DNA of 64,000 nucleotides, from NCBI RefSeq assembly GCF_003946625.1, contig NZ_RHOR01000001.1, positions 248,001 through 312,000 on the forward strand, written 5' to 3'. Below the pieces are notes generated by a model, which saw only the letters and a list, made by a program, of their open reading frames with translations, was not told the origin of the DNA and did not search any database. Position numbers and translations under genes: made by a program. Origin of the DNA: Companilactobacillus kedongensis. GTDB lineage: Bacteria; Bacillota; Bacilli; Lactobacillales; Lactobacillaceae. Every line of letters begins with the position of its first letter. Positions within the stretch are counted from its first letter, which is position 1. Below are positions 1 to 64,000 of this stretch, one piece after another.

Positions 1-708
1 AGAAATACAACTATCCCAACAAGCAAATCACAAACATTCTCAACTGCTGCAGATAATCAAAGTGCTGTTGATATTCACGTTATGCAAGGTGAACGTCCAA
101 TGGCTGCTGATAACAAGACTTTAGGTCGTTTCCAATTAACAGATATTCCTGCTGCACCACGTGGTGTACCTCAGATCGAAGTTAAATTCGATATTGATAA
201 GAACGGTATCGTTAATGTTTCTGCTAAAGACCTTGGTACTAACAAGGAACAAAAGATCACTATCAAGAGTTCGTCAGGTTTGAGTGATGAAGAAATTGAT
301 AAGATGATGAAAGAAGCTAAGGAACACGAAGACGAAGATAACAAGCGTAAGGAAGAAGTAGACGTTAAGAATGATGTTGAACAAACATTGTTTGCTACTG
401 ACAAGACTCTTAAAGATATTAAGGGTAAAGTTTCTGACGATGAAATCAAGAAGGCACAAGATGCTCGTGATGCTTTGAAGAAAGCTCAAGACTCTGGTGA
501 TCTTGAAGACATGAAGAAGAAACGTGACGACTTAAATAAGATTGTTCAAGATTTATCTGTAAAACTTTATCAACAAGCTCAAGATCAACAAAAGGCTGCT
601 GGTGGTGACGCTGCTGAAGGTACAAAGAGTGCTGATGGCAAGGGTGACGACGGTAAGACTGTTGATGGAGACTTTGAAGAAGTAGATCCAGACAAAGATA
701 AAAAATAA
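1..708 (+). CDS. dnaK: Chaperone DnaK (Hsp70), C-terminal part, 5' end outside the window
   Basis: The reading frame is open from the first base and gives 235 residues with no start codon in view. They cover the end of the peptide-binding beta-sandwich (motifs [36 protein letters not shown]), the helical lid, and a charged glycine/aspartate-rich tail ending in [10 protein letters not shown], typical of bacterial DnaK. DnaK is the ATP-driven cytoplasmic Hsp70 that works with DnaJ and GrpE, and dnaJ follows directly. The identity is certain; only the length is incomplete. Confidence 0.98.
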
Positions 709-718
709 GTTTTGTGAT

Positions 719-782
719 AAAGAGCAGTGATTTAATTACTAGACTGTTAATGGTATAGTATAAAAATGTACTGCTCTTTTGA
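719..782 (+). terminator. Hairpin between dnaK and dnaJ
   Basis: Two 10-nt arms, AAAGAGCAGT (719-728) and ACTGCTCTTT (770-779), are perfect complements separated by about 41 nt, and the second arm ends in a short T run. It may be a partial terminator or an RNA-processing element that lowers dnaJ expression relative to dnaK. The long loop makes it weaker than a classic terminator. Confidence 0.45.
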
Positions 783-834
783 GCTTGAAAAAGATAAAAT
801 GGGACAGTTTGTCCCGTCACAAAGGTGATTTTTA

Positions 835-1962
835 ATGGCAAATAGAGATCCATATGATGTTTTAGGCGTTGATAAAAGCGCTTCTGAAGATGAGATAAAA
901 AAGGCATTTCGTAAACTTTCAAAAAAATATCATCCTGATATTAACAAAGCACCTGATGCTGAAGAGAAATTTAAAGAAATAAATGAAGCATATGAAACTC
1001 TTAAGGACCCTCAAAAGCGTGCCCAATTTGATCAATATGGATCAGCAGGTATGAATGGTGGACAAGGATTTGGCGGTTTCGGAGGCGGAGCTGGTGAACA
1101 GTTCGGCGGTTTCGATGACATTTTCAGTCAATTCTTTGGTGGCGGTACTGCTAGACAGAGTCCTAACGCCCCAAGACAAGGTTCAGATTTGCAATATCGA
1201 ATGGATCTTTCTTTTGAAGAAGGAGTTTTCGGTAAATCGACAAACATTAACTATAATCGTGAAGAAGAGTGTAAGACTTGTGGCGGTAACGGTGCTAAAC
1301 CTGGTACTACTCCTGAAACTTGTCATAAATGTCACGGTTCAGGACATGTTGAAGTAGAACGTGCAACTCCACTAGGCCGTATGCGTACTAGAGTTGTTTG
1401 TGATGTCTGCAATGGTACTGGTAAAGAAATCAAAGAAAAGTGCCCAACATGTCATGGTAAGGGTAAAGTAAATAACAAACATACTCTTAAAGTTACAGTT
1501 CCAGCTGGTGTTGAAGATGGACAACAAATGAGACTTGACGGTCAAGGTGAAGCCGGTGAAAATGGTGGACCTTACGGTGATCTTTATATTGTCTTTAGAG
1601 TTAAAGCCAGTCGTGAATTTACTCGTGACGGTGGAACTATTTACACATCGGTAAATATTAGTTTCCCTCAAGCTACATTAGGTGATGAGATCGAAGTTAA
1701 TACCGTTCATGGTCCAGTTAAGTTAACTGTTCCAGGTGGTACTCAAACGGGTACTTCATTTAGATTGCGTGGCAAAGGTGCACCCGTATTAAATAGTGAC
1801 AAAGTCGGTGACGAAAAAGTTACTGTTAATATCGTTACACCTCGCAAGCTCTCCGGCGAACAAAAAGAAGCTTTAAAGAAATTTGCTGAAGCTGGCGGAG
1901 ACAAAGTCAAAGAAAAAGATAGTAACTTCTTTGATAAATTGAAGGATACTTTTAAAGGATAA
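835..1962 (+). CDS. dnaJ: Chaperone protein DnaJ (Hsp40)
   Basis: This is a full-length 375-residue type I DnaJ, the co-chaperone that stimulates DnaK ATPase activity and delivers substrates. The J domain (about residues 1-70) carries the HPD motif (KYHPDIN). A Gly/Phe-rich linker follows, then four CxxCxGxG zinc motifs ([32 protein letters not shown]), then the C-terminal substrate-binding domains. The ATG is preceded by AAAGGTGAT at normal distance. It lies 126 nt after dnaK and is probably co-transcribed through the weak hairpin between them. Confidence 0.98.
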
Positions 1963-1974
1963 AATTTAAAAAGA

Positions 1975-2090
1975 TAGTGTGACGAAGCATTATCAGCTTT
2001 CGAGCATTAAGGCCAACAAGACTAGTAATCCGATTTTGGATTGCTAGTCTTGTTTGTTTTAAGCGGAAAAAGCTATGTTCTGTTTTTGAT
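1975..2090. repeat. Intergenic hairpin repeat, copy 1
   Basis: This fills most of the 224-nt gap after dnaJ. A long stem (about 2007-2031 with 2038-2062) closes on loop GATTTT. Outer arms GACGAAGCAT and ATGTTCTGT can also pair with wobbles. A second copy at 33487-33601 shares the flanks (GCTTTCGAG, TTAAG, AGTAATCC, GATTTT), but the middle of its stem differs and still pairs. It may double as a terminator for dnaJ, although no strong T run follows. Confidence 0.7.
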
Positions 2091-2186
2091 ATTTTGCGAA
2101 TGATAAGAATGATTTGTTTCGTGGTGGTATTGTAATAAATAGTGTAAAATAGAAAGAATGAGATAAGTGATAGAAGGGAATAATTT

Positions 2187-4028
2187 ATGGATCTAGATCT
2201 TGATAAATTAAAAGAACGACAAAAAAGAATTCGTAATTTTTCTATCGTAGCGCATATCGATCATGGTAAATCAACAATTGCCGATCGTATTCTAGAAAAG
2301 ACAAAAACAGTTTCAAAACGTGAAATGAAGGCTCAAATTCTAGATGATATGGACCTTGAGCGCGAACGTGGAATTACAATTAAGTTAAATGCGGTTGAGT
2401 TGGAGTATGAGGCCAAGGATGGTAAAGATTATATTTTCCATTTGATCGATACACCAGGACACGTGGACTTTTCATATGAGGTCTCACGTTCTTTGGCTGC
2501 TTGTGAAGGTGCTTTGTTGGTTGTTGATGCGGCTCAAGGCGTCGAAGCACAAACTTTGGCTAATTCATATTTGGCTATTGATAATGACTTGGAAATATTG
2601 CCAGTTATTAATAAAGTTGATCTTCCTTCTGCTCAGCCTGAAAAGGTACAAGAAGAAATTGAAGAAATGATCGGAATTGATGCCGAACATGCTGTTATGA
2701 CTAGTGCTAAAACTGGTTTAGGTATTGATGAATTGTTGGAAAGAATCGTGTCTGATTTTCCTGCACCAGAAGGAGACATTGATAAGCCTCTAAAGGCCTT
2801 GATCTTTGATTCTGTCTATGACAGTTATCGTGGTGTTGTTTTGAATGTTCGAGTTCGTGAAGGCTTGGTAAAAGTCGGTGATACGATCGAATTGATGAGT
2901 AATAAAAAGACTTTTGAAGTTACCGACGTTGGTGTTATGTCACCAAAGGCTGTTTCTCGTGACTATTTGATGGCTGGAGATGTTGGTTATATTACAGCTA
3001 GTATCAAGTCAGTTGTTGAAACACAAGTTGGTGATACAGTTACTTTGGCTAACAATCCAACTGAGGAACCATTGACTGGTTATCGTAAGAGTACACCAAT
3101 GGTATATGCTGGTATGTACCCAGTTGATAATGCCAGGTATGAGGATCTGCATGAAGCTTTAGAGAAGTTGAAACTCAATGATGCTGCCTTGGAATACGAA
3201 CCAGAGACATCTCAAGCATTAGGATTTGGTTTCCGTGTAGGATTCTTAGGTCTATTGCATATGGATGTTGTCCAAGAACGTTTGGAAAGAGAGTTTGATC
3301 TCGATTTGATAATCACCTCGCCATCTGTTGATTATCATGTTACGACGACTAGCGGTGAGGAGATCATTGTTGATAATCCAGCGGAGTTGCCTGATGCTTC
3401 AGAGATCCAAGAAGTGCGTGAACCATACGTTAGAGCTGAAATAATGGTCCCAGAAGACTATGTTGGTCCAGTTATGGAATTGTGCCAACGGAAGCGTGGA
3501 CAGTTCGTTACAATGGATTATTTGGACAAATATCGTGTCAATGTCATTTACAAGTTGCCATTACTAGAAATCATCTTTGATTTCTTTGATGACCTAAAAT
3601 CTAATACTAAAGGTTATGCCTCATTGGATTATGATGTTGATGCTTATGAAGCTAGCGATTTGGTCAAAATGGATATTCTATTGAATGGTGAGATCGTTGA
3701 TGCCCTTAGTTTCATCGTCCATCGTGACTTTGCCTATCAACGTGGGCGTGACATTGTTTCTCGCTTGAAGGAAGTTATTCCGCGTCAAATGTTTGAGATT
3801 CCTGTTCAGGCTGCGATCGGTAATAAAGTCGTTGCTCGTGCAACCGTTAAAGCCTATCGTAAAGATGTTACTGCTAAACTTTATGGTGGTGACAGAACTC
3901 GTCGTGATAAGTTGTTGAACAAGCAAAAAGCCGGTAAGAAACGTATGAAGGAAGTTGGGAAAGTAGCAATTCCTCAGGAAGCCTTCATGACTGTTCTTAA
4001 CTTGAATAAAGGTAAAGGCGACGAATAA
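2187..4028 (+). CDS. lepA: Elongation factor 4 (LepA), ribosomal back-translocase GTPase
   Basis: This 613-residue protein has the full EF4 architecture: a G domain with P-loop AHIDHGKST, switch motif [15 protein letters not shown] and NKVD, then beta-barrel and alpha/beta domains, and the LepA-specific C-terminal domain ending [14 protein letters not shown]4 binds ribosomes and can move tRNAs backwards, helping translation under ionic or temperature stress. GAAGGGAA precedes the ATG. Its gap from dnaJ and its own terminator suggest a single-gene transcript. Confidence 0.98.
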
Positions 4029-4054
4029 GCAAATATATAATTAAATTTAATCAG

Positions 4055-4090
4055 AACACTTATAATGAAAATGTTATAAGTGTTTTTTTA
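4055..4090 (+). terminator. Rho-independent terminator after lepA
   Basis: A perfect 11-bp stem (AACACTTATAA with TTATAAGTGTT) closes on an 8-nt loop and is followed by a T-rich run. Confidence 0.9.
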
Positions 4091-4106
4091 TTTGGGAGGT
4101 ATTTTG

Positions 4107-5447
4107 ATGGTGAAGTCAGATAATAAGTATGATGCAATTGTAATTGGCGGTGGTCCAGCTGGATTGGCAGAAGCATATGCTTTAAAAGCCGCAAGTAAAA
4201 ATGTTGCCGTGATCGAGAACTACCAGTGGGGCGGAACTTGTCCTAATCGAGGTTGTGATCCTAAAAAGATGTTACTGAGTGGCGTTCAAGCACGAGATCG
4301 AATTGAACAATTACAAGGTAAAGGATTCTCGGATATTCCTTGGGTAAATTGGACTGAACTTGAAACCTTTAAAGAGACTTATACAAGTAAAATTCCTGCA
4401 GGTAGCCGCAATGGAATCGTCAGTGCTGGCATAACGGCTATTGATGGCGAACCTAAATTTATTTCTACTGATCAAGTTGAAGTAAATGGTGAAGTATATC
4501 AGGCGGATAATTTTGTGATTGCTACAGGACAAAGGCCTAGTCGCTTAAATATTACTGGTAAGGAAAATCTATTAACAAGTACTGACTTTATGAATTTGAA
4601 ATCAATGCCTAAAAAGATCATATTTATTGGTGCTGGTTATATTGCCTTTGAGTTAGCAACAATTGCCAGTGCAACTGGGGCTGAAGTACATATTGTCCAC
4701 CATAATGATCGTCCTCTAAAAGAGTTTGATGCTTCTTATGTTGATGAACTAGTTAAACAATTACAATATCGTGGCATTAATTTCCATTTTAATGTTGATA
4801 CCAAGAGTATTGAGAATAATACTAAGGGATATACTTTGAAGGCCGATGATTTTAGTTTAGATAGTGATTTAATCGTTGGCGCTACTGGGAGAATTCCTAA
4901 TGTTGAAGAGTTAGCTTTGGATAGGGCCAATGTAAAATTTGATAACAAGGGTATTCAAACTAATGATCATTTACAGACGACTAATCCTAAAATTTATGCA
5001 ATTGGGGATGTCTTGGACAAAGTAGCACCTAAATTAACACCCGTGGCCGGCTTTGAGGCTAGCTATGTGGCGAGCGTTATCAACGGTAGTCAAAGTCATG
5101 GAATTGTCTATCCAGCTATTCCAACACTAGTTTATGGCGGACCAGAACTTGCTAAAGTTGGCATCAGTACTGTTGAAGCCAAAAAAGATCCTGATAACTA
5201 TCGAGTAGTCGATCAGGATCTAACAAAGTGGTTTACATATTATCGTACGAGTGAACATGTTGCTAAGGCCAAAGTTGTATTTGATAACGATGATCAAATA
5301 GTTGGAGCAACTATTTTAAGTAATGAAGCTGACGAAGTTATCAATTATCTAACAATTGCTATCAATAAAAAAATGAAACATGATAAGATTGCAAATACAA
5401 TTTTTAGTTATCCCACACCAGCTAGTGATCTAGAATATTTGCTCTAA
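4107..5447 (+). CDS. NAD(P)/FAD-dependent disulfide oxidoreductase, glutathione-reductase-like
   Basis: This 446-residue class I pyridine-nucleotide-disulfide oxidoreductase has an N-terminal FAD site (VIGGGPAGLAEA), the redox-active disulfide in GGTCPNRGCDPKK, a central NAD(P) site (FIGAGYIAFELA), a second FAD motif (YAIGDV) and a dimerisation domain. The start at 4107 is chosen because GGGAGG lies 7 nt before it; upstream in-frame starts lack a ribosome site. The C-terminus reads SYPTPASDLEYLL where glutathione and mercuric reductases have HPTxxE, so the usual catalytic His-Glu pair is missing. The substrate may be a low-molecular-weight thiol, but this is uncertain. Confidence 0.88.
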   Translation: MVKSDNKYDAIVIGGGPAGLAEAYALKAASKNVAVIENYQWGGTCPNRGCDPKKMLLSGVQARDRIEQLQGKGFSDIPWVNWTELETFKETYTSKIPAGSRNGIVSAGITAIDGEPKFISTDQVEVNGEVYQADNFVIATGQRPSRLNITGKENLLTSTDFMNLKSMPKKIIFIGAGYIAFELATIASATGAEVHIVHHNDRPLKEFDASYVDELVKQLQYRGINFHFNVDTKSIENNTKGYTLKADDFSLDSDLIVGATGRIPNVEELALDRANVKFDNKGIQTNDHLQTTNPKIYAIGDVLDKVAPKLTPVAGFEASYVASVINGSQSHGIVYPAIPTLVYGGPELAKVGISTVEAKKDPDNYRVVDQDLTKWFTYYRTSEHVAKAKVVFDNDDQIVGATILSNEADEVINYLTIAINKKMKHDKIANTIFSYPTPASDLEYLL

Positions 5448-5490
5448 TTGCGTAGTATAATGATCCTTATAAATGGGGGGCAAATTATTA

Positions 5491-6057
5491 ATGAAGACTG
5501 AAAAAGAAAAATTTCTAGCTGGTGAACCATATCAAATTATGGATCCAGAATTAGCTGCCGATGAAACCAGATCAAGACGATTATGTAAGATATTGAATGA
5601 GTTGGATGATGCAGCAGTTGAACAAAAAGATAAGGTTATTCGCCAATTATTTGGTTCAGTAGGGAAAGATCCATATATCCAACCTAATTTTCGTTGTGAT
5701 TTTGGCTATAACATTCATGTAGGTGATAATTTTTTGTGCAACTATGACAATGTAATTTTAGATATTGCACCAGTCACTATCGGGGATCACTGTCTGATGG
5801 CACCGCATGCTCAGATTTATGCGGCATATCATCCCTATGATCCAACGGATAGAGCTAATTTTATTGGTCTGGGTAAACCAGTTACCATTGGTGATAATGC
5901 TTGGATCGGAGCCAATGCGGTTATTTTGCCAGGCGTTACTTTGGGTAATAACGTAATTGTTGGTGCTAATTCCACCGTTACCAAATCTTTTGGTGATAAT
6001 GTCATAATTGCTGGAAGTCCAGCTAAAGTTTTGCGAAAAAATATGCCTAAAAAATAG
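5491..6057 (+). CDS. Sugar O-acetyltransferase (maltose/galactoside acetyltransferase family)
   Basis: This 188-residue left-handed beta-helix acetyltransferase opens with the Maa/LacA N-terminal segment (FLAGEPYQIMDPEL) and has hexapeptide repeats from about residue 70 onwards (IGDNAWIGANAVILPGVTLGNN). The catalytic His lies in APHAQIYAAYHP. These enzymes move acetyl from acetyl-CoA to a sugar hydroxyl. The start at 5491 is chosen because GGGGGG lies 10 nt upstream. It stands alone before a convergent terminator. The sugar acceptor cannot be told from sequence. Confidence 0.92.
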   Translation: MKTEKEKFLAGEPYQIMDPELAADETRSRRLCKILNELDDAAVEQKDKVIRQLFGSVGKDPYIQPNFRCDFGYNIHVGDNFLCNYDNVILDIAPVTIGDHCLMAPHAQIYAAYHPYDPTDRANFIGLGKPVTIGDNAWIGANAVILPGVTLGNNVIVGANSTVTKSFGDNVIIAGSPAKVLRKNMPKK

Positions 6058-6091
6058 TTTAATGAAAAGTTATTCGGCTGTTTTTTAAATG

Positions 6092-6148
6092 AAAAAATAG
6101 GAGTTATATCAAACTTGGTTATCCAAGCTAGATACAACTCCTATTTTT
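6092..6148. terminator. Bidirectional terminator between the acetyltransferase and the 6177-8396 operon
   Basis: The stem runs from AAAAATAGGAGTTATATC to GATACAACTCCTATTTTT, with A and T runs on both flanks, so it can terminate both converging transcripts. Its arms resemble the hairpin at 18115-18163. Confidence 0.9.
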
Positions 6149-6176
6149 GTTGTTAGATCAGTCCTAGAGATGTTTT

Positions 6177-7103
6177 TTATAGCAACATATTTACAAGTTT
6201 TTTTAAATCTTCTTTTTCAGGTATTTCAGGCAACATGTTGATGTCAAAGATAGCCTGGTCTTTATATTCTTTTACCATAACTTGAGCAGCATCAACTCCG
6301 CCGTCGATAACCTGTTCAGCCGTTTCAGCCAAAGCTCTGTCACCAGTTTTACCAGCCTCGGCAATTTTGTTCATAAAATCATTGCCATTCTTACCAATTG
6401 CAAATATGACTGGTAAAGTAAATTCACCATTTTGCAGCATATAGAGTGGTCCAAATTCATTTTCTGAGGTATTTATGCCAATTAAATCAAAGATCTCGCT
6501 TTTAATTTGATAAGCAATACCAATGGTACGACCGATTTCGCCAGCAGAATCGACTAGAACGTCGGAAGCATGGGCGGCTTGAGTACCAAAACGACAGGCA
6601 AATTCAAACATGACTGCTGAACGTGCCTCGACTCGTTTGATATATTCAGCAATATCTTCAACCGGTTTGATCATCTGCTCGTCAGCCAATAATTGATTAG
6701 TTGTAATTTCTTGAACAGCATCAATTTTTCCTTGAAGATCGTCATCGTCAGCGGAGCATTTTCTAAATTCAACGTCGATCAAGTCAGAGAAATATTCCAC
6801 CATGAAATTTAAATTGATAGCATCAGGACCTGCCTGGTGTTTGCGCATTAATTCATTCCGGATATAAAACATTTGCGAAGCTGCAGCAGCATATTGTAGT
6901 GAGTTTTCACGTAATTTATCTGTATCACCAAATCCGGCAAATAAATAAAAGAAAGCTGCGTGTAAAAATCTGCCAGAGTGTAAATATCCTTTGGCTTCAT
7001 TGATGATGTCGTTTTTATTCAATTCAATCAATCTCAACATGTAATCTTCTAGATTGATCAATTTGGTATTTAATCTAGGAAATTGTTGGAAGGGTGATTC
7101 CAT
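6177..7103 (-). CDS. Polyprenyl-synthase-fold protein without catalytic aspartate motifs
   Basis: This 308-residue protein aligns by eye with trans-isoprenyl diphosphate synthases. SGRFLHAAFFYLFAGFGD replaces the GGKRxRP segment; EYIKRVEARSAVMFEFACRFGTQ matches the Y-KTA helix; and EIGRTIGIAYQIKSEIFDLIG matches the GxxxGxAFQxxDDxxD helix. Neither DDxxD motif is present: the first region reads IRNELMRKHQ and the second SEIFD. It is therefore probably not a working prenyltransferase on its own. It is the last gene of a three-gene operon, and AAAGGAAG precedes its ATG. A regulatory or subunit role is possible; I do not assign one. Confidence 0.7.
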   Translation of the reverse strand: MESPFQQFPRLNTKLINLEDYMLRLIELNKNDIINEAKGYLHSGRFLHAAFFYLFAGFGDTDKLRENSLQYAAAASQMFYIRNELMRKHQAGPDAINLNFMVEYFSDLIDVEFRKCSADDDDLQGKIDAVQEITTNQLLADEQMIKPVEDIAEYIKRVEARSAVMFEFACRFGTQAAHASDVLVDSAGEIGRTIGIAYQIKSEIFDLIGINTSENEFGPLYMLQNGEFTLPVIFAIGKNGNDFMNKIAEAGKTGDRALAETAEQVIDGGVDAAQVMVKEYKDQAIFDINMLPEIPEKEDLKKLVNMLL

Positions 7104-7118
7104 TAGTTAGTACTTCCT

Positions 7119-8114
7119 TTATTTGAATTTATCAATTTCGACTTCGAGATTTTCAGCAATAGGTAAGAAGACATCAGTAAAGAATTTTTGAGAATCAAAT
7201 TTCTTTTGATCTTCAATGATGTCATTACACCTCTTCCAAGCAGCATTGCGCATGTTGGTTGCCAAATTTTTACGTATAGAGTGTAAATGTTTTTTGAGTT
7301 TTGGATCAACGGCACCGTATGCTTGAATGTAGAAGAAAATAATTTCGTTAAAAGTATTATCCAATATCCAGAAGAAAGTATTTCTTAATTGTGCAATATT
7401 CATCATCTGAGTAAAGACTTTGTCTTTCAAAATTTGTTCTTTAGTGAAAGTACTTGAAGAAACAATGATTGAGTTTACCTGACTCATATCAGCAATATAG
7501 TTAGAGTAGTGATCCCACTGTGCCTCTTCCAGATCCATACCTATCTTCTCTTTGATTTCATCTTTAGACATTTTCTTTAATTGCTTGAGAGTATTGTCTT
7601 TTATTTCGTTACTTTCTTCGACCAGTCTTTTTTCCAAATTGTATAGAATAGTCTGATTTTCATTTAGATATTTTATGACTACTGGCCAGATTTCATTGTT
7701 AAATGTGTCGTGAAAATGATTGAATAGGTCGTCAGTATAAGTATTCAAAATTTGTCGATCGGATTTTGTATCTTTTACATGAGATTCAAATTGGATAACA
7801 AGAGGGGTACCTTCCTTTTTATCGGTAGTGCCGTAAGTTACACCGCTTTCTTTACGCTGTTTATCTTCCCATTCTTTTAATTCGTTAAGATCAAGTAGTC
7901 CTAAAGGCATGATCGTAATATCTGAATGTGTTGCCATAATTTGTAGGGCAAAGGGTGTGGTGATTTTTTGTGTTTCAATGAATGACTTCAAAGTTACACG
8001 TAATTTCTTTTGGTTATCTAATTGATCTTCAGGATCAGCGTAAAAGGCTGAAGATTGGATCGGTGAATTTTCAAAACGATCATTTATTTGTTTTTTTAAA
8101 TCATTAATATCCAT
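7119..8114 (-). CDS. Uncharacterised 331-residue helical protein
   Basis: I recognise no family. The protein is predicted helical throughout, highly charged, and has no signal peptide or clear membrane segment. There is a region rich in Lys/Glu near residues 160-200 (EEKRLVEES-like stretch then KKMSKDEIKEKIG) and aromatic residues near 255-275 (FFWILDNTFNEIIFFYIQ). Its stop lies 15 nt before the prenyl-synthase-like gene, and its ATG directly abuts the stop of the 93-residue gene, so the three are almost surely translated together. GAGGAAG precedes the start. Confidence 0.8.
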   Translation of the reverse strand: MDINDLKKQINDRFENSPIQSSAFYADPEDQLDNQKKLRVTLKSFIETQKITTPFALQIMATHSDITIMPLGLLDLNELKEWEDKQRKESGVTYGTTDKKEGTPLVIQFESHVKDTKSDRQILNTYTDDLFNHFHDTFNNEIWPVVIKYLNENQTILYNLEKRLVEESNEIKDNTLKQLKKMSKDEIKEKIGMDLEEAQWDHYSNYIADMSQVNSIIVSSSTFTKEQILKDKVFTQMMNIAQLRNTFFWILDNTFNEIIFFYIQAYGAVDPKLKKHLHSIRKNLATNMRNAAWKRCNDIIEDQKKFDSQKFFTDVFLPIAENLEVEIDKFK

Positions 8115-8396
8115 TTACTTATCTTCCTCGTTAGTATCATATTTAACTTTTAGTTCCTGTAATTTCTTTTGACCTTCATTAGTTAAGCTAGCAGCCTTTA
8201 AAGTAACGGTTGCTAAAGAGTAATTCTCGATAGCTTCGATCTTGAGATTTTCAAACCAACCACTATTTTGAACTTCTTTAACAGTTTTATATAACATCGA
8301 TGTTTTATTCAGTTGTCGATTAGAAGTAAAATAATTGCGATCAACATCTTTTAATAATTGATAGATAGATTCTTCCATAGTCACATTAATTGTCAT
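8115..8396 (-). CDS. Small uncharacterised protein, possibly winged-helix
   Basis: This is the first gene of the three-gene operon, 93 residues, with GGAGA before the ATG. The order of a short helical start (IYQLLKDVDRNYF), a central helix and a C-terminal beta-hairpin ending in LTNEGQKKLQELK recalls small winged-helix proteins whose last segment reads LTxxGxxxL. I see no DNA-binding signature strong enough to call it a regulator. It could be the sensor or regulator of the operon, or simply a structural partner. Confidence 0.7.
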   Translation of the reverse strand: MTINVTMEESIYQLLKDVDRNYFTSNRQLNKTSMLYKTVKEVQNSGWFENLKIEAIENYSLATVTLKAASLTNEGQKKLQELKVKYDTNEEDK

Positions 8397-8534
8397 AATT
8401 GATTCTCCATTCCTATTTAATTATAGTTTACCGAAAACTAGAAAAATAAAAAATTAGTAAAATTCCTAAGTTAAAATAAATTATCCATCTGTTATGATAA
8501 AAAAGTAATAAAATTGATATATGGAGGGAATATT

Positions 8535-8738
8535 ATGTCAAAGAAAATTTTAATTAGTGGATTACATTGTGAGAAGTGTCCGGTACACATTGCCGAATTG
8601 ATCAAGGATGTACCTGGAGTTGAGAAACAAGAGAAAGATATGGACAAAATGACTCTAACTTTAACAGGTAATATGGATTTAGAGAAAATTCAAGCTGCTT
8701 TGAGCAGTAAACCATTTACCGTTGAGGAAATTGCTTAA
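8535..8738 (+). CDS. Heavy-metal-associated (HMA) domain protein, CopZ-like
   Basis: This 67-residue protein is a single ferredoxin-like HMA domain. The metal-binding motif is GLHCEKC near the N-terminus, followed by VPGVEK, which matches the usual GxxCxxC...vpGV layout. Such proteins carry copper or a similar soft metal to a P-type ATPase or a repressor. The start at 8535 follows GGAGGG; an upstream in-frame ATG has no ribosome site. It overlaps the next gene by one base (TAATG), so the two are coupled. No copper ATPase is visible nearby. Confidence 0.85.
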   Translation: MSKKILISGLHCEKCPVHIAELIKDVPGVEKQEKDMDKMTLTLTGNMDLEKIQAALSSKPFTVEEIA

Positions 8739-9619
8739 TGAGATCCGGATCAACTAAAAAGGCTCAACTTCTAGGAGTTGAGCTTAATTTAATTTCACTA
8801 TTGTTTAGTAGTATTAGTCCAGTACTGAATAAGTTTTCACTGGTTAGCCTGAACCCAATATTGGGAGCTTTGCTAACGAGTGTTTTCGCCGCAATTCTGA
8901 ATTTGATTTTAGTTTATGTAATGTATCATGATTTTTCGATCATTAAAAATAAATGGGTGATCTTTTTGGGATTATCCAATGCAGTTGGGGTTATCTTGCA
9001 GTATGTGGCTTTGTCATTATTGAGTCCTGTAACAGTAACCTTGATTGCACGAATTTATTTGGTTTATGTATTTGTGTTATCGTATATTTTCTTGAAAGAG
9101 AAATTGACCAAATTAGATTATTTAGCCATTATTTTATGTATCGGCGGTTCGATCTTTGTTTCTCAAGGTCGGGTTCAGATTGATAGTATCTGGGGAATCT
9201 TATGTGCTTTTATTTACCCATTGATGTATGCCGTTAACAATATTATTGCTAAGTATTTGGTTAAGGATAACAATCCGGGAAATGTTTTATTCTATAATCA
9301 TTTGGTATCTGCTGCTATGTTACTTGTTTATGCTCTATTCGTTCCTGGAACGTTTGCCGGTATTCAAGCTAGAGCGGTTACTTTCAACTTCTTTGGAGCA
9401 TTCTTTAATGGATTCTTATCATTATTGTTGTTCTATACTAGTTTAAAATATATAACAGCTGGGAAAGCTAACATTGTTCGTGCGTTGGGACCGATCATAG
9501 TTATTATTTATTCATATTTCTTTTTCCCGATCCAGATTACAACGAATATTATCATAGGAGCTTTATTATTAATTACTTCAACCGCAATCGTGACATTTAC
9601 TAAAGCTGATAAAGCCTAA
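8738..9619 (+). CDS. DMT-superfamily transporter (EamA family)
   Basis: This 293-residue membrane protein has about ten hydrophobic helices in two repeated halves, each ending in a glycine-rich helix (YLAIILCIGGSIFVS and NIIIGALLLITSTAIV). That is the hallmark of EamA/DMT metabolite exporters. The start overlaps the HMA gene stop. The substrate is unknown. Coupling to a metal-binding gene may be coincidental, because most EamA members move amino acids or metabolites. A terminator follows. Confidence 0.85.
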   Translation: MRSGSTKKAQLLGVELNLISLLFSSISPVLNKFSLVSLNPILGALLTSVFAAILNLILVYVMYHDFSIIKNKWVIFLGLSNAVGVILQYVALSLLSPVTVTLIARIYLVYVFVLSYIFLKEKLTKLDYLAIILCIGGSIFVSQGRVQIDSIWGILCAFIYPLMYAVNNIIAKYLVKDNNPGNVLFYNHLVSAAMLLVYALFVPGTFAGIQARAVTFNFFGAFFNGFLSLLLFYTSLKYITAGKANIVRALGPIIVIIYSYFFFPIQITTNIIIGALLLITSTAIVTFTKADKA

Positions 9620-9650
9620 GCATATCGAATTTTCGATATGCTTTTTTTTT
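9620..9650 (+). terminator. Rho-independent terminator after the EamA gene
   Basis: The stem GCATATCGAA with TTCGATATGC is followed by ten T residues. This is a strong canonical terminator that separates the pair from moaA. Confidence 0.93.
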
Positions 9651-9719
9651 AGGGAATTAACTAATTCAATTCAGCAGTCTGCTTTGGAATAATGAATATA
9701 AAGATAGTGGGGGATTATT

Positions 9720-10718
9720 ATGGAAAAATTATATGATAGCTATGACCGTTTGCATGATTATGTTCGTCTTTCAATTACTGACCGTTGTAATTTGCGTTGT
9801 GTTTACTGTATGCCAAAAGAGGGATTACCATTTTTCCCCACTGATAAAGTTTTATCTCAAGATGAGATAGTGCAATTAATTGAAAATTTTTCAGAGATGG
9901 GTGTTTCAAAAGTTAGAATAACTGGTGGTGAACCATTACTAAGAACAGATGTTGTTGATATAGTCCGTCGGATCAAAGCAGTGGATGGGATTGAAGATGT
10001 TTCGATAACTACCAATGGATTATTTTTGGCAAAGAAGGCCAAGGCGTTAAAAGAGGCTGGACTAGATCGTCTGAATATTAGCTTAGATACCTTTAAAGCG
10101 GATCGATTTAATGAGATCACTCGTGGTGGAGATATTGACCAAGTTTTAGAAGGAATAGAAGTCGCCAGCAAATTAAATTTTAAAAAAATAAAATTAAATG
10201 TAGTTTTGATCAAGGGACAAAATGACGATGAGGTTTTGGATTTCTTGAACTATACTAAAAATCATAATGTTAATGTCAGATTTATTGAATTTATGCCGAT
10301 CGGTAATCCTTTGAAAATGTGGCGTAAAGAATATGTTGGTCTGGAAAATGTTTTCAAAATATGTGCGGAAAACAAATTTAAATATGAACCAATAGAATTA
10401 AATGGAAATGGCCCTTCAGATAACTATCAAATTTCTGGATTTGAAGGTAGTTTTGGTCTGATTCATCCGATCAGTGCCAAATTCTGCGAGAATTGTAATC
10501 GAATGAGGATTACTGCTGATGGCTATGTTAAAGCTTGTCTATACTGGAATGAGGAAATAAGTATTCGTGAAGCGATCCCTGACAAAAAGGAGTTTCGCCG
10601 CTTGATTCAAAAATCCTTGAATAACAAGCCTTTAAATCATGAAATGGCAATGGATGAGGCAGATAAAATAATTGATAAAGCTCCAACGTGGAGACATATG
10701 AGTCAAATTGGTGGTTAA
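9720..10718 (+). CDS. moaA: GTP 3',8-cyclase MoaA (molybdenum cofactor, first step)
   Basis: This 332-residue radical-SAM enzyme turns GTP into (8S)-3',8-cyclo-GTP, which MoaC converts to cyclic pyranopterin. The N-terminal [4Fe-4S] triad is C23, C27, C30 (CNLRCVYC). The C-terminal cluster ligands are C256, C259 and C273 (FCENCNRMR...KACLYW). The protein ends in Gly-Gly, which is needed for activity in this family. GGGGGAT precedes the ATG. It is a separate transcription unit at the left edge of the nitrate island. Confidence 0.97.
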   Translation: MEKLYDSYDRLHDYVRLSITDRCNLRCVYCMPKEGLPFFPTDKVLSQDEIVQLIENFSEMGVSKVRITGGEPLLRTDVVDIVRRIKAVDGIEDVSITTNGLFLAKKAKALKEAGLDRLNISLDTFKADRFNEITRGGDIDQVLEGIEVASKLNFKKIKLNVVLIKGQNDDEVLDFLNYTKNHNVNVRFIEFMPIGNPLKMWRKEYVGLENVFKICAENKFKYEPIELNGNGPSDNYQISGFEGSFGLIHPISAKFCENCNRMRITADGYVKACLYWNEEISIREAIPDKKEFRRLIQKSLNNKPLNHEMAMDEADKIIDKAPTWRHMSQIGG

Positions 10719-10872
10719 AGGTATCTTGATAGTACAAATCATTGAGAAAATACCTATAAACTAGGTTTTACCCTGTAAAATTGGTTTGATTTATAATATT
10801 ATAAATATAATAGTAAGTTTTTTCAGATCGACAAATCGTCTACACAACTAGGCAGATTTCGGGGAAATAACA

Positions 10873-11769
10873 TTGAAAGAAATAAATATTGATGTATTCG
10901 TAAAACGTCGTAAGCAACTAAAATTATCACAGGTAAAACTTTGTGACGGAATATGTACTCAAGCAACGCTCAGTAAATTTGAGAATAATGGACGAGTTCC
11001 TTCATTATCGATCTTGAATAAGTTGTGCGTACGTTTGGGTTTGATAGTCGATGATTTATATCAAAGCTCTACTTCCAATACTTCCAGATTGCATGAATTG
11101 TTGGACAATGCTGAGAAGAAATTAATGATGGAAGATTACCAAGAAGTTATTGAGTTATTAGGGGAGATCGATCCAGAAAAAATTGAGTTTGCACCATTGA
11201 AAACACAATTTTACTATTTACGCGGACTATTGAATGCCTTGACTAATCAACAACCGGTAGATGTACTATTTGATTTTTCACAAATTCTTGATGAACTTGA
11301 CGATGAACATAAAACTATCTTCACGCAATTAGCGTATGTAGGTTCCGGGATTATGTACTCACGTAAAAAGCAATTTAGTAAGGCGGATTTCTATTTTGAC
11401 AAGATTTGTCAATTTATTGATGAATATCGGCAAAATGCCAATCCTGATGAAGATGATAAAGATAACTATTATTTGAGAATATTAACTCTGATCTTCTTTA
11501 CAGCCGAATATCATGCTCAAAAAGAAGATTTCAGGTCCAGTGATAGTCTAGTTAAATTAGGAATTCAACTTTGTTCCGAATATCATGTAACTTATTATTT
11601 ACCAAGATTAAAATTATTGGAAACTCAGAATGCGATTAATCAAAGTAAGCCGAGGGATTTAATCGAGCAACTAATGAGTGAAACTTTGGCATTTGGTCGA
11701 ATCAATAATAATCAAGTGGTTGAAGTTAGATTAGCAGCTTTAAAAAAACAATATGAAAAGACAAAATAA
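10873..11769 (+). CDS. Rgg/PlcR-like transcriptional regulator (XRE HTH plus TPR-like repeats)
   Basis: This 298-residue protein has an N-terminal HTH_3 domain (about residues 8-62; RRKQLKLSQVKLCDGICTQATLSKFE) and a long all-helical C-terminal half. That is the layout of RRNPP regulators, which bind short peptides. The start is TTG; GGGGAA lies just upstream and no ATG fits. I see no candidate signalling-peptide gene next to it, so the inducer is unknown. It sits between moaA and nreC, and may or may not control the nitrate genes. Confidence 0.8.
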   Translation: MKEINIDVFVKRRKQLKLSQVKLCDGICTQATLSKFENNGRVPSLSILNKLCVRLGLIVDDLYQSSTSNTSRLHELLDNAEKKLMMEDYQEVIELLGEIDPEKIEFAPLKTQFYYLRGLLNALTNQQPVDVLFDFSQILDELDDEHKTIFTQLAYVGSGIMYSRKKQFSKADFYFDKICQFIDEYRQNANPDEDDKDNYYLRILTLIFFTAEYHAQKEDFRSSDSLVKLGIQLCSEYHVTYYLPRLKLLETQNAINQSKPRDLIEQLMSETLAFGRINNNQVVEVRLAALKKQYEKTK

Positions 11770-11820
11770 GCAGTTTGAGAGTGTGACAAAACATATGTCA
11801 CAACTCCAAACTGCTTTTTT
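11769..11820. terminator. Convergent terminator between the Rgg-like gene and nreC
   Basis: The stem AGCAGTTTG-GAG with CTCCAAACTGCT has an inner hairpin (TGTGACAAAACATATGTCACA) and ends in T7. The nreC stop codon lies at the T run, so both converging units end here. Confidence 0.9.
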
Positions 11821-12473
11821 TAGAATTCAATTAAATGATGGTGGACAGCGTAACGAACCAATTCTGTTCTTGAATCTAGTTCTAATTTACGAATAATACT
11901 AGCTTTATGCGCTTCAACTGTTTTAGTGGAAATAAACATTTGACTAGCTATTTCTTTATTTGAGTAGCCTAAAGCAATCAGTGGGAAAATTTCTTTTTCA
12001 CGTTTTGATAGGCCGTTATATCCTTCCAGATCAACATCGACACCGTCAGAATTAATTTGCTGAATATCTGATTTTGTGATCATTATATTTTGATCGATAT
12101 AATTCTCACCGTTTGATAATGACTTTAATGCTTTAAGCAATTCGTCATCAGAAGAACTTTTGAGTACATATGACATGGCACCGTTGTGAATGGCTTTATT
12201 GATATATTCTTGTTCTTCGTGCATGGAAAGTATTAATATTCTAACATCAGGATAATGTTCATGTATTCTTTTGGTAGTGATCAGGCCACTTTCACCAGGT
12301 GGCATGCTAAGATCCATGATCAATATATCGATCCCACCTTGCTCAACTCTTAAATAAGTGTCGGTCCCGTTTGCCTCTTCATCAACAACTTTAAAATTAG
12401 TTTGCTGATTAACTAAAAATGATAAACCAGATCTGACGATTGCATGATCGTCAGCAATTAAAACGTTATACAT
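11820..12473 (-). CDS. nreC: Response regulator NreC (NarL/FixJ family)
   Basis: This 217-residue protein has a receiver domain with the acidic pair D8/D9, phospho-acceptor D54 (LIMDLSMPP) and K105, and a LuxR-type helix-turn-helix at about 150-212 (LSKREKEIFPLIALGYSNKEIA). In staphylococci NreC, phosphorylated by NreB, activates nitrate and nitrite reductase and narK-type genes in the absence of oxygen and in the presence of nitrate. The gene is 11 nt after nreB, and its neighbourhood beside mo-co and nar genes supports the same role here. Confidence 0.93.
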   Translation of the reverse strand: MYNVLIADDHAIVRSGLSFLVNQQTNFKVVDEEANGTDTYLRVEQGGIDILIMDLSMPPGESGLITTKRIHEHYPDVRILILSMHEEQEYINKAIHNGAMSYVLKSSSDDELLKALKSLSNGENYIDQNIMITKSDIQQINSDGVDVDLEGYNGLSKREKEIFPLIALGYSNKEIASQMFISTKTVEAHKASIIRKLELDSRTELVRYAVHHHLIEF

Positions 12474-12484
12474 ATTTTCCCCCT

Positions 12485-13507
12485 CTAGGCAATTGGAAAC
12501 TTGACGGTAATAGTAGTTCCTTCACCGGATTTTGAATTGATCTTAAAAGCACCATTGAACATTTTGACTCTTTCATTCATATTCATTAGGCCCATGGATC
12601 TTCCATTGAAACGCTGATGCTTCGGTACGTCGAATCCATCACCATCGTCAATGATCTCCAGAGTTATATAGTGGTCATGAGCTACTAATAAAGCTGTTAT
12701 TTCATCGGCATTTGCATGTTTTAGTGCGTTGTTGATCGACTCTTGGGCAATACGATAAAGCACACTCTGAATATCGTTTGATAATTTTTCTGTATTAGCA
12801 TTTCCCGCTACATTGATCGTTACGCCGGAATTTTCTTGGAGTCTTTTAGCGAGGACTTTTAGGGCTGCAAATAAACCAAAATTATCTAAGACGGATGGTC
12901 TTATATCGAGTGCCATCTCTTTAACTTCAGTTAAGGTATCATTTAGTTGTGACTCAATAACTGTAGTCAGTTCGTTTAGTTCTTCAGCAGAAAATTGATT
13001 GTTTTCTAATCTTCTGACGCCCATGATTGCGGAATAAACGCCTTGAGCAATACTGTCATGCAAATCTTCAGAAATACGTTTACGTTCTTTTTCGTAAGCG
13101 CGATTTACATATTGGGTCAGTTTCTTTTGTTGTGCTAATTGATCCATTCGATCGATCGTGCCGCGATTTTTAAGCGTTAGAGAAAAGACCTTTTCGTCTT
13201 GATCAATGATGTTATAAATCATGAAGTAATTTAAGGGATGTGGCATTTTTTTAGCTAAAGTTATTGGAATAGAAATTTCTTTCATTTTATTTTGAATAAT
13301 ACAGCTAAAGCAGTTGTCGGTTGGAGAAAACTTTTGTTTAACAGATGAATCGGCGACCTCAACTAAGTATTGTGGATTTAAATTAAGTTCATGCTGTAGA
13401 TCTTTAGCTATTTGGTTACTCAAAATCAATTCTTCATCTTTGAAAATCATAATTGCATCAGAAGAATCATTAAAATATTCATTGATCCATTGTGTTGTTT
13501 CAAGCAA
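12485..13507 (-). CDS. nreB: Sensor histidine kinase NreB
   Basis: This 340-residue soluble kinase has an N-terminal PAS-like sensor, a HisKA_3 dimerisation helix with the phospho-His at residue 150 (RISEDLHDSIAQG), and an HATPase_c domain ending in GLMNMNERV and GEGTTITV. I place the start at TTG 13507, because AGGAGGGG lies 8 nt upstream; the longer frame would translate the ribosome site itself. In Staphylococcus the O2-sensing [4Fe-4S] cluster uses four cysteines (CX2C-X11-CX2C). Here I see only C66 and C69 (CFSC), so the cluster chemistry must differ or be lost. Confidence 0.92.
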   Translation of the reverse strand: MLETTQWINEYFNDSSDAIMIFKDEELILSNQIAKDLQHELNLNPQYLVEVADSSVKQKFSPTDNCFSCIIQNKMKEISIPITLAKKMPHPLNYFMIYNIIDQDEKVFSLTLKNRGTIDRMDQLAQQKKLTQYVNRAYEKERKRISEDLHDSIAQGVYSAIMGVRRLENNQFSAEELNELTTVIESQLNDTLTEVKEMALDIRPSVLDNFGLFAALKVLAKRLQENSGVTINVAGNANTEKLSNDIQSVLYRIAQESINNALKHANADEITALLVAHDHYITLEIIDDGDGFDVPKHQRFNGRSMGLMNMNERVKMFNGAFKINSKSGEGTTITVKFPIA

Positions 13508-13534
13508 AAAAATACCCCTCCTCAAATAACTGAA

Positions 13535-13966
13535 TTACAGGTATTGAGAAAGGGTCAGGGCAGTTTGCTCTGAGAGTTGATTATTATTTGAACGATATCC
13601 GGCTAGTAATACCCCACGTACTAGTTTGGTTAATGGAGAAATTATCGGTACTGCAACAGCTGATTGCAGTAGCTCAGATTTAGCAATGGGTGTATACATT
13701 TCATCGGAATATTCGTAATGATTTAAATCATTATCCCAAAATGGTTTACCAGTTCTAACAACAAGTCCGGCAATCCCAATACCACTTCTCAAGACGATTT
13801 TTCGAAATTTTTCGTTAGTATTACCAGCAACGAAACTCCATTTGATCGGGTGGGGTGATTGTGCAGATTGTAAAGCGATCCCAACAAAATCAAATTTTTC
13901 ATTTTGGTAAATTTGATTGACGATTAATTGATAGTCACTTGGATTATCCAATTGTTCTGGATTCAC
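13535..13966 (-). CDS. nreA: Nitrate receptor NreA (GAF domain)
   Basis: This 143-residue single GAF-domain protein (FVGIALQSA, RSGIGIAGLVVRTGKPFWD, AVAVPIIS, VRGVLLAGYR) matches NreA, which binds nitrate and modulates NreB kinase activity. The start is GTG; AGGAGG lies 8 nt upstream. It is the first gene of nreABC, with short gaps to nreB and nreC. Together with nreB it should integrate oxygen and nitrate signals. Confidence 0.9.
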   Translation of the reverse strand: MNPEQLDNPSDYQLIVNQIYQNEKFDFVGIALQSAQSPHPIKWSFVAGNTNEKFRKIVLRSGIGIAGLVVRTGKPFWDNDLNHYEYSDEMYTPIAKSELLQSAVAVPIISPLTKLVRGVLLAGYRSNNNQLSEQTALTLSQYL

Positions 13967-14075
13967 GTCTTGTTCCTCCTAATAATAACATTATTTATTT
14001 TGTTTAAAAGCTGATAAAGCCAATAATTGATATTATTTATTCACTAATGGAATATTTAATTCAAATATCTGTATA

Positions 14076-14552
14076 TTAAAACATATCCCCAGTGCTAAAT
14101 GTAAGTGGTAAACATTGTATTTCTTGTGTAATAAATTGTCTCAGACTGAAGTTGTCCAGACTAAGGTATTGAGAAAGGTCATAATTATCAATATTAAAAT
14201 GACTGATAGAATAATAACTTTGTTTTATTGTTGCAGCGTAACAATTGGAATTGTTTGCTAAAGTGGATAGAATAGCCGGTTTCAATTGCTTAAATTTGGT
14301 TGAAAGGGTCACAAAATCAGACTGTCCAGAGCAGTATAAGCTAGCTGCATAAATTTCACTTAAACAATCATTATGTTTAAATGGTCTTTGTTGTGAAATG
14401 ATTTTGATACTTGGATGCAGACTAAAATGGTTTTGGATATTTTGATCATCTGAGGTGATGATCACTTGATTTGAAATTAATAGAAGTTTATTGGCAGTAG
14501 TTTGAAGATCAGTGATCGAGGCGTTATTGGTATTGAGTACTATGCCGATCAT
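14076..14552 (-). CDS. MobA-like protein with degenerate nucleotide-binding loop
   Basis: This 158-residue protein starts [10 protein letters not shown] and keeps the general Rossmann-like outline of MobA nucleotidyltransferases (VIITSDDQ strand, FVTLSTKFKQLKPAILSTL segment), but lacks the LAGGxSxRxG loop. A true MobA is encoded at 18472-19017. It overlaps moaC by one base (TAATG), so it is translated with it. It could be a non-catalytic partner of cofactor maturation. The family call is tentative. Confidence 0.6.
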   Translation of the reverse strand: MIGIVLNTNNASITDLQTTANKLLLISNQVIITSDDQNIQNHFSLHPSIKIISQQRPFKHNDCLSEIYAASLYCSGQSDFVTLSTKFKQLKPAILSTLANNSNCYAATIKQSYYSISHFNIDNYDLSQYLSLDNFSLRQFITQEIQCLPLTFSTGDMF

Positions 14553-15031
14553 TATTGATCCTGGTATACGAAGTGGCCGCTTTTACCACCATCTTTTTCT
14601 ACTAAGTGTACATCTGTAATTATCATGCCTCGATCAATTGCTTTGCACATATCATAAATAGTTAATAATGCAGTTTGAGCTGCTAATAAAGCCTCTATTT
14701 CTACACCTGTGACATGTTTTGTTTTGACAATGGTAGTGATCGTGATGGTTTTATCATTGTCATCTTCAAACTTTATATCAACACCCGTCAGTGGTATCAA
14801 ATGACACATTGGTATCATTTGACTGGTTTGCTTGGCTGCCATAATTCCAGCTATTTGTGCAACCGCTAAAACGTCACCCTTTTTAATTTTTCCTTCATGG
14901 ATCCTATCAAGGGTTTCTGGATGCATTGTTATTTTACCAGTGGCTTGAGCAATTCTTGAGGTTACATCTTTATCAGTGACATCAACCATTTTTGCTCTAT
15001 TTTGGTCGTTGAAATGTGTTAGCTTATCCAT
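14552..15031 (-). CDS. moaC: Cyclic pyranopterin monophosphate synthase MoaC
   Basis: This 159-residue protein has all MoaC signatures: [14 protein letters not shown] at the start, [28 protein letters not shown], the strand pair with [24 protein letters not shown] and the catalytic C-terminal [12 protein letters not shown]. It rearranges the MoaA product into cPMP. It is first in a two-gene minus-strand unit, and GGAGGTCG precedes the ATG. The upstream 198-nt gap is shared with a divergent SufBD-like gene and holds a candidate operator. Confidence 0.97.
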
Positions 15032-15085
15032 TTTGACGACCTCCTTTTGTAAAATTTGAATTTATTTCATTGATTAAAGTATAGC

Positions 15086-15123
15086 AAATGGCCTATTTAT
15101 CTGATATTAGGGAAATGGCCTAT
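15086..15123. promoter_or_regulatory. Candidate operator between moaC and the SufBD-like gene
   Basis: The 11-mer AAATGGCCTAT occurs twice (15086-15096 and 15113-15123), and the second copy is part of the imperfect palindrome TTAGGGAAATGGCCTA (15107-15122). The nine bases TTAGGGAAA recur in a palindrome before narG and moeB (21904). This is a plausible NreC site by position; the link is inferred. Confidence 0.4.
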
Positions 15124-15229
15124 CTTTATAAGAATATTTATTGTTTTAACGTTTAATTTAACTGTACAAGTTTGGAACAAAAGCGATTTAATAGTATATG
15201 ACGAATAATTAATTTAAATGGAGGACGTT

Positions 15230-16099
15230 ATGGAAAAAGAAATTCTAGAAGATATTGCATCAGCGGCTAATGATCATGGAGAACCGCATTGGTTTGTGGA
15301 TCGTAGATTAGATGCAGCGCAAACAATCGAAATGAATCTACCGAATGAGTTTTTACTTGATGCTCCTAATTTCAAACGTTCGAATAAAGATTTGTCTGAA
15401 GTGACGGATAGTCCAGGAATTAAGATTGTTCAACTTGGTCAACGAATTATTAAAAATGAGTTGCCAGATGCACTAGATGATCAGGGTGTAGTTCTAACCG
15501 ATATTTTTAGTGCCTTTCGTGAACACCCTCGCTTGATCCAGAGATATTTTATGGACAAAGTTATTGATGCTAACGAATCAGATTTTACTAAATATCATTT
15601 GGCAATGATAAACTCTGGAGTCTTTCTTTATATTCCCAAAAACATTCAGATCGACTTACCAATAGATCTTCAAATGATTCAAGATAGTACGGTGAATGTT
15701 CCGTTTGTTAGTCATGTCTTGATTGTGGCCGAAGAGGGTAGTCAGGTAACTTTTAAACAGAGTTCAAAGACCGTCGGTGAGGTGAATAATCTTGCTCAAC
15801 CTTTTGTCGAAATAGTTGCTAGAGCCAACAGTGTGGTTAATTATGAATCTTTGGATAAATTTTCTAATAATACGCAAGTCCACTTTGAACGACAAGGATT
15901 TTTGAATCGTGATGCTAAAATTAATTGGTCAATTTCACTTCAAAATGAAGGGAAGACCACTGGTAAAGTTTTCAATAACTTATTTGGCTCAAATTCCACT
16001 GCTAATGTTGATATAAGTTCTGAAAATGTTGATACGAAACTGGATTTGGGTGTCAATAAACATGGAAAAAATGTCAATTATACTGAGACATTTGTTTAG
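15230..16099 (+). CDS. SufB/SufD-family protein, shorter than usual
   Basis: The 289 residues resemble the SufD scaffold subunit: an N-terminal helical part (PHWFVDRRLDA) and the start of the beta-helix (GVFLYIPKNIQIDLPI, SHVLIVAEEGSQVTF, FVEIVARANSVVNY, GKVFNNLFGSNSTANVDIS). SufB and SufD usually exceed 400 residues; this protein stops after NYTETFV without the C-terminal helices. No sufC, sufS or sufU lies in view. It might serve Fe-S proteins of the nitrate pathway, or be a decayed relic. The start at 15230 follows GGAGG; the upstream in-frame ATG overlaps that ribosome site. Confidence 0.78.
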   Translation: MEKEILEDIASAANDHGEPHWFVDRRLDAAQTIEMNLPNEFLLDAPNFKRSNKDLSEVTDSPGIKIVQLGQRIIKNELPDALDDQGVVLTDIFSAFREHPRLIQRYFMDKVIDANESDFTKYHLAMINSGVFLYIPKNIQIDLPIDLQMIQDSTVNVPFVSHVLIVAEEGSQVTFKQSSKTVGEVNNLAQPFVEIVARANSVVNYESLDKFSNNTQVHFERQGFLNRDAKINWSISLQNEGKTTGKVFNNLFGSNSTANVDISSENVDTKLDLGVNKHGKNVNYTETFV

Positions 16100-16116
16100 A
16101 TAAATAATTTTTTCAC

Positions 16117-16145
16117 TTGACAAAATTAAATATAAATAATATCGT
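16117..16145 (+). promoter_or_regulatory. Promoter of the proS T-box leader
   Basis: A consensus -35 TTGACA (16117-16122) is followed by an AT-rich stretch with -10 candidates TAATAT (16137) or, at 17-bp spacing, TATCGT (16140). It lies just upstream of the T-box leader. Confidence 0.6.
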
Positions 16146-16146
16146 T

Positions 16147-16377
16147 GTGTCAGGAATTAACATTTGGATCATTAGTAAATAGAACCGATCAAAGAGAGCC
16201 TGTCTTGCTGGAATCAGGTATCGAAGTCGTTTACGAACCTACCAATTGACTTTATCGTTGTAATGACGATACGCATATCGGCGTTAATGATTTGAGTGAA
16301 TCTTTATAATGAAGATTAATTAAGGTGGTACCACGGAAGCTGTTTCGTCCTTTTAGGATGGAGCAGCTTTTTTATTT
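16147..16377 (+). promoter_or_regulatory. T-box riboswitch leader controlling proS, proline specifier
   Basis: The near-invariant T-box sequence AAGGTGGTACCACG (16322-16335) precedes a terminator hairpin (AAGCTG... with ...CAGCTT, 16337-16369) and a T run. Upstream Stem I has the AGAGAG loop (about 16192) and a specifier-loop context GAACCTACC, where CCT (16238-16240) is a proline codon. T-boxes sense uncharged tRNA, so uncharged tRNA-Pro should allow read-through into proS. This leader explains the 302-nt gap before proS. Confidence 0.93.
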
Positions 16378-16401
16378 TCTATAAATTTAGGAGGATGTAA
16401 A

Positions 16402-17841
16402 ATGTCAGATTTACAAAAAACAGATTTTTCCAAATGGTATATTCAAACGATTCAAAATGCTGATTTAATGTCTTATTCACCAGTTAGAGGATGTATTATC
16501 TTCAAGCCGGACGGGTATGAACTTTGGGAAAGAATTCAAAATAGATTTAATGCTTACTTGAAGACACAAAAAATCAGAAATGCTTACTTCCCAATGCTTA
16601 TTCCTAAGCACTTCTTTGAAAAAGAAGAGGAACATATCGAAGGTTTTGCACCAGAGTTGCCTTGGGTTACAGAAGTTGGTAATGAAAAACTTGAAGAACC
16701 TTACGCTTTACGTCCAACATCAGAAACTATGATCGGTAATGCTTTTAGCGATTGGATCCAATCATATCGTGATCTTCCATACGAAATTAACCAATGGGCT
16801 AACGTGTTCCGCTGGGAAAAGAAGACTCTACCATTTATGAGAACTTCTGAATTCCTATGGCAAGAAGGACATACAGCACATGCTACAGAAGAAGATGCAA
16901 GAAAGAGAACTTTGAGCGTTTTAGATGCTTATACTGACTTGATCGAAAACTTCTTGGATATTCCTGTATATAAGGGTCAAAAGACACCTTCAGAACGTTT
17001 TGCTGGTGCGGTTGATACATATTCAGCTGAATCAATGATGCGTGATGGTAAGGCCGTTCAAGCTGGTACTTCACATTATCTTGGTAATAACTTTGCTGAA
17101 TCATTTGATATCAAATACCTTGATAAAGATAATCAAATGAAACATGTCTTTACGACATCATGGGGAATTTCAACACGTTTGATCGGTGCTATGATCATGG
17201 AACACGGTGACGAAGCTGGTTTAGTATTACCTCCAGCAATTGCCCCAACACAAGTTGTTTTGATTCCTGTTGGTCCATGGCAAAAGAATCCTGATATCAT
17301 GCAAAAACTTACAGCTTTGGAAGAAAATCTTAAAGCTAAAGATATCAGAGTACAAATTGATGATACTGATACTTCACCTGGTTACAAGTTCAATAATTGG
17401 GAACAAAAAGGTGTTCCAATGCACGTTGAATTTGGACCACGTGATTTGAAGAATAATTCTGCAGTTATCAAGATGCGTGATTTGGATGATAAAGAATCCG
17501 TTTCACTAGATGGTATCGGTGATAAGATTTCTGACGAATTGAAGACAATGCAAAAGCGTCTACTTGAATCAGCTCGTGCACGTAATAAAGCTAACGAATA
17601 TTACGATATTGATACACTCGATGATTTGAAGAAACATATTGAGACAAAGAAAGAAGCTAATGAAACTCCTGGATTTGTCTTGATCGGATGGGATGGAACA
17701 GCTGAAACAGAGGCTAAGATCAAGGAAGCAACTGGTTTCACAACTAGAAATATTCCTTTCAACCCACCAATGGAAAAGAAAGTTGATATTGTAAGTGGCA
17801 AACCTGCTAAATATACCGTTTGGATCGCCCGTGCATATTAA
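16402..17841 (+). CDS. proS: Prolyl-tRNA synthetase, short archaeal/eukaryotic-type (ProS type 3)
   Basis: This 479-residue class II synthetase has motif 1 and 2 regions (YFPMLIP, ALRPTSETMIG, NQWANVFRWEKKTLPFMRTSEFLWQEGHTAH), motif 3 (TSWGISTRLIGAMIMEHGD), the anticodon-binding domain (PTQVVLIPVG, DTSPGYKFNNWE) and the type-3 C-terminal domain ending WIARAY. It lacks the roughly 180-residue editing insertion of the common bacterial ProRS (about 570 residues). GGAGGATG precedes the ATG. The T-box leader ties it to proline starvation. It may be a second proS in this genome. Confidence 0.95.
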   Translation: MSDLQKTDFSKWYIQTIQNADLMSYSPVRGCIIFKPDGYELWERIQNRFNAYLKTQKIRNAYFPMLIPKHFFEKEEEHIEGFAPELPWVTEVGNEKLEEPYALRPTSETMIGNAFSDWIQSYRDLPYEINQWANVFRWEKKTLPFMRTSEFLWQEGHTAHATEEDARKRTLSVLDAYTDLIENFLDIPVYKGQKTPSERFAGAVDTYSAESMMRDGKAVQAGTSHYLGNNFAESFDIKYLDKDNQMKHVFTTSWGISTRLIGAMIMEHGDEAGLVLPPAIAPTQVVLIPVGPWQKNPDIMQKLTALEENLKAKDIRVQIDDTDTSPGYKFNNWEQKGVPMHVEFGPRDLKNNSAVIKMRDLDDKESVSLDGIGDKISDELKTMQKRLLESARARNKANEYYDIDTLDDLKKHIETKKEANETPGFVLIGWDGTAETEAKIKEATGFTTRNIPFNPPMEKKVDIVSGKPAKYTVWIARAY

Positions 17842-17875
17842 TAGATAGTATTCATTTCTGAATATGAAATTAAGT

Positions 17876-17912
17876 AACCCATACAATTGATTTTAGATTG
17901 TGTGGGTTATTT
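17876..17912 (+). terminator. Terminator after proS
   Basis: AACCCATACAAT (17876-17887) pairs with ATTGTGTGGGTT (17897-17908), then a short T-rich tract. Confidence 0.75.
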
Positions 17913-17913
17913 T

Positions 17914-18095
17914 AGTCATTCCGTCTCCAGAACTGAGAATATTTACCTGCTATGCGGGACGGATCGAGCCGAAGTCTCGTTCCTTGATTTGAAGCCTTGT
18001 GAAGTTCTACAAGTCTCCAAACTCGCCCGATGGTGTAAGAGCTAAAGCTCTAACGCCATTCTCATAGCTGGTAAATATTCTCGGTCCTTTCGACT
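17914..18095. ncRNA. Multibranched structured element of unknown class
   Basis: A ~182-nt gene-free block is closed by a long stem: GAGAATATTTACCTGCTATG (17935-17954) pairs with 18063-18082 at 19 of 20 positions, extended outward by AGTC/GACT. Inside are CGGG/CCCG (17955-17958 with 18026-18029), a hairpin GGATCGAG/CTCGTTCC (17961-17983), a hairpin CTTGT/ACAAG (17996-18013) and a 13-bp hairpin (18031-18058). No ORF explains it and I recognise no known RNA family. It may be an ncRNA or a structured repeat; the strand is not determined. Confidence 0.5.
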
Positions 18096-18114
18096 AAATA
18101 GTTATCTATATGAA

Positions 18115-18163
18115 AATAAGAGTTGTATCACATTTAATATTAAGTGTGATACAGCTCTTATTT
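18115..18163. terminator. Hairpin terminator between the structured element and the mo-co operon
   Basis: AATAAGAGTTGTATCACATT pairs with the sequence ending CTGTATCACACTT on the other strand (right arm about 18144-18162), with A/T-rich flanks both sides. It likely ends the minus-strand mo-co operon. Its arms resemble those at 6092-6148. Confidence 0.75.
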
Positions 18164-18217
18164 GATGTTTATTAAATTACATTTTGGACAAGGAAAATAT
18201 GACTTATCTTAATAATT

Positions 18218-18475
18218 TTAGTCTACGTCATATGTTGCTTCTGACTTATCGAAGGTTGGAGCAGAGAATTCTTGGAAATGTTCATAGTCCTTTTTGATCA
18301 GCATGATATTACGTTCTAGTTTTTCGATAGCTTGATCTTGTTCAAGTGTTCTTAGATCTTCACGTTGATGTTGAATTTCATTTTCTAGTAATGTGCGTTG
18401 AATACTCAAGTCATTTAAGCTAATGGCTAATAATTTTTGAAAATCCCCGTTGCTCATATCTTCTTTTGACTTCAT
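18218..18475 (-). CDS. Small coiled-coil protein of the mo-co operon
   Basis: This 85-residue protein is not recognised. Residues 15-70 are predicted to form one long coiled coil (ISLNDLSIQRTLLENEIQHQ..., then EKLERNIMLIKKDYEHF), and the tail is acidic. GGAGG lies 7 nt before the ATG, and the start overlaps the mobA stop by four bases (ATGA), so it is translationally coupled to molybdenum-cofactor genes. It could be an accessory factor in cofactor delivery; this rests on position only. Confidence 0.75.
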   Translation of the reverse strand: MKSKEDMSNGDFQKLLAISLNDLSIQRTLLENEIQHQREDLRTLEQDQAIEKLERNIMLIKKDYEHFQEFSAPTFDKSEATYDVD

Positions 18476-19017
18476 TGTAGATCCTCCGGATAATTAATGT
18501 TTTTTAAGTGGCCCGAAAAATTTCTCGGTTGGCAATTTGTCTCTTTTAACAAACTACGCCAACGATAATTTTTTTGGTCAATATGTTGCTTCAATAATTC
18601 AATATTAATCTTTAAATGACAGCAAGTGTAGTAGGGAAGTCGCTTAATTTCGATATAACCGATGTCTTGCTTAAGAAAACTTATTGCGTCTGAATCAATA
18701 ATGTAGTCTGTAGCAATAACTAATAATTCCGCTTCTTGTTTGTTTGTTTGCTGGAAGTATGACCAGAGGGCAGACATTGGACCACAGTCGACCATTGGTT
18801 CAATATCTTTTATCACCTCTACGTTATTACTGAATAGATTTTGAATAGTATGATAATTGTTCACATTGGTAGAAACAAAACATTTGTCGACATAAGAATC
18901 GGTTAAAGAAGCGGTATATTTTACATTTGGAATTACTACATCATTAAAATGAGCTAAGGCTTTATCACTTTTGAAACGGGTAGATTTACCGCCTGCCAAT
19001 ATCAAACTATCGATCAT
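18472..19017 (-). CDS. mobA: Molybdenum cofactor guanylyltransferase MobA
   Basis: This 181-residue protein has the nucleotidyltransferase loop LAGGKSTRF (residues 8-16) followed by SDKAL, the acidic segment KDIEPMVDCGPMSAL and the metal-site aspartate region VIATDYI. MobA adds GMP to Mo-molybdopterin to give MGD, the form used by nitrate reductase NarG. It overlaps the end of mobB by 11 nt and the next small gene by four. Confidence 0.93.
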   Translation of the reverse strand: MIDSLILAGGKSTRFKSDKALAHFNDVVIPNVKYTASLTDSYVDKCFVSTNVNNYHTIQNLFSNNVEVIKDIEPMVDCGPMSALWSYFQQTNKQEAELLVIATDYIIDSDAISFLKQDIGYIEIKRLPYYTCCHLKINIELLKQHIDQKNYRWRSLLKETNCQPRNFSGHLKNINYPEDLQ

Positions 19018-19489
19018 TTTTAATATCCTTTAAAAAGTTATTTATAAATTGTTTGCGAGTGTCTTTGTCCTCAATATCAATGGATTGCTTATTTCCCTGA
19101 ATTGAAATGAATTCTTTTATATTAGTTATATTTGCAAATTCAGTTTTTGCTTCGTCTGGTTTCAATAAGACTAACTTAGGAAAATCTAATTCTTTAATAC
19201 CTTCAATAATGATAAAACTGGCCGAAGTACTCTGTTGTATGAGTTTTATTTTATCTAATTCAGTTGTAGGCGGATTTCTTTCATAATGAATCGTTTGTTC
19301 ATTGTTTAAGAGCAGTACGTCATCAGAATGTTCAAAGAATTTTCCAGTGTCGGTCGTATTTGGAATATCGATTGGTAGGTGAGTATGTTTGACTACGCTG
19401 AATTTGTAATCGGTCATCGTTAGAAAGTCTTTGATCAGCGTTGTCTTACCACTCTTTTTGTGACCAACTATTTGAAAGGTAAGAGCCAT
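19007..19489 (-). CDS. mobB: Molybdopterin-guanine dinucleotide biosynthesis adapter MobB
   Basis: This 160-residue P-loop protein has Walker A GHKKSGKT at residues 9-16, the KHTHLPIDIPN segment typical of MobB (usually KHxHH...D) and a Walker B-like strand ASFIIIEGIKEL. MobB binds GTP and assists MobA. It overlaps the moeA stop by 22 nt and mobA by 11 nt, so it is embedded in the operon. Confidence 0.92.
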   Translation of the reverse strand: MALTFQIVGHKKSGKTTLIKDFLTMTDYKFSVVKHTHLPIDIPNTTDTGKFFEHSDDVLLLNNEQTIHYERNPPTTELDKIKLIQQSTSASFIIIEGIKELDFPKLVLLKPDEAKTEFANITNIKEFISIQGNKQSIDIEDKDTRKQFINNFLKDIKNDR

Positions 19490-20697
19490 GTTCTTAAGAC
19501 ACTGCCTTCAGGTGTAATATTTTTGCCACGAGGAATTTCAAACATACAAGTAGCACGTTGCAAGTTATTGAGGTTACCAGAGGCATCCCCGCCGACACGA
19601 CCGATTTCGATATGACCATCTTTAAATGTATATTGTCCACGCAGGATACGATCGTACATATTAGTTTTTGTATATTCGGCATTAAGGATACCGCTACATT
19701 CTAGACAACGACTTGCTTGATGTTGCATCAAACGCAAGGCGTACTCTACATATAGGTAGAAACCAGTAAAACAGGCTCCAGGATTTCCAGAAAGTCCAAA
19801 GAAAAGCGTTTTATCATAAATGAATGCCGTAGTTACACTACCAGGGCGCATTTCTAGTTTATTGAAGAGTAGTTTTTCGGATGATTTGGCTAAATCAGCA
19901 ATAATATCAAAATCACCCACGGAAACACCTCCGTCGGTAATAATAACGTCACATTTATCTAAGATATCATTAATAGCTTTCTTCAAGGCTTCAGGATCAT
20001 CTTTGATCTGCGTATAGCTGACGATTTCAGCACCATTTTCACGACATAGTTCTCTGATCATCGGTCCGTTGCTGTTAAAAATTTTTCCGTTAACGATTTT
20101 TTCGCCAGGATTCAAAAGTTCAGAACCGGTAGTGATAATACCAATCGTTGGTTTCTTGTAAACAGATATTTCTTGAACATCGAAGGCACTAAGTAAGCTG
20201 ATACCACCTGGGTTTATTTCAGTATCTTTAGCTAGTAAAATATCACCTTTTTTAAAGTAATCGCCGATTTGAGTGATATTGTCCTTTTTCTGAATTTCAG
20301 TTATCTGAACAGTATTATTATCGATCATTTTAGTTGTTTCTAGCATGACTACGATGTCTGCACCATCAGGAACATAACCGCCGGTCATAATTCTAACGGC
20401 TTCTCCAGAAACAAGTGGACGGTCAAAATCAGCTCCAGCTGGGATATCACCAACAACTTTTAAATTAGCTGGCAAGTTTTTGAGATCAGATTGCAACATG
20501 GCAAAACCGTCATAACCCGAACGTCTAAAAGTAGGGAAGTCGTGAGGTGCGGTGACATCTTCAGCAATTATTCGATGATTTGCTTTTTGGGCAGGAATTT
20601 TTTCTGTTTTAAGTTCAACACTATTGATATTATCGATGATAACTTTTCGAGCTTCATCGATCGTGATAGCGTTTCGTTGATCTACTGGTTTATACAT
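19468..20697 (-). CDS. moeA: Molybdopterin molybdenumtransferase MoeA
   Basis: This 409-residue protein has the MoeA layout: N-terminal domain I/II segment (DVTAPHDFPTFRRSGYDGFA), then GEAVRIMTGGYVPDGADIVV, the MPT-binding domain (GIITTGSELLNPGEKI, ITDGGVSVGDFD, GLSGNPGACFTGFYLYV) and a C-terminal beta domain. MoeA inserts molybdate into adenylated molybdopterin. It overlaps the moaB stop by one base (TAATG). Confidence 0.96.
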   Translation of the reverse strand: MYKPVDQRNAITIDEARKVIIDNINSVELKTEKIPAQKANHRIIAEDVTAPHDFPTFRRSGYDGFAMLQSDLKNLPANLKVVGDIPAGADFDRPLVSGEAVRIMTGGYVPDGADIVVMLETTKMIDNNTVQITEIQKKDNITQIGDYFKKGDILLAKDTEINPGGISLLSAFDVQEISVYKKPTIGIITTGSELLNPGEKIVNGKIFNSNGPMIRELCRENGAEIVSYTQIKDDPEALKKAINDILDKCDVIITDGGVSVGDFDIIADLAKSSEKLLFNKLEMRPGSVTTAFIYDKTLFFGLSGNPGACFTGFYLYVEYALRLMQHQASRCLECSGILNAEYTKTNMYDRILRGQYTFKDGHIEIGRVGGDASGNLNNLQRATCMFEIPRGKNITPEGSVLRTWLLPFK

Positions 20698-21164
20698 TAT
20701 TTAGTGATCTCCTTAATTAAATGATTTAAGTCTGGCAAAATAATTCTTTCTAAAGCTGTTTTACAGGCATTAGTTGATCCCGGTAGTAAATAGCAAATTT
20801 GGTCGCTGTCAGTGATCCCAGCAGCAGCCCCTGAAACTAGGGCCTTTAATCCAATATCAGCAACACTTATTTGACGGAAATACTCACCAAATCCTGGAAT
20901 GACTTTGATAAATTTAGGCTCCAAAGTGTCAATTGTAACGTCACGACGGGCAATCCCGGTGCCGCCATTTACCAAAATCAATTTGCAGGAAGTTACTAGT
21001 AGCTTGTTATAAGCTGCCGTTATTTGCTCGGCATTGTCTTTAACAATATATTTTTTTATAAAAGTATTGCCAGCCTCTGTCATGGCTTTTTGAATATAAA
21101 GCCCTGATTTATCAGTCTCCTCAGTACGAGTATCACTGACTGTAATAATTCCAAAATCACTCAT
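20697..21164 (-). CDS. moaB: Molybdenum cofactor biosynthesis protein MoaB/Mog family
   Basis: This 155-residue MoCF-fold protein has ITVSDTRTEETDKSG, LVNGGTGIARRDVTIDTLEP and GAAAGITDSDQICYLLPGSTNACKTAL. Members adenylate molybdopterin before molybdate insertion by MoeA. The MoaB and Mog branches are hard to separate by eye; the symbol follows the usual Firmicute annotation. It directly follows moeB, whose last codons supply its GGAGG ribosome site. Confidence 0.92.
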   Translation of the reverse strand: MSDFGIITVSDTRTEETDKSGLYIQKAMTEAGNTFIKKYIVKDNAEQITAAYNKLLVTSCKLILVNGGTGIARRDVTIDTLEPKFIKVIPGFGEYFRQISVADIGLKALVSGAAAGITDSDQICYLLPGSTNACKTALERIILPDLNHLIKEITK

Positions 21165-21878
21165 CTATTTACCTCCAGAACAATTTTTTCTCTTTTTGAC
21201 ATGAATCTTTCGAAAATCAAAATTCCAATTATCTACTACTATAAGGGTTCCAGCTGAAATCTTTTGCGGATCAGTTAAGTATTTAAAGGCCATTGAAGCT
21301 TGTAAGCTACCAGTTATCGCAACGATCATTGGGTTTGTTCCAATATTCTTGCTTAGACCAAGCCTAGCAATATCTTCCTTGGGATAGAGACATTCTAAGC
21401 AGGCTGAATCTTGATCAATAAACATTACTTGACCTTGATTGGCAGCACATGTGCCAAAGATATGTTTGATTCCCATTTTTTGGCAATCTTCGTTGATTTG
21501 ATATTTAACTGGGAAATTGTCAGTACAATCAATTACCAGATCATATTTCGTTGATAATATATCAGCGGAATATTTTTTATTCACAGTATTAATTTTAACA
21601 TTACTATTTGCTTGTTGAAGATGATTATTGATGGCTGTTAATTTGTTAGTTCCAACATCACTTTCGACATAAAGGTTTTGGCGATGAAGGTTAGTGAGCT
21701 CCACATCATCAAAATCTAAGAGTGTTATTTCACCGATACCAGCCTTTACCAATTCTGATGAAACAAAACTTCCAAGCCCACCGACTCCAATTACCAATAC
21801 ATGTGAGCTTTCAAACTTTTCTTGTCCGACTGTACCAATTTGCTTTATTTTTAGTTGTCGGTCGTATCTATTTGTCAT
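21165..21878 (-). CDS. moeB: ThiF/MoeB-family sulfur-carrier adenylyltransferase
   Basis: The 237 residues form an E1-like adenylyltransferase: YDRQLKIKQIG, nucleotide loop VLVIGVGGLGS (residues 28-38), DFDDVELTNLHRQ, D-x-F in VIDCTDNFPVKY, and GSLQASMAFKYL. MoeB activates the MoaD C-terminal glycine as an adenylate. I place the start at 21878, because CAGGTGATC lies upstream; the longer frame adds 17 unlikely residues. The zinc site usually has two CxxC pairs; here there is CLEC plus only one further Cys (KNCSGGK) before the stop. It is first in the moeB-moaB-moeA-mobB-mobA-orf85 operon. Confidence 0.9.
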   Translation of the reverse strand: MTNRYDRQLKIKQIGTVGQEKFESSHVLVIGVGGLGSFVSSELVKAGIGEITLLDFDDVELTNLHRQNLYVESDVGTNKLTAINNHLQQANSNVKINTVNKKYSADILSTKYDLVIDCTDNFPVKYQINEDCQKMGIKHIFGTCAANQGQVMFIDQDSACLECLYPKEDIARLGLSKNIGTNPMIVAITGSLQASMAFKYLTDPQKISAGTLIVVDNWNFDFRKIHVKKRKNCSGGK

Positions 21879-21903
21879 ATTGATCACCTGCCTGTACAAA
21901 ATG

Positions 21904-21935
21904 TTAGGGAAAATCCTAATCAAAATCAATTAGGA
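21904..21935. promoter_or_regulatory. Overlapping palindromes between moeB and narG
   Basis: TTAGGGAAAATCCTAA (21904-21919) has 5-bp inverted arms. TCCTAAT (21914-21920) and ATTAGGA (21929-21935) form a second inverted repeat. The site lies in the 113-nt divergent promoter region of the two operons that must be co-regulated, and TTAGGGAAA recurs upstream of moaC. It is a reasonable NreC candidate; no direct evidence. Confidence 0.5.
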
Positions 21936-21991
21936 TAAGTGCTAGATTTATAGTTAGAACAAAGTATGTAGAACTAGGTGGGAATTTACAT

Positions 21992-24900
21992 ATGCTAAAA
22001 TCGAGATTTTTTAAAAAAGTAGAAAAGTTCAATGGTAATTTCACTCAACTTGAAGAGGATTCACGTCGTTGGGAAAAATTATACAAAGAACGCTGGGCAC
22101 ATGATAAGGTGGTTCGAACGACTCATGGTGTTAACTGTACAGGATCGTGCAGTTGGAATGTCTACGTTAAACAAGGGATTGTTACGTGGGAACATCAGTC
22201 AACGGATTATCCATCTTGTGGACCAAATATGCCAGAATTTGAACCACGTGGCTGTCCTCGTGGTGCTAGTTTCTCTTGGTATGAATACAGTCCTTTGAGA
22301 ATAAAGTATCCATATATTCGTGAACGTCTATGGAAAATGTGGCAAGATGCCAAGGATCAATTTGATAATCCCATTGATGCTTGGGAATCAATCGTCACTG
22401 ATCCTGAAAAAACTAAATCATATAAGAGTGTTCGTGGACATGGTGGTTTGATCCGTGTTAAATGGGATGATGCCACAGAGCTTATTTCTGCCATGCTTTT
22501 ATATACAATTAAAAAATATGGTCCAGATCGTATTGCGGGATTCTCTCCAATTCCCGCCATGTCAATGTTGAGCTATGCATCTGGTGCTAGATTTATGTCG
22601 CTAATTGGTGGGGAAATGTTAAGTTTCTACGATTGGTATGCCGATCTACCACCAGCATCACCTCAAGTTTGGGGTGAACAGACTGATGTTCCTGAATCTA
22701 GTGATTGGTATAACAGCCAATATTTGATGATGTGGGGTTCAAATGTTCCATTAACTAGAACGCCTGATGCTCACTTTATGGTTGAGGCTAGATATAAGGG
22801 GACGAAAGTTGTCTCTATCAGTCCTGATTATGCTGAAAATGTTAAATTTGCTGACAATTGGTTAGCTCCAAATCCTGGATCTGATGCTGCTTTGGCACAA
22901 GGATTCACACATGTTATTTTGAATGAATATTATAACAACCAACAAGTTCCATACTTTACGGACTATGTTAAGAAGTTTACTGATCTACCATTTGTCATTA
23001 TGTTGGATCAAAGTGAGAACAATGAAGAACATGTTGTTTCAGGTCGTTTCCTGAGAATATCTGATCTTAAAGAAACTAATGAAGCAAATCCTGAATGGAA
23101 ACCAATGCTTGTTGATGAGCCAACAGATAAGTTAGTCGTTCCAAACGGTACTATCGGACAAAGATGGGATAAGAGTGAGAAGTGGAACCTTGACTTAACT
23201 TCTGAATTTGGTCGCGAGATCAGTCCTAAACTTTCATTCTTAGGCGAAGAATACAAAGTTATTGATCTACCAAACTTTGATAACGAAGGTAATTCAATTT
23301 ATAGCAGAACGATTCCTTGCCGTGAGATAACTTTAAAAGATGGTTCAAAGAAACTCATTACGACTGTATTTGATCTGATCATGGCTCAATACGGTATCAA
23401 ACGTAAGAAAATTGATGTTTTTGCTGCTAAAGGTTACGACGATGCAGACAGTTTGTTTACACCAGCTTGGCAAGAGAAAGTTACTGGTGTCCGTGCTGAT
23501 CTAGTCGTTCAAATAGCACGTGAATTTGCTCAGAATGCCGCTGATACTAAAGGTAAGTCGATGATTATCGTTGGTGCCGGCATTAATCACTGGTTCAATA
23601 GTGATATGACATATCGTGCCATCATTAATATGTTGATGTTGACTGGTTGTATTGGTGTTCAAGGGGGCGGCTGGGCTCACTATGTTGGACAAGAAAAGTT
23701 ACGTCCCGCAGAAGGTTGGGCTAATATTGCTTTTGCTAATGACTGGCAACCTGGTTGTGCTCGTCAACAACAGGGAACATCATTCTTCTACTTTGCAAGT
23801 GATCAATGGAAGTACGATGAGCTTGATAATGAAGGTATGAAGTCACCGGTTAAAACTATTAAGGATGGTTACAAACATCCAGCTGATTATAATCAAATGG
23901 CTATCAGATTGGGATGGATGCCATCATATCCACAATTTGATCGTAATAACTTGAATTTTGTTAAAGATTACAAGACAACTGATATTAAAGAAATCTCTAA
24001 GAAGGTTGTTCAAGAGCTAAAAGATGGTAGTTTACATTTTGCTGCTGAAGCACCAGATAAGGATATTAATCAACCAAAGGCTCTATTCGTTTGGCGTTCT
24101 AACTTATTCTCATCATCTGGTAAAGGTCAAGAATATTTCATGAAACATATTCTAGGATCAGAAAATGGTCTATTGGCTAAGCAGAGTGAAAACTTCAAGC
24201 CAGTTGATATGGAATGGGATGAAAAGAGTGTTACCGGTAAATTGGACTTAGCAGTCGCCTTTGATTTCAGAATGGTAACAACACCGCTATATTCAGATAT
24301 TGTTTTACCAGCCGCAACTTGGTATGAAAAAGAAGACTTATCAAGTACTGATATGCATCCATTTATCCATCCATTTAATAAAGCTGTTGATCCACTTTGG
24401 GAATCACAGAGTGATTGGCAAGCCTTCAAGCATATTTCAAAGAGTTTCTCTGAAATGGCTAAGAAATATTACAGTGAACCACAATATGATTTGAAGACCC
24501 AACCACTTGGTCATGATTCAATGGGTGAAATTTCACAGCCTTACGGTAAGATCAAAGATTGGAAACGTGGCGAGATCGAACCAATACCTGGTAAGACTAT
24601 GCCAAGTCTTTCATTAGTTAAACGTGACTATACAGCCGTTTATGACAAATATATTGCTTTAGGACCTAATGCCGGCGGTAAAGTAGGCGGTAATGGTTAT
24701 AGTTATGATGTTTCTACTGAATACAATGAATTAAAAGATATCATCGGAACATATTCTGAAGGTGTTGATAAAGGATATCCAAAATTGGATGAAGATAAAA
24801 ATGTCGCTGAATCAATTCTTCATTTATCAAGTGCTTCTAATGGACATGTTGCCAAGAAGGCTTGGGAAGATGCTGAAGAGGTAACTGGTAAGAAATTGGC

Positions 24901-25660
24901 CGATATCTCAGCAGGTTTAACTGAGAAACAGATGACATTTGCTAATATCACTGCTCAACCAAAAGAAGCTATTCCAACACCGATCTTTTCAAGTGCTAAG
25001 CATGATGGTGACAGATATTCACCATTCTCCGTTAATATCGAAAGAAATGTTCCATTTAGAACATTGACAGGGCGTCAACAATTCTATCTTGATCACGAGA
25101 TCTTCCAAGAATATGGTGAAGAATTGGCCACATATAAACCAACCTTGCCACCACATGTCTTAGGACCTGCTGATACTCAGGTAGAACCAGCTGATAAAGA
25201 ATTAACATTGCGTTACTTAACACCGCATGGTAAGTGGAATATTCATACAACTTACCAAGATAATCTTTATATGCTGACTCTATTTAGAGGTGGTCCAACA
25301 GTTTGGTTGAGTTTGGATGATGCTAAAAAAATCGATATCAAAGATAACGATTGGGTAGAGTTATATAACAAGAACGGTGTCGTTACTGCCAGAGCTGTAG
25401 TTTCGCAACGTATGCCTGATGGAACTATGTATATGTATCATGCTCAAGATATGGAAATAGAAGAACCATTATCAACAATTACTGGTAATCGTGGTGGTAG
25501 TCATAATGCTCCAACGCAGATTCACGTTAAGCCAACTCAAATGGTTGGTGGATACGCACAATTAAGTTATGGCTTTAACTATTACGGACCAATTGGTAAT
25601 CAAAGAGACTTATATGTAAATGTTAGAAAATTAAAGGAGGTCAAGTGGCATGAAAGTTAA
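21992..25660 (+). CDS. narG: Respiratory nitrate reductase, alpha subunit NarG
   Basis: This 1222-residue molybdoenzyme reduces nitrate to nitrite on the cytoplasmic face of the membrane. The N-terminal FS0 cluster ligands are H45, C49, C53 and C88 (HGVNCTGSC ... PRGCPRGAS), with the HX3CX3CX34C spacing of membrane-type NarG. Mo-bisMGD binding segments include WGSNVPLTRTPDAHF and the C-terminal region with GNRGGSHNAP and GYAQLSYGFNYYGP. AGGTGGGA precedes the ATG. It starts the narGHJI operon and overlaps narH by 11 nt. Confidence 0.98.
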   Translation: MLKSRFFKKVEKFNGNFTQLEEDSRRWEKLYKERWAHDKVVRTTHGVNCTGSCSWNVYVKQGIVTWEHQSTDYPSCGPNMPEFEPRGCPRGASFSWYEYSPLRIKYPYIRERLWKMWQDAKDQFDNPIDAWESIVTDPEKTKSYKSVRGHGGLIRVKWDDATELISAMLLYTIKKYGPDRIAGFSPIPAMSMLSYASGARFMSLIGGEMLSFYDWYADLPPASPQVWGEQTDVPESSDWYNSQYLMMWGSNVPLTRTPDAHFMVEARYKGTKVVSISPDYAENVKFADNWLAPNPGSDAALAQGFTHVILNEYYNNQQVPYFTDYVKKFTDLPFVIMLDQSENNEEHVVSGRFLRISDLKETNEANPEWKPMLVDEPTDKLVVPNGTIGQRWDKSEKWNLDLTSEFGREISPKLSFLGEEYKVIDLPNFDNEGNSIYSRTIPCREITLKDGSKKLITTVFDLIMAQYGIKRKKIDVFAAKGYDDADSLFTPAWQEKVTGVRADLVVQIAREFAQNAADTKGKSMIIVGAGINHWFNSDMTYRAIINMLMLTGCIGVQGGGWAHYVGQEKLRPAEGWANIAFANDWQPGCARQQQGTSFFYFASDQWKYDELDNEGMKSPVKTIKDGYKHPADYNQMAIRLGWMPSYPQFDRNNLNFVKDYKTTDIKEISKKVVQELKDGSLHFAAEAPDKDINQPKALFVWRSNLFSSSGKGQEYFMKHILGSENGLLAKQSENFKPVDMEWDEKSVTGKLDLAVAFDFRMVTTPLYSDIVLPAATWYEKEDLSSTDMHPFIHPFNKAVDPLWESQSDWQAFKHISKSFSEMAKKYYSEPQYDLKTQPLGHDSMGEISQPYGKIKDWKRGEIEPIPGKTMPSLSLVKRDYTAVYDKYIALGPNAGGKVGGNGYSYDVSTEYNELKDIIGTYSEGVDKGYPKLDEDKNVAESILHLSSASNGHVAKKAWEDAEEVTGKKLADISAGLTEKQMTFANITAQPKEAIPTPIFSSAKHDGDRYSPFSVNIERNVPFRTLTGRQQFYLDHEIFQEYGEELATYKPTLPPHVLGPADTQVEPADKELTLRYLTPHGKWNIHTTYQDNLYMLTLFRGGPTVWLSLDDAKKIDIKDNDWVELYNKNGVVTARAVVSQRMPDGTMYMYHAQDMEIEEPLSTITGNRGGSHNAPTQIHVKPTQMVGGYAQLSYGFNYYGPIGNQRDLYVNVRKLKEVKWHES

Positions 25661-27209
25661 AGCACAAATTTCCATGGTATTGAATTTGGATAAGTGTATC
25701 GGCTGTCATACTTGTTCAGTAACATGTAAACAAACATGGACTAACCGACCAGGTGCTGAGTACATGTGGTTTAACAACGTCGAAACAAGACCTGGTGTTG
25801 GTTATCCTAAAAAATGGGAAGATGAAAGTCACTATAAAGGTGGCTGGAAATTAAATCGTAAGGGTAAGTTGGAATTACGTGCAGGTAACAAACTTAATAA
25901 AGTTGCCCTAGCTAAAATTTTCTATAATCCTGATATGCCTAATCTTGATGATTATTACGAACCATGGACTTACGACTACCAAACACTTTTTGGCAAGGAA
26001 TCAAAACATCAACCAGTAGCACGTGCTAAATCACAAATTACTGGTGAATACATGGATCTAACAAATGGTCCTAACTGGGACGATGACTTAGCCGGTTCAG
26101 ACCGTAGTTTTGGTGAAGATCCTAATATGCAAAACATTGAATCTGACATCAAAGGTAACTTTGAAAGAACTTTCATGATGTATCTTCCAAGATTATGTGA
26201 ACATTGTCTGAACGCTGCTTGTGTTGCTTCTTGTCCGAGTGGTGCTATGTATAAACGTGATGAAGACGGAATTGTTTTGGTCGATCAAGAACGTTGTCGT
26301 GGCTGGAGATTTTGTATGACTGGTTGTCCTTATAAGAAGGTTTACTTCAACTGGAATACTAATAAAGCAGAAAAATGTACTTTCTGTTATCCAAGAATCG
26401 AAGAAGGTTTACCAACCGTTTGTTCAGAAACTTGTGTTGGTAGGATCAGATATATCGGTGTAATTCTTTATGATGCTGACAGAGTTGCAGAAGCATGTGA
26501 AGAACCCGATGATACAAAACTTTATGAAGCACAATTGGGATTGTTCCTTGATCCTAATGATCCTGAAGTCGTTGAACAAGCTTTAGCTGATGGCGTTGAT
26601 ATGGAAACAATTAGATGTGCTCAAAAATCTCCTATTTACAAGATGGCAGTTGAACAAAAAATTGCTTTCCCATTGCATCCAGAATATCGCACAATGCCAA
26701 TGGTTTGGTATGTGCCACCATTGTCACCGATCATGAATTATTTTGAAGGTAAGAATTCAATTAAATACCCAGAAATGATTTTCCCTGCAATTAATGAGAT
26801 GCGTATCCCAGTTGAATATTTGGCAAATCTCTTGTCAGGTGGGAACACTGAAGTTATCAAGAATGCACTTTATAAGTTAGCGATGATGAGATTATATATG
26901 AGAGCCAGAACAAGTGGTAAAGACTTTGATGCTGAAAAACTTGATCGTGTTGGTTTAACAGAAGATTCAGCAACATCACTTTATCGTTTGCTAGCCATTG
27001 CTAAATATGAAGACAGATTTGTAATTCCACAAAGTAAGAAAGAAAAAGTTGCTCCTGTTGCTGAAGATCAAGGTGGACTTGGTTTCGAACAATGTAATGG
27101 TTGTGCACTAGCCCCAGTTCATGGCAGTATGCTTCGTAAAGCCAAAGCTGGAGAATCCACTAAAGATATCTACGCAGAAAGCTTCTACGGAGGAATTTGG
27201 CGTGATTAA
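25650..27209 (+). CDS. narH: Respiratory nitrate reductase, beta subunit NarH
   Basis: This 519-residue iron-sulfur subunit passes electrons from NarI haem to NarG. Four cysteine groups are visible: CIGCHTCSVTCKQTW, CEHCLNAACVASCP, CRGWRFCMTGCP and CTFCYPRIEEG...CSETCVG. The Trp in CRGW replaces one Cys and gives the [3Fe-4S] cluster, as in E. coli NarH. GGAGGTCA precedes the ATG inside narG. It overlaps narJ by 8 nt. Confidence 0.98.
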   Translation: MKVKAQISMVLNLDKCIGCHTCSVTCKQTWTNRPGAEYMWFNNVETRPGVGYPKKWEDESHYKGGWKLNRKGKLELRAGNKLNKVALAKIFYNPDMPNLDDYYEPWTYDYQTLFGKESKHQPVARAKSQITGEYMDLTNGPNWDDDLAGSDRSFGEDPNMQNIESDIKGNFERTFMMYLPRLCEHCLNAACVASCPSGAMYKRDEDGIVLVDQERCRGWRFCMTGCPYKKVYFNWNTNKAEKCTFCYPRIEEGLPTVCSETCVGRIRYIGVILYDADRVAEACEEPDDTKLYEAQLGLFLDPNDPEVVEQALADGVDMETIRCAQKSPIYKMAVEQKIAFPLHPEYRTMPMVWYVPPLSPIMNYFEGKNSIKYPEMIFPAINEMRIPVEYLANLLSGGNTEVIKNALYKLAMMRLYMRARTSGKDFDAEKLDRVGLTEDSATSLYRLLAIAKYEDRFVIPQSKKEKVAPVAEDQGGLGFEQCNGCALAPVHGSMLRKAKAGESTKDIYAESFYGGIWRD

Positions 27210-27792
27210 TATTGAAAAGTTAAATTCCTTAAAGCAAGGGTTTGTTTATCTTTCTAGATTGTTGGATTATCCTAATGAGTCTCTTCTGACTGATGACTTT
27301 GTAAATGACTTTAAAGCTGAATACGCGGAAACACCTTCAAAAGATAAATTGCTAAATATAATTTATGAAATCCAAAGATATTCTCTAGAAGATTTAAAAA
27401 CACATTATGTTTCACTTTTTGAGTTGAACAACCGTTATACTTTATATATGAGTTATTATAAGATGACGGATTCAAGACAAAGAGGCCAACTTTTGGCCAA
27501 GCTAAAGATGCTCTATGAAATGTTTGGAGTGCGGATCAATGGGACAGAAATGTCTGATTATTTGCCACTGATGTTAGAGTTCTTAGCTTTCAGTGATTGG
27601 AAAAACGACGATCGCCAACAAGATTTAAAGTTATTGTTCTCCGTGATCGAGGATGGAACCTTTAATTTGTTGGAGAATTCTAAAGTGCAGTCTGAGGATA
27701 TGTACTTTGAAGTTATTAAGATCGTTAGAGCTGAGTTCAAATCTTGTCTTGAAGAAGATTCTATTCAAGAGGGGGAAAAGAGTAATGGATAA
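27202..27792 (+). CDS. narJ: Nitrate reductase assembly chaperone NarJ
   Basis: The 196 residues match the NarJ/TorD-type helical chaperone (YLSRLLDYPNESLL, then LKTHYVSLFELNNRYTLYMSYY, the typical TF-D-----LYL-Y region, and LPLMLEFLAFSDW). It binds apo-NarGH and helps insert the Mo cofactor. The start is GTG 27202; GGAGGA lies 7 nt upstream, and an ATG 81 nt earlier lies deep in narH. It overlaps narI by 8 nt. Confidence 0.95.
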   Translation: MINIEKLNSLKQGFVYLSRLLDYPNESLLTDDFVNDFKAEYAETPSKDKLLNIIYEIQRYSLEDLKTHYVSLFELNNRYTLYMSYYKMTDSRQRGQLLAKLKMLYEMFGVRINGTEMSDYLPLMLEFLAFSDWKNDDRQQDLKLLFSVIEDGTFNLLENSKVQSEDMYFEVIKIVRAEFKSCLEEDSIQEGEKSNG

Positions 27793-28489
27793 TGTTTGGG
27801 GTTATATCTTGTGGGTCATATTCCCTTATGTTGCTTTAGGATCATTCTTCTTTGGTACAATTATTCGTCTGGCATTCTATGGTGGAAATATAACTGCCAA
27901 ATCCAGTGAATTATTGGAAAAGAAACAATTAATGATCGGGAGTATTTTATTCCACATCGGTATTATCTTCGTATTTTTTGGACATGTTGTCGGAATTTTC
28001 ATTCCGAAATCATTCACAGACTTTTTGGGGATACCGAATGAGGTCTACCACATGGGTGCTTTGTTTATGGGTGGTATGGCTGGATTCATGGCCTTAGCCG
28101 GAATGATAATATTGTCATATCGCCGTTTTACAAATAAACGTGTCTTTATGACTAGTTCATTCAGTGACTTAGTCGTAAATGTTTCATTCTTGATCGTTAT
28201 TGTTTTGGGATTGAGTGCTTCTTTGATTGAAGGAACAGTCTTTCATCCAGAATTTAACTATCGTTTAAATCTTTCAGTTTGGGCACGTCAGTTATTTTAT
28301 TTCCGCCCAAATTATCATTTAATGTTACAAGTTCCAATTGTCTTTAGAATACATGTTATATGTGGATTATTAATTTTTGCCTTTTTCCCATATACGAGAT
28401 TAGTTCATGCCCTGACATTGCCATGGCAGTATATCTTTAGACGCCCAATTGTTTACAGAAAAAAGGGCTTAAGAGGGAGATCAAAATAG
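27785..28489 (+). CDS. narI: Respiratory nitrate reductase, gamma (cytochrome b) subunit NarI
   Basis: This 234-residue protein has five hydrophobic helices. It holds two b-type haems that take electrons from menaquinol. Likely haem ligands are the two histidines in FHIGIIFVFFGHVVG and those near YHLMLQVPIVFRIHV and RLVHALTLP. The start at 27785 follows GGGGGAAAAG; an earlier in-frame ATG lies far inside narJ. Haem and quinone must come from elsewhere because no synthesis genes are in view. Confidence 0.96.
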   Translation: MDNVWGYILWVIFPYVALGSFFFGTIIRLAFYGGNITAKSSELLEKKQLMIGSILFHIGIIFVFFGHVVGIFIPKSFTDFLGIPNEVYHMGALFMGGMAGFMALAGMIILSYRRFTNKRVFMTSSFSDLVVNVSFLIVIVLGLSASLIEGTVFHPEFNYRLNLSVWARQLFYFRPNYHLMLQVPIVFRIHVICGLLIFAFFPYTRLVHALTLPWQYIFRRPIVYRKKGLRGRSK

Positions 28490-29481
28490 TAATCAGAAAA
28501 CATCAAAATAAAATCTTAATTACATTAATGTTTATCTTACTCATAATTCTAATATTCTGTTCGATGATGATTGGACGATACAACTTATCAATGACCGAAG
28601 TTTCTAAGTTCTTTTTGGGTAACGCTGATAGCGCAACTAAATTGATTTTAAATCTTAGATTTATTCGTATCATTGCTGTAATTTTAGTTGGCGCTGGTCT
28701 GTCTATGGCCGGCGCCACTTTTCAGTCTGTCTTTAATAATGGACTAGCATCACCCAATATTTTGGGAGTATCTACGGGTGCTAGTGTGGGAGCGGCTATT
28801 GCGATCCTAAATAATGCACCAATTTATATTATTGAATTGGCAGCATTTATTATGGGTGTTGTAACAGTTGTCTTGACCCTTATCATTGATAGCTTTTTGC
28901 ACAGTAAGTCTAGTATTGGTTTAATATTATCCGGGATTATTATGTCCGGTTTGATGCAATCTGTTTTGGGGTCGGTGAAATATGTGGCTGATCCAGAAGA
29001 CCAATTGCAAAGTATCGTCTATTGGGAAATGGGTAGTTTTATGAAAGTAGATAAACAAGCACTATATTCAGTTGGTCCAGTAATTGTTGTCGGGATCATC
29101 TTTCTATTGGTAACACGCTGGCGTTTAAATACTTTGAGTTTGGACCTAGCAACCGTTAAAACGATTGGTATTAATCCTAGATTAAATCGTAATGTTATGA
29201 TTGCCTTTGCTACATTATTGACCGCTGCCGCAGTTTGTCTATGTGGTGTTATTGGTTGGATCGGTCTAGTTGTTCCACATATCAGTCGACAAATAGTCGG
29301 GGATGACAATCGCTATGCTTTGCCGATGTCTGCTATTGTTGGTGCAGTACTCTTGGTAATTGCCGATACTATAGCTAGAAGTATCTCTGTAAATGATATT
29401 CCTTTGAGTATCGTCACAGGATTTATCGGTGTACCAATATTTATATTTATTTTGATAAAAGGAAGGAATCTCGGTGTTTAG
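28486..29481 (+). CDS. FecCD-family ABC importer permease (molybdate or iron/haem)
   Basis: This type II importer permease has about nine to ten helices with FecCD signatures (LRFIRIIAVILVGAGLSMAGATFQ, NGLASPNILGVSTGASVGA, GVIGWIGLVVPHISRQ). The first ATG (28528) has no ribosome site and begins inside the first helix. GAGGGAG lies 8 nt before an in-frame ATA at 28486 that overlaps the narI stop as ATAG; reading from there adds the basic segment VIRKHQNK before the helix, giving 331 residues. I favour that start but it would use a rare AUA codon. H. influenzae MolBC of the same family imports molybdate, which fits this setting. Confidence 0.82.
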   Translation: MVIRKHQNKILITLMFILLIILIFCSMMIGRYNLSMTEVSKFFLGNADSATKLILNLRFIRIIAVILVGAGLSMAGATFQSVFNNGLASPNILGVSTGASVGAAIAILNNAPIYIIELAAFIMGVVTVVLTLIIDSFLHSKSSIGLILSGIIMSGLMQSVLGSVKYVADPEDQLQSIVYWEMGSFMKVDKQALYSVGPVIVVGIIFLLVTRWRLNTLSLDLATVKTIGINPRLNRNVMIAFATLLTAAAVCLCGVIGWIGLVVPHISRQIVGDDNRYALPMSAIVGAVLLVIADTIARSISVNDIPLSIVTGFIGVPIFIFILIKGRNLGV

Positions 29482-30250
29482 TTTAATAACAAACAATTTG
29501 TCATTTGCGTATAAGGATAAAAATACTATTGATCACGTCAACTTGCAGATAGAATCTGGTCAGGTACTGGTCATTTTAGGACCTAATGGTATAGGTAAAA
29601 GTACGCTTATCAACTGTTTGAGCGGGGTCTTTTCTAACTATCAAGGTAGTATCAAAATAGATAATAGTGAGCTGAGAAATATTGGCAGTAAAGAACTTTC
29701 GCATAAATTGGCTTTGGTTAGTCAAGGTGTGAATATCAATACTAATCTGAGTTTATTTGACTATTTGTTATTAGGCCGAAGCGCCTTTCATTCGATATTT
29801 AGTCAACCAAATAAGGAAGATGAAAAGTTAGTAAATGAGATTATCACCAAAATCGGATTAGAAAAATTGAAGTTTGTTAGTTTACAAAATATGAGCGGCG
29901 GTCAAAAACAACTAGCTAATATTGGTCGAGCCCTAGTTCAAGAACCGGAAATTTTAATTATGGATGAACCAACTTCAGCCTTGGATTATAAAAATCAGGT
30001 CAAAGTATTGAAATTAGTTAAAAAACTATCCGATCAAGGTATCTCAATTATTATGAGCACACATGACCCCAATCAAGCCACAATGGTTGGAGACTTTGTG
30101 GGATTATTGATGAGTGATAAAACTTATCATCAAGGATCAATCGACCAGATATTGAATGATGAGTATTTATCAAGACTGTATCAAACACCGATTATTTCAA
30201 CCTTCAATAAGCAATTACAACGGAATGTGTTTGGAATAGAGATGGAGTAG
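29474..30250 (+). CDS. ABC importer ATPase (FecE/BtuD type)
   Basis: This 258-residue ATPase has Walker A GPNGIGKST, a Q-loop (SQGVNIN), signature MSGGQKQ, Walker B EILIMDEPTSAL and the switch His in STHDPN. It pairs with the FecCD permease it overlaps by 8 nt. The start is GTG 29474, following GGAAGGA. It powers uptake of the substrate bound by the next gene's product. Confidence 0.93.
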   Translation: MFSLITNNLSFAYKDKNTIDHVNLQIESGQVLVILGPNGIGKSTLINCLSGVFSNYQGSIKIDNSELRNIGSKELSHKLALVSQGVNINTNLSLFDYLLLGRSAFHSIFSQPNKEDEKLVNEIITKIGLEKLKFVSLQNMSGGQKQLANIGRALVQEPEILIMDEPTSALDYKNQVKVLKLVKKLSDQGISIIMSTHDPNQATMVGDFVGLLMSDKTYHQGSIDQILNDEYLSRLYQTPIISTFNKQLQRNVFGIEME

Positions 30251-30253
30251 TTT

Positions 30254-31285
30254 ATGAGGAAAATAAAAACTATAATTATTTTGACCTTAGGAATATTTTT
30301 TATTCTTATAGGAGGGTCGAAAGTCCAGGCGGCATCGACAAGAATCGTGGTCGATAATACTGGTAAGAAGGTGAAAATACCTAAAAAAGTTAAACGTGTT
30401 GCAAATTTATGGCATGCTAATAATCCTATCTTTCTAATGCTTGGTGGAGAACACCAATTGGTTGCGACAACACAGTTGATACACGATAATGCCTTGTTAA
30501 CGGATCTATATCCTAGTGTTAAAAAACAAGCGGTCCCATTTAATGGTGACAGTTTTCAATTAGAGGAATTGATCAAACAAAAACCTGATGTAGTTATCAG
30601 TTCTGATACTTCACAAATAGAAACAATCAAAAAAGCCGATATTCCGGCCGTTAATTCAATGTTTCATGATTTTGCTGGTCTTGAGAAAACGGTTACACTA
30701 ACTGGTGCTATAATAGGTGGCAAGGCTAATAAAAAAGCTAAAACTTATAATAAACAGTTGGACAGTGATATAAAAGAGGTTAAGAAGAGAGTTTCAAAGG
30801 CAAAGAACAAACCTAGTGTTTTGCATATCGCTAATAAGACGGATCTGACTAAGGTCGATGGCAGAAAAACGATCGTGGATCAATGGATCAATACAGCTGG
30901 TGGAAAAAATGCTATCAGAACTAAAGGTAATATGATCGAGATTTCAGCTGAAGAGATCATTAAGGCAAATCCCGATATTATTATTGTTGGCGGGGCTACG
31001 AGTAAAAAAGCTTTGAAACTTTTGAAGAAGGATTCTCGTTTTTCATCGTTGAAGGCAGTTAAGAATAAGAAAGTTTATGGGAATCCAACAGGTATCTTTG
31101 CTTTAGATAGGTATAGTGCTGAAGAAGATCTGCAAATCTGGTGGGCCGCAAAAATTTTCCATCCTCAACAGATGAAAGATGTTGATTTGAAGAATAAATT
31201 CAGTAATTTTTATGTGAAATACTTTGATCATAAGTTTACTGACAAACAACTGGATAAGATTTTATCCGGGGAGGTCATTAAATGA
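30254..31285 (+). CDS. ABC importer substrate-binding protein (FecB/BtuF fold)
   Basis: The 343-residue protein has a signal peptide (basic MRKIK, a hydrophobic stretch, then KVQAAS with a type I cleavage pattern) and the two-lobed periplasmic-binding fold linked by a long helix (KRVANLWHANNPIFLML, ADIPAVNS, ISAEEIIKANPDIIIVGG). I see no lipobox cysteine, unusual for a Gram-positive binding protein, so how it stays at the membrane is unclear. The next gene is moaE, overlapping by four bases, which favours molybdate as ligand; iron or haem remain possible. Confidence 0.87.
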   Translation: MRKIKTIIILTLGIFFILIGGSKVQAASTRIVVDNTGKKVKIPKKVKRVANLWHANNPIFLMLGGEHQLVATTQLIHDNALLTDLYPSVKKQAVPFNGDSFQLEELIKQKPDVVISSDTSQIETIKKADIPAVNSMFHDFAGLEKTVTLTGAIIGGKANKKAKTYNKQLDSDIKEVKKRVSKAKNKPSVLHIANKTDLTKVDGRKTIVDQWINTAGGKNAIRTKGNMIEISAEEIIKANPDIIIVGGATSKKALKLLKKDSRFSSLKAVKNKKVYGNPTGIFALDRYSAEEDLQIWWAAKIFHPQQMKDVDLKNKFSNFYVKYFDHKFTDKQLDKILSGEVIK

Positions 31286-31692
31286 GTTTAATCAAAATAA
31301 CTGATCAGCCAATTAATACGGATGAACTTACTAAGAGTCTGATTCATCCTGAATTTGGCGGAGTAGATATTTTTATCGGCAATATTCGTAAATTTACTGA
31401 CGAGATCGAAACTGAAAAGATTGAATATACCACTTATAAGCAAATGGCTGAAAAAGAAATGCAAAAGTTAGCCGATCAAGTTTTAGCTAAGGGAATGGAT
31501 GTTGTCATGGTTCATCGTGTTGGTGAATTAAATTTGGCTGATGTGGCAGTATTTATTGGAGTAGCTGCACCTCATCGAGCAGAAGCTTTCGAAAATTGTC
31601 AGTTTTTAATTGATCAATTAAAAAAGACCGTACCGATTTGGAAAAAGGAGTACGATCGGGACAAAATACGTTGGGGAGGTTTAGGCGAATGA
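31282..31692 (+). CDS. moaE: Molybdopterin synthase catalytic subunit MoaE
   Basis: This 136-residue protein has the MoaE core: GGVDIFIGNIRKF, IEYTTYKQMAEKEM, VVMVHRVGELNLADVAVFIGVAAPHRAEAFENCQFLIDQLKKTVPIWKKE. The KKE lysines near the C-terminus form the active site. MoaE with thiocarboxylated MoaD adds the dithiolene sulfurs to cPMP. It overlaps the binding-protein gene and moaD by four bases each. Confidence 0.95.
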   Translation: MSLIKITDQPINTDELTKSLIHPEFGGVDIFIGNIRKFTDEIETEKIEYTTYKQMAEKEMQKLADQVLAKGMDVVMVHRVGELNLADVAVFIGVAAPHRAEAFENCQFLIDQLKKTVPIWKKEYDRDKIRWGGLGE

Positions 31693-31928
31693 AGGTAAAA
31701 CTATTTTCGATTTTAGCAGAAGAGATTGGTGCCACAGTTGATTTGAAATTAAATGATAATTTCTATGCTAAAGATGTTAAAGATAGTATTAAAAAGTCAT
31801 ATCCTGATTTTTCTGATATTTTGGATCAATCGTTGGTAGCCGTTAATGAGGAATATGCTGATGATGAAGAATTCAAATTGGCTGATGTAACTGAAATAGC
31901 AATCATTCCACCCGTTAGTGGGGGTTAG
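31689..31928 (+). CDS. moaD: Molybdopterin synthase sulfur carrier subunit MoaD
   Basis: This 79-residue ubiquitin-like protein (MKVKLFSILAEEIG...ADVTEIAIIPPVSGG) ends in the diglycine that MoeB adenylates and that carries the sulfur. The start at 31689 overlaps the moaE stop as ATGA. A longer frame would begin inside moaE. Confidence 0.95.
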   Translation: MKVKLFSILAEEIGATVDLKLNDNFYAKDVKDSIKKSYPDFSDILDQSLVAVNEEYADDEEFKLADVTEIAIIPPVSGG

Positions 31929-31956
31929 AATTTAATAACGAATGGAGATATTTATT

Positions 31957-33129
31957 ATGGGAAGTAAATCCAGATCTTATTTTGCTTTGGCAATGGGAAC
32001 GTTAGCGATGATGGTGTGCTTTATGGTATGGCTTAGTTTGGCACCCATGATCGATATTATTCTAAAAAATGCAGGTGTAGAAGTTTCAGAATTACAGAGA
32101 TCTTTACTGTTGGCTACACCAATTTTGCTAGGTTCTATCATGAGAATTCCAATGGGGATCATGAGTGATCGATTTGGTGGTAAAAAGACTTATATAATTT
32201 TAATGTTATTCTTGATTATTCCAGTTTTGATGATTCCACGAGTTCATTCATATGGGATGTTAGTTTTCTCAGCCTTATTGTTGGGGATGAGTGGTACATC
32301 ATTTGCCATCGGTGTTTCGTATGTTACAAGATTTTTCCCACCAGAGAAGCAAGGCTTGGTTTTAGGAATTGCTGGTGTTGGTAATATTGGTACAGCTTTT
32401 TCAGCCTTCTTTTTCCCAAGATGGGTCAAAACGATCAATTTAAATGGAGTGTTTTACGTTCTGATCGGATTGTTGATATTATTCGTTATTCTTTTATTAT
32501 TCAGTCCTGAATCGGAAACAAATAAGAATGCTAGTCTTGGCGCATCCTTATCTGTCGCAAAAGAGCGTGATACTTGGTTGTTGGCACTGTTCTATTTCTT
32601 AACGTTTGGGATGTTTATGTCAATGACTAATCTTCTTTCAACTTTCATGGTTAATTTGTTTAATGATAGTTTAGTTGATGCCGGTTTGTGGGCAGCAATG
32701 TTCGCTGTTGTCGGTACATTAGTTCGTCCTATTGGTGGCTACTTATCAGATAAAATTAGACCAATGACATTACTTCGTTATGACTTTATTCTGATTATTG
32801 TTGCGGCAATTGTTTTAGGAATATTCCTAGAAACTAAAGGAATCTTTACAACTTTGATTATTGCAGTGGCAATTCTTGTTGGACTAGGTAACGGTATTAT
32901 TTTTAAGATGGTACCTTTCGTTTCATCTGGTAATACTGGTGCTGTTACTGGCTTTGTTGGTGCCATGGGTGGACTTGGTGGATATTTCCCACCAATTATT
33001 CTAGGATTAATTAAACAAATGACAGGAAGTTATAAAATTGGAATATATCTTATAGCTATTTTTGGTATAATATGTTTAGTATTACTACAGAAGATTTATA
33101 TCTCTGGTAGTAGAAGAATCGTTAGCTAA
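31957..33129 (+). CDS. narK: NarK-type nitrate/nitrite transporter (MFS)
   Basis: This 390-residue protein has twelve predicted helices. The N-terminal half shows FMVWLSLAPM, RIPMGIMSDRFGGKK and FAIGVSYVTRFFPPEKQGLVLGIAGVGNIGTA, the last containing the Gly-rich nitrate signature; the second half repeats GGYLSDKIRP and GNGIIFKMVPFVSSGNTGAVTGFVGAMGGLGGYFPP. It likely exchanges nitrate and nitrite for the reductase. The start at 31957 follows GGAGAT; the earlier in-frame ATG overlaps that ribosome site. Confidence 0.94.
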   Translation: MGSKSRSYFALAMGTLAMMVCFMVWLSLAPMIDIILKNAGVEVSELQRSLLLATPILLGSIMRIPMGIMSDRFGGKKTYIILMLFLIIPVLMIPRVHSYGMLVFSALLLGMSGTSFAIGVSYVTRFFPPEKQGLVLGIAGVGNIGTAFSAFFFPRWVKTINLNGVFYVLIGLLILFVILLLFSPESETNKNASLGASLSVAKERDTWLLALFYFLTFGMFMSMTNLLSTFMVNLFNDSLVDAGLWAAMFAVVGTLVRPIGGYLSDKIRPMTLLRYDFILIIVAAIVLGIFLETKGIFTTLIIAVAILVGLGNGIIFKMVPFVSSGNTGAVTGFVGAMGGLGGYFPPIILGLIKQMTGSYKIGIYLIAIFGIICLVLLQKIYISGSRRIVS

Positions 33130-33141
33130 AGGAGTCCAATT

Positions 33142-33477
33142 ATGAGTGAAGAAAAAGCACAAGATCCAAAGGTTCAAGCAGAAGTAGAACAAGTAACTGA
33201 AGCATTGGAAGGTGTTATTGATCCAGAATTGGGAATCGATATTGTCAATCTTGGTTTGATTTATGGAATCGATATTCAAGGTGATCACTGTACAATAACG
33301 ATGACTTTGACAACTATGGGTTGTCCTTTAAGTGACATGATCAATGATGATATTAATAACGCTGTTAAGTCTGTCGACGGACTAGAAACTTGTGAGATCA
33401 ATCTTGTTTGGTATCCAACATGGGATATGAGTAAGATGAGTCGTTTCGCACAAATTGCTTTAGGAATCCACGGATAA
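33142..33477 (+). CDS. MIP18/DUF59-family Fe-S assembly factor (SufT/PaaD-like)
   Basis: The 111-residue protein is a single DUF59 domain: VTEALEGVIDPELGIDIVNLGLIYGI, ITMTLTTMGCPLSDMI and a C-terminal INLVWYPTWDMSKMS. The Cys in TTMGCPLSD is the conserved residue used in Fe-S cluster transfer by this family. It is the last gene of the nar run, 12 nt after narK, and may help mature the clusters of NarG, NarH or MoaA. Confidence 0.9.
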   Translation: MSEEKAQDPKVQAEVEQVTEALEGVIDPELGIDIVNLGLIYGIDIQGDHCTITMTLTTMGCPLSDMINDDINNAVKSVDGLETCEINLVWYPTWDMSKMSRFAQIALGIHG

Positions 33478-33486
33478 AATAATTAA

Positions 33487-33601
33487 GAAAGTGCGACAAA
33501 ACATGGTCGGCTTTCGAGTATTAAGACAAATAGCTTCAGTAATCCGATTTTGGATTACTGAAGCTATTTGTCTTAAGCAAAAAAATCTATGTTTTGTTAC
33601 A
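33487..33601. repeat. Intergenic hairpin repeat, copy 2
   Basis: A perfect 25-bp stem (33521-33545 with 33552-33576) closes on loop GATTTT, flanked by GACAAAACAT and ATGTTTTGTT arms that also pair. It shares the flanks, stem ends and loop of copy 1 after dnaJ while the middle of the stem differs. It lies at the end of the nar run and could contribute to termination. Confidence 0.75.
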
Positions 33602-33715
33602 CGTTTAAGATAAAAATATTTATATCACAGTCTCTTTTTCTCGAGTCTTTTTAAAAGAGTTTAAAAATAAAATGATGTAATATATTAACTAGTGGGAAAT
33701 TGGAAGGATTCGCAA

Positions 33716-34576
33716 ATGACAAAAATTAGTAGTTTAACAGATACATACACTTTAAGTAATGGTGTAAAAATTCCTATCGTGGGATTTGGTACATGGCAAA
33801 CTCCTGATGGTGAAGTTGCCAAAGAGAGTGTTAAATCAGCTATTGAGGCCGGTTATCGCCATATTGATACTGCAGCTGCCTATGGTAATGAAGACAGTGT
33901 TGGTGAGGGTATCAAGGCTTCAAGCATTAAAAGAGATGATCTTTTCTTAACAACAAAATTATGGAACGCAGATCACGGCTATGAAGCAACTAAGAAGGCT
34001 ATGGATAAGTCATTGTCTGAATTAGGTGTTGATTACGTTGATCTATATTTGATCCATTGGCCAAATCCAGAGAAGTTCCGTGATAATTGGCAAGAAGTTA
34101 ACGCTGAAACATGGCGTGCAATGGAAGAATTGTTAAAAGCTGGTAAGACACGTGCTATTGGTATTTCAAACTTCCGTCAACACCATATGGATGAACTTTT
34201 GAAGACGGCCAATGTTACTCCAATGGTCAATCAGATCTTCTTAAATCCTAGTGAGTTGCAACCAGAAGTTGTAGCTTATAATGATGCGCATGATATTTTG
34301 AGTGAAGCTTACAGTCCACTTGGTACAGGTAAGATCTTTGGTGTTCCCGAATTGAAGGGCATGGCTGCAGGATACGGTAAAACAGTTGCCCAATTGGTTT
34401 TACGTTGGTCATTACAACATGGATTCTTACCACTTCCAAAGTCTGTTCATGCCGATAGAATTAAGGAAAATACAGACATTTTTGATTTTGAAATTTCTGA
34501 TTCAGATATGAAGACAATTGATGGTCTTCACGGATTGGCTGGTGAAGCAACTGATCCTGATACAGCTAATTTCTAA
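33716..34576 (+). CDS. Aldo/keto reductase
   Basis: This 286-residue (beta/alpha)8-barrel NADPH-dependent reductase carries the catalytic Asp and Tyr in HIDTAAAYGNE, Lys in LFLTTKLWN and His in YLIHWPNP, plus the cofactor segment LPLPKSVHADRIKEN. It belongs to the 2,5-diketo-gluconate/glyoxal reductase-like group. The start at 33716 follows GGAAGG; the longer frame lacks a ribosome site. It is transcribed alone. The substrate is not determinable. Confidence 0.95.
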   Translation: MTKISSLTDTYTLSNGVKIPIVGFGTWQTPDGEVAKESVKSAIEAGYRHIDTAAAYGNEDSVGEGIKASSIKRDDLFLTTKLWNADHGYEATKKAMDKSLSELGVDYVDLYLIHWPNPEKFRDNWQEVNAETWRAMEELLKAGKTRAIGISNFRQHHMDELLKTANVTPMVNQIFLNPSELQPEVVAYNDAHDILSEAYSPLGTGKIFGVPELKGMAAGYGKTVAQLVLRWSLQHGFLPLPKSVHADRIKENTDIFDFEISDSDMKTIDGLHGLAGEATDPDTANF

Positions 34577-34578
34577 AA

Positions 34579-34606
34579 AAAGCATACCCGAAGGTATACT
34601 TTTTAT
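34579..34606 (+). terminator. Terminator after the aldo/keto reductase
   Basis: AAGCATACC pairs with GGTATACTT apart from one mismatch, then TTTTT. Confidence 0.8.
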
Positions 34607-34624
34607 AAATTAATTTGTCAGTCA

Positions 34625-34730
34625 TTTTATTTGTCACGAGTATCTCGTGGTCGTAAACTAATGGTGAGGAAGAGATAGCTTTCTTCCTTTAGAAACCACG
34701 TGTTACCAAACGATAGAAACGATATTCATA
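34625..34730. other. Gene-free block with competing hairpins
   Basis: Between two convergent genes, CACGAG/CTCGTG (34635-34649) can form a hairpin, but CGTGGT (34646-34651) can instead pair with ACCACG (34695-34700); the two are mutually exclusive. AGGAAGA/TCTTCCT (34667-34688) forms another hairpin, and a strong terminator follows. It could be a small RNA or just a spacer. I recognise no known family. Confidence 0.3.
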
Positions 34731-34731
34731 T

Positions 34732-34767
34732 AATACCGATCCAGTTATTTTTGGGTCGGTATTTTTT
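34732..34767 (+). terminator. Strong plus-strand terminator
   Basis: AATACCGATCC (34732-34742) pairs with GGGTCGGTATT (34753-34763), followed by T7. It lies over the stop codon of the convergent AI-2E-family gene. Confidence 0.85.
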
Positions 34768-35881
34768 TGTCTGGTAGTTCTTTTTTCAAAGTAGCGTTTT
34801 TAATTAATTGATAGATTGTAGCCATGATCGGAACACCAATTAGCATGCCGACAATTCCGGCTAATCCACCACCAACTGTAATGGCAACTAAGACTAGTAT
34901 TCCTGGTAATCCGATCGAACCACCAACAACGCGAGGATAGATCAGGTTACTTTCAAGCTGTTGTAACACAATGATATAGACAACGAATAACACTCCTTGA
35001 AGAGGTGAGGTAACGGCAATTAGAACAAATCCAACACCGCCACCGATCCAAGCACCGATCATTGGTACTAAAGCTGTTATACCGACGAGTGCGCCAATCG
35101 ATAGGGCATTTGGAAATTTAAAGATCCACATACCTAATGCACAGAGAGTTCCCAGTATAAAGGCTTCAATCACCTGACCCGTAATAAAACTAGAGAAGGC
35201 TTTATCCGTTATTTTTAAAAAATAATGGGTCTTTTTAATGATTTTTGGAGAAACAAAAGCATTCATTACTCGATTAAGGTTGGAAGCAATTCTCTCTTTA
35301 CCACTAACAATATAAATCGCAAAAGTAAAGGCAAGAATAAAGTTAAATAACCCTTTAGAAAGGCTGCCAAAGATAGAAATCGTAGACGAGAATACACCAG
35401 TTAATCCGGTGGAGATAAACTTCATCAATTTAGCTTGAATGGTATTCCAATCAATTTTAGTTGTCTGTAATTGTGAAGTAATCGCACTGGCCTGATTTGA
35501 ATTATTGAGCCATTTGTTAAACTGGTTGATCACGTCAGGTAAACTTGAAAAGAAACCACTGATAGCGGTGATAAATTGTGGAAGAACTAGGCGCATGACC
35601 CAAGCGATAATAGAAACTATTAAGCAGAGTGCAACAAGCAGTGCGGCAGGTCTTCTAAATCCAACCGCCCATTTGTTTTTTGCCTTAGGCCAGAACCACT
35701 TTTCCAAACTTGAAGATAACAAGTTAATACAATAGGCTAAGGCCGCACCAATTATAAGTGGGAAAGCTGCGCTGTATAGGACATTGAAGATATTGAATAT
35801 TTGTGCAGGATAAACTAAAAGAACTAAAAATATGGCTATCAAAACACCATAACGTATAAATTCCTGTTTGGATAATCTCAT
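34745..35881 (-). CDS. AI-2E family transporter (PerM/YdbI-like membrane protein)
   Basis: The 378-residue protein has about eight hydrophobic helices with family features: a long first pair of helices, a soluble segment (FSSLPDVINQFNKWLN), then SSFITGQVIEAFILGTLCALGMWIF, IGALVGITALVPMIGAWIGGG, and LESNLIYPRVVGGSIGLPGILVLVAITVGGGLAGIVGMLIGVP. The family includes a reported AI-2 exporter and Na+/H+ antiporters, so the substrate is open. The start at 35881 follows AGGGAG; the longer TTG frame includes that ribosome site. Confidence 0.9.
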   Translation of the reverse strand: MRLSKQEFIRYGVLIAIFLVLLVYPAQIFNIFNVLYSAAFPLIIGAALAYCINLLSSSLEKWFWPKAKNKWAVGFRRPAALLVALCLIVSIIAWVMRLVLPQFITAISGFFSSLPDVINQFNKWLNNSNQASAITSQLQTTKIDWNTIQAKLMKFISTGLTGVFSSTISIFGSLSKGLFNFILAFTFAIYIVSGKERIASNLNRVMNAFVSPKIIKKTHYFLKITDKAFSSFITGQVIEAFILGTLCALGMWIFKFPNALSIGALVGITALVPMIGAWIGGGVGFVLIAVTSPLQGVLFVVYIIVLQQLESNLIYPRVVGGSIGLPGILVLVAITVGGGLAGIVGMLIGVPIMATIYQLIKNATLKKELPDKKIPTQK

Positions 35882-35945
35882 ATAATTCTCCCTCAAATTT
35901 AAATACTAAGCTTTAAATAGTTTACCATTAGTTTTTAGTGAATAA

Positions 35946-35974
35946 ATAAAAAACGACGCCCAAAGGTGTCGTTA
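35946..35974 (-). terminator. Terminator after galE
   Basis: On the minus strand AACGAC-A-CC pairs with GG-G-CGTCGTT around loop TTT, with one mismatch, followed by TTTTTTATT. Confidence 0.8.
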
Positions 35975-35979
35975 ATAGA

Positions 35980-36972
35980 TTAATTTTCGCCGTAACCATT
36001 CAAATGTTGTTTTTTAAAATTCCAAGCATCTTCGATAACTTTATGTACATCATCATATTTTGGATTCCACTTTAAGATTTTGCGAGCTTTGGTAGAGTCA
36101 GCAATCAAAGTACTAGGATCACCAGCACGTCTAGGTCCAATTTTGGCAGGAATTTCTTTACCAGTCACTTTGCGAGCAGCTTTTAGGATCTCTTTATTCG
36201 AGAATCCAGTAGAAGAGCCTAAGTTAAAGATATCACTGTCATTACCAGAACGTAGATATTCCATAGCTAGTCGGTGAGCTTCAGCAAGGTCTTCAACGTG
36301 TACATAGTCACGAACATTGGTACCATCTTTTGTATCATAGTCGTCACCAAAAATCGTTAATTCATCTCTTTGGCCAGCAGCCACTTCTAGGACAACTGGG
36401 ATCAAATGAGTTTCTGGATCGTGATCTTCACCAATTGAGCCATCTGGTTTAGCACCAGCAACGTTGAAGTATCTCAAGGCAACATATTTAATTCCATAAG
36501 CTACTTCTGACCAATGGATAATTTTTTCCATGGCTAATTTACTTTCGCCATAAGGATTAGTTGGGATAGTTGGATCTGATTCTTTAATTGGGATTTGTTT
36601 AGGCTCACCATATGTAGCAGCCGTTGATGAAAAAATAATATGTTTAACATCAAAATCACGCATAACTTCCAATAAAGAAATCATTCCGTATGTATTATTA
36701 TCAAAATATTTTAGTGGATCTTTCATTGACTCTGGTACAATTGAAAAGGCAGCAAAGTGGATCACATCAGTAATATTTTCCTCTTGGAAAATTTTGATCA
36801 GGAACTCTCTATCACGAATATCACCTTGATAAAAAGTGGCATTCTGATTGACCGCCTGTTTGTGACCCGTTTCCAAATTGTCAGCCACTACGACGTCATA
36901 ACCCATGTCGCAAAGATGGTCAACAGTGTGTGAACCGATATATCCGGCTCCACCTAAGACAAGAATGCTCAT
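35980..36972 (-). CDS. galE: UDP-glucose 4-epimerase GalE
   Basis: This 330-residue extended SDR enzyme has the NAD loop GGAGYIGSH at residues 7-15, catalytic Ser in [11 protein letters not shown], the YxxxK pair in [11 protein letters not shown], and sugar-binding segments RYFNVAGA and [13 protein letters not shown]. It interconverts UDP-glucose and UDP-galactose for wall polysaccharide or Leloir use. GGAGGTGC precedes the ATG. No other gal gene is adjacent. Confidence 0.97.
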
Positions 36973-37147
36973 AAAAGCACCTCCAAAATTATTTAAACTC
37001 TGTTTTATAGTTCCATTATAGCTTATAATCGTAATTTATCAGAACTACCTTGGACTAACCTTAAAATTTGGATTTATAATTTAACTTTTAGTTGAATATG
37101 CCTTATTATGATTAATATAACTAATTACTCGAATGGACTGGAAGCTC

Positions 37148-37810
37148 ATGAAAAAATTCTTCTCAATATTTGGGACGATCTTATTACTATTGATAGCTTT
37201 AGCATTGATCTTCAACGAGCCAATTAAAGAATACGCTGTTAACTATATGTCTGAACAGCATATGAGTTCTTTAACCGCTAAAAAAGTTAAAAACAATGAA
37301 AAGAAAAAAGGGCAATATGACTTCAAAAAAGTTAAACCGATAAGCGCCTCTCAAGTTGCCAAAGCCTCAGTGAAAAACACTGCGGCTCCGATCGGCAAGA
37401 TGGCTGTACCTTCTGTAAATCTTTATCTACCTATTGTAAAAGGCTTAAGTGATGATTCACTTTCAACCGGTGGTGGAACGATGAAGAAAGACGAGAAGAT
37501 GGGAAAACGTAACTACGCTTTAGCCGGTCACTACATGACTCAAAATGGAGCACTATTCTCACCACTTGAGAACGTTCAACTTGGCGATTTGGCCTACATA
37601 ACTAATATGAAGAAAGTTTATGTCTATAAAGTCTTCTACAAGAAAATTGTGGCTCCGACCGCAGTTTATCTGTTAGACGATGAAGAAAATAAGATTCTAT
37701 TAACTTTGATAACTTGTGCCGATGGTGGAACTAACCGTTGGGCGATCCAAGGCTCACTAGTTAGAACACTTCCAGCAAATAAAACGACCTTAGCAGTATT
37801 TTCTAAATAA
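37148..37810 (+). CDS. srtA: Class A sortase SrtA
   Basis: The 220-residue protein has an N-terminal membrane anchor (KKFFSIFGTILLLLIALALIF), a basic linker, and the sortase barrel with catalytic His in NYALAGHYM, Cys in LTLITCAD and Arg in NRWAIQGSL. It covalently anchors LPxTG proteins to the wall. The start at 37148 follows GGAAG; the longer frame has no ribosome site. It is monocistronic, as usual for housekeeping SrtA. Confidence 0.95.
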   Translation: MKKFFSIFGTILLLLIALALIFNEPIKEYAVNYMSEQHMSSLTAKKVKNNEKKKGQYDFKKVKPISASQVAKASVKNTAAPIGKMAVPSVNLYLPIVKGLSDDSLSTGGGTMKKDEKMGKRNYALAGHYMTQNGALFSPLENVQLGDLAYITNMKKVYVYKVFYKKIVAPTAVYLLDDEENKILLTLITCADGGTNRWAIQGSLVRTLPANKTTLAVFSK

Positions 37811-37832
37811 GCCGAATAGGCTTATTTTTTTG
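37809..37832 (+). terminator. Terminator after srtA
   Basis: AAGCC and GGCTT form a short stem around GAATA, followed by ATTTTTTTT. Confidence 0.8.
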
Positions 37833-37870
37833 TTGTCTTAATATATAATGAAATAATAGTAGGTGATGTA

Positions 37871-40180
37871 TTGGTTTCTAAAAATTGGATAAAAAGAAAA
37901 GAATTGTCGCCAAGTGAGATTGACGATTTTTCCAAAAAACATAATTTTGACAAAGTATTATCAGAATTATTATTAGAACGAGATTTGACTGATGATACAA
38001 AACTTGAGGATTTTTTACATGCTGATATTGGGGGATTGCAAGATCCATTCGGTCTGCATGATATGGATAAAGCTCTAGAAATAATCGATCAAGCAGTCGA
38101 GTCGAATAGCAAAATAGCTATTTATGGCGATTATGACGCCGATGGTGTGACAAGTACTTCTATCATGAAGTTAACGCTAAAAAAATTGGGAATCGATCCG
38201 ATTTTCTATATTCCGGATCGCTTTAAAGATGGATATGGACCTAATCTGAGTGTCTATAAGTTTTTGGTTGAGCAAAATATCGATCTGCTGATAACGGTTG
38301 ATAACGGTGTCAGTGGTAAAGACGAAATCAAATATCTTAAAGATCAAGGTATCAAAGTTGTTGTGACCGATCACCATGATTTGCCACAAGAATTGCCAGA
38401 GGCGGATGCAATCGTACATCCGACAATTCCTGGATCTGAGTACGTTTGTCCTTATCTGTCTGGTGCTGGTGTGGCTTTTAAGATCGCTGACGCATTGTTA
38501 GGTGATGACGCATTAGAGTTTATTGATCTGGCCGCTATTGGTACAGTCGCTGATTCAGTTCCTTTATTGGGTGAAAATAGAGTCATTGTAACTGAAGGTC
38601 TCAAACGAATGGCCGAAAATAATCACGTTGGTCTAAGTGAACTGATCAAGAAGTGTAAGTTAAAGCCAAATAATATGAGTGAAGAAGATATTGGCTTTAA
38701 AATTGCTCCAAGGATCAATGCCCTGGGTCGTTTGGCCAATGCTTCTTCCGCTGTGGAATTGTTGACGACAGGTGATGTGGGTTTTGCCAAGGAAATCGTT
38801 GATGAAACTGAAGATATCAACAAAGAACGTCAAGGAATCGTTGCGGATGTTTATGAAGCTGCTCAAGCACAAGTTGAAGCTCAAAAGGATAATGGTGTCT
38901 TGGTTTTAAGTGGAACTGATTGGCATCAAGGAATTCTTGGTATTGTTGCCAGTCGTGTAGTTGAACAAACTCACAAGCCAGCTTTAGTATTGCAGATGGA
39001 TGCTGATTCTGGAATCTATAAAGGCTCAGGCCGTAGTCCGGAAGGATTCAACTTGTTTGAAGCACTCGACAGTTATCGAGATTTATTCGTAGCTTTTGGT
39101 GGACATGCACAGGCCTGTGGCTTTTCAGTTGCTGAAGATAAACTTTCAGAATTAACTGAGAAATTACAACAAGAACCTGCCAAGCAGGATTTTGATTATC
39201 AAGGTTCTGTAAAAGAGGTCTTTGATCTCGATTTAAATGTTTCAGATTTGAACTTTAATTTGATCAAATCAATCAGTAATCTGGCACCATTTGGAGTAGG
39301 AAATCCTAAGCCAGTTATAAAATTGAAGAATGTCAATTTAACGCAGATGCAATCGATCGGTAAAGATGGAACACATCTGAAAACCAAAGTGGCATCTAAT
39401 AATAATCAAGTAGATGCAATTGGTTTTGGGATGTATCAAAAGGCTAAAGAAATCTCGAATAATGTCTGCGATGTTTATGGAGAACTAGGAATCAATGAGT
39501 GGGCTGGACGTAAGAACTTGCAATTAATGCTGGATGATTTTGAAGTTTCAGAAGAAGCTAAAAAAATGGCCAAATTGCAGTCGATTTATTTAGATTATCG
39601 AAATAAACGAATTGCACCTTCAATTCTTGATAAGTTTGACAGTGTTATTTTCTTCAATGAAACATATTTGGAAGCAGTTAAACGTCATGACTCCAGTGCT
39701 AAATTGGTTATGTACGATCAATCCTGTAATGGTGAAAATATTTTGATTTATGATCGTCCACATAACATTGATTTATTTAAAGAATTTATCAAGCAAAATA
39801 AGACTTTGCATACAGCATTATATTTCCATACTGACCTCAATAGTCGTTATCTGACACCGGATATGAGTAAAATGAAAGTGCTGCTGAAATATCTTTATAC
39901 ACATCAAAATATTGCTGAAAATGATATGCAAACCGTAGCGGATTATTTAAGAATCCAAAAAAATGACGTAGATTTCTATTTAAAAGTGTTTTTTGAGCTG
40001 GATTTTGTTAAAATAGTAAATGGTTTTGTTGAAAAAGCAAATGCTTCAAAACAACGTGAATTAATTGAATCTCCGACTTATTTAAAGAGATTGAAACGTA
40101 ATGATGTTGAAAAAATATTAATTGAGTCTGACTTCGGCAGTCTTTTATCATGGATGAGTGAGTATGATTGCCATAGCTAG
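37871..40180 (+). CDS. recJ: Single-stranded-DNA-specific exonuclease RecJ
   Basis: This 769-residue protein has the DHH phosphoesterase motifs (IAIYGDYDADGVTST, LLITVDNGVSG, VVTDHHDLPQELP, DLAAIGTVAD), DHHA1 with GGHAQACGFS, an OB domain and a long C-terminal region as in Firmicute RecJ. It degrades ssDNA 5' to 3' in recombination and mismatch repair. The start is TTG at 37871, with AGGTGA close upstream and no better ATG. It precedes apt by about 20 nt, a common lactobacillar pair. Confidence 0.95.
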   Translation: MVSKNWIKRKELSPSEIDDFSKKHNFDKVLSELLLERDLTDDTKLEDFLHADIGGLQDPFGLHDMDKALEIIDQAVESNSKIAIYGDYDADGVTSTSIMKLTLKKLGIDPIFYIPDRFKDGYGPNLSVYKFLVEQNIDLLITVDNGVSGKDEIKYLKDQGIKVVVTDHHDLPQELPEADAIVHPTIPGSEYVCPYLSGAGVAFKIADALLGDDALEFIDLAAIGTVADSVPLLGENRVIVTEGLKRMAENNHVGLSELIKKCKLKPNNMSEEDIGFKIAPRINALGRLANASSAVELLTTGDVGFAKEIVDETEDINKERQGIVADVYEAAQAQVEAQKDNGVLVLSGTDWHQGILGIVASRVVEQTHKPALVLQMDADSGIYKGSGRSPEGFNLFEALDSYRDLFVAFGGHAQACGFSVAEDKLSELTEKLQQEPAKQDFDYQGSVKEVFDLDLNVSDLNFNLIKSISNLAPFGVGNPKPVIKLKNVNLTQMQSIGKDGTHLKTKVASNNNQVDAIGFGMYQKAKEISNNVCDVYGELGINEWAGRKNLQLMLDDFEVSEEAKKMAKLQSIYLDYRNKRIAPSILDKFDSVIFFNETYLEAVKRHDSSAKLVMYDQSCNGENILIYDRPHNIDLFKEFIKQNKTLHTALYFHTDLNSRYLTPDMSKMKVLLKYLYTHQNIAENDMQTVADYLRIQKNDVDFYLKVFFELDFVKIVNGFVEKANASKQRELIESPTYLKRLKRNDVEKILIESDFGSLLSWMSEYDCHS

Positions 40181-40200
40181 ATTGAATGGAGAAATTTAAG

Positions 40201-40719
40201 ATGGATATTGATTTTAAGAAATACGTTGCTAATGTTCCGGATTTCCCAGAACCAGGTGTACTATTTCGTGACATTTCACCATTGATGTTAGACGGCAAGG
40301 CTTATGCTGCTGCCACTGATAAAATAGTTGAATATGCTAAGAGTCGTGGGGCAGAAATGATTGCTGGACCCGAAGCTCGTGGATTTATCGTTGGTTGCCC
40401 AGTCGCTTACAAATTAGGAACTGGTTTTGCACCAGCTCGTAAAAAGGGTAAGCTACCTCGTGAGACAGTTTCAGTTACATATGATCTCGAGTATGGTCAA
40501 GGTTCTTTGTATATGCAAACAGACTCGATCAAACCTGGACAGAAAGTGCTAGTAGTAGATGATTTAATGGCAACAGGTGGCACATTAGCTGCTACCATCG
40601 ACCTAGTTGAAAAACTCGGCGGTGAAGTTGTTGGAACAGCTTTCTTAATTGAATTGAAGGACCTGCATGGTCGTGATAAAATCAAAGGGTACGACATGTT
40701 CACTTTGATGCAATATTAA
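40201..40719 (+). CDS. apt: Adenine phosphoribosyltransferase Apt
   Basis: This 172-residue enzyme has [30 protein letters not shown], the flexible loop [12 protein letters not shown] and the PRPP site [14 protein letters not shown]. It salvages adenine to AMP. The start at 40201 follows GGAG at 40188; the earlier in-frame ATG overlaps that site. It is co-transcribed with recJ. A short hairpin (GGGCA/TGCCC, 40727-40738) separates it from tRNA-Ser. Confidence 0.97.
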
Positions 40720-40746
40720 TAATAGTGGGCAAAATGCCCTTATTAT

Positions 40747-40833
40747 GGAGAGTTGGCAGAGTGGTAATGCACCGGACTCGAAATCCGGCGAACCCGTTAG
40801 TTCGGGCGCGCAGGTTCAAATCCTGTACTCTCC
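40747..40833 (+). tRNA. tRNA-Ser (anticodon CGA)
   Basis: The 87-nt cloverleaf has a perfect 7-bp acceptor stem (GGAGAGT with ACTCTCC), anticodon arm CCGGA-CTCGAAA-TCCGG giving CGA (reads UCG), the long variable arm of serine tRNAs (AACCCGTTAGTTCGGG), and T-arm GCAGG-TTCAAAT-CCTGT. CCA is not encoded. It sits at the junction with the prophage and is the likely integration target, left intact by phage-supplied sequence. Confidence 0.96.
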
Positions 40834-40874
40834 TTTTTTAGAATAAAAGAGAACAAAAGTTCTCAAAAACAGTT

Positions 40875-40911
40875 AGAGGAACACCGAATTAACGGTGTTC
40901 CTCTTTTTTTG
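40875..40911 (+). terminator. Terminator downstream of tRNA-Ser
   Basis: AGAGGAACACCG (40875-40886) pairs perfectly with CGGTGTTCCTCT (40893-40904), then T7. Confidence 0.93.
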
Positions 40912-40945
40912 CTTTATAAAAAATGTAAGAGAATTTAAATGTTAT

Positions 40946-41023
40946 TTGCGCAGAATTTTGCGCAGCGGAAGATTCATTGTCCCATTTTGCGCAGCAAGAA
41001 ATCATAAAAAACGCCTTGCGCAA
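40946..41023. repeat. TTGCGCAG repeats beside the integrase: candidate arm-type sites
   Basis: TTGCGCAG occurs at 40946, 40958 and 40987, with a fourth related TTGCGCAA at 41016. The first two are 12 bp apart. They lie between the tRNA end and the integrase stop codon, where tyrosine integrases of this class bind arm sites flanking the crossover. The function is inferred from position and repetition. Confidence 0.5.
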
Positions 41024-41038
41024 AATATTGCATTAATA

Positions 41039-42187
41039 CTAATCATTATTATTAGTTTCTTCAATGCCGTTAAATAATTTTCTAAGATCACTGCTTTGCT
41101 CAAGCGATGTTGAATCGAACATATGAGTGTAATATTTTAATGTAGTAGCGGTTGTTTTATGACCAACACGTCTTGATACATATTTAAGATTAAAGCCTTG
41201 ATCAAGTAGGTAGGATATATGAGTATGTCTAATCCCGTGAAAATTAATTATTTTGCTTGACCCTATTTCATTTAGCAATTTCTTTAATTGCTGATTGACT
41301 GATTGAGAAGTAGGAGTTTCTTTACGTCTGCTTCTAAAAACATAATTATAAGGATCAGTGTAATTAATTCTATTAAAGTATTCTTCCTGACCAATTTTGA
41401 GCTTTTTAAGTACATTAATGCAGTCACTACTAACATCGACATATCTAACACCGGCAGGTGTCTTGGTAGTTTTTTGATTACGAGTATCATTTTCGATGGC
41501 TTTATTGACACGAATTACTTTTTTATTAAAATTGATATCATTCCAAGTAAGCCCCGCGCATTCCTCATATCTCATTCCTGTTTGTGTTACTAAATATACT
41601 TCAGCTGATGATATATCATTAATAGAAGTATGCATTTTAGCAACTTCAATCAGTTTTATGTAATCATCAGGTTCAAGAAATTTTTCATCGGGGCTTTTTG
41701 ATTCCTTACCGGCAACGATGGTTGTATTTCTAGTGAAGTCTGTATAGATTAATTGTTCAGCTATTGCATCTTCACACATTGATCTAAAGAAACTATTGTA
41801 TTTGCTAACTGTTACTTTTGTACGAGTTTTACCAAACTCATTTAAAAAATGCTGATAGTCTGCTTTAGTAACATCAACCAGCCTCATGTTTGGAAAGTAT
41901 TTTTTGATTACATCTATCGCAAAATAGTATCTATTAACTGTAGAATGTGATTTACCTTTAATGCGATATAATTCAACCCATTCTTTAAAGTAGTCAGAGA
42001 AGAGCATATCTTGCTTTGCTAAGTTAGCATGATTTGATTTTTGTAATTCAATTTTTCTTGCCGCTTCTTCACATTCTGTTTTACGAGTAAAACCGCCTTT
42101 AGTTTTATTTCTATATTTGCCAGTAGTAAGATCTTTATAGGAAACACGATATTCCCATTTTCCATTGCGTTTATGAATTGTTGCCAT
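41039..42187 (-). CDS. int: Phage tyrosine integrase
   Basis: This 382-residue recombinase has an N-terminal arm-binding region (residues 1-50; KRNGKWEYRVSYKDLTTGKYRNK), a SAM-like core-binding domain (about 60-150) and a catalytic domain with R206 (TGMRYEEC), H317 and R320 (HGIRHTH), H343 (GHKT) and the nucleophile Y352 or Y353. It faces the tRNA-Ser gene, the usual arrangement for integration into a tRNA 3' end. GAAAGGA precedes the ATG. Confidence 0.96.
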   Translation of the reverse strand: MATIHKRNGKWEYRVSYKDLTTGKYRNKTKGGFTRKTECEEAARKIELQKSNHANLAKQDMLFSDYFKEWVELYRIKGKSHSTVNRYYFAIDVIKKYFPNMRLVDVTKADYQHFLNEFGKTRTKVTVSKYNSFFRSMCEDAIAEQLIYTDFTRNTTIVAGKESKSPDEKFLEPDDYIKLIEVAKMHTSINDISSAEVYLVTQTGMRYEECAGLTWNDINFNKKVIRVNKAIENDTRNQKTTKTPAGVRYVDVSSDCINVLKKLKIGQEEYFNRINYTDPYNYVFRSRRKETPTSQSVNQQLKKLLNEIGSSKIINFHGIRHTHISYLLDQGFNLKYVSRRVGHKTTATTLKYYTHMFDSTSLEQSSDLRKLFNGIEETNNND

Positions 42188-42321
42188 AATTACAATTTCC
42201 TTTCTTTCGTAAACTTGTTTTATAAGATTTGTCTTGTTTTGAGTATTTTTTATAGTTCTATTGACGAATATGAAGAAAATGTCAATTTATGGGGCACATA
42301 TGTTCTTCTGACGTTAAAAAT

Positions 42322-42341
42322 AAAAAGCCAATTAAGGCTTA
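42322..42341 (-). terminator. Minus-strand terminator after the small membrane gene
   Basis: On the minus strand AAGCC and GGCTT flank a short AT loop and are followed by TTTTATTTTT. Confidence 0.6.
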
Positions 42342-42535
42342 AAAGAATAAAACTTTTACCAAGATTGCTGCCACGCAGGATGCAATTATAGTAATAACCA
42401 CATTGATTTTATGATCTAAGTTATCAATTTTTGCATCTGTAACATCAGCGCGATGCTCAATTTTTCAACCAAAAGGTCCTTAGTATTATTAAGTTCGTTT
42501 TTAGTTGCGTATTTATTTCTCTTAATTGTAGTCAT
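42339..42535 (-). pseudogene. Frameshifted small phage membrane protein
   Basis: The minus strand starts MTTIKRNKYATKNELNNTKD and continues LLVEK, then loses frame after GAAAAATTG. One extra A in the poly-A run would restore IEHRADVTDAKIDNLDHK, then a hydrophobic anchor (VVITIIASCVAAILVKVLFF) and a stop at 42339, giving about 65 residues. Such small proteins with one C-terminal membrane helix are common beside phage integrases. The break could be a real mutation, a sequencing error in a homopolymer, or rarely programmed slippage. The ribosome site is weak. Confidence 0.65.
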
Positions 42536-42579
42536 GCGAGAGCATGGCTTTTTATATATCCAAATTTCAAATAGTATTT

Positions 42580-43170
42580 TTAATATCCATATTGGTTAGA
42601 AGCACTACCATCAGGGTTTAAGGTACCATTTTCCATACCTTGTTGTGTTTGTTTCTCACCAAAGGTTTTCATATCATCTGGTGTACTTTGCAAGGCTTGT
42701 AATGGTGACATGCCTTGTTGCTCTTTGTATAGAGCAGGTGAGACACCATACTTATTAACAAATCCGGATAAAGTATTCTCATCATAGGAAATACCACTAC
42801 TTGCTTGTTGTGTGTTTGGGGTATTCTGAGTAGCTTGCTGTTGGTTTTGCTGATTGTTAGCATTTGTATTTGATGTCTGTTGAGATTGATTAGAAGTCTG
42901 ATTTTGAGCTTGTTGATTGGTGTTATTTTGTTGAGCGTCATTCTGATCAGTTGCTTGCTGATTATTGTTACTATCCTTTTTTTGATCAGATTTCTTAGGG
43001 GACTTCTTCTTAGTTGAAGAAGCCTTTTTCTTTTTGTCAGTTTTCTTCTTAGAAACTAGGGTAGTCTTATCCTTTTTTTCAGCAGAAGAACTGGCTGACT
43101 TGTTATTTGAACATGCTGCTAGCGAAAGGGTAGTAGCAATTAATAGAGCAGATGTGATAATACGTTTCAT
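42580..43170 (-). CDS. Prophage lipoprotein with Gln/Asn-rich linker, possible superinfection exclusion
   Basis: The 196-residue precursor has a lipoprotein signal (KRIITSALLIATTLSLAAC, lipidated Cys20). A Lys-rich stretch follows, then a long Asn/Gln/Thr-rich low-complexity linker to about residue 125, then a compact C-terminal domain (ENTLSGFVNKYGVSPALYKEQ...). Lipoproteins in this position between int and cI, such as Ltp of phage TP-J34, block DNA injection by related phages; I infer a similar role but see no sequence proof. The start at 43170 follows GGAGGATATC. Confidence 0.85.
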   Translation of the reverse strand: MKRIITSALLIATTLSLAACSNNKSASSSAEKKDKTTLVSKKKTDKKKKASSTKKKSPKKSDQKKDSNNNQQATDQNDAQQNNTNQQAQNQTSNQSQQTSNTNANNQQNQQQATQNTPNTQQASSGISYDENTLSGFVNKYGVSPALYKEQQGMSPLQALQSTPDDMKTFGEKQTQQGMENGTLNPDGSASNQYGY

Positions 43171-43197
43171 CTTGATATCCTCCATATCTTGATATTG

Positions 43198-44028
43198 TTA
43201 AAGTCCTAAAATTTGTTTCTTTTTGGCATCAAATTCGTCTTGGGTTAGGATTCCATCATCAAGAAGCTTTTTTAGTTTAGGCAGATCATCTAATGATGAG
43301 TCAGGTTGGATAGGGGCAACATTTGATGTATTTTCTCTAAGTGATTGTTTAAATTGTTCACTCGTTAATTTTATCGTGTCAGCCATTTTTATGGTATCAG
43401 CTTTAGTAATATTCTCAATGATTGATGTTTTTGCACCGTTTGTTATAGAGATAGAACCTAAAAGTAATCCTTTTTTGTATGAAACTCCGTTAATCATATC
43501 TAACGGAATTTCAGTTGAAGTAATTCCGTAAATTAGTCCCTTATCAATGAATAAGACACGTTTGTCCGTGCATATGCAAAGGACGGTGTTTCCATCTACA
43601 AGTCCGCTTGTTGCAAATTTAACTATCTCATCGTTAGATAGAATATTAGGCAAAGCACGAATTTCCTTTTTAGTCCCAAATGTATCGCTCACGCCGGCTT
43701 CAGACATTTGTCTAAGAATATCGTCTAATCTTTCATTTGAAGAATCCTTATTTATTCCCATGAGATTTTCTTTTTTCTCAATACCATCAATGTTGGATTT
43801 GTTATCTTTGATAAATATTTTAGGATCAATAATCTGCTTATTATATATGAATTCTTTTACTTGATTCGATGTCATTAATTGTGCAGCTGATAGTTCTTTA
43901 ATACTCATATGCTTAAATCCAATTTTCTTTGCGCAATCACCGCACATTTTTTCGTTATTTTGTAAATTGTATTTGTTATCCATGAATTTAAATTGTTTTC
44001 CACAAATTGCACATTGCTTTTTTGCCAT
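43198..44028 (-). CDS. Zinc-ribbon, PH-like and SHOCT domain protein
   Basis: This 276-residue protein begins with a zinc ribbon (C6, C9, C29, C32; CAICGK ... CGDC), DUF4428-like. A helical linker follows, then a PH-like beta domain (NTVLCICTDKRVLFIDKGLIYGITSTEIPLDMINGVSY), and a C-terminal SHOCT helix pair (LPKLKKLLDDGILTQDEFDAKKKQIL). Such proteins are frequent in lactobacillar prophages and their role is unknown. The start at 44028 follows AGAGGAA; a longer frame adds 20 residues without a ribosome site. Confidence 0.82.
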   Translation of the reverse strand: MAKKQCAICGKQFKFMDNKYNLQNNEKMCGDCAKKIGFKHMSIKELSAAQLMTSNQVKEFIYNKQIIDPKIFIKDNKSNIDGIEKKENLMGINKDSSNERLDDILRQMSEAGVSDTFGTKKEIRALPNILSNDEIVKFATSGLVDGNTVLCICTDKRVLFIDKGLIYGITSTEIPLDMINGVSYKKGLLLGSISITNGAKTSIIENITKADTIKMADTIKLTSEQFKQSLRENTSNVAPIQPDSSLDDLPKLKKLLDDGILTQDEFDAKKKQILGL

Positions 44029-44130
44029 AATAGTTCCTCTTGTTAAAAATAATATAGTTTTCTTAAATAAATCGAGCCCACCAGTCATCTAATCCAAAAC
44101 ATTGGCATATTTGATAGTATCTTTTCCATT

Positions 44131-44553
44131 TTAGTATCTCATGTCCGGAAGACCGTAATTCCATCTCAAATCAGAATATGTATCAGGTAGTCGACCATGT
44201 TCCTCGATGTATAGATTGGTAACAACAGACATTGCAAATTCATCAGCTGAATTCTCTGATTTATTTTTAAATCTCACATTTGAAGAATAATATGCTGATA
44301 AACCATCTTGTTCGATTACATGACACAGCTCGTGAGCCAATACGAAGTATTTCTGAGTACTGTATCTAATCGTATTGGACATCATAATAATTGGTGTATC
44401 GCCGTAATATAAGGTTTCTGCAAGTGGTTTATCTGCCACTTCCTTCCAATATATTTGAACGTTCAATTCATCGGCCCAAGTAAATGGATCAAAAGTGTTA
44501 TAGCGTTTACCGATATTGAAGACTAATTTATTTAGTTCCTTTGTTGCTGTCAT
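44131..44553 (-). CDS. ImmA/IrrE-family metallopeptidase
   Basis: This 140-residue protein has the zinc motif HELCH (H74, E75, H78) with a downstream ENSADEFAM helix supplying the third ligand. ImmA-type proteases cleave phage or element repressors after DNA damage to allow induction. It overlaps the cI-like gene by 26 nt, the expected repressor-antirepressor pairing. Confidence 0.92.
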   Translation of the reverse strand: MTATKELNKLVFNIGKRYNTFDPFTWADELNVQIYWKEVADKPLAETLYYGDTPIIMMSNTIRYSTQKYFVLAHELCHVIEQDGLSAYYSSNVRFKNKSENSADEFAMSVVTNLYIEEHGRLPDTYSDLRWNYGLPDMRY

Positions 44554-44923
44554 CGGTATCGCTTCTTTCTTTCTTGCGTTGATCCCAAAAGATTTGAGTT
44601 AAAGCAATTTCTAATTTATCTTTTTGCTCTTTAGTTAATTCGTCACCATCATAGAAGGCACCTACTAGATTTCTGTCCAAGAAGGATTTTAAATCTACGG
44701 TGTCTTTTTTTGTTGCCCAAGTTGGATCAACATCATTTCCAAGCAAAAAATCTGTAGAAACATTAAATAGTTGAGCAATTTTTACAGTTGTATCATCGTC
44801 AGGCTCATTTCTACCATTTTCAATGTGAGAATAGTTCGCCCTTGTTATACCTAATTTATCTGCAACCTGCTGTTGAGTCATACCAGAAGTATCACGTAAA
44901 TTTTTTAGTCTAATTGATTTCAT
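44528..44923 (-). CDS. CI-like phage repressor (XRE HTH)
   Basis: The 131-residue protein has an N-terminal HTH_3 domain (residues 4-60; LRDTSGMTQQQVADKLGITRANYSHIENGRNEPDDDT) and an acidic C-terminal region. It lacks a LexA-type peptidase domain, in line with regulation by the adjacent ImmA protease. It is divergent from Cro across the operator region. GAGGTGAAAT precedes the ATG. It should maintain lysogeny by binding GATACAAAAAGTATC sites. Confidence 0.92.
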   Translation of the reverse strand: MKSIRLKNLRDTSGMTQQQVADKLGITRANYSHIENGRNEPDDDTTVKIAQLFNVSTDFLLGNDVDPTWATKKDTVDLKSFLDRNLVGAFYDGDELTKEQKDKLEIALTQIFWDQRKKERSDTDDSNKGTK

Positions 44924-44966
44924 ATTTCACCTCAATGACTTTTATGAATTAATAATAACAATAACG

Positions 44967-45062
44967 GATACAAAAAGTATCGTATGATACAAAAAGTTTC
45001 AAAATACTATTGACGATACAAAAAGTATCGTGTATTATATTCCTTGTGATACAAAAAGTATC
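44967..45062. promoter_or_regulatory. CI/Cro operator array
   Basis: Four copies of the 15-bp palindrome GATACAAAAAGTATC lie between the divergent cI and cro genes: O1 44967-44981, O2 44986-45000 (one base differs: GTTTC), O3 45015-45029 and O4 45048-45062. Arms GATAC and GTATC flank an A5 core. A fifth copy lies in the cro gene end (45289). They are the natural binding sites of CI and Cro. Confidence 0.9.
45010..45038 (+). promoter_or_regulatory. Rightward early promoter (PR)
   Basis: TTGACG (45010-45015), exactly 17 bp, then TATTAT (45033-45038). Operator O3 fills the spacer, so repressor binding would directly block RNA polymerase. O4 lies just downstream, before the cro ribosome site. 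Confidence 0.85.
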
Positions 45063-45084
45063 AAAAAGAAAGGAGAAGGTTATT

Positions 45085-45324
45085 TTGGAAAGAATGTTAA
45101 AACACTATAGAGTAGACAAAGATTTGACTCAAAATGATTTGGCTAAAAAAGTTGGCATAGCAACAATTACCATTAGAAAGATTGAGAACGGTCAGCGTAA
45201 TCCAAGTAATAAAACCGCAAGAAAAATTAGTTTGACCTTGGGGCAAACAATGGATGAGATTTTTCCGGATATTTTTTTACTTTCTAATGATACAAAAAGT
45301 ATCAAAAACAAAATGAAACATTAA
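45085..45324 (+). CDS. Cro-like phage regulator (XRE HTH)
   Basis: This 79-residue protein has an HTH_3 domain (MLKHYRVDKDLTQNDLAKKVGIATITIRKIENGQRNPS). The start is TTG 45085, with AGGAGA 8 nt upstream; ATG 45094 is also possible. It is the first rightward gene and faces CI. Its last codons contain operator O5, a fifth copy of the shared palindrome, which may give feedback on downstream transcription. Confidence 0.85.
   Translation: MERMLKHYRVDKDLTQNDLAKKVGIATITIRKIENGQRNPSNKTARKISLTLGQTMDEIFPDIFLLSNDTKSIKNKMKH
45289..45303. promoter_or_regulatory. Fifth CI/Cro operator, inside the cro 3' end
   Basis: An exact copy of GATACAAAAAGTATC in the coding sequence near the end of cro (encoding DTKSI), about 240 bp from the main array. 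DNA looping or a downstream roadblock is possible. Confidence 0.75.
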
Positions 45325-45386
45325 GTATCAATACATTAAGAGTACAAAAAAGTCGATTTACAAATGAAGTCAGTTTTGTAAACCGG

Positions 45387-45408
45387 AGTTATCAAGGAGG
45401 TGATAACT
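45387..45408 (+). promoter_or_regulatory. Hairpin presenting the ribosome site of the next gene in its loop
   Basis: AGTTATCA (45387-45394) pairs perfectly with TGATAACT (45401-45408), leaving AGGAGG exactly in the six-base loop, one base before ATG 45410. The layout could expose or shield the ribosome site. It is seen directly; function is inferred. Confidence 0.7.
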
Positions 45409-45409
45409 G

Positions 45410-45892
45410 ATGGGCGACATAAACATTGTTAAGGAAGTTTTAAACATGCAAAATCGTCAAAACTTCAATGATACCGATTTGGCTGCAATAGCAGGAACGT
45501 CAAAAACAACTGTTGGTAAATGGTTTAAAGGAACTCCAATCAAAGATGAATATTTAGTTAATCTATCTAATGCCATTGATGATACAAGATTTTCATTGGC
45601 GGTTAATTGCTACTTATTCAATCTACCGCCGGTTTTGTTAAATATTTCTAGTGAGTATAACCAAGAAACATCATCATTGCTGATAGGTACGCAGATTGAA
45701 GATTTGAATAGTGATAGTGCAATCGAAAATGCACTTAAGGAAATAAGCAAAAGCAATCCTGATGAGAATGTAATAAAGTTTGGAATATTTAAGATGATAA
45801 GAACAAGTTCAATTATGCAGGCATGTGCAGCAGCAATGTCACATAGATACCATATATCACTTAAACAAGTTGCATTAGGCGAAAGAGGGTGA
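45410..45892 (+). CDS. Early phage HTH protein
   Basis: This 160-residue protein has an N-terminal helix-turn-helix (FNDTDLAAIAGTSKTTVGKWFKGTPIKDEYLVNLSNAI) and a helical C-terminal part. It resembles early phage regulators found after Cro in lactobacillus phages; its targets are unknown. The start uses a perfect AAGGAGGTGAT ribosome site held in a hairpin loop. Confidence 0.78.
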   Translation: MGDINIVKEVLNMQNRQNFNDTDLAAIAGTSKTTVGKWFKGTPIKDEYLVNLSNAIDDTRFSLAVNCYLFNLPPVLLNISSEYNQETSSLLIGTQIEDLNSDSAIENALKEISKSNPDENVIKFGIFKMIRTSSIMQACAAAMSHRYHISLKQVALGERG

Positions 45893-45897
45893 AATAA

Positions 45898-46227
45898 ATG
45901 CAAGAACCAGAGACTTTACCATTTGGTATTCCGGAAAAAGATGGATACGTACTGACTTGGGTACGAAAAGATAAACTGAAGGATTTGATCAGCAAGCCTG
46001 CTGAAGAGGGTATCGAATTTCTTCCTTGGGCATGTAAAATTGCTGGTTGTTCAGCCCCAACTTTAGTAAAGAAACTAGACAGATACCGTGACATCCTAGA
46101 TATGGATAAGGGCGGGTGTGTTAGATATTCTACTGGTTCTGGTAGCCCTTGGAAGTTTTCAGCACCCGAATTTAAAGAATTTGTTTTAACACACAAAAAA
46201 GAGTTTATGAAATCGGAGGAAGTATAG
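45898..46227 (+). CDS. DUF771-like phage protein
   Basis: This 109-residue protein has the DUF771 pattern: FLPWACKIAGCSAPTLVKKLDRYRDIL followed by GGCVRYSTGSGSPWKFSAPEFKEFVLTH. Members occur in lactococcal and lactobacillar phage early regions and look like excisionase/HTH-type DNA binders. It follows the previous gene by 5 nt. Confidence 0.75.
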   Translation: MQEPETLPFGIPEKDGYVLTWVRKDKLKDLISKPAEEGIEFLPWACKIAGCSAPTLVKKLDRYRDILDMDKGGCVRYSTGSGSPWKFSAPEFKEFVLTHKKEFMKSEEV

Positions 46228-46524
46228 ATGCAAATAACAGCAGATTACATTGATTCAATGCTCGTTAAGGCTGAAAAAGCTGGTAATGATCAACAAAAAT
46301 TAGAAGATATTTCTAGACAATTCGCTGAATTGGTCAGCCGAGGAACATTTAAAATGAGAAAGATTTATGAGGAACCACTTAGTGATGAGGTCCTTAGACC
46401 GCTAGGTGAAGCAAATCATGTAATTGTTAAAGTTCGAATGAAAAAAGACGTATATAGAAATGTTCTTAGCTACGAGTACACATTTATTTACAAAGGGAGT
46501 GAAAGTATTGAACGAGTTTGTTAA
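46228..46524 (+). CDS. Uncharacterised phage protein
   Basis: This 98-residue protein has an N-terminal helical hairpin (YIDSMLVKAEKAGNDQQKLEDISRQFAELVS) and a C-terminal beta-rich part (HVIVKVRMKKDVYRNVLSYEYTFIY). I recognise no family. Its ATG abuts the previous stop (TAGATG), and CGGAGGAAG lies upstream. Confidence 0.7.
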   Translation: MQITADYIDSMLVKAEKAGNDQQKLEDISRQFAELVSRGTFKMRKIYEEPLSDEVLRPLGEANHVIVKVRMKKDVYRNVLSYEYTFIYKGSESIERVC

Positions 46525-46630
46525 GCGCTTATTGAACAATCTACTTAGTAAAAATGACTTAGGTAGCATTGGTACCTATACCCAATACACGCCTGAAGTC
46601 ATAAAAAAAGACTCTCTATCCACTAAATAG
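46508..46630 (+). CDS. Small phage ORF (40 residues)
   Basis: A TTG start at 46508, with GGGAGTG just upstream, opens a 40-residue frame (LNEFVKRLLNNLLSKNDLGS... ending KKDSLSTK) overlapping the previous gene by 17 nt. The basic amphipathic N-terminus is plausible for a small early phage protein. The C-terminal codons overlap a hairpin. Evidence is limited to ribosome site, frame and position. Confidence 0.45.
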   Translation: MNEFVKRLLNNLLSKNDLGSIGTYTQYTPEVIKKDSLSTK

Positions 46631-46637
46631 AGAGTCC
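46602..46637 (-). terminator. Terminator-shaped hairpin on the minus strand inside early genes
   Basis: GACTCTCTAT (46610-46619) pairs with ATAGAGAGTC (46627-46636). On the minus strand it is followed by TTTTTTTA, so it looks like a terminator for leftward RNA, though no leftward gene lies nearby. It could end an antisense transcript. Confidence 0.5.
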
Positions 46638-46691
46638 AAGGTATTACAAAATATTTATACATTTATTTTAACACGTTAAGAGGTTTTTGAA

Positions 46692-46826
46692 ATGGATGAT
46701 TTTGTTAAAATGGGTAATTTTGATAGTTGGCTATCTGATGAAGACAGCGTTATTAAGGCTGATTCTTATTACGAAGAGAAAGCCAAGGAAGACGATATTA
46801 AAGCAGACAGAGCGGAGGGATTTTAA
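46692..46826 (+). CDS. Small acidic phage protein (44 residues)
   Basis: The frame from ATG 46692 (AAGAGG about 9 nt upstream) gives 44 residues, very acidic (MDDFVKMGNFDSWLSDEDSV..., ending KADRAEGF). Its stop lies 2 nt before the RecT-like gene start and its last codons contain that gene's GGAGGG site. Short acidic proteins in this place often accompany recombination genes. I assign no function. Confidence 0.6.
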   Translation: MDDFVKMGNFDSWLSDEDSVIKADSYYEEKAKEDDIKADRAEGF

Positions 46827-46828
46827 TT

Positions 46829-47371
46829 ATGAAGGACTTAGCAAGAATACCAGTTAAAGAGTTAGTTAGATCAGATACGATTAAGAGCAAATTCAATGAT
46901 GTTTTAGGTAAGAGAGCACCACAATTCATTTCCTCAATCGTGAATATTGTTAATAGTAATCAAGATTTAAAGAACGTTGATCAGACAAGTGTTATTTCAT
47001 CGGCACTAGTAGCAGCATCTTTAGATTTACCGATTAATCAAAGCTTTGGATATATGTATTTGGTTCCATATAGTGGTAAAGCTCAACCTCAAATGGGTTA
47101 CAAAGGTTATATCCAATTGGCTCAACGTTCTGGACAATACAAGCGATTAAATGCCATTTCGGTTTCTAAGGAGAAGGTTCCTGATAAGATGGTTATCTTT
47201 ATTCCAGATTATCGCATGGAAGAAGCTGAAACACAGATAGACATGTATCAAGATCACATTGAGGATGTTAAGGCTGGACGTGTTGAGCCAACAAGATGTG
47301 GTAAATGTGATTATTGTAAGTCAACCGCAAAACTAGGAAAGATTGTCAGCATGGATGACTTAATAGACTAG
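46829..47371 (+). CDS. Chimera: RecT N-terminal part joined to the tail of a RecE-like nuclease
   Basis: Residues 1-115 are RecT (FNDVLGKRAPQFISSIVNIV, SALVAASLDLPINQSFGYMYLVPYSGKAQPQMGYKGYIQLAQRSGQYKRLNAISV), which normally runs to about 250-300 residues. From about residue 117 the sequence changes to the end of a DUF3799/RecE-like PD-(D/E)XK exonuclease (KMVIFIPDYRMEEA, then RCGKCDYCKSTAKLGKIVS with its cysteine motif). The frame is intact. It looks like an in-frame deletion removing the RecT end and most of the nuclease. Annealing and nuclease functions are doubtful. Confidence 0.8.
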   Translation: MKDLARIPVKELVRSDTIKSKFNDVLGKRAPQFISSIVNIVNSNQDLKNVDQTSVISSALVAASLDLPINQSFGYMYLVPYSGKAQPQMGYKGYIQLAQRSGQYKRLNAISVSKEKVPDKMVIFIPDYRMEEAETQIDMYQDHIEDVKAGRVEPTRCGKCDYCKSTAKLGKIVSMDDLID

Positions 47372-47382
47372 GAGGTGACTTT

Positions 47383-48165
47383 ATGAATTACCTAAAACAG
47401 TTACAGGCGTTTAGAGATTATCAAATGTTTGAAACCGAGTTATCCAGTGGACAAATTGCTTTATATTACGCGCTTTTGCAGATAAACAATAAATGTTCAT
47501 GGATAGAATGGTTTACTGCTGCTAATCAAACGCTTGAAACACTTTCGGGATTGAGCCGGTCAGGTATCAATAAGAACAGGAATGTTCTTAAACAACTTGG
47601 ACTAGTCGATTTTGAGAGTAATGGCAATCGCAAAGCCACGTCTTATAAGATATGTGTACTTTATAACGAAGATAGTACACATAATAGTGAACATAGGAGT
47701 ACACATAACAGTACACATAACAGTACACATAACAGTACACATAACAGTAGCACATTAATTAAACAAGACAGAAACATAAACAAAACTAATAAAGATAGTC
47801 ACGACTCGAAACCCGCAAAGCGTGTTTACGAGCCTGACGACATTAATTTGAAACTAGCAAATTGCTTGCTAACTAAGATACGTGAACGTAACTCTAGCAT
47901 CTATCCGACTGATTCCAAGAACCCACCTGATACACAGAAATGGGCTAATGACATCAGACTAATACACGAACGTGATGCACGTTCTTACGACGATATCAAA
48001 CGAATTATTGAATGGTGTCAACAAGACAGTTTCTGGCAGAACAATATCTTATCTGCTTCAAAACTTAGAAAGCAGTTTGGCAAGTTGATAGATAAAGCAG
48101 ACGCACCAAATAATTTTAATGGCAACAAGGGTGGTAGAAAACCACTCTATGACTTGCCGTACTAG
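47383..48165 (+). CDS. Phage replication protein (winged-helix/DnaD-like replisome organiser)
   Basis: The 260-residue protein has an N-terminal winged helix (SGQIALYYALLQINNKCSWIEWFTAANQTLETLSGLSRSGINKNRNVLKQLGLVDFESNG), a low-complexity linker of STHN repeats (from the iterons at 47674-47745), and a C-terminal domain (IRLIHERDARSYDDIKRIIEWCQQDSFWQNNILSASKLRKQF) like DnaD/replication organisers. It probably binds the origin inside its own gene and recruits the helicase loader encoded next. Confidence 0.88.
   Translation: MNYLKQLQAFRDYQMFETELSSGQIALYYALLQINNKCSWIEWFTAANQTLETLSGLSRSGINKNRNVLKQLGLVDFESNGNRKATSYKICVLYNEDSTHNSEHRSTHNSTHNSTHNSTHNSSTLIKQDRNINKTNKDSHDSKPAKRVYEPDDINLKLANCLLTKIRERNSSIYPTDSKNPPDTQKWANDIRLIHERDARSYDDIKRIIEWCQQDSFWQNNILSASKLRKQFGKLIDKADAPNNFNGNKGGRKPLYDLPY
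47674..47745. repeat. Twelve-bp iterons, candidate phage replication origin
   Basis: Six consecutive 12-mers: two degenerate (AGTACACATAAT, AGTGAACATAGG), then four identical AGTACACATAAC (47698-47745). They lie within the replication gene, as origins do in related lactococcal phages, and also encode the STHN repeats. Confidence 0.75.
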
Positions 48166-48174
48166 GGGGTAGCT

Positions 48175-48936
48175 ATGGAATCAATGTTTGGATTGGATAA
48201 AGTTTCCCGTGAAATAGCCTTAAAACACGGTGTTGACTATTCAGGAATTGACTTCAAAAAAGTTATTTCTGAGCGTGATAAACGAGAACAGCAACGATCT
48301 ATCGAATTCACTAAAAAAAATATTCAAGTTAAGCGTGAGGGAATATTTAGAAGCTCTTTAGTGAGTGATTTCAGCGACCTACAATACAATTTTGCAGATT
48401 TTAGGACTGATACACCTAATCAAGCAAGCGAGCTTAAACAGGCTAAGAATATTGCTAATAGGATCTATGTCGGTGAAACAGGTAACTTTCTTTTTACTGG
48501 TGAGCCAGGACTTGGTAAATCTATGTTGGCTGTTAGTATTTTGAACGGTTTGAATAGCCAAGATACCACATTATCATGCTACTTCTTGAGTTTTGCGATG
48601 TTCGTTAATAACTCACAAATGGCGTTTAAAGATCAGTTCTTACAACAAGACAACTACAAGGTTGAAGAGTGTGTTAAGAACTGTGACGTGCTTGTCATTG
48701 ACGATCTGGGCAGTGAATCATCGCTAAGATCCGAAACGAACGAAGCAACTAACTATGCTCAGCGAATACTTTTTAGGTTTGCTGATTATCGAAAAAATAA
48801 AACAAATATTATAACTACGAACAATACAGGACGTGAGCTACAGCAATTATACGATCCAAAAATTATTAGTCGCTTAATGACAAAAAAAGCCGCTAACACA
48901 ATCAAGTTTAGCGGTAACGATATGAGAAATAATTAG
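48175..48936 (+). CDS. DnaC-like helicase loader (AAA+ ATPase)
   Basis: This 253-residue protein has Walker A FTGEPGLGKSML, Walker B VLVIDDLGSE, sensor segment NIITTNNTGREL and an arginine-finger region ISRLMTKKA, matching the DnaC/DnaI/IstB ATPases. It loads the replicative helicase at the origin. It follows the replication protein by 9 nt. Confidence 0.92.
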   Translation: MESMFGLDKVSREIALKHGVDYSGIDFKKVISERDKREQQRSIEFTKKNIQVKREGIFRSSLVSDFSDLQYNFADFRTDTPNQASELKQAKNIANRIYVGETGNFLFTGEPGLGKSMLAVSILNGLNSQDTTLSCYFLSFAMFVNNSQMAFKDQFLQQDNYKVEECVKNCDVLVIDDLGSESSLRSETNEATNYAQRILFRFADYRKNKTNIITTNNTGRELQQLYDPKIISRLMTKKAANTIKFSGNDMRNN

Positions 48937-48947
48937 GAGAAATTAAA

Positions 48948-49274
48948 ATGCTAAAACAAAAAAATATTGAATTAACTCCAGAGCTAAAAATGCTTTTGCT
49001 TCCCACAAGTCGAAGCTATTCACGTAATAGCGTCGATAACTTGAACCAAACACTGATTGTTGCCAGTGATGTAGTTGAATCCGCTTACGGGCAGTTATAT
49101 GGCACCCTTGAGAATCTAACAGCCTTAGACGATGAGTGTGAGCTGTTTCAAGGTGACATGCAACTAAACAACGACATCATTTTAGCTGCTTCCTTGATCA
49201 ATCATATTCAAAGACGTATCGATAAAAAGCTTGTTGATGCTAACCCACACATTTTGGACGTGCAACTTGACTAA
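48948..49274 (+). CDS. Uncharacterised phage protein
   Basis: This 108-residue protein is helical (ELKMLLLPTSRSYSRNSVDNLNQTLIVASDVVESAYGQLYGTLENL) and unassigned. It lies between the helicase loader and the RusA chimera, among replication genes, with AGGAGAAA before its ATG. Confidence 0.65.
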   Translation: MLKQKNIELTPELKMLLLPTSRSYSRNSVDNLNQTLIVASDVVESAYGQLYGTLENLTALDDECELFQGDMQLNNDIILAASLINHIQRRIDKKLVDANPHILDVQLD

Positions 49275-50280
49275 TCAACTGAAATTAATAATCGATGGTG
49301 AACCAGTACCAGCCTCACGTCCTCGTTTTAGCTCACAAGGTGGCAAGAAGTGGGGATATACAGACAAAAAATATCGGATTTACAAAAATGGAATCAAAGT
49401 GCTGTACTGGGATAAGTACCATAACAAACAGCTTTTTAAAAAAGGCGCTCCTCTCATTGCACACATACGCTTTTACAGAAGAATCCAAAAAGGATTATCC
49501 AAAGCGGAGTATAAGAGACGTGCTAATCATGGTGATATCAAATTACCAGTTAGAACAAAAGAAAACGGTGACATTGAATTCGATGCTGAAAAAGCAGCTA
49601 TTGGATTGGGAATTGTTGATACATCTAAGGGAAATATTAAGGTTCGCTGGTCACGCTTAAATACTTATCTTGGTAGCGCCAAAAGTGGCGCTCATGTTTT
49701 AAAGGGTGATTTCATTACCGAACCACAGTTTTATAAATTAGCAATCAAAGCTAATAACGCAACAGCTGAAAAGTTTCAAGATTGGGTTACATCAGAAGTT
49801 CTACCGTCAATACGTAAGTATGGGGCTTACATGACTGATCAGAAAGCATACGACATAACTCACAATAAGAATTCACTTGCTGACTTGCTACTACAAGCGG
49901 GTGAACAATTGAAATGGAAAGATGCTCAAATTACGGAGATGAAACCTAAGGCAATATTTGCGGATTCAGTATCAACTTCGCATACAACTATTCTTATAGG
50001 CGACTTAGCAAAGATTCTAAAAGGCAATGGTATCAATATTGGTGCAAGAAGGCTGTTCCAATGGATGAGAGATAATGGCTATTTAATCAAACGTAAGGGT
50101 GCTGACTACAATTCTCCTACTCAAAAATCAATGAATTTAGGATTGTTTCAAATTAAAGAATCTTCTCATGTTAATGGAGATGGAGTGACAGTTGTTACTA
50201 AGACACCAAAAGTTACTGGCAAAGGTCAAAATTATTTTGTTAATAAATTCCTATCAGAAAATGAAAGGTTGGAAGCATAA
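49267..50280 (+). CDS. Chimera: RusA resolvase N-terminus joined to a phage antirepressor (BRO/KilAC)
   Basis: Residues 1-90 are RusA-like (LKLIIDGEPVPASRPRFS ... HIRFYRRIQKGLSKAEYKRRANHGD), but the catalytic aspartate half (usually KPDxDN) is gone. At KENGDIEFDAEKAAIGLGI the sequence becomes a BRO-N antirepressor missing its first residues, followed by FITEPQFYKLAIKANNATAEKFQDWVTSEVLPSIRKYGAYMT and a C-terminal KilAC domain to the stop. The frame is intact across the join, so a fused product is made if translated. The start is TTG 49267, overlapping the previous gene; the ribosome site is weak. Confidence 0.8.
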   Translation: MTNQLKLIIDGEPVPASRPRFSSQGGKKWGYTDKKYRIYKNGIKVLYWDKYHNKQLFKKGAPLIAHIRFYRRIQKGLSKAEYKRRANHGDIKLPVRTKENGDIEFDAEKAAIGLGIVDTSKGNIKVRWSRLNTYLGSAKSGAHVLKGDFITEPQFYKLAIKANNATAEKFQDWVTSEVLPSIRKYGAYMTDQKAYDITHNKNSLADLLLQAGEQLKWKDAQITEMKPKAIFADSVSTSHTTILIGDLAKILKGNGINIGARRLFQWMRDNGYLIKRKGADYNSPTQKSMNLGLFQIKESSHVNGDGVTVVTKTPKVTGKGQNYFVNKFLSENERLEA

Positions 50281-50745
50281 ATGATTAATAGAACTGTTTT
50301 AGTGGGACGCCTAACACGTGATCCAGAAATTAGACATACGCAAGGTGGTACAGCAGTTGCTAGTTTTACATTGGCTGTAAACAGACAATTTACTAATTCT
50401 CAAGGTGAACGTGAAGCCGACTTTGTTAATTGTGTTATTTGGAGAAACGCAGCAGAAAACTTTGCTAAATTTACAAGCAAGGGTTCCCTTGTTGGAATTG
50501 ATGGACGACTTCAAACACGTAACTATGAGAATAAGCAGGGTAACAGGGTTTATGTAACGGAAGTTGTCGTGGATAATTTCTCGTTGCTTGAAAGTAGAAA
50601 TGATAATTCAAGCGATAACACTCATGATAATACAAATCAAGCACCTAGCCATAATCAATCTAACAATTCAAACACTAATATGAGCGATCCATTTGCTGGC
50701 AATAGTGAACCAATGGATATATCAGATGATTCATTGCCATTTTGA
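50281..50745 (+). CDS. ssb: Single-stranded DNA-binding protein
   Basis: This 154-residue protein has an OB fold ([77 protein letters not shown]), a Ser/Asn-rich linker and the acidic tip DDSLPF that recruits partner proteins. It protects ssDNA during phage replication. Its ATG abuts the chimera stop (TAAATG). Confidence 0.95.
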
Positions 50746-50761
50746 TAAAGGAGGTAAAAAT

Positions 50762-51070
50762 ATGGATATAATTTCGACCGTTCAATCAATCGAAAACGAT
50801 TATGGAATGAACTCTAATGATTGGACTGAAGATGATTTAAGATTGAAAAAATTACATGAGTGGTATATAACACATCCAGACGAGAAGAGAAGAAAATTAT
50901 CGGACAGAAATATTCAAGAAATCCAAAAAGCACTAGATGAACAAATGCAAAAGAAAGACATCTACAAGATATTTGAAATTAGCCCAACAGCATTAGCACG
51001 TGACATTAAATTAGGAATTTTTAGTGATGTTAAGTGGAAAATGGGTAGGGAGGTAAAAAATGAATTATAA
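50762..51070 (+). CDS. Uncharacterised phage protein
   Basis: This 102-residue protein (start at 50762, AAAGGAGG upstream) has a helical acidic N-terminus and a C-terminal part (KKDIYKIFEISPTALARDIKLGIFSDVKWKMG) that may hold a short helix-turn-helix. Longer frames begin inside ssb. No family is recognised. It overlaps the next gene by 11 nt. Confidence 0.65.
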   Translation: MDIISTVQSIENDYGMNSNDWTEDDLRLKKLHEWYITHPDEKRRKLSDRNIQEIQKALDEQMQKKDIYKIFEISPTALARDIKLGIFSDVKWKMGREVKNEL

Positions 51071-51260
51071 AGAAATATATTCAAATTTCATTGAATCAAT
51101 TTTTGAAGAACACAACAGGGATATTGAAGCAACTATCTCATATATAAATTCTAATCAAGCAAAAATATATGAGTGGAAGCCTGATTTTAAAGAAGCGAAA
51201 CGACATCTAACTTCTGGTGAAAAGAATGACATCATTTGGAAAATTATTACACCATTCTAG
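51060..51260 (+). CDS. Small uncharacterised phage protein
   Basis: A 66-residue helical protein (MNYKEIYSNFIESIFEEHN...), with GGGAGG ahead of the ATG. It overlaps its upstream neighbour by 11 nt. It is probably real because of the ribosome site and the tight spacing, but no family is recognised. Confidence 0.65.
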   Translation: MNYKEIYSNFIESIFEEHNRDIEATISYINSNQAKIYEWKPDFKEAKRHLTSGEKNDIIWKIITPF

Positions 51261-51271
51261 GAGGTTCAACC

Positions 51272-51493
51272 ATGAATGATGATAATTTAGCGGTTTATCA
51301 AATGCGAGAAAATAATTACAAATTGACTGAAATAGCGAAGGCTATGAATAAAGAGCTTAACTATATCAGCAATCTTCAGCGTCAAAATAATAGGATCGGT
51401 AAAAAATTATATAGAGAAGACGCTGAGTGGCAGCGGTTGAATGCTAGAAGGAATAAGCACGGAGCCGGAACGAGACGTACAGAAAGCAATTAA
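51272..51493 (+). CDS. Small phage HTH-like protein
   Basis: The 73 residues from ATG 51272 (AGGAGG upstream) contain MRENNYKLTEIAKAMNKELNYISNLQRQN, a plausible helix-turn-helix, and a basic C-terminus (RRNKHGAGTRRTESN). It may be a small DNA-binding protein. The in-frame ATG upstream lies inside the previous gene. Confidence 0.7.
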   Translation: MNDDNLAVYQMRENNYKLTEIAKAMNKELNYISNLQRQNNRIGKKLYREDAEWQRLNARRNKHGAGTRRTESN

Positions 51494-51498
51494 ATTAT

Positions 51499-52752
51499 TT
51501 GGAGGATGAACAAAAGGAACTAAAGAACGTTAAAGAAATAGGTATTAATGACTTTTTACATATCATAACTGGTGTTGTGCCAGACACGGAATGTGGTCAA
51601 ATTTGGGAAAAATATGATAAGGCTGAGACAGACGAGCGAATTTCAATTATTAAGGATATTTTAGACTTCTATACTGATAAGGCTAAGTTTGCAGAGCAAA
51701 AATATTATGTGCAACTGATCAGAAATAATGATGGTAGTTACCTCAATAAAAATATGTTAAGCAATTTCTGTATTATAGGCAGTTGCCAGCCAGATGAAAT
51801 TTTTCAACTTGATAAGTATTATATGTCTGGAAAAAATATTAAAGAAATTGCTCCGACTAGGTTGTTGACTGATTTAGAAAATAATAGATCTAATATGCAA
51901 TATCTATTAGACGGTTATGGAGAAAATCATCAATATACTACGGTCAAGGACTTTAAAATTCATGTATGTGCTAGTCTGCAATATGCAACTGATGACGGTT
52001 ATATTCAGGGGTATGCCAAAACTGGATTAATAATTAATTCTGTCGAGGAAACGTGGACTCCTGAACAAAAGGCTGCTAAGAAGAATAAAATCAAGTCATT
52101 TAATGCAACGCAATTTAATAAATTTAAATCTTATGTTGATTTTAAACTTGACGAATTATTAGATGGAAAGCCAATTTACGGTGGAAAAGACGGATCAGTA
52201 AAGAAATTATCAATGAGTGACCAGACAAAATTAATGATCATATCGGTAGGAATTCATACTGGAGCAAGATTTGGAGAAATATTAGGTTTTAAATTTTCAG
52301 ATGTAACGAACGCAGGAATTAATATCAATAAAACATGGAATTATCATAGAACTGGTGGGTTTAGAAATACAAAAAACCTTGGTTCAATTAGAAATTTAAT
52401 GATTGATGATACCTTATACAATTTATTAATAAGATATAACAAATTTAAAAATAAAAATGATATTCCTAATGATTCAAATAGACCATTGTTAAACGAAAAT
52501 ACTAGAATTCATGATTCGGTTATAAATGAGTTCCTAAATAAAGTAGAGAAAAAATTAGGTTTACCATTATTAACAATGCACAAGTTGAGACATAGTTATG
52601 CGTCTTATCTTTTATATCAGGACGTACCAGCACAAATAGTGGCGAAGCAATTGGGACACAGTAGTACAGAAATGTTGTTTAGAGTTTATGGTCATATTTT
52701 AGAAGAGAAGGAACGTATGGCTGAAGATAGGATTAAAGGGTTATTGGGATGA
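51499..52752 (+). CDS. Second tyrosine recombinase with an unusual N-terminus
   Basis: The 417-residue frame has a tyrosine-recombinase catalytic domain: R257 (TGARFGE), H361 and R364 (HKLRHSYASYLL), H387 (LGHSST) and nucleophile Y397 (RVYGHI). A core-binding-like domain spans about 115-215. Residues 1-110 do not resemble usual arm-binding domains. The start is unclear: the TTG at 51499 overlaps a GGAGGAT ribosome site, whose nearest ATG is out of frame. A recombinase in the middle of a prophage, well away from attL, is odd and may mark an insertion or a separate inversion system. Confidence 0.85.
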   Translation: MEDEQKELKNVKEIGINDFLHIITGVVPDTECGQIWEKYDKAETDERISIIKDILDFYTDKAKFAEQKYYVQLIRNNDGSYLNKNMLSNFCIIGSCQPDEIFQLDKYYMSGKNIKEIAPTRLLTDLENNRSNMQYLLDGYGENHQYTTVKDFKIHVCASLQYATDDGYIQGYAKTGLIINSVEETWTPEQKAAKKNKIKSFNATQFNKFKSYVDFKLDELLDGKPIYGGKDGSVKKLSMSDQTKLMIISVGIHTGARFGEILGFKFSDVTNAGININKTWNYHRTGGFRNTKNLGSIRNLMIDDTLYNLLIRYNKFKNKNDIPNDSNRPLLNENTRIHDSVINEFLNKVEKKLGLPLLTMHKLRHSYASYLLYQDVPAQIVAKQLGHSSTEMLFRVYGHILEEKERMAEDRIKGLLG

Positions 52753-52851
52753 TATTTAAAGAATATAGATCGAGTGTCAAGGCAGAGTCATTGGATGATA
52801 AAAAATGATAGGTCAATTGAATAAATAATATTTTAGAGAGAAGGAACTATT

Positions 52852-53355
52852 TTGGAACCAATTAACTTAACTGATGAAACAATAGCCAAAATTGTAAATG
52901 GATTAATTAGTGGGGATAAAAAAATAAAAAAATTAACCTCACAAAAGAAATTACGAAATGTTAAGGAATTACTTTCTAAATACCCATTACTTGAAAATCA
53001 TTTAGATGTTGATCTGCCAAAAATCGAAAGTGAAACACCATTATCAAAAAATCAGTTAAGTTTATATTCATTACTCGGTTATAGGGCTAGATCTAAGGAG
53101 CTTATGGAGTTTGTTAATATAATTCTAAAACGATATAAGGACATTTGCTCTCAAGGGGATGATAAGCAACGTAGGAAATACGATATTATCTATAATTTAT
53201 ATTTGTCAGATAACAGAATGACTTATATACAGTTAGCTAATAAGCATAATTTAGATCCAAGTACGGTTCATAAGTATGAGAAATCGGCTATTAATGATAT
53301 TGCTGTAATGATTTTCGGAGCAGATTCTTTAAATGATATTTCTATTCGGCCATAA
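52852..53355 (+). CDS. ArpU-family late transcriptional regulator
   Basis: This 167-residue protein has a C-terminal sigma-70 region 4-like HTH (MTYIQLANKHNLDPSTVHKYEKSAINDIAVMIFG), as in ArpU proteins that switch on phage late genes. The start is TTG 52852, with GAAGGAA upstream. It is the last gene before the packaging module, as expected for a late activator. Confidence 0.82.
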   Translation: MEPINLTDETIAKIVNGLISGDKKIKKLTSQKKLRNVKELLSKYPLLENHLDVDLPKIESETPLSKNQLSLYSLLGYRARSKELMEFVNIILKRYKDICSQGDDKQRRKYDIIYNLYLSDNRMTYIQLANKHNLDPSTVHKYEKSAINDIAVMIFGADSLNDISIRP

Positions 53356-53464
53356 ATCTGCCAAAAACCTGCCATAACATTCCATGTTCAAAGTATTACT
53401 ATGATAGTGTAGAAATTTTCAAAAGAGAAACTTCTATAGATAAATCTTCCTCTTTAGGATTTTG

Positions 53465-53492
53465 AGATGAGTGATTAAGGCTCATCTTTTTT
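53465..53492 (+). terminator. Terminator after the ArpU-like gene
   Basis: AGATGAG and CTCATCT pair around a 9-nt loop, followed by TTTTTTG. Confidence 0.85.
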
Positions 53493-53550
53493 GCATTTAT
53501 AATAGAATCTTTATACAATTTTGAATTCAACTTTCAAAGTTGTAGCAATT

Positions 53551-53580
53551 AGATCACATATTATATGTGGTCTTTTTATT
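53551..53580 (+). terminator. Second hairpin before the late operon
   Basis: AGATCACATA and TATGTGGTCT pair with one wobble and are followed by TTTTTATT. The late-gene promoter would have to lie between 53493 and here or read through it. Confidence 0.7.
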
Positions 53581-53591
53581 TTGGAGGTTTA

Positions 53592-53876
53592 ATGATGAAA
53601 CAAAATAATAAAGTAATACTTCATATTACTGAGAGTGGTGCTAAAGAACAACGAACATTCAATGTAACAGTTGGTAATGACGTTAGTCTAAATGAATTAG
53701 AGATGGGGATAACTAATGTTATGTATCGTTTGATTATTAAGTATATGGAAGGTATTGGTTTAAAGGAGAACAGAGATAACTTCAATAGGATTAGTGATCA
53801 GTATGGTGATGCAGTCAAGGTACACACTGGTGTTATCTATGACTTAGAACATCCCGATGAATGGGGTGATGACTAA
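53592..53876 (+). CDS. Uncharacterised phage protein
   Basis: This 94-residue protein (two adjacent ATG codons at 53592 and 53595, GGAGG upstream) has a beta-rich N-terminus (KVILHITESGAKEQRTFNVTVG) and a helical middle. I recognise no family. It overlaps the next gene by one base and opens the packaging operon. Confidence 0.7.
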   Translation: MMKQNNKVILHITESGAKEQRTFNVTVGNDVSLNELEMGITNVMYRLIIKYMEGIGLKENRDNFNRISDQYGDAVKVHTGVIYDLEHPDEWGDD

Positions 53877-54115
53877 TGGCAGATAGAGTAGTTATTATGT
53901 CTGAAGATGAATATGATATGGCAATGCAAGGACTTGATGGCATACCTTTCACAACCGACAGGGATGAGGCAAGTGATGGTAAGTTCATTAGATCTACCAT
54001 CACGGTTAGTAAGTCAGCATTAGAGAATGCATTGAGAGTAAGAGAATATAAGCATGTCAGTCCAGCAGATGGTTCTCGAATCAATTGGGATGCTAACATT
54101 GTTTGGACAGACTGA
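53876..54115 (+). CDS. Small uncharacterised phage protein
   Basis: The 79-residue protein (MADRVVIMSEDEYDMAMQGLDG...) has no recognised family. Its start overlaps the previous stop (TAATG), and its end overlaps the HNH gene by 26 nt. Confidence 0.65.
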   Translation: MADRVVIMSEDEYDMAMQGLDGIPFTTDRDEASDGKFIRSTITVSKSALENALRVREYKHVSPADGSRINWDANIVWTD

Positions 54116-54443
54116 TAAGTATGTAAGGTTCTACCACACTAAGGCATGGCACGATGCAAGACAGGAGACACTCGTGCGTCAACATTACTTGTGTCAAGAT
54201 TGTTTACGTGAAGGCAAGACAACAGTAGCTAATACAGTCCACCATATCATTCCTTTAAGAGATGACTGGTCAAAAAGACTCGATCAGAATAATTTAGAAG
54301 TAATATGTTTGGAGCATCATAATCAAGAACATCCTGAAAAAGCATCAAGTAATAAGAAATACTATAAAAGAGAAAAACAAATAAAAAAGAGAAATGACAT
54401 TTTTAAATTTTCTTCAAACAAAGATGATGAAAAAATATTTTGA
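54090..54443 (+). CDS. Phage HNH endonuclease
   Basis: The protein has a zinc motif and HNH core: CQDCLREGK, then VHHIIPLRDDW, NLEVICLEHHNQEH. HNH enzymes beside terS help TerL cut at cos sites in cos-type phages. The most likely start is ATG 54090 (117 residues), with earlier in-frame starts inside the neighbour. A candidate cos signal follows the stop. Confidence 0.92.
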   Translation: MLTLFGQTDKYVRFYHTKAWHDARQETLVRQHYLCQDCLREGKTTVANTVHHIIPLRDDWSKRLDQNNLEVICLEHHNQEHPEKASSNKKYYKREKQIKKRNDIFKFSSNKDDEKIF

Positions 54444-54444
54444 T

Positions 54445-54475
54445 AGCCCCCCTGGGTTGAAAATTTTTTTGATTC
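54445..54475. other. Candidate cos packaging site region
   Basis: Immediately after the HNH stop is AGCCCCCCTGGGTTG followed by AAAATTTTTTTG, a GC-rich/AT-rich junction typical of the region between HNH and terS in cos-type siphoviruses. The site of cutting cannot be determined here. Confidence 0.4.
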
Positions 54476-54548
54476 ATTTTGAAACAACGGTGTAGTCCCT
54501 TTTTTACGATAAATTCGTTTTTCAACAAAAAAATAACACACGTGCAAG

Positions 54549-54588
54549 GCCGTTGAATGCTATTAATGATAGTAATTAACGGCTTTTT
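54549..54588 (+). terminator. Hairpin upstream of terS
   Basis: GCCGTT and AACGGC enclose a partly paired loop (inner CTAT/ATAG), followed by TTTTTG. Confidence 0.65.
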
Positions 54589-54612
54589 GTGTGAGTGGGA
54601 AAGGAGAATATT

Positions 54613-55068
54613 ATGCCACAGAATGCAAAAAGTGCATTGATTCATATTTATGAGGGCAACCCCAATAATAAATCAAAAAAAGAACTGTATAAGAGAAAGA
54701 ATAATGAAGAAAAACTATCATTACCAAATGATGATTTAAATCCACCGACTTGGTTAACTGCAACAGGTGCAAAAGAATTCAATAGAATAGTTTCAATGAT
54801 GGAACCCACTAAATTACTAACAAATGGGGATGTAAATACATTGGCTTTATATTGTGATACATTGGCTGATTATCGTTCATATTCACGAAAAATTAAGCAA
54901 AAAGGCGTAATGATGAAAGGACGAGTCAATCCGTTCATTCGTGAAAAAAGAAATGCTGCTCAGTTATTAGATAAACTAGCAAATGAACTTGGATTAACAC
55001 CGGGATCGCGTGCTTCTTTAGCAATCAATATGGATAGTGGTGAGGATGAAGATGAAGACTTTGAATAA
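54613..55068 (+). CDS. Terminase small subunit (P27 family)
   Basis: This 151-residue protein (start 54613, AAGGAGAA upstream) fits the P27-type TerS pattern: PPTWLTATGAKEFNRIVSMM, LTNGDVNTLALYCDTLADYR, VNPFIREKRNAAQLLDKLANELGLTPGSRASL, and an acidic tail. TerS recognises phage DNA and regulates TerL. It overlaps terL by 17 nt. Confidence 0.93.
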   Translation: MPQNAKSALIHIYEGNPNNKSKKELYKRKNNEEKLSLPNDDLNPPTWLTATGAKEFNRIVSMMEPTKLLTNGDVNTLALYCDTLADYRSYSRKIKQKGVMMKGRVNPFIREKRNAAQLLDKLANELGLTPGSRASLAINMDSGEDEDEDFE

Positions 55069-56821
55069 TATTCTAGATTACTCATATACACAGCTAACCA
55101 ATTGGTGGGAAGAATATCGTGAACAAAGAAAAGGTTGGGCTTATTTAAAGGATCCTAGTCCCATATTGTTAACTAATTATTATGCAAATATGGTTGTTGA
55201 AGGTGATATTCCCGCAAGTAAAGAAATCATTGCTGCCTGTGAACGACATTTAAAGGATTTAGAGAGACAAGGGACAGATGATTTCCCATGGGTATTTGAT
55301 GAAGAAAAAGCCTGGAGACCAATAAGATTTATTGAATCAAAATGTAAACCGTCTAAGGGTGATTTCAAACAATTGGTACTTCAACCATGGCAACATTTTG
55401 TGGTTGGCTCTTTGTTCGGTTGGGTTCATAGAGATACAGGTTATCGTAGATTTCGTGAAGGCATTGTATTTGTCGGTCGTAAAAATGGTAAAACTACTCT
55501 TGAATCAGGATTGGCAGATTATATGGCCGGATTTGATGGTGAACGTGGTGCTAATGTTTACTTTCTTGCAAATGCCCAAAGCCAGGCACATAAATTGTTT
55601 GATGAGTCTAAAGCAATGATTGAGGCATCACCTTTTTTAACCAAAAGGTTTGTTGCTAATCGTAATGAAATTCGTTTTCCAAAACATAAATGTACGATTG
55701 TCCCAATGTCAGCCGAAAAAAATAATAAAGATGGTGAGAATTTACATTTTGCTGTTTTTGATGAAATTCATGAATATAAAGATTACACACTAATAAACGT
55801 TATGAAACGATCACGTGGTACACGTAAACAGCCATTAATTATGTACATTTCAACAGCGGGGACTGTTTTAGATGGTCCTTTGATGGATTTTGTCGATAAT
55901 GGTCAGGATTGTTTAAAGAATTATGATGATCACATTGATGAGAGAACGTTCTATTATTTAGCAAAACTAGATGATGCTAAAGAATCTAATGATCCAGAGA
56001 TGTGGGTTAAGGCCAACCCTAATATCTGTCTAATGGAAATGGTTGATATGGTTACTGACTATAAAAAGGATCGTAAGAATCCATCTGAATTAGCCGATTG
56101 GGTTACTAAACAATTTAATATCTTTAGTGAAACGGATGAACTTAGTTTTGTAACAACAGATACAATTATGAAAAACAATAAAATTCTTAATCTTAAATTG
56201 TTAGAAGGAAGAGAATGTACAGGTGGATATGATCTCTCTGAAACAGAGGATTTTACTGCTGCCTGTTTAGAATTTCCTCTGGATGATGGAAGTATTTTTG
56301 TTCTTGAAAAGAGTTTTATTCCTAAGTCCAGATATTTAAGAGATAAGAATCCAGAACGTATTAAGATATGGGAAAAGGCCGGTGATATAGAAATCATACC
56401 CGGTGATTATGTGAAGTATGAATATGTTTTAAATTGGTTTATTGAAATGAGTAAGAAATATCAGATAACAAAAATTATGTATGATCGGGCTAAGGCATTA
56501 TTTCTTAATAAGGCCCTTACAGATTATGGATTTACTACAGAAGAAGTTAGACAAGGATTTATGACACTTGGTGGACCGATGCAAAATATTAAAGAGTTGT
56601 TATTAAGTGGAAAAGTAATATATAACCAGTCACGTTTATTTAGATGGTATTTGAATAATATCAAGCTTATTAAGGATCGTAATGATAACTGGATGCCACA
56701 GAAGCAAACCATGTCACGTAAAATTGATGGTTTTGCGGCTTTACTTGATGCTCATGTTGATGTTGTTGACAAATTGATAAGCAAACAAGGTAGTGATATT
56801 AAATTCTTGTCATTTGATTAA
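55052..56821 (+). CDS. Terminase large subunit
   Basis: This 589-residue protein has an ATPase domain with Walker A FVGRKNGKTTLESG and Walker B HFAVFDEIHEY, a coupling motif LIMYISTAGT, and a C-terminal nuclease with acidic metal ligands starting at GGYDLSETEDFTA. It pumps DNA into the prohead. The start at 55052 is chosen for spacing from GGTGAGG; ATG 55046 and GTG 55037 lie in the same frame. Confidence 0.95.
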   Translation: MKTLNNILDYSYTQLTNWWEEYREQRKGWAYLKDPSPILLTNYYANMVVEGDIPASKEIIAACERHLKDLERQGTDDFPWVFDEEKAWRPIRFIESKCKPSKGDFKQLVLQPWQHFVVGSLFGWVHRDTGYRRFREGIVFVGRKNGKTTLESGLADYMAGFDGERGANVYFLANAQSQAHKLFDESKAMIEASPFLTKRFVANRNEIRFPKHKCTIVPMSAEKNNKDGENLHFAVFDEIHEYKDYTLINVMKRSRGTRKQPLIMYISTAGTVLDGPLMDFVDNGQDCLKNYDDHIDERTFYYLAKLDDAKESNDPEMWVKANPNICLMEMVDMVTDYKKDRKNPSELADWVTKQFNIFSETDELSFVTTDTIMKNNKILNLKLLEGRECTGGYDLSETEDFTAACLEFPLDDGSIFVLEKSFIPKSRYLRDKNPERIKIWEKAGDIEIIPGDYVKYEYVLNWFIEMSKKYQITKIMYDRAKALFLNKALTDYGFTTEEVRQGFMTLGGPMQNIKELLLSGKVIYNQSRLFRWYLNNIKLIKDRNDNWMPQKQTMSRKIDGFAALLDAHVDVVDKLISKQGSDIKFLSFD

Positions 56822-56847
56822 TTTCAATTAGTAAAGGAGGTGATTGA

Positions 56848-58104
56848 ATGGGCCTAATGAGTAGGTTCAAGCAACTATTTGGTTTTAGTTCGAGTAAAAA
56901 ATCATGGTCTGGAAAGTCATTTAACTTTTCAGATTGGTTTGGTAAAAGTTTCAACGGTTCAAAACAACATGTTTTAGAAAATAACGAAACTATTTTTAGC
57001 GTTATTACTAGATTGTCAAATACATTGGCATCTTTACCCGTTAAAGAATTAAAAAACAGACAAGATGTTAATGATGACGTAAGTAATCTTATTAAACATA
57101 GGCCAAATGAAAACATGACTGCATACGACTTTATTAATAGGCTTGAAACCGATAGAAATACTTATGGCAATGGCTATGCAGTTATTGAAAGAGACATTTA
57201 TAATCTTCCACAAAGTTTAATACCTATTAATCCACAAGATGTAGAACCAGTAATTAATAGGGATGATAATTCACTTTGGTATCATGTGACATCTGCATTA
57301 TTTAATATTGATACTTATGTTTTTAATCAAGATATTATCCATGTTAAACATATAACTGGAGCCTCAAGATATTCTGGTATTTCACCATTAGATGTATTAA
57401 AAGGAGCATTAGATTTTGACAATGCTGTTAAAGAGTTTTCACTTGGGGAAATGAGTCGAAAAGACAGTTTTATATTGAAATATGACTCGAATGTTTCAAG
57501 TGAAAAACAAGAAAAAATTATTGATATGTTCAAAAAATATTATGAATCAAATTCAGGCGTTCTGTTTCGGGAACCAGGTGTTGATATAACATCTATTGAT
57601 CGTAATTTTGTATCTGCTGATCTTAAAAATGAAGATGATATTACGGATAAACGTATTGCCAACGCTTTTAATGTTCCACTTCAGTTTTTAAATGCAAGTA
57701 CTGGTGGAACATTTAGTTCAAACGAACAATTAATGACGCAATTTGTTCAAATGACATTGACCCCAATTGTTAGACAGTATGAGCAAGAATTTGAGAAGAA
57801 ACTTTTAATAAACAAAGATTTACTTAATGGAAGTTATTTTAAATTCAACATGAATTCATTATTGCGTGGTGATATGCAATCAAGAGCTAACTTTTATCAA
57901 ATTATGCGTCGTAATGGTATTTATACAACAAACGACATCTTAGATTTGGAAGATTTACCAGAATCTCAAGATAAGTTTGCTGATAAATTATTTGTTTCAG
58001 GTGATCTTTATCCAATTGATATGGATCCGACTCAACGAAAGGGGGTGACAAAGAATGCCACAGAAGACACCAAAGAAGTTTTGGGAAATGAACCAGACAA
58101 GTAA
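56848..58104 (+). CDS. HK97-type portal protein
   Basis: The 418-residue protein has the phage portal layout: NETIFSVITRLSNTLASLPV, YGNGYAVIERDIYNLPQSLIPINPQDVEP, DIIHVKHITGASRYSGISPLDVLKGAL, and IANAFNVPLQFLNAS. Twelve copies form the DNA entry channel. AAGGAGGTGATTG precedes the ATG. It overlaps the protease gene by 50 nt. Confidence 0.95.
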   Translation: MGLMSRFKQLFGFSSSKKSWSGKSFNFSDWFGKSFNGSKQHVLENNETIFSVITRLSNTLASLPVKELKNRQDVNDDVSNLIKHRPNENMTAYDFINRLETDRNTYGNGYAVIERDIYNLPQSLIPINPQDVEPVINRDDNSLWYHVTSALFNIDTYVFNQDIIHVKHITGASRYSGISPLDVLKGALDFDNAVKEFSLGEMSRKDSFILKYDSNVSSEKQEKIIDMFKKYYESNSGVLFREPGVDITSIDRNFVSADLKNEDDITDKRIANAFNVPLQFLNASTGGTFSSNEQLMTQFVQMTLTPIVRQYEQEFEKKLLINKDLLNGSYFKFNMNSLLRGDMQSRANFYQIMRRNGIYTTNDILDLEDLPESQDKFADKLFVSGDLYPIDMDPTQRKGVTKNATEDTKEVLGNEPDK

Positions 58105-58792
58105 TGACAGTGCTGATATAAATATTGATGGTGAGATTGTCAGTTATAAATGGGATGATTCTGATACCACAGGAGCATCATTTAGAGATGATCTAAAGGA
58201 GCTTGGTGATGTTAAGACTATTAATCTTCACATCAATTCACCAGGTGGCTCTGTATTTGAGGGAATTTCAATTTATAATCAATTAAAACAGAATAAAGCT
58301 AACGTTAACGTGTACGTTGATGGGTTAGCTGCATCAATTGCAAGTGTCATTGCTATGAGTGGTGACACTATTTTTATGCCTCAAAATTCAATGTTAATGA
58401 TTCATAATCCTTGGACAATGTGCATGGGAAATGCTAAAGAACTTAGAAAACAAGCAGATGATCTTGATCGAGTTGGTGAGCAATCAGTTAAAACTTATCT
58501 TTCAAAGTCAGATGGAAAAATTAGTGAAGATGAATTACGTACGTTGATGGATGATGAAACATGGTTGTCCGCTGATGAAGCAGTTGATTATGGATTAGCA
58601 GATGAAGTTCTTGAAGCAAATCAAGCGGTAGCTTGTATTGTCCCTGACAAATTCAAGAGCATGTTTCAACATTTGCCATCTCAAATTTCTCAAGAAAAAA
58701 AAGATACTATTTCCGATGAACGATTAAAAATGATTGAAAAAGCCAAATTTCAAAATAAAAAAATAAAAGAAACATTAGGAGGACTAGTTTAA
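58055..58792 (+). CDS. ClpP-like prohead protease
   Basis: The 245-residue protein is an S14 serine protease: INSPGGSVFEGISIYNQL, catalytic Ser in GLAASIASVIAMSGD, His in MLMIHNPW and a C-terminal Asp region. It cleaves capsid-protein delta domains during head maturation. GGGGGTG precedes the start inside the portal gene. It overlaps the capsid gene by one base. Confidence 0.94.
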   Translation: MPQKTPKKFWEMNQTSNDSADINIDGEIVSYKWDDSDTTGASFRDDLKELGDVKTINLHINSPGGSVFEGISIYNQLKQNKANVNVYVDGLAASIASVIAMSGDTIFMPQNSMLMIHNPWTMCMGNAKELRKQADDLDRVGEQSVKTYLSKSDGKISEDELRTLMDDETWLSADEAVDYGLADEVLEANQAVACIVPDKFKSMFQHLPSQISQEKKDTISDERLKMIEKAKFQNKKIKETLGGLV

Positions 58793-59934
58793 TGCCAGTT
58801 ACTTTATATCAAATGAAAGATAATCTTTCACAAGTAGGAAAAGAATTACAACAAGTTAATGATGAAATTTCAACGAAGGCAGGAAATCCATCTTTTCCAG
58901 ATACAAGTTTAGATGAACTTAGTGAAAAGGCAGATGGCCTAGAAAAACGTTATAACTTGTTAAAGAATCAAATTGATAAAAAAGAAAAAATTGAATTAAG
59001 TAAAAGCAAAGATTTCAAAGAAGCTTCAGATCCAAAGAAAAAGAAGACTCATGCTTATGCACAATTAATCCGTTCCGTTATGCACAATGAAGCCCCATCA
59101 GAAGAAATCTTCCAAGTTCTTGGGGATGATAATTCTGAACAAACAGGAGGACAATCATTTTTACCTGTTACAGTCTCTAATCAAATTATTACAGAACCAT
59201 TAGATGATAATCCATTAAGACAAGATGAAACTGTTTCAGCAATCACAAATTTAATTCTGCCTCGTGTACGATTCAAAATTGATGATGATGGATTCGTAAA
59301 GGATCAAGAAGTTGCTAAGGAATTAGCATTAAAAGGTGATTCAGTTACATTTGGAAGAAATAAGACAAAAATTAAGGCTGCAATTACAGAAGCAATTCTT
59401 TTAGGAACTGATACAGGATTAGTTTCATATACTAATGCTGCATTGCAATCTGGACTAGCAGTTAAAGAGAAGCGCGTTGCCTTTTCTAAAACACCAAATC
59501 CTGGTGAAGAACATATGAGCTTCTACTCAACCGAAAATAACATTAAATCAGTTGATGGTAAGGATTTATTTGATGCAATTACTAGTGCTGTTGCTGATAT
59601 TGCTGATGGATTCCAAAATGGAGTAAAGATATATATGACACGTCCTAACTACTTGGGAATGATTAAAGAATTATCAAATAGTAGCAGTGATCTATTTGGA
59701 AAGAAACCTGAAGAGATTCTTGGATATCCGGTTAGATTTAGTGAACTTGCAACTAAACCAGTAGTTGGTAATTTCTCATATGCCCAATTGAATTACGAAA
59801 TTTCTCAAACATTATATGAACAATGGAAGGATTACGAAAAAGGTATTAACTATTTCCAACTTACAGCATGGTTTGATCATCAAATTCTATTGTCATCAGC
59901 ATTCCGTTTGGCTAATGTGACAGCGGGAAAATAA
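58792..59934 (+). CDS. Major capsid protein (HK97 fold)
   Basis: This 380-residue protein has an N-terminal coiled-coil scaffold region (residues 1-100, rich in Lys/Glu), then the HK97 fold (GGQSFLPVTVSNQIITEPLDDNPLRQDETVSAI, KIYMTRPNYLGMIKELSN, ILGYPVRFSELATKPVVGNFSYAQLNYE). The protease probably removes the scaffold. The last codons before the stop form the slippery site of a -1 frameshift signal, so a longer form is also expected. Confidence 0.95.
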   Translation: MPVTLYQMKDNLSQVGKELQQVNDEISTKAGNPSFPDTSLDELSEKADGLEKRYNLLKNQIDKKEKIELSKSKDFKEASDPKKKKTHAYAQLIRSVMHNEAPSEEIFQVLGDDNSEQTGGQSFLPVTVSNQIITEPLDDNPLRQDETVSAITNLILPRVRFKIDDDGFVKDQEVAKELALKGDSVTFGRNKTKIKAAITEAILLGTDTGLVSYTNAALQSGLAVKEKRVAFSKTPNPGEEHMSFYSTENNIKSVDGKDLFDAITSAVADIADGFQNGVKIYMTRPNYLGMIKELSNSSSDLFGKKPEEILGYPVRFSELATKPVVGNFSYAQLNYEISQTLYEQWKDYEKGINYFQLTAWFDHQILLSSAFRLANVTAGK

Positions 59935-60101
59935 ATACCCCATCAACAGATGGGGATGATACATTTGATCCCAATGGAGATATAAAACCAACATCATCTC
60001 AAACGGTGGCTGAAATTACATCTTGGTTAAAGTCACATAGTATTGATACTACTGGTAAGACAACCAAAGATGATTTATTAGGTTTAGTACCAACCGATTA
60101 A
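59925..60101 (+). other. Programmed -1 frameshift signal and 56-residue capsid extension
   Basis: The heptamer G GGA AAA (59925-59931) lies in the correct register directly before the 0-frame TAA. After a 6-nt spacer, CCCCATC (59938-59944) pairs perfectly with GATGGGG (59949-59955) around loop AACA. Reading in -1 gives 56 codons to a stop at 60099-60101, with no in-frame start codon. They encode a linker (NTPSTDGDDTFDPNGD) and a HeH/LEM-like fold (TVAEITSWLKSHSIDTTGKT, TKDDLLGLV). Phage A2 of L. casei makes two head proteins by a -1 shift at the same place. Confidence 0.88.
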
Positions 60102-60116
60102 TAGGAAGGTGATTGA

Positions 60117-60443
60117 ATGTCTGATAATGTGGACGAATTAATAAATAATCTAAGGCTTGACAATACAGATAATTCTGAAATTGAATTTTATCGTAATGTA
60201 GCAATTGATTTTATGGTTTCAGCAATTGGTGGTTCAGAGGATGATGAGTTTTATAAGGATAATAAGAGATTTGATTTAGCAGTTCAAATGCTAACTGATT
60301 ATTACTATAAAAATAAGTCTGCAACAACTTCAAATAAGGAAAAAGAAACTTATTACGGAGTGCAGACTTTTATTTTGCAATTGAAACCAGAATACCAGTT
60401 TTGGAAGGAGGCTCAAGACAATGGCAATAGCTCAAACGGGTGA
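60117..60443 (+). CDS. Head-tail connector protein (gp6-like)
   Basis: This 108-residue helical protein (VDELINNLRLDN, EFYRNVAIDFMVSAIGG, RFDLAVQMLTDYYYKN) matches head-tail connector proteins that dock on the portal after packaging. AGGAAGGTGATTG precedes the ATG. It is in the expected place after the capsid gene and overlaps the next gene by 23 nt. Confidence 0.85.
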   Translation: MSDNVDELINNLRLDNTDNSEIEFYRNVAIDFMVSAIGGSEDDEFYKDNKRFDLAVQMLTDYYYKNKSATTSNKEKETYYGVQTFILQLKPEYQFWKEAQDNGNSSNG

Positions 60444-60783
60444 TCTAAATGAAAGAATTCAGATCGTTTCAAAAGGGAAGTCATCAACTGATGAGTATGG
60501 GGATCCAATACCTGGAGAAAATAAGATAATTTATACAAAATTATTTGCTATGGAACGAACCCAAAAAGCTGATGAAATTGCTGGAAATCTTGAAGTTCTC
60601 AGAGATCAAGTACAGTTCATTATCCGTCATAGAAGACGAACGGAGCCTCTCATTACGTCTGACATGACCCTAATTCATCTAATTAAACCTCAAAATAAAG
60701 AATATAGAATAAAGACTGTAGATTACGATACACAGTATGGGGAATGGGATGTAATTATTTGTGAAAGGACTGGTCAAGTATGA
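60421..60783 (+). CDS. Head closure protein (Phage_H_T_join, SPP1 gp16-like)
   Basis: The 120-residue beta protein (DLNERIQIVSKGKSSTDEYGDPIPGE, FAMERTQKADEIAGNLEVLRDQVQFIIRHR, YRIKTVDYDTQYGEWDVIICE) is a typical head-tail joining/closure protein. It plugs the portal after packaging. AAGGAGGC precedes the ATG, and it overlaps the next gene by four bases. Confidence 0.9.
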   Translation: MAIAQTGDLNERIQIVSKGKSSTDEYGDPIPGENKIIYTKLFAMERTQKADEIAGNLEVLRDQVQFIIRHRRRTEPLITSDMTLIHLIKPQNKEYRIKTVDYDTQYGEWDVIICERTGQV

Positions 60784-61202
60784 GTTTTAATATTAGTGAT
60801 GATGTAACTTCAAAACTTTCATCATTAGGAAATAAGGGAAATACAATACGCAATAAATCTTTACGAGCTGGTAGGGATATTGTTGTAAATAATTTAGAGA
60901 ATAATACTCCCTACGAAAATTCATCAGATCGTTCTTGGAAAGGTCAACGTGAGATGGATAAAGTCAGTGGTCATAAGACTGTATTTAAGCATATGAAAGA
61001 TGACATTGTTTATTCTGGAGTCGATTCTCAGGGAGCCGTTAAAGTCGGATTCGGAAAAGATACATTTTGGAGAGTTCATTTTGTTGAATTAGGAACAATT
61101 CATCAAGCTGCCAATCCATTTATTGAATCAACCTTGAAAGATTCTGAATCAGAATATAAACAAGTAATTGAAGAAACAGCCAGAAATGAGTTGGGATTAT
61201 GA
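60780..61202 (+). CDS. HK97 gp10-family tail completion protein
   Basis: The 140-residue protein (RNKSLRAGRDIVVNNLENNTPYENSSDRSWKGQREMDKVSGHK, VHFVELGTIHQAANPFIESTLKD) follows the HK97 gp10 pattern: a Pro/Asp-rich loop, then VEFGT-like VELGT and PF-x-P-like NPFIES. It acts at the head-tail joint. The start and stop overlap its neighbours as ATGA. Confidence 0.9.
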   Translation: MSFNISDDVTSKLSSLGNKGNTIRNKSLRAGRDIVVNNLENNTPYENSSDRSWKGQREMDKVSGHKTVFKHMKDDIVYSGVDSQGAVKVGFGKDTFWRVHFVELGTIHQAANPFIESTLKDSESEYKQVIEETARNELGL

Positions 61203-61585
61203 TTCGAAATGCTGCTATACAGGTTGGAAATCTTATTAAAGATATGAAGATAGGATTTGATGACTCAAATTTATTTGTATTAAAGAAAATTCCTGAGGAA
61301 TTACTACAAAATAAATCATTCCCAATAATTAGAATTGATGGTTTACAGACAAGCCAGTTTCAGTATGTTAGCAATACTAAACGTTTTGAATTAGTTGGTT
61401 GTCAAATAAATGTTTGGGCAAAGACTAACAAAGAAATAGATAAATTTCATAATTTAATAGAAAAAAATTTAAGCACTCATTTGTTTGAGTGCTTTTTAGA
61501 TTCTCAAGATTCTGATGAAGACTATGACATTCAACGTCTTATTTTGAGGGTCAGAAAAAATCAAGATTTAAAGGAGATTATTTAA
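61199..61585 (+). CDS. Tail terminator protein (DUF3168/gp17-like)
   Basis: This 128-residue protein (IIRIDGLQTSQFQYVSNTKRFELVGCQINVWAKTNKEIDKFHNLIEKNL) fits the tail-terminator family that caps the growing tail tube. The position, between the gp10-like and tail-tube genes, supports this. The family call is by pattern and order. Confidence 0.8.
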   Translation: MIRNAAIQVGNLIKDMKIGFDDSNLFVLKKIPEELLQNKSFPIIRIDGLQTSQFQYVSNTKRFELVGCQINVWAKTNKEIDKFHNLIEKNLSTHLFECFLDSQDSDEDYDIQRLILRVRKNQDLKEII

Positions 61586-62257
61586 ATGGCTGTGAAAGAT
61601 TTAAAAGCTATTGGATCCATGGGATTCAGACGTATATTTATCGGAATTATGGATGACAACGAAAATGTCATTAAGGTAGTAACGATTGATGAAAGTTCTG
61701 GTGGTACTATCGAACTCAAAACTTCAGGATTTTCAGGTCAATTAAATGTTGAGTATGCATCAAATATTGCTTATTTCGTTTCTGATGCCGGAACCGGAAC
61801 AGGAAAGGTTGAATTATCAATGATGGAGCTTCCTTCAGACGTATCTACTGAAGTTCTTGGGGATGACGTTGATGAAAACGGAATTTATATGACAACTTCA
61901 GATGTTAAACAACCTTATGTTGCTATCATTGCTGAAGCACAAGACCTTAATCAAAAACCAATGTGGATTGGTATTGCTAAAGCTAAATTTGCAACAACTG
62001 ATGGTAATGATCTAAAGACTGGTGAAGATAAAGGTATGACACCTGAGAAACCATCTATTACAGGGTCAGCAATTACTAGACGTTTAGGAAAACTAGTTAA
62101 AACTAAGGCTTCAAACTCGAACGGTACTACTTTAGCTCAATTTGCTAAGGTAATGTTCCCTGGATTTACTGGTGATTTAGATTCTTCAACTCAAGTAATT
62201 GCAGATGAGGGTCATAAGACTGATGGATCAACTACAAATGAAGGAGCTACTGCATAA
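61586..62257 (+). CDS. Major tail (tube) protein
   Basis: This 223-residue beta-rich protein (DLKAIGSMGFRRIFIGIMDDNENVIKVV, SGQLNVEYASNIAYFVSDAGTGTGKVELSMMELP, PYVAIIAEAQDLNQKPMWIGIAKAKF) matches phi13/TP901-1-type major tail proteins, which polymerise as the tube. AAGGAG precedes the ATG. No C-terminal Ig-like domain is visible. Confidence 0.9.
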   Translation: MAVKDLKAIGSMGFRRIFIGIMDDNENVIKVVTIDESSGGTIELKTSGFSGQLNVEYASNIAYFVSDAGTGTGKVELSMMELPSDVSTEVLGDDVDENGIYMTTSDVKQPYVAIIAEAQDLNQKPMWIGIAKAKFATTDGNDLKTGEDKGMTPEKPSITGSAITRRLGKLVKTKASNSNGTTLAQFAKVMFPGFTGDLDSSTQVIADEGHKTDGSTTNEGATA

Positions 62258-62258
62258 T

Positions 62259-62651
62259 ATGATTTCAATTAATTTATTTGATAAAAAAACAAAAGAAACT
62301 AAACATTATGAGCAACATAATATTTCATTTGGTGAATTAAAATCTATTCTTAAATTTAATAAAATCCAGCAAAAAGATGCTGCTGAATTAAAAATTCTAA
62401 ATATGAAAATGAATAATGGAAAAATATTGACGCCTAATGAAGAAAAAAAATATATCACATTATCAGGTAAGGATGATACATATCTTGATTTGCTTGAAGA
62501 ATTAGTTGCCAAATTGTTCAAAAACCCAAAAGTAACAGTTCAAGCAATTGATGAAGGTTTACCAGCGAATGGTATCTCAGCGCTTAAAGATATTCTTGCT
62601 GATGCTATGGGTGGTGTCGAAGCTGAAAATAATCATCCAGCAAAAAAATAA
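62259..62651 (+). CDS. Tail assembly chaperone, short form (gpG-like)
   Basis: The 130-residue protein (start 62259, AAGGAG upstream) is helical and basic/acidic (FGELKSILKFNKIQQKDAAELKILNMKM, YLDLLEELVAKLF). It lies between the tail tube and tape measure, as in gpG/gpGT chaperones. Its stop is preceded by a slippery run, and a longer frameshift form follows. Confidence 0.88.
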   Translation: MISINLFDKKTKETKHYEQHNISFGELKSILKFNKIQQKDAAELKILNMKMNNGKILTPNEEKKYITLSGKDDTYLDLLEELVAKLFKNPKVTVQAIDEGLPANGISALKDILADAMGGVEAENNHPAKK

Positions 62652-62848
62652 CTGCAGCAGAAGCTCTTAAGATTCTTGATGACATAACAAAGCAACAGTT
62701 TAAAAATGGTGTGCCATTTAAAGAGATTGATGATGCAGATGCTGACAGTTTTCTCAGCTTTTTACATAGACAATTAACAGCGGATGATAGTGGAACAACA
62801 GAAGATACTCAAATGATGTCAGCTCAAGACTTCTATAACAACTTTTAA
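62642..62848 (+). other. -1 frameshift extension of the tail chaperone (gpGT form)
   Basis: The run AAAAAAA (62642-62648) fits the A AAA AAA slippery heptamer directly before the short-form TAA. Reading in -1 gives 66 further residues (ITAAEALKILDDITKQQFKN..., ending MMSAQDFYNNF) to a stop at 62846-62848. No start codon near the beginning would give these residues separately. GT-type frameshifting at this position is the rule in siphophages. No strong downstream hairpin was found by eye. Confidence 0.85.
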
Positions 62849-62862
62849 GGAGGTGTCAGTTA

Positions 62863-64000
62863 GTGGCAAGTAGTGGACGCCCACTTGGTTCAATGATTAT
62901 TGAATTGGATCTTCAGTCAACAAAGTTTGAAAATTCTTTGAAATCAATTCAAAATCAATTTCGTTTGGCTAAGTCGGAAATGAAAGCTAACTTATCAGTT
63001 CTTGATACGACCGGCACTTCTTATGAAAAAGCAAGTACAAAAGTTGAAGAACTATCAAAGCTGATGAGTGTTAATGAGAAACAAATACAAGCATTAAAAG
63101 AGAGATATGATACTGCCGTTAAAATTAATGGTGAGTACTCTGATTCTGCTAATAAAATAGCTACTCAATTAAATAAGGCAGAGACTCAACAAGCTCAATA
63201 CCAAAAGAAACTTGAAAATGCCAAGATAGCAATGAGAGATGCAGAACGTGGAACTGATAGTTACCGTGAAGCATTAAATAGAGTTCAACGTGAATCTAAG
63301 GCTCAAGTAGATAGTTTAACGGTTCAAGGTCGTCAAACGGAATCTAATTTAGTTAAGTATCGATCACTTGGTAAAGAAGTTGACAATTATAGTCAAATTC
63401 TTACTCGTGAAAAAGCAAAATTACAAGATCTTATAGAATCAAAGGGTCTGGATGCCAAAGAGACTCAAGAACAAAAAACAAAAATCGTCGAATTATCTGC
63501 GGCCCAAGATAAGGCACAGTATCAATATGATGAATTAGGTAAAAAAGTAAAGAATCTATCAACAAGTCAAGCTCAAAGCATAGATAGCCTTAATAAAGTA
63601 TCGACTAAGTTGAATACTGTTGGTCAAGGTTTAAAAAATGTAGGTTCAACAATGACCACACATTTCACCGTTCCAATAGTTGCAGGAATGGGGTATGCCG
63701 TTAAGAGTGCTACTGATTTTTCATCACAGATAACTAATATCAAGCCATTATTAGAGGCCAACGGAGAAGGTGTTAAACAAGTTGATAAAGAGCTTGTTCA
63801 GATGTCTGATGACTCAAAAAAATGGGCAACTCAATACGGAATTTCTACAACTTCTATTAATTCTGGTATGGATGAACTTGTAAAACGCGGTTATTCTGCA
63901 AAACAAACTTTAGGTGCCATGCCATCAATCTTAAATGCCACTAAGGCATCTGGGGATGATTTTAATTCAGTAATGAAAGTTTCAACTTCAACACTGGAAC
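62863..64000 (+). CDS. Tape measure protein, N-terminal part (3' end outside the window)
   Basis: A GTG start at 62863 (AAGGAGG 9 nt upstream) opens a frame that remains open to the window edge, 379 residues so far. Residues 1-240 are long coiled coils (SLKSIQNQFRLAKSEMKAN, QAQYQKKLENAKIAMRDAE), then LKNVGSTMTTHFTVPIVAGMGYAVKSATDF and TSTS-rich helices as in siphophage tape measures. The full protein probably exceeds 1000 residues and sets tail length. Confidence 0.93.
   Translation, partial: MASSGRPLGSMIIELDLQSTKFENSLKSIQNQFRLAKSEMKANLSVLDTTGTSYEKASTKVEELSKLMSVNEKQIQALKERYDTAVKINGEYSDSANKIATQLNKAETQQAQYQKKLENAKIAMRDAERGTDSYREALNRVQRESKAQVDSLTVQGRQTESNLVKYRSLGKEVDNYSQILTREKAKLQDLIESKGLDAKETQEQKTKIVELSAAQDKAQYQYDELGKKVKNLSTSQAQSIDSLNKVSTKLNTVGQGLKNVGSTMTTHFTVPIVAGMGYAVKSATDFSSQITNIKPLLEANGEGVKQVDKELVQMSDDSKKWATQYGISTTSINSGMDELVKRGYSAKQTLGAMPSILNATKASGDDFNSVMKVSTSTLE

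Follow-up and report, generated by a model that had tools for sequence, protein, structure and literature searches.

The extension of a phage capsid protein by recoding is already known for Ig-like domains, and the purpose of such extensions is unsettled. The major head protein of the Lactobacillus phage A2 undergoes a -1 frameshift at the capsid stop codon (Garcia et al. 2004, as cited in excerpts of PMC7260188 and PMC5009743), and the excerpted text of PMC5009743 calls the -1 frames of both the A2 head and tail proteins Ig-like. In the A2 sequence the two proteins both end in CCCCAAAAGCG-TAA/TAG, each with a long -1 frame. Ig-like domains have been described on phage structural proteins (Fraser et al. 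2006, as cited in parts of PMC5009743 and PMC9022992), and capsid frameshifts are also recorded for gene 10 of T3/T7 and for the Listeria phages PSA, A118 and A500 (PMC5009743, in part). A literature search, with most phage literature outside its scope, yielded no HeH domains added to capsids by frameshifting among the matches listed. The idea is partly in print: that MCP3 of phage TP901-1, called a HeH/LEM protein in its phage record, is joined to the head protein through a -1 frameshift was put forward by Popovic et al. 2012 (according to the excerpted part of PMC4493119).

The window analysed here, a stretch of 64,000 nucleotides from Companilactobacillus kedongensis, contains a prophage head region with the order portal, ClpP-type protease, major capsid and head-tail adaptor. 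The features of its candidate recoding site are as follows:

58792..59934, + strand: major capsid protein, zero frame, 380 aa, with its stop TAA at 59932-59934
59925..59931, + strand: slippery heptamer G GGA AAA, in register and abutting the stop (sequence reading)
59932..59937, + strand: spacer TAAATA, 6 nt, including the zero-frame stop (sequence reading)
59938..59955, + strand: probable stimulatory hairpin, 7 bp with a 4-nt loop (CCCCATC-AACA-GATGGGG; stem covariation in relatives)
59938-59944, 59945-59948 and 59949-59955, + strand: hairpin parts, namely stem CCCCATC, loop AACA and stem GATGGGG (perfect pairing)
59931..60101, + strand: -1 frame extension, 56 codons and a stop, predicted linker and HeH/LEM-like domain
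60117..60443, + strand: head-tail adaptor Ad1, the next gene (phrog_40, 4.9e-16)

By its profile matches the window capsid is a HK97-type major capsid protein: it matches TIGR01554 above the cut-off (2.8e-14; 53.1 bits versus 27.5), PF05065 slightly below it (2.9e-5; 24.0 bits versus 24.2) and phrog_10 (1.8e-32), and a profile of 50 capsid relatives matches the PDB chain 7rwz_B, 'Major capsid protein', at 3.6e-147. The closest named records with this capsid are those of Companilactobacillus nuruki (85% identity) and C. futsaii (80%), and it is present in 4 of the 150 relatives' genomes searched, its own genome included. A DNA-level search of the phage collection gave matches only in two records of JCL1032, and searches of the plasmid collection and, for positions 59800-60150, of Rfam gave no matches.

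The 3' end of the capsid ORF reads GCG GGA AAA TAA. Direct reading bears out the first-pass annotation in placing G GGA AAA in register before TAA, followed by a 6-nt spacer and a perfect 7-bp hairpin; that is, a heptamer of the form X XXY YYZ lies in the zero frame at the end of the capsid gene, with a downstream structure 6 nt after it. Downstream structures of -1 frameshift sites are located about 5-9 nt from the slip site. The -1 frame is open from 59931 to 60098 (56 codons) and closes with a stop at 60099-60101, followed by TAG; an open frame of this length arose by chance in 241 of 20000 first-order Markov sequences. The earlier description of this frame, as open and without a start codon of its own, needs one refinement: a single in-frame GTG (60006-60008) is found within the helical domain, by eye without a Shine-Dalgarno sequence. 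A scan of both strands for canonical heptamers ending 0 or 3 nt before a stop, covering open frames of at least 100 codons and leaving out 200 bases at each end, returned only two stops in the window, at 59932 and 62649. The predicted fold of the window site is by itself modest (61 nt; z -1.85, with 9 of 200 shuffles equally good), and the weight of the evidence comes from relatives. Readthrough of the capsid stop was considered and rejected, the zero frame past TAA reaching another stop after 16 codons.

The stop at 62649 belongs to a second probable -1 frameshift, where AAAAAAA abuts TAA (62642-62651) and a 66-codon -1 frame runs to 62848. The gene is positioned after the major tail protein and by this position probably encodes a G/GT-type tail chaperone; PHROGs, however, labels its first ORF as a head-tail adaptor (phrog_187).

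Related prophages were compared, as the first-pass annotation had proposed, and the slippery site and hairpin were found to be kept: four Companilactobacillus-type junctions (L085, L007, L008 and L086) retain GGGAAAA, the stop, the 6-nt spacer, the stem and the HeH frame, and differ from the window in having TAG instead of TAA and a loop of 7 instead of 4 nt. As the loop change is a multiple of three, the -1 frame is kept. Over five sequences the pN/pS of the -1 extension is 0.184, versus 0.159 for the capsid, and its variable sites are distributed 16/6/38 across the codon positions; judged by these substitution patterns, the extension is conserved as a protein in the -1 frame. Family members further removed from the window capsid show a variety of junctions, including GTCAAAA-TAA with HeH (Secundilactobacillus similis, L088), AAAAAAA-GCG-TAA accompanied by the same hairpin as in the window (L018), CCCAAAA followed by what looks, by eye, similar to an Ig-like domain (L017), and CCC-stop sites followed by a long +1 frame in others. 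Across 112 distinct junctions of homologous capsids a slip site, GTCAAAA being included in the count, was found in 19 of the 32 with a -1 ORF of at least 45 aa and in 10 of the 80 with one shorter than 25 aa, and all 10 of the latter have a 21-aa -1 tail.

Other extensions were encountered among the capsid relatives. In Enterococcus-type capsids (L004, L027, L035, L036, L038, L043, L044 and L096) one codon separates AAAAAAA from the stop, and the conserved -1 tail has only 21 aa. A mostly Paenibacillus set (L077, L116, L124, L128 and L132) has AAAAAAG at the same distance from the stop, with a conserved -1 extension of 92-94 aa that lacks an assigned fold. In a Listeria fleischmannii capsid relative (L093, match end 3065), and likewise in L037, the stop is followed by a 49-aa threonine-rich -1 frame, at which no canonical slip site was found.

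The window extension is predicted to be a HeH/LEM-type domain behind a HK97-type capsid, an assignment that is supported by its homologues. The module is composed of a helical HeH/LEM-type domain of about 38 aa and an acidic linker. The window copy matches phrog_12526 (function unassigned; 4.7e-12) and gives no match to PF12949 (HeH) at E<=1 in the Pfam search; its other Pfam matches are all below the cut-off (Ish1, 0.0055; FokI_D3, 0.019; Pro-kuma_activ, 0.059; SAP, 0.06), and of these Ish1 and SAP are sub-threshold helix-extension-helix relatives. The homologues, to which the window copy is 22-80% identical, match Pfam HeH/LEM in 21 of 29 aligned cases at E<=0.1 (best 1.3e-9), and the best PDB match of the 29-member profile is the gp35 protein of a Mu-like prophage (2out, 6.5e-4). 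Three of the 29 weakly match the PlyG cell-wall-binding model (best 0.0013). No Ig-like domain (Big_1, Big_2, I-set or FN3) was detected in the window extension at E<=1 in Pfam or PHROGs. The suggestion that the added domain may bind DNA is weakened by the net acidity of all 70 distinct -1 extensions described below (mean -4.8; window copy -6). It keeps some ground in that much of this acidity sits in the linker, the last 38 residues averaging -1.7 (window -1; 2 of 70 positive), and in that phrog_1539, labelled an Arc-like repressor, is matched by 29 of 29 aligned homologues (best 2.1e-9; window 0.006).

The HeH module is present in 58 of 397 genomes of the host family, spanning 17 of 40 genera, in 50 of 395 genomes of the host order (with a looser profile), and in 50 of 50,697 phage records (consensus-like query, E<=0.01). 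A set of 300 loci (L301-L312 being excluded from the frame count) gave 179 domain matches and 123 distinct cases, of which 70 follow a long ORF in its -1 frame, 11 lie in the +1 frame, 23 are fused in frame and 19 are arranged otherwise; since the loci were mostly fetched with the HeH module or the window capsid, these proportions do not represent frequencies in a population. Each of the 70 -1 cases is a different combination of extension and junction, but many of them are related, and they do not amount to 70 independent events. They fall behind nine capsid groups without BLAST links (E<=1e-8 over at least 120 aa) and one major tail protein, the latter accounting for a single junction (L018 at 6520). 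Representatives of the eight non-window groups (A2 for its group) match five major-head PHROGs (10, 29, 247, 422 and 544), and as several groups share one PHROG, some of them are distant relatives. The in-frame class (26 matches, 23 distinct) includes capsid fusions in P7.1, KC5a and phiAQ113, together with four matches of the ribosomal L20 group and one other protein. In the +1 class CCC occurs in register within the last five codons of 8 of 11 loci by eye, or 8 of 10 without L193, a 91-codon ORF in a truncated locus that looks spurious; the HeH frames that follow capsids with CCC in register near the stop are those of L265, L286, L290, L293, L297, L298, L299 and L300, five of which are Streptococcus phages.

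The module is also seen away from capsids. In L018 it lies in the -1 frame behind both the capsid (4131-4328) and the major tail protein (6520-6705; phrog_88). Two genomes of the host's family encode ribosomal proteins with an in-frame C-terminal HeH, namely L20 (L272:1501-2067, - strand; PF00453 and PF12949) and S16 (L277:1159-1608, + strand; PF00886 and PF12949), and six further loci resemble these L20/S16 fusions by eye. Small stand-alone proteins (L163:1315-1635 and L214:2282-2635) show a short N-terminal domain followed by an in-frame HeH; that of L214 resembles phrog_341, a major tail protein family.

At 51 of the 70 -1 junctions the stop is preceded, at a distance of 0 or 3 nt, by a canonical heptamer. 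This count leaves out the distant AAATTTG of L211, and the background is 331 out of 22291 windows of five positions within these ORFs (about 1.5%). The commonest form is CCCAAAA one codon before the stop (32/70), followed by GGGAAAA abutting the stop (12/70), GGGAAAC or GGGAAAT abutting it (4/70), and AAAAAAA one codon before it (3/70); the 19 junctions without a canonical heptamer comprise 13 with GTCAAAA-TAR, three with GGGGGAA, one with GGGGGAG and two with GCAAAAAGC. The non-canonical GTCAAAA-TAR occurs in three capsid groups (e.g. L010, L158, L161, L199, L203, L211, L250 and L287); its AAA codon alone can re-pair, and the TCA is nevertheless kept.

Of 53 strong hairpins, 47 begin 5-7 nt downstream of the slip site assigned to the junction, despite the differing placement of heptamer and stop; of the 67 junctions for which a slip site was assigned, 14 show a weak hairpin or none. 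Hairpin scores reach p<=0.05 at 37 of 70 junctions versus 4 and 3 of 70 in the controls, and the mean fold z of the 45 nt after the stop is -1.50, compared with -0.09 in the capsid ORF and -0.54 inside the HeH. For covariation we used hairpins chosen for at least 6 of 7 pairs (36 distinct ones passed, 21 with 7-nt loops, L178 and L294 being dropped because the aligner gapped them). In the resulting 19 selected hairpins, 97.0% of cells pair; cells changed on both sides of the stem number 18, versus 4.5 after shuffling (0/500 shuffles as high), and pairs with a double change number 4 versus 2.5, a value reached by 30/500 shuffles. At 11 hand-picked closer junctions 100% of cells pair, and four cells are changed on both sides (1/500 shuffles), all of them in one pair (1 pair versus 0.9 shuffled, 448/500).

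The first-pass annotation regarded the window site as an independent variant of the A2 strategy, which the wider comparison fails to establish. Four capsids that are 77, 59, 58 and 55% identical to that of A2 (L235, L159, L157 and L165) carry HeH at the A2 site and share its CCCAAAAGCG-TAA/TAG junction, and independence is further undercut by the presence of GGGAAAA behind several BLAST-distinct capsid groups. Thus, GGGAAAA is one of several interchangeable sites in a cassette that is widely distributed. In one instance (L240) the HeH is read in frame and a 96.8%-identical contig (L249) has the -1 arrangement, possibly owing to a sequencing error in L240. As the slip-and-add arrangement recurs behind many different capsids, it looks swappable rather than accidental.

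The DNA contains the site, the hairpin and a conserved coding -1 frame, and the module recurs and is swapped behind many capsids. Comparison of relatives thereby lends support to the principal earlier proposal, namely that ribosomes shifting to -1 at the end of the capsid gene append a HeH/LEM-like domain. Slippage accounts best for the combined data, and a -1 frameshift very probably makes a capsid-HeH fusion in the window phage. We infer the shifting and its rate as follows: most ribosomes would end the capsid gene at the TAA at 59932, and a smaller share, held up at the hairpin while GGA occupies the P site and AAA the A site, would move back by one base on G GGA AAA and continue through ATA, yielding a capsid subunit with a C-terminal linker and HeH/LEM-like domain. 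On incorporation into particles, the domain would be present on some subunits of a mixed shell, most likely facing outwards, and might act there as an exchangeable adhesion or decoration module in the place where other phages have Ig-like domains. The C terminus of the T7 capsid protein is used for surface display. Outward display is favoured because of this use in T7, because Ig-like domains occupy the same place, and because the ORF directly downstream of the HeH-tailed capsid of L153 carries Big_2, LysM and a HeH stretch; the HeH behind the major tail protein of L018 was also counted for a surface role. On balance we lean towards a role of the extension at the virion surface. More tentatively, the HeH could be a mobile capsid-tethered module, with the slip site, stop and hairpin at about 6 nt forming a reusable cassette across Lactobacillales phages. 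Its dose would be tuned through the choice of frame (-1, +1, or in frame for every copy), it would tether a packaging or cell-surface partner, and stand-alone HeH proteins (TP901-1 ORF37, Mu gp35) would do the same job in other phages; we hold this broader picture to be conceivable, if somewhat short of probable.

An alternative that shares the frameshift and differs as to role sees the HeH as a DNA-packaging or assembly factor, the tethered counterpart of TP901-1 ORF37/MCP3 and Mu gp35. A stand-alone HeH gene (ORF37/MCP3) occupies the same slot in TP901-1, between the capsid and connector genes, and its product matches PF12949 (1.6e-8) and aligns to the 29-member HeH profile (hhalign probability 85.6, E 5.6e-6); in Mu, gp35 comes after the major head protein. 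The best PDB match of the HeH profile, 2out (E 6.5e-4), is also the HHpred entry given for MCP3 in the excerpted part of PMC4493119, which further relates that Popovic et al. 2012 linked MCP3 to lambda gpFI and that a MCP3 mutant has lowered plaquing and is still viable. The packaging chaperone lambda gpFI, however, shows no detectable homology to the HeH profile (hhalign probability 0.4, E 0.14), and its homology to the extension was rejected. Moreover, the module is found behind a tail protein (L018), on ribosomal proteins, and in exchange with Ig-like domains at one site, a pattern more in keeping with a general add-on than with a packaging factor. We consider a packaging role rather unlikely, although it is the strongest competitor of the surface role.

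A more radical departure is that the HeH ORF yields a separate small protein by re-initiation or from an internal start. The TP901-1 HeH protein has its own ATG and, by eye, no canonical heptamer, and according to the excerpted part of PMC4493119 a Western blot against the TP901-1 head protein gave no second band, both of which speak against the frameshift reading; a separate gene is also annotated in the records of Javan161 and LF2 (HeH in +1), and the window has its one in-frame GTG at 60006. Nevertheless, between the start of the open frame and 15 residues into the module, a start codon with a SD-like 4-mer occurs at 0 of the 70 -1 loci and any start codon at 24, which tells against the internal start that the first-pass annotation had named as a possible refutation. 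The window GTG sits inside the domain and is not conserved, the matching codon being GTG in 9 of 69 scorable loci (70 examined), and separate production would leave the slippery sites, the constancy of the spacer and the in-frame fusions unexplained. It thus appears very improbable. Least credible of all is that the -1 frame represents an ORF in decay or one that arose by chance, and that the hairpin is either a terminator or a fortuitous repeat: the hairpin and its AT-rich flank do score as a minus-strand terminator (1 found, shuffle mean 0.1), but on the plus strand the hairpin is not followed by a T-run, and the low pN/pS indicates coding conservation. The minus-strand terminator was rejected, as the stem is kept and covaries in relatives and only short mechanical ORFs of that strand overlap the region.

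In the present case a different fold takes a comparable position in nine BLAST-distinct groups of capsids, across which the geometry of slip site and hairpin is largely conserved. Natural matched pairs, i.e. related capsids with Ig or HeH, in frame or shifted, could serve to test the purpose of domains kept at reduced dose. In nine phages (R10.1, JNU_P1, JNU_P5, LF1, phiPYB5, LFP01, PM411, H1-Guo and phiMH1) no feature is annotated under the HeH match, and the corresponding capsid products are probably missing from databases.

The window and A2 have in common a HK97-type capsid, a -1 shift at the capsid stop (predicted in the window) and a domain added C-terminally; in A2 the added domain is Ig-like and a single codon (GCG) separates the heptamer from the stop, whereas in the window GGGAAAA abuts TAA and the addition would be a HeH domain. 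In general the HeH resembles the Ig-like domains as a promiscuous add-on of capsid and tail proteins, acquired in frame or by a -1 or +1 shift, and differs in being a helical HeH/LEM-type module with an acidic linker instead of an Ig fold; in L018 it stands behind head and tail proteins just as the Ig-like domains do in A2. TP901-1 ORF37/MCP3 and the Mu-like gp35 are comparable in that a HeH-type domain is encoded directly after the major head protein, but they are separate genes, ORF37 lying in the -1 frame with its own ATG. The lambda G/GT tail chaperone frameshift uses the heptamer GGGAAAG, almost the same as that of the window capsid in a different gene, while the tail site of the window is AAAAAAA-TAA. 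T3/T7 gene 10 and PSA, A118 and A500 make two capsid products per gene through recoding, as is predicted for the window; in PSA the shift is +1 at CCC, which the +1 HeH loci with CCC near the stop recall, the T7 extension is not Ig-like, and none of these extensions is described as HeH in the excerpts of PMC5009743. As far as its sequence goes, the window arrangement belongs to a familiar type, the extension of capsids by recoding, but the domain involved is another one, helical and mobile.
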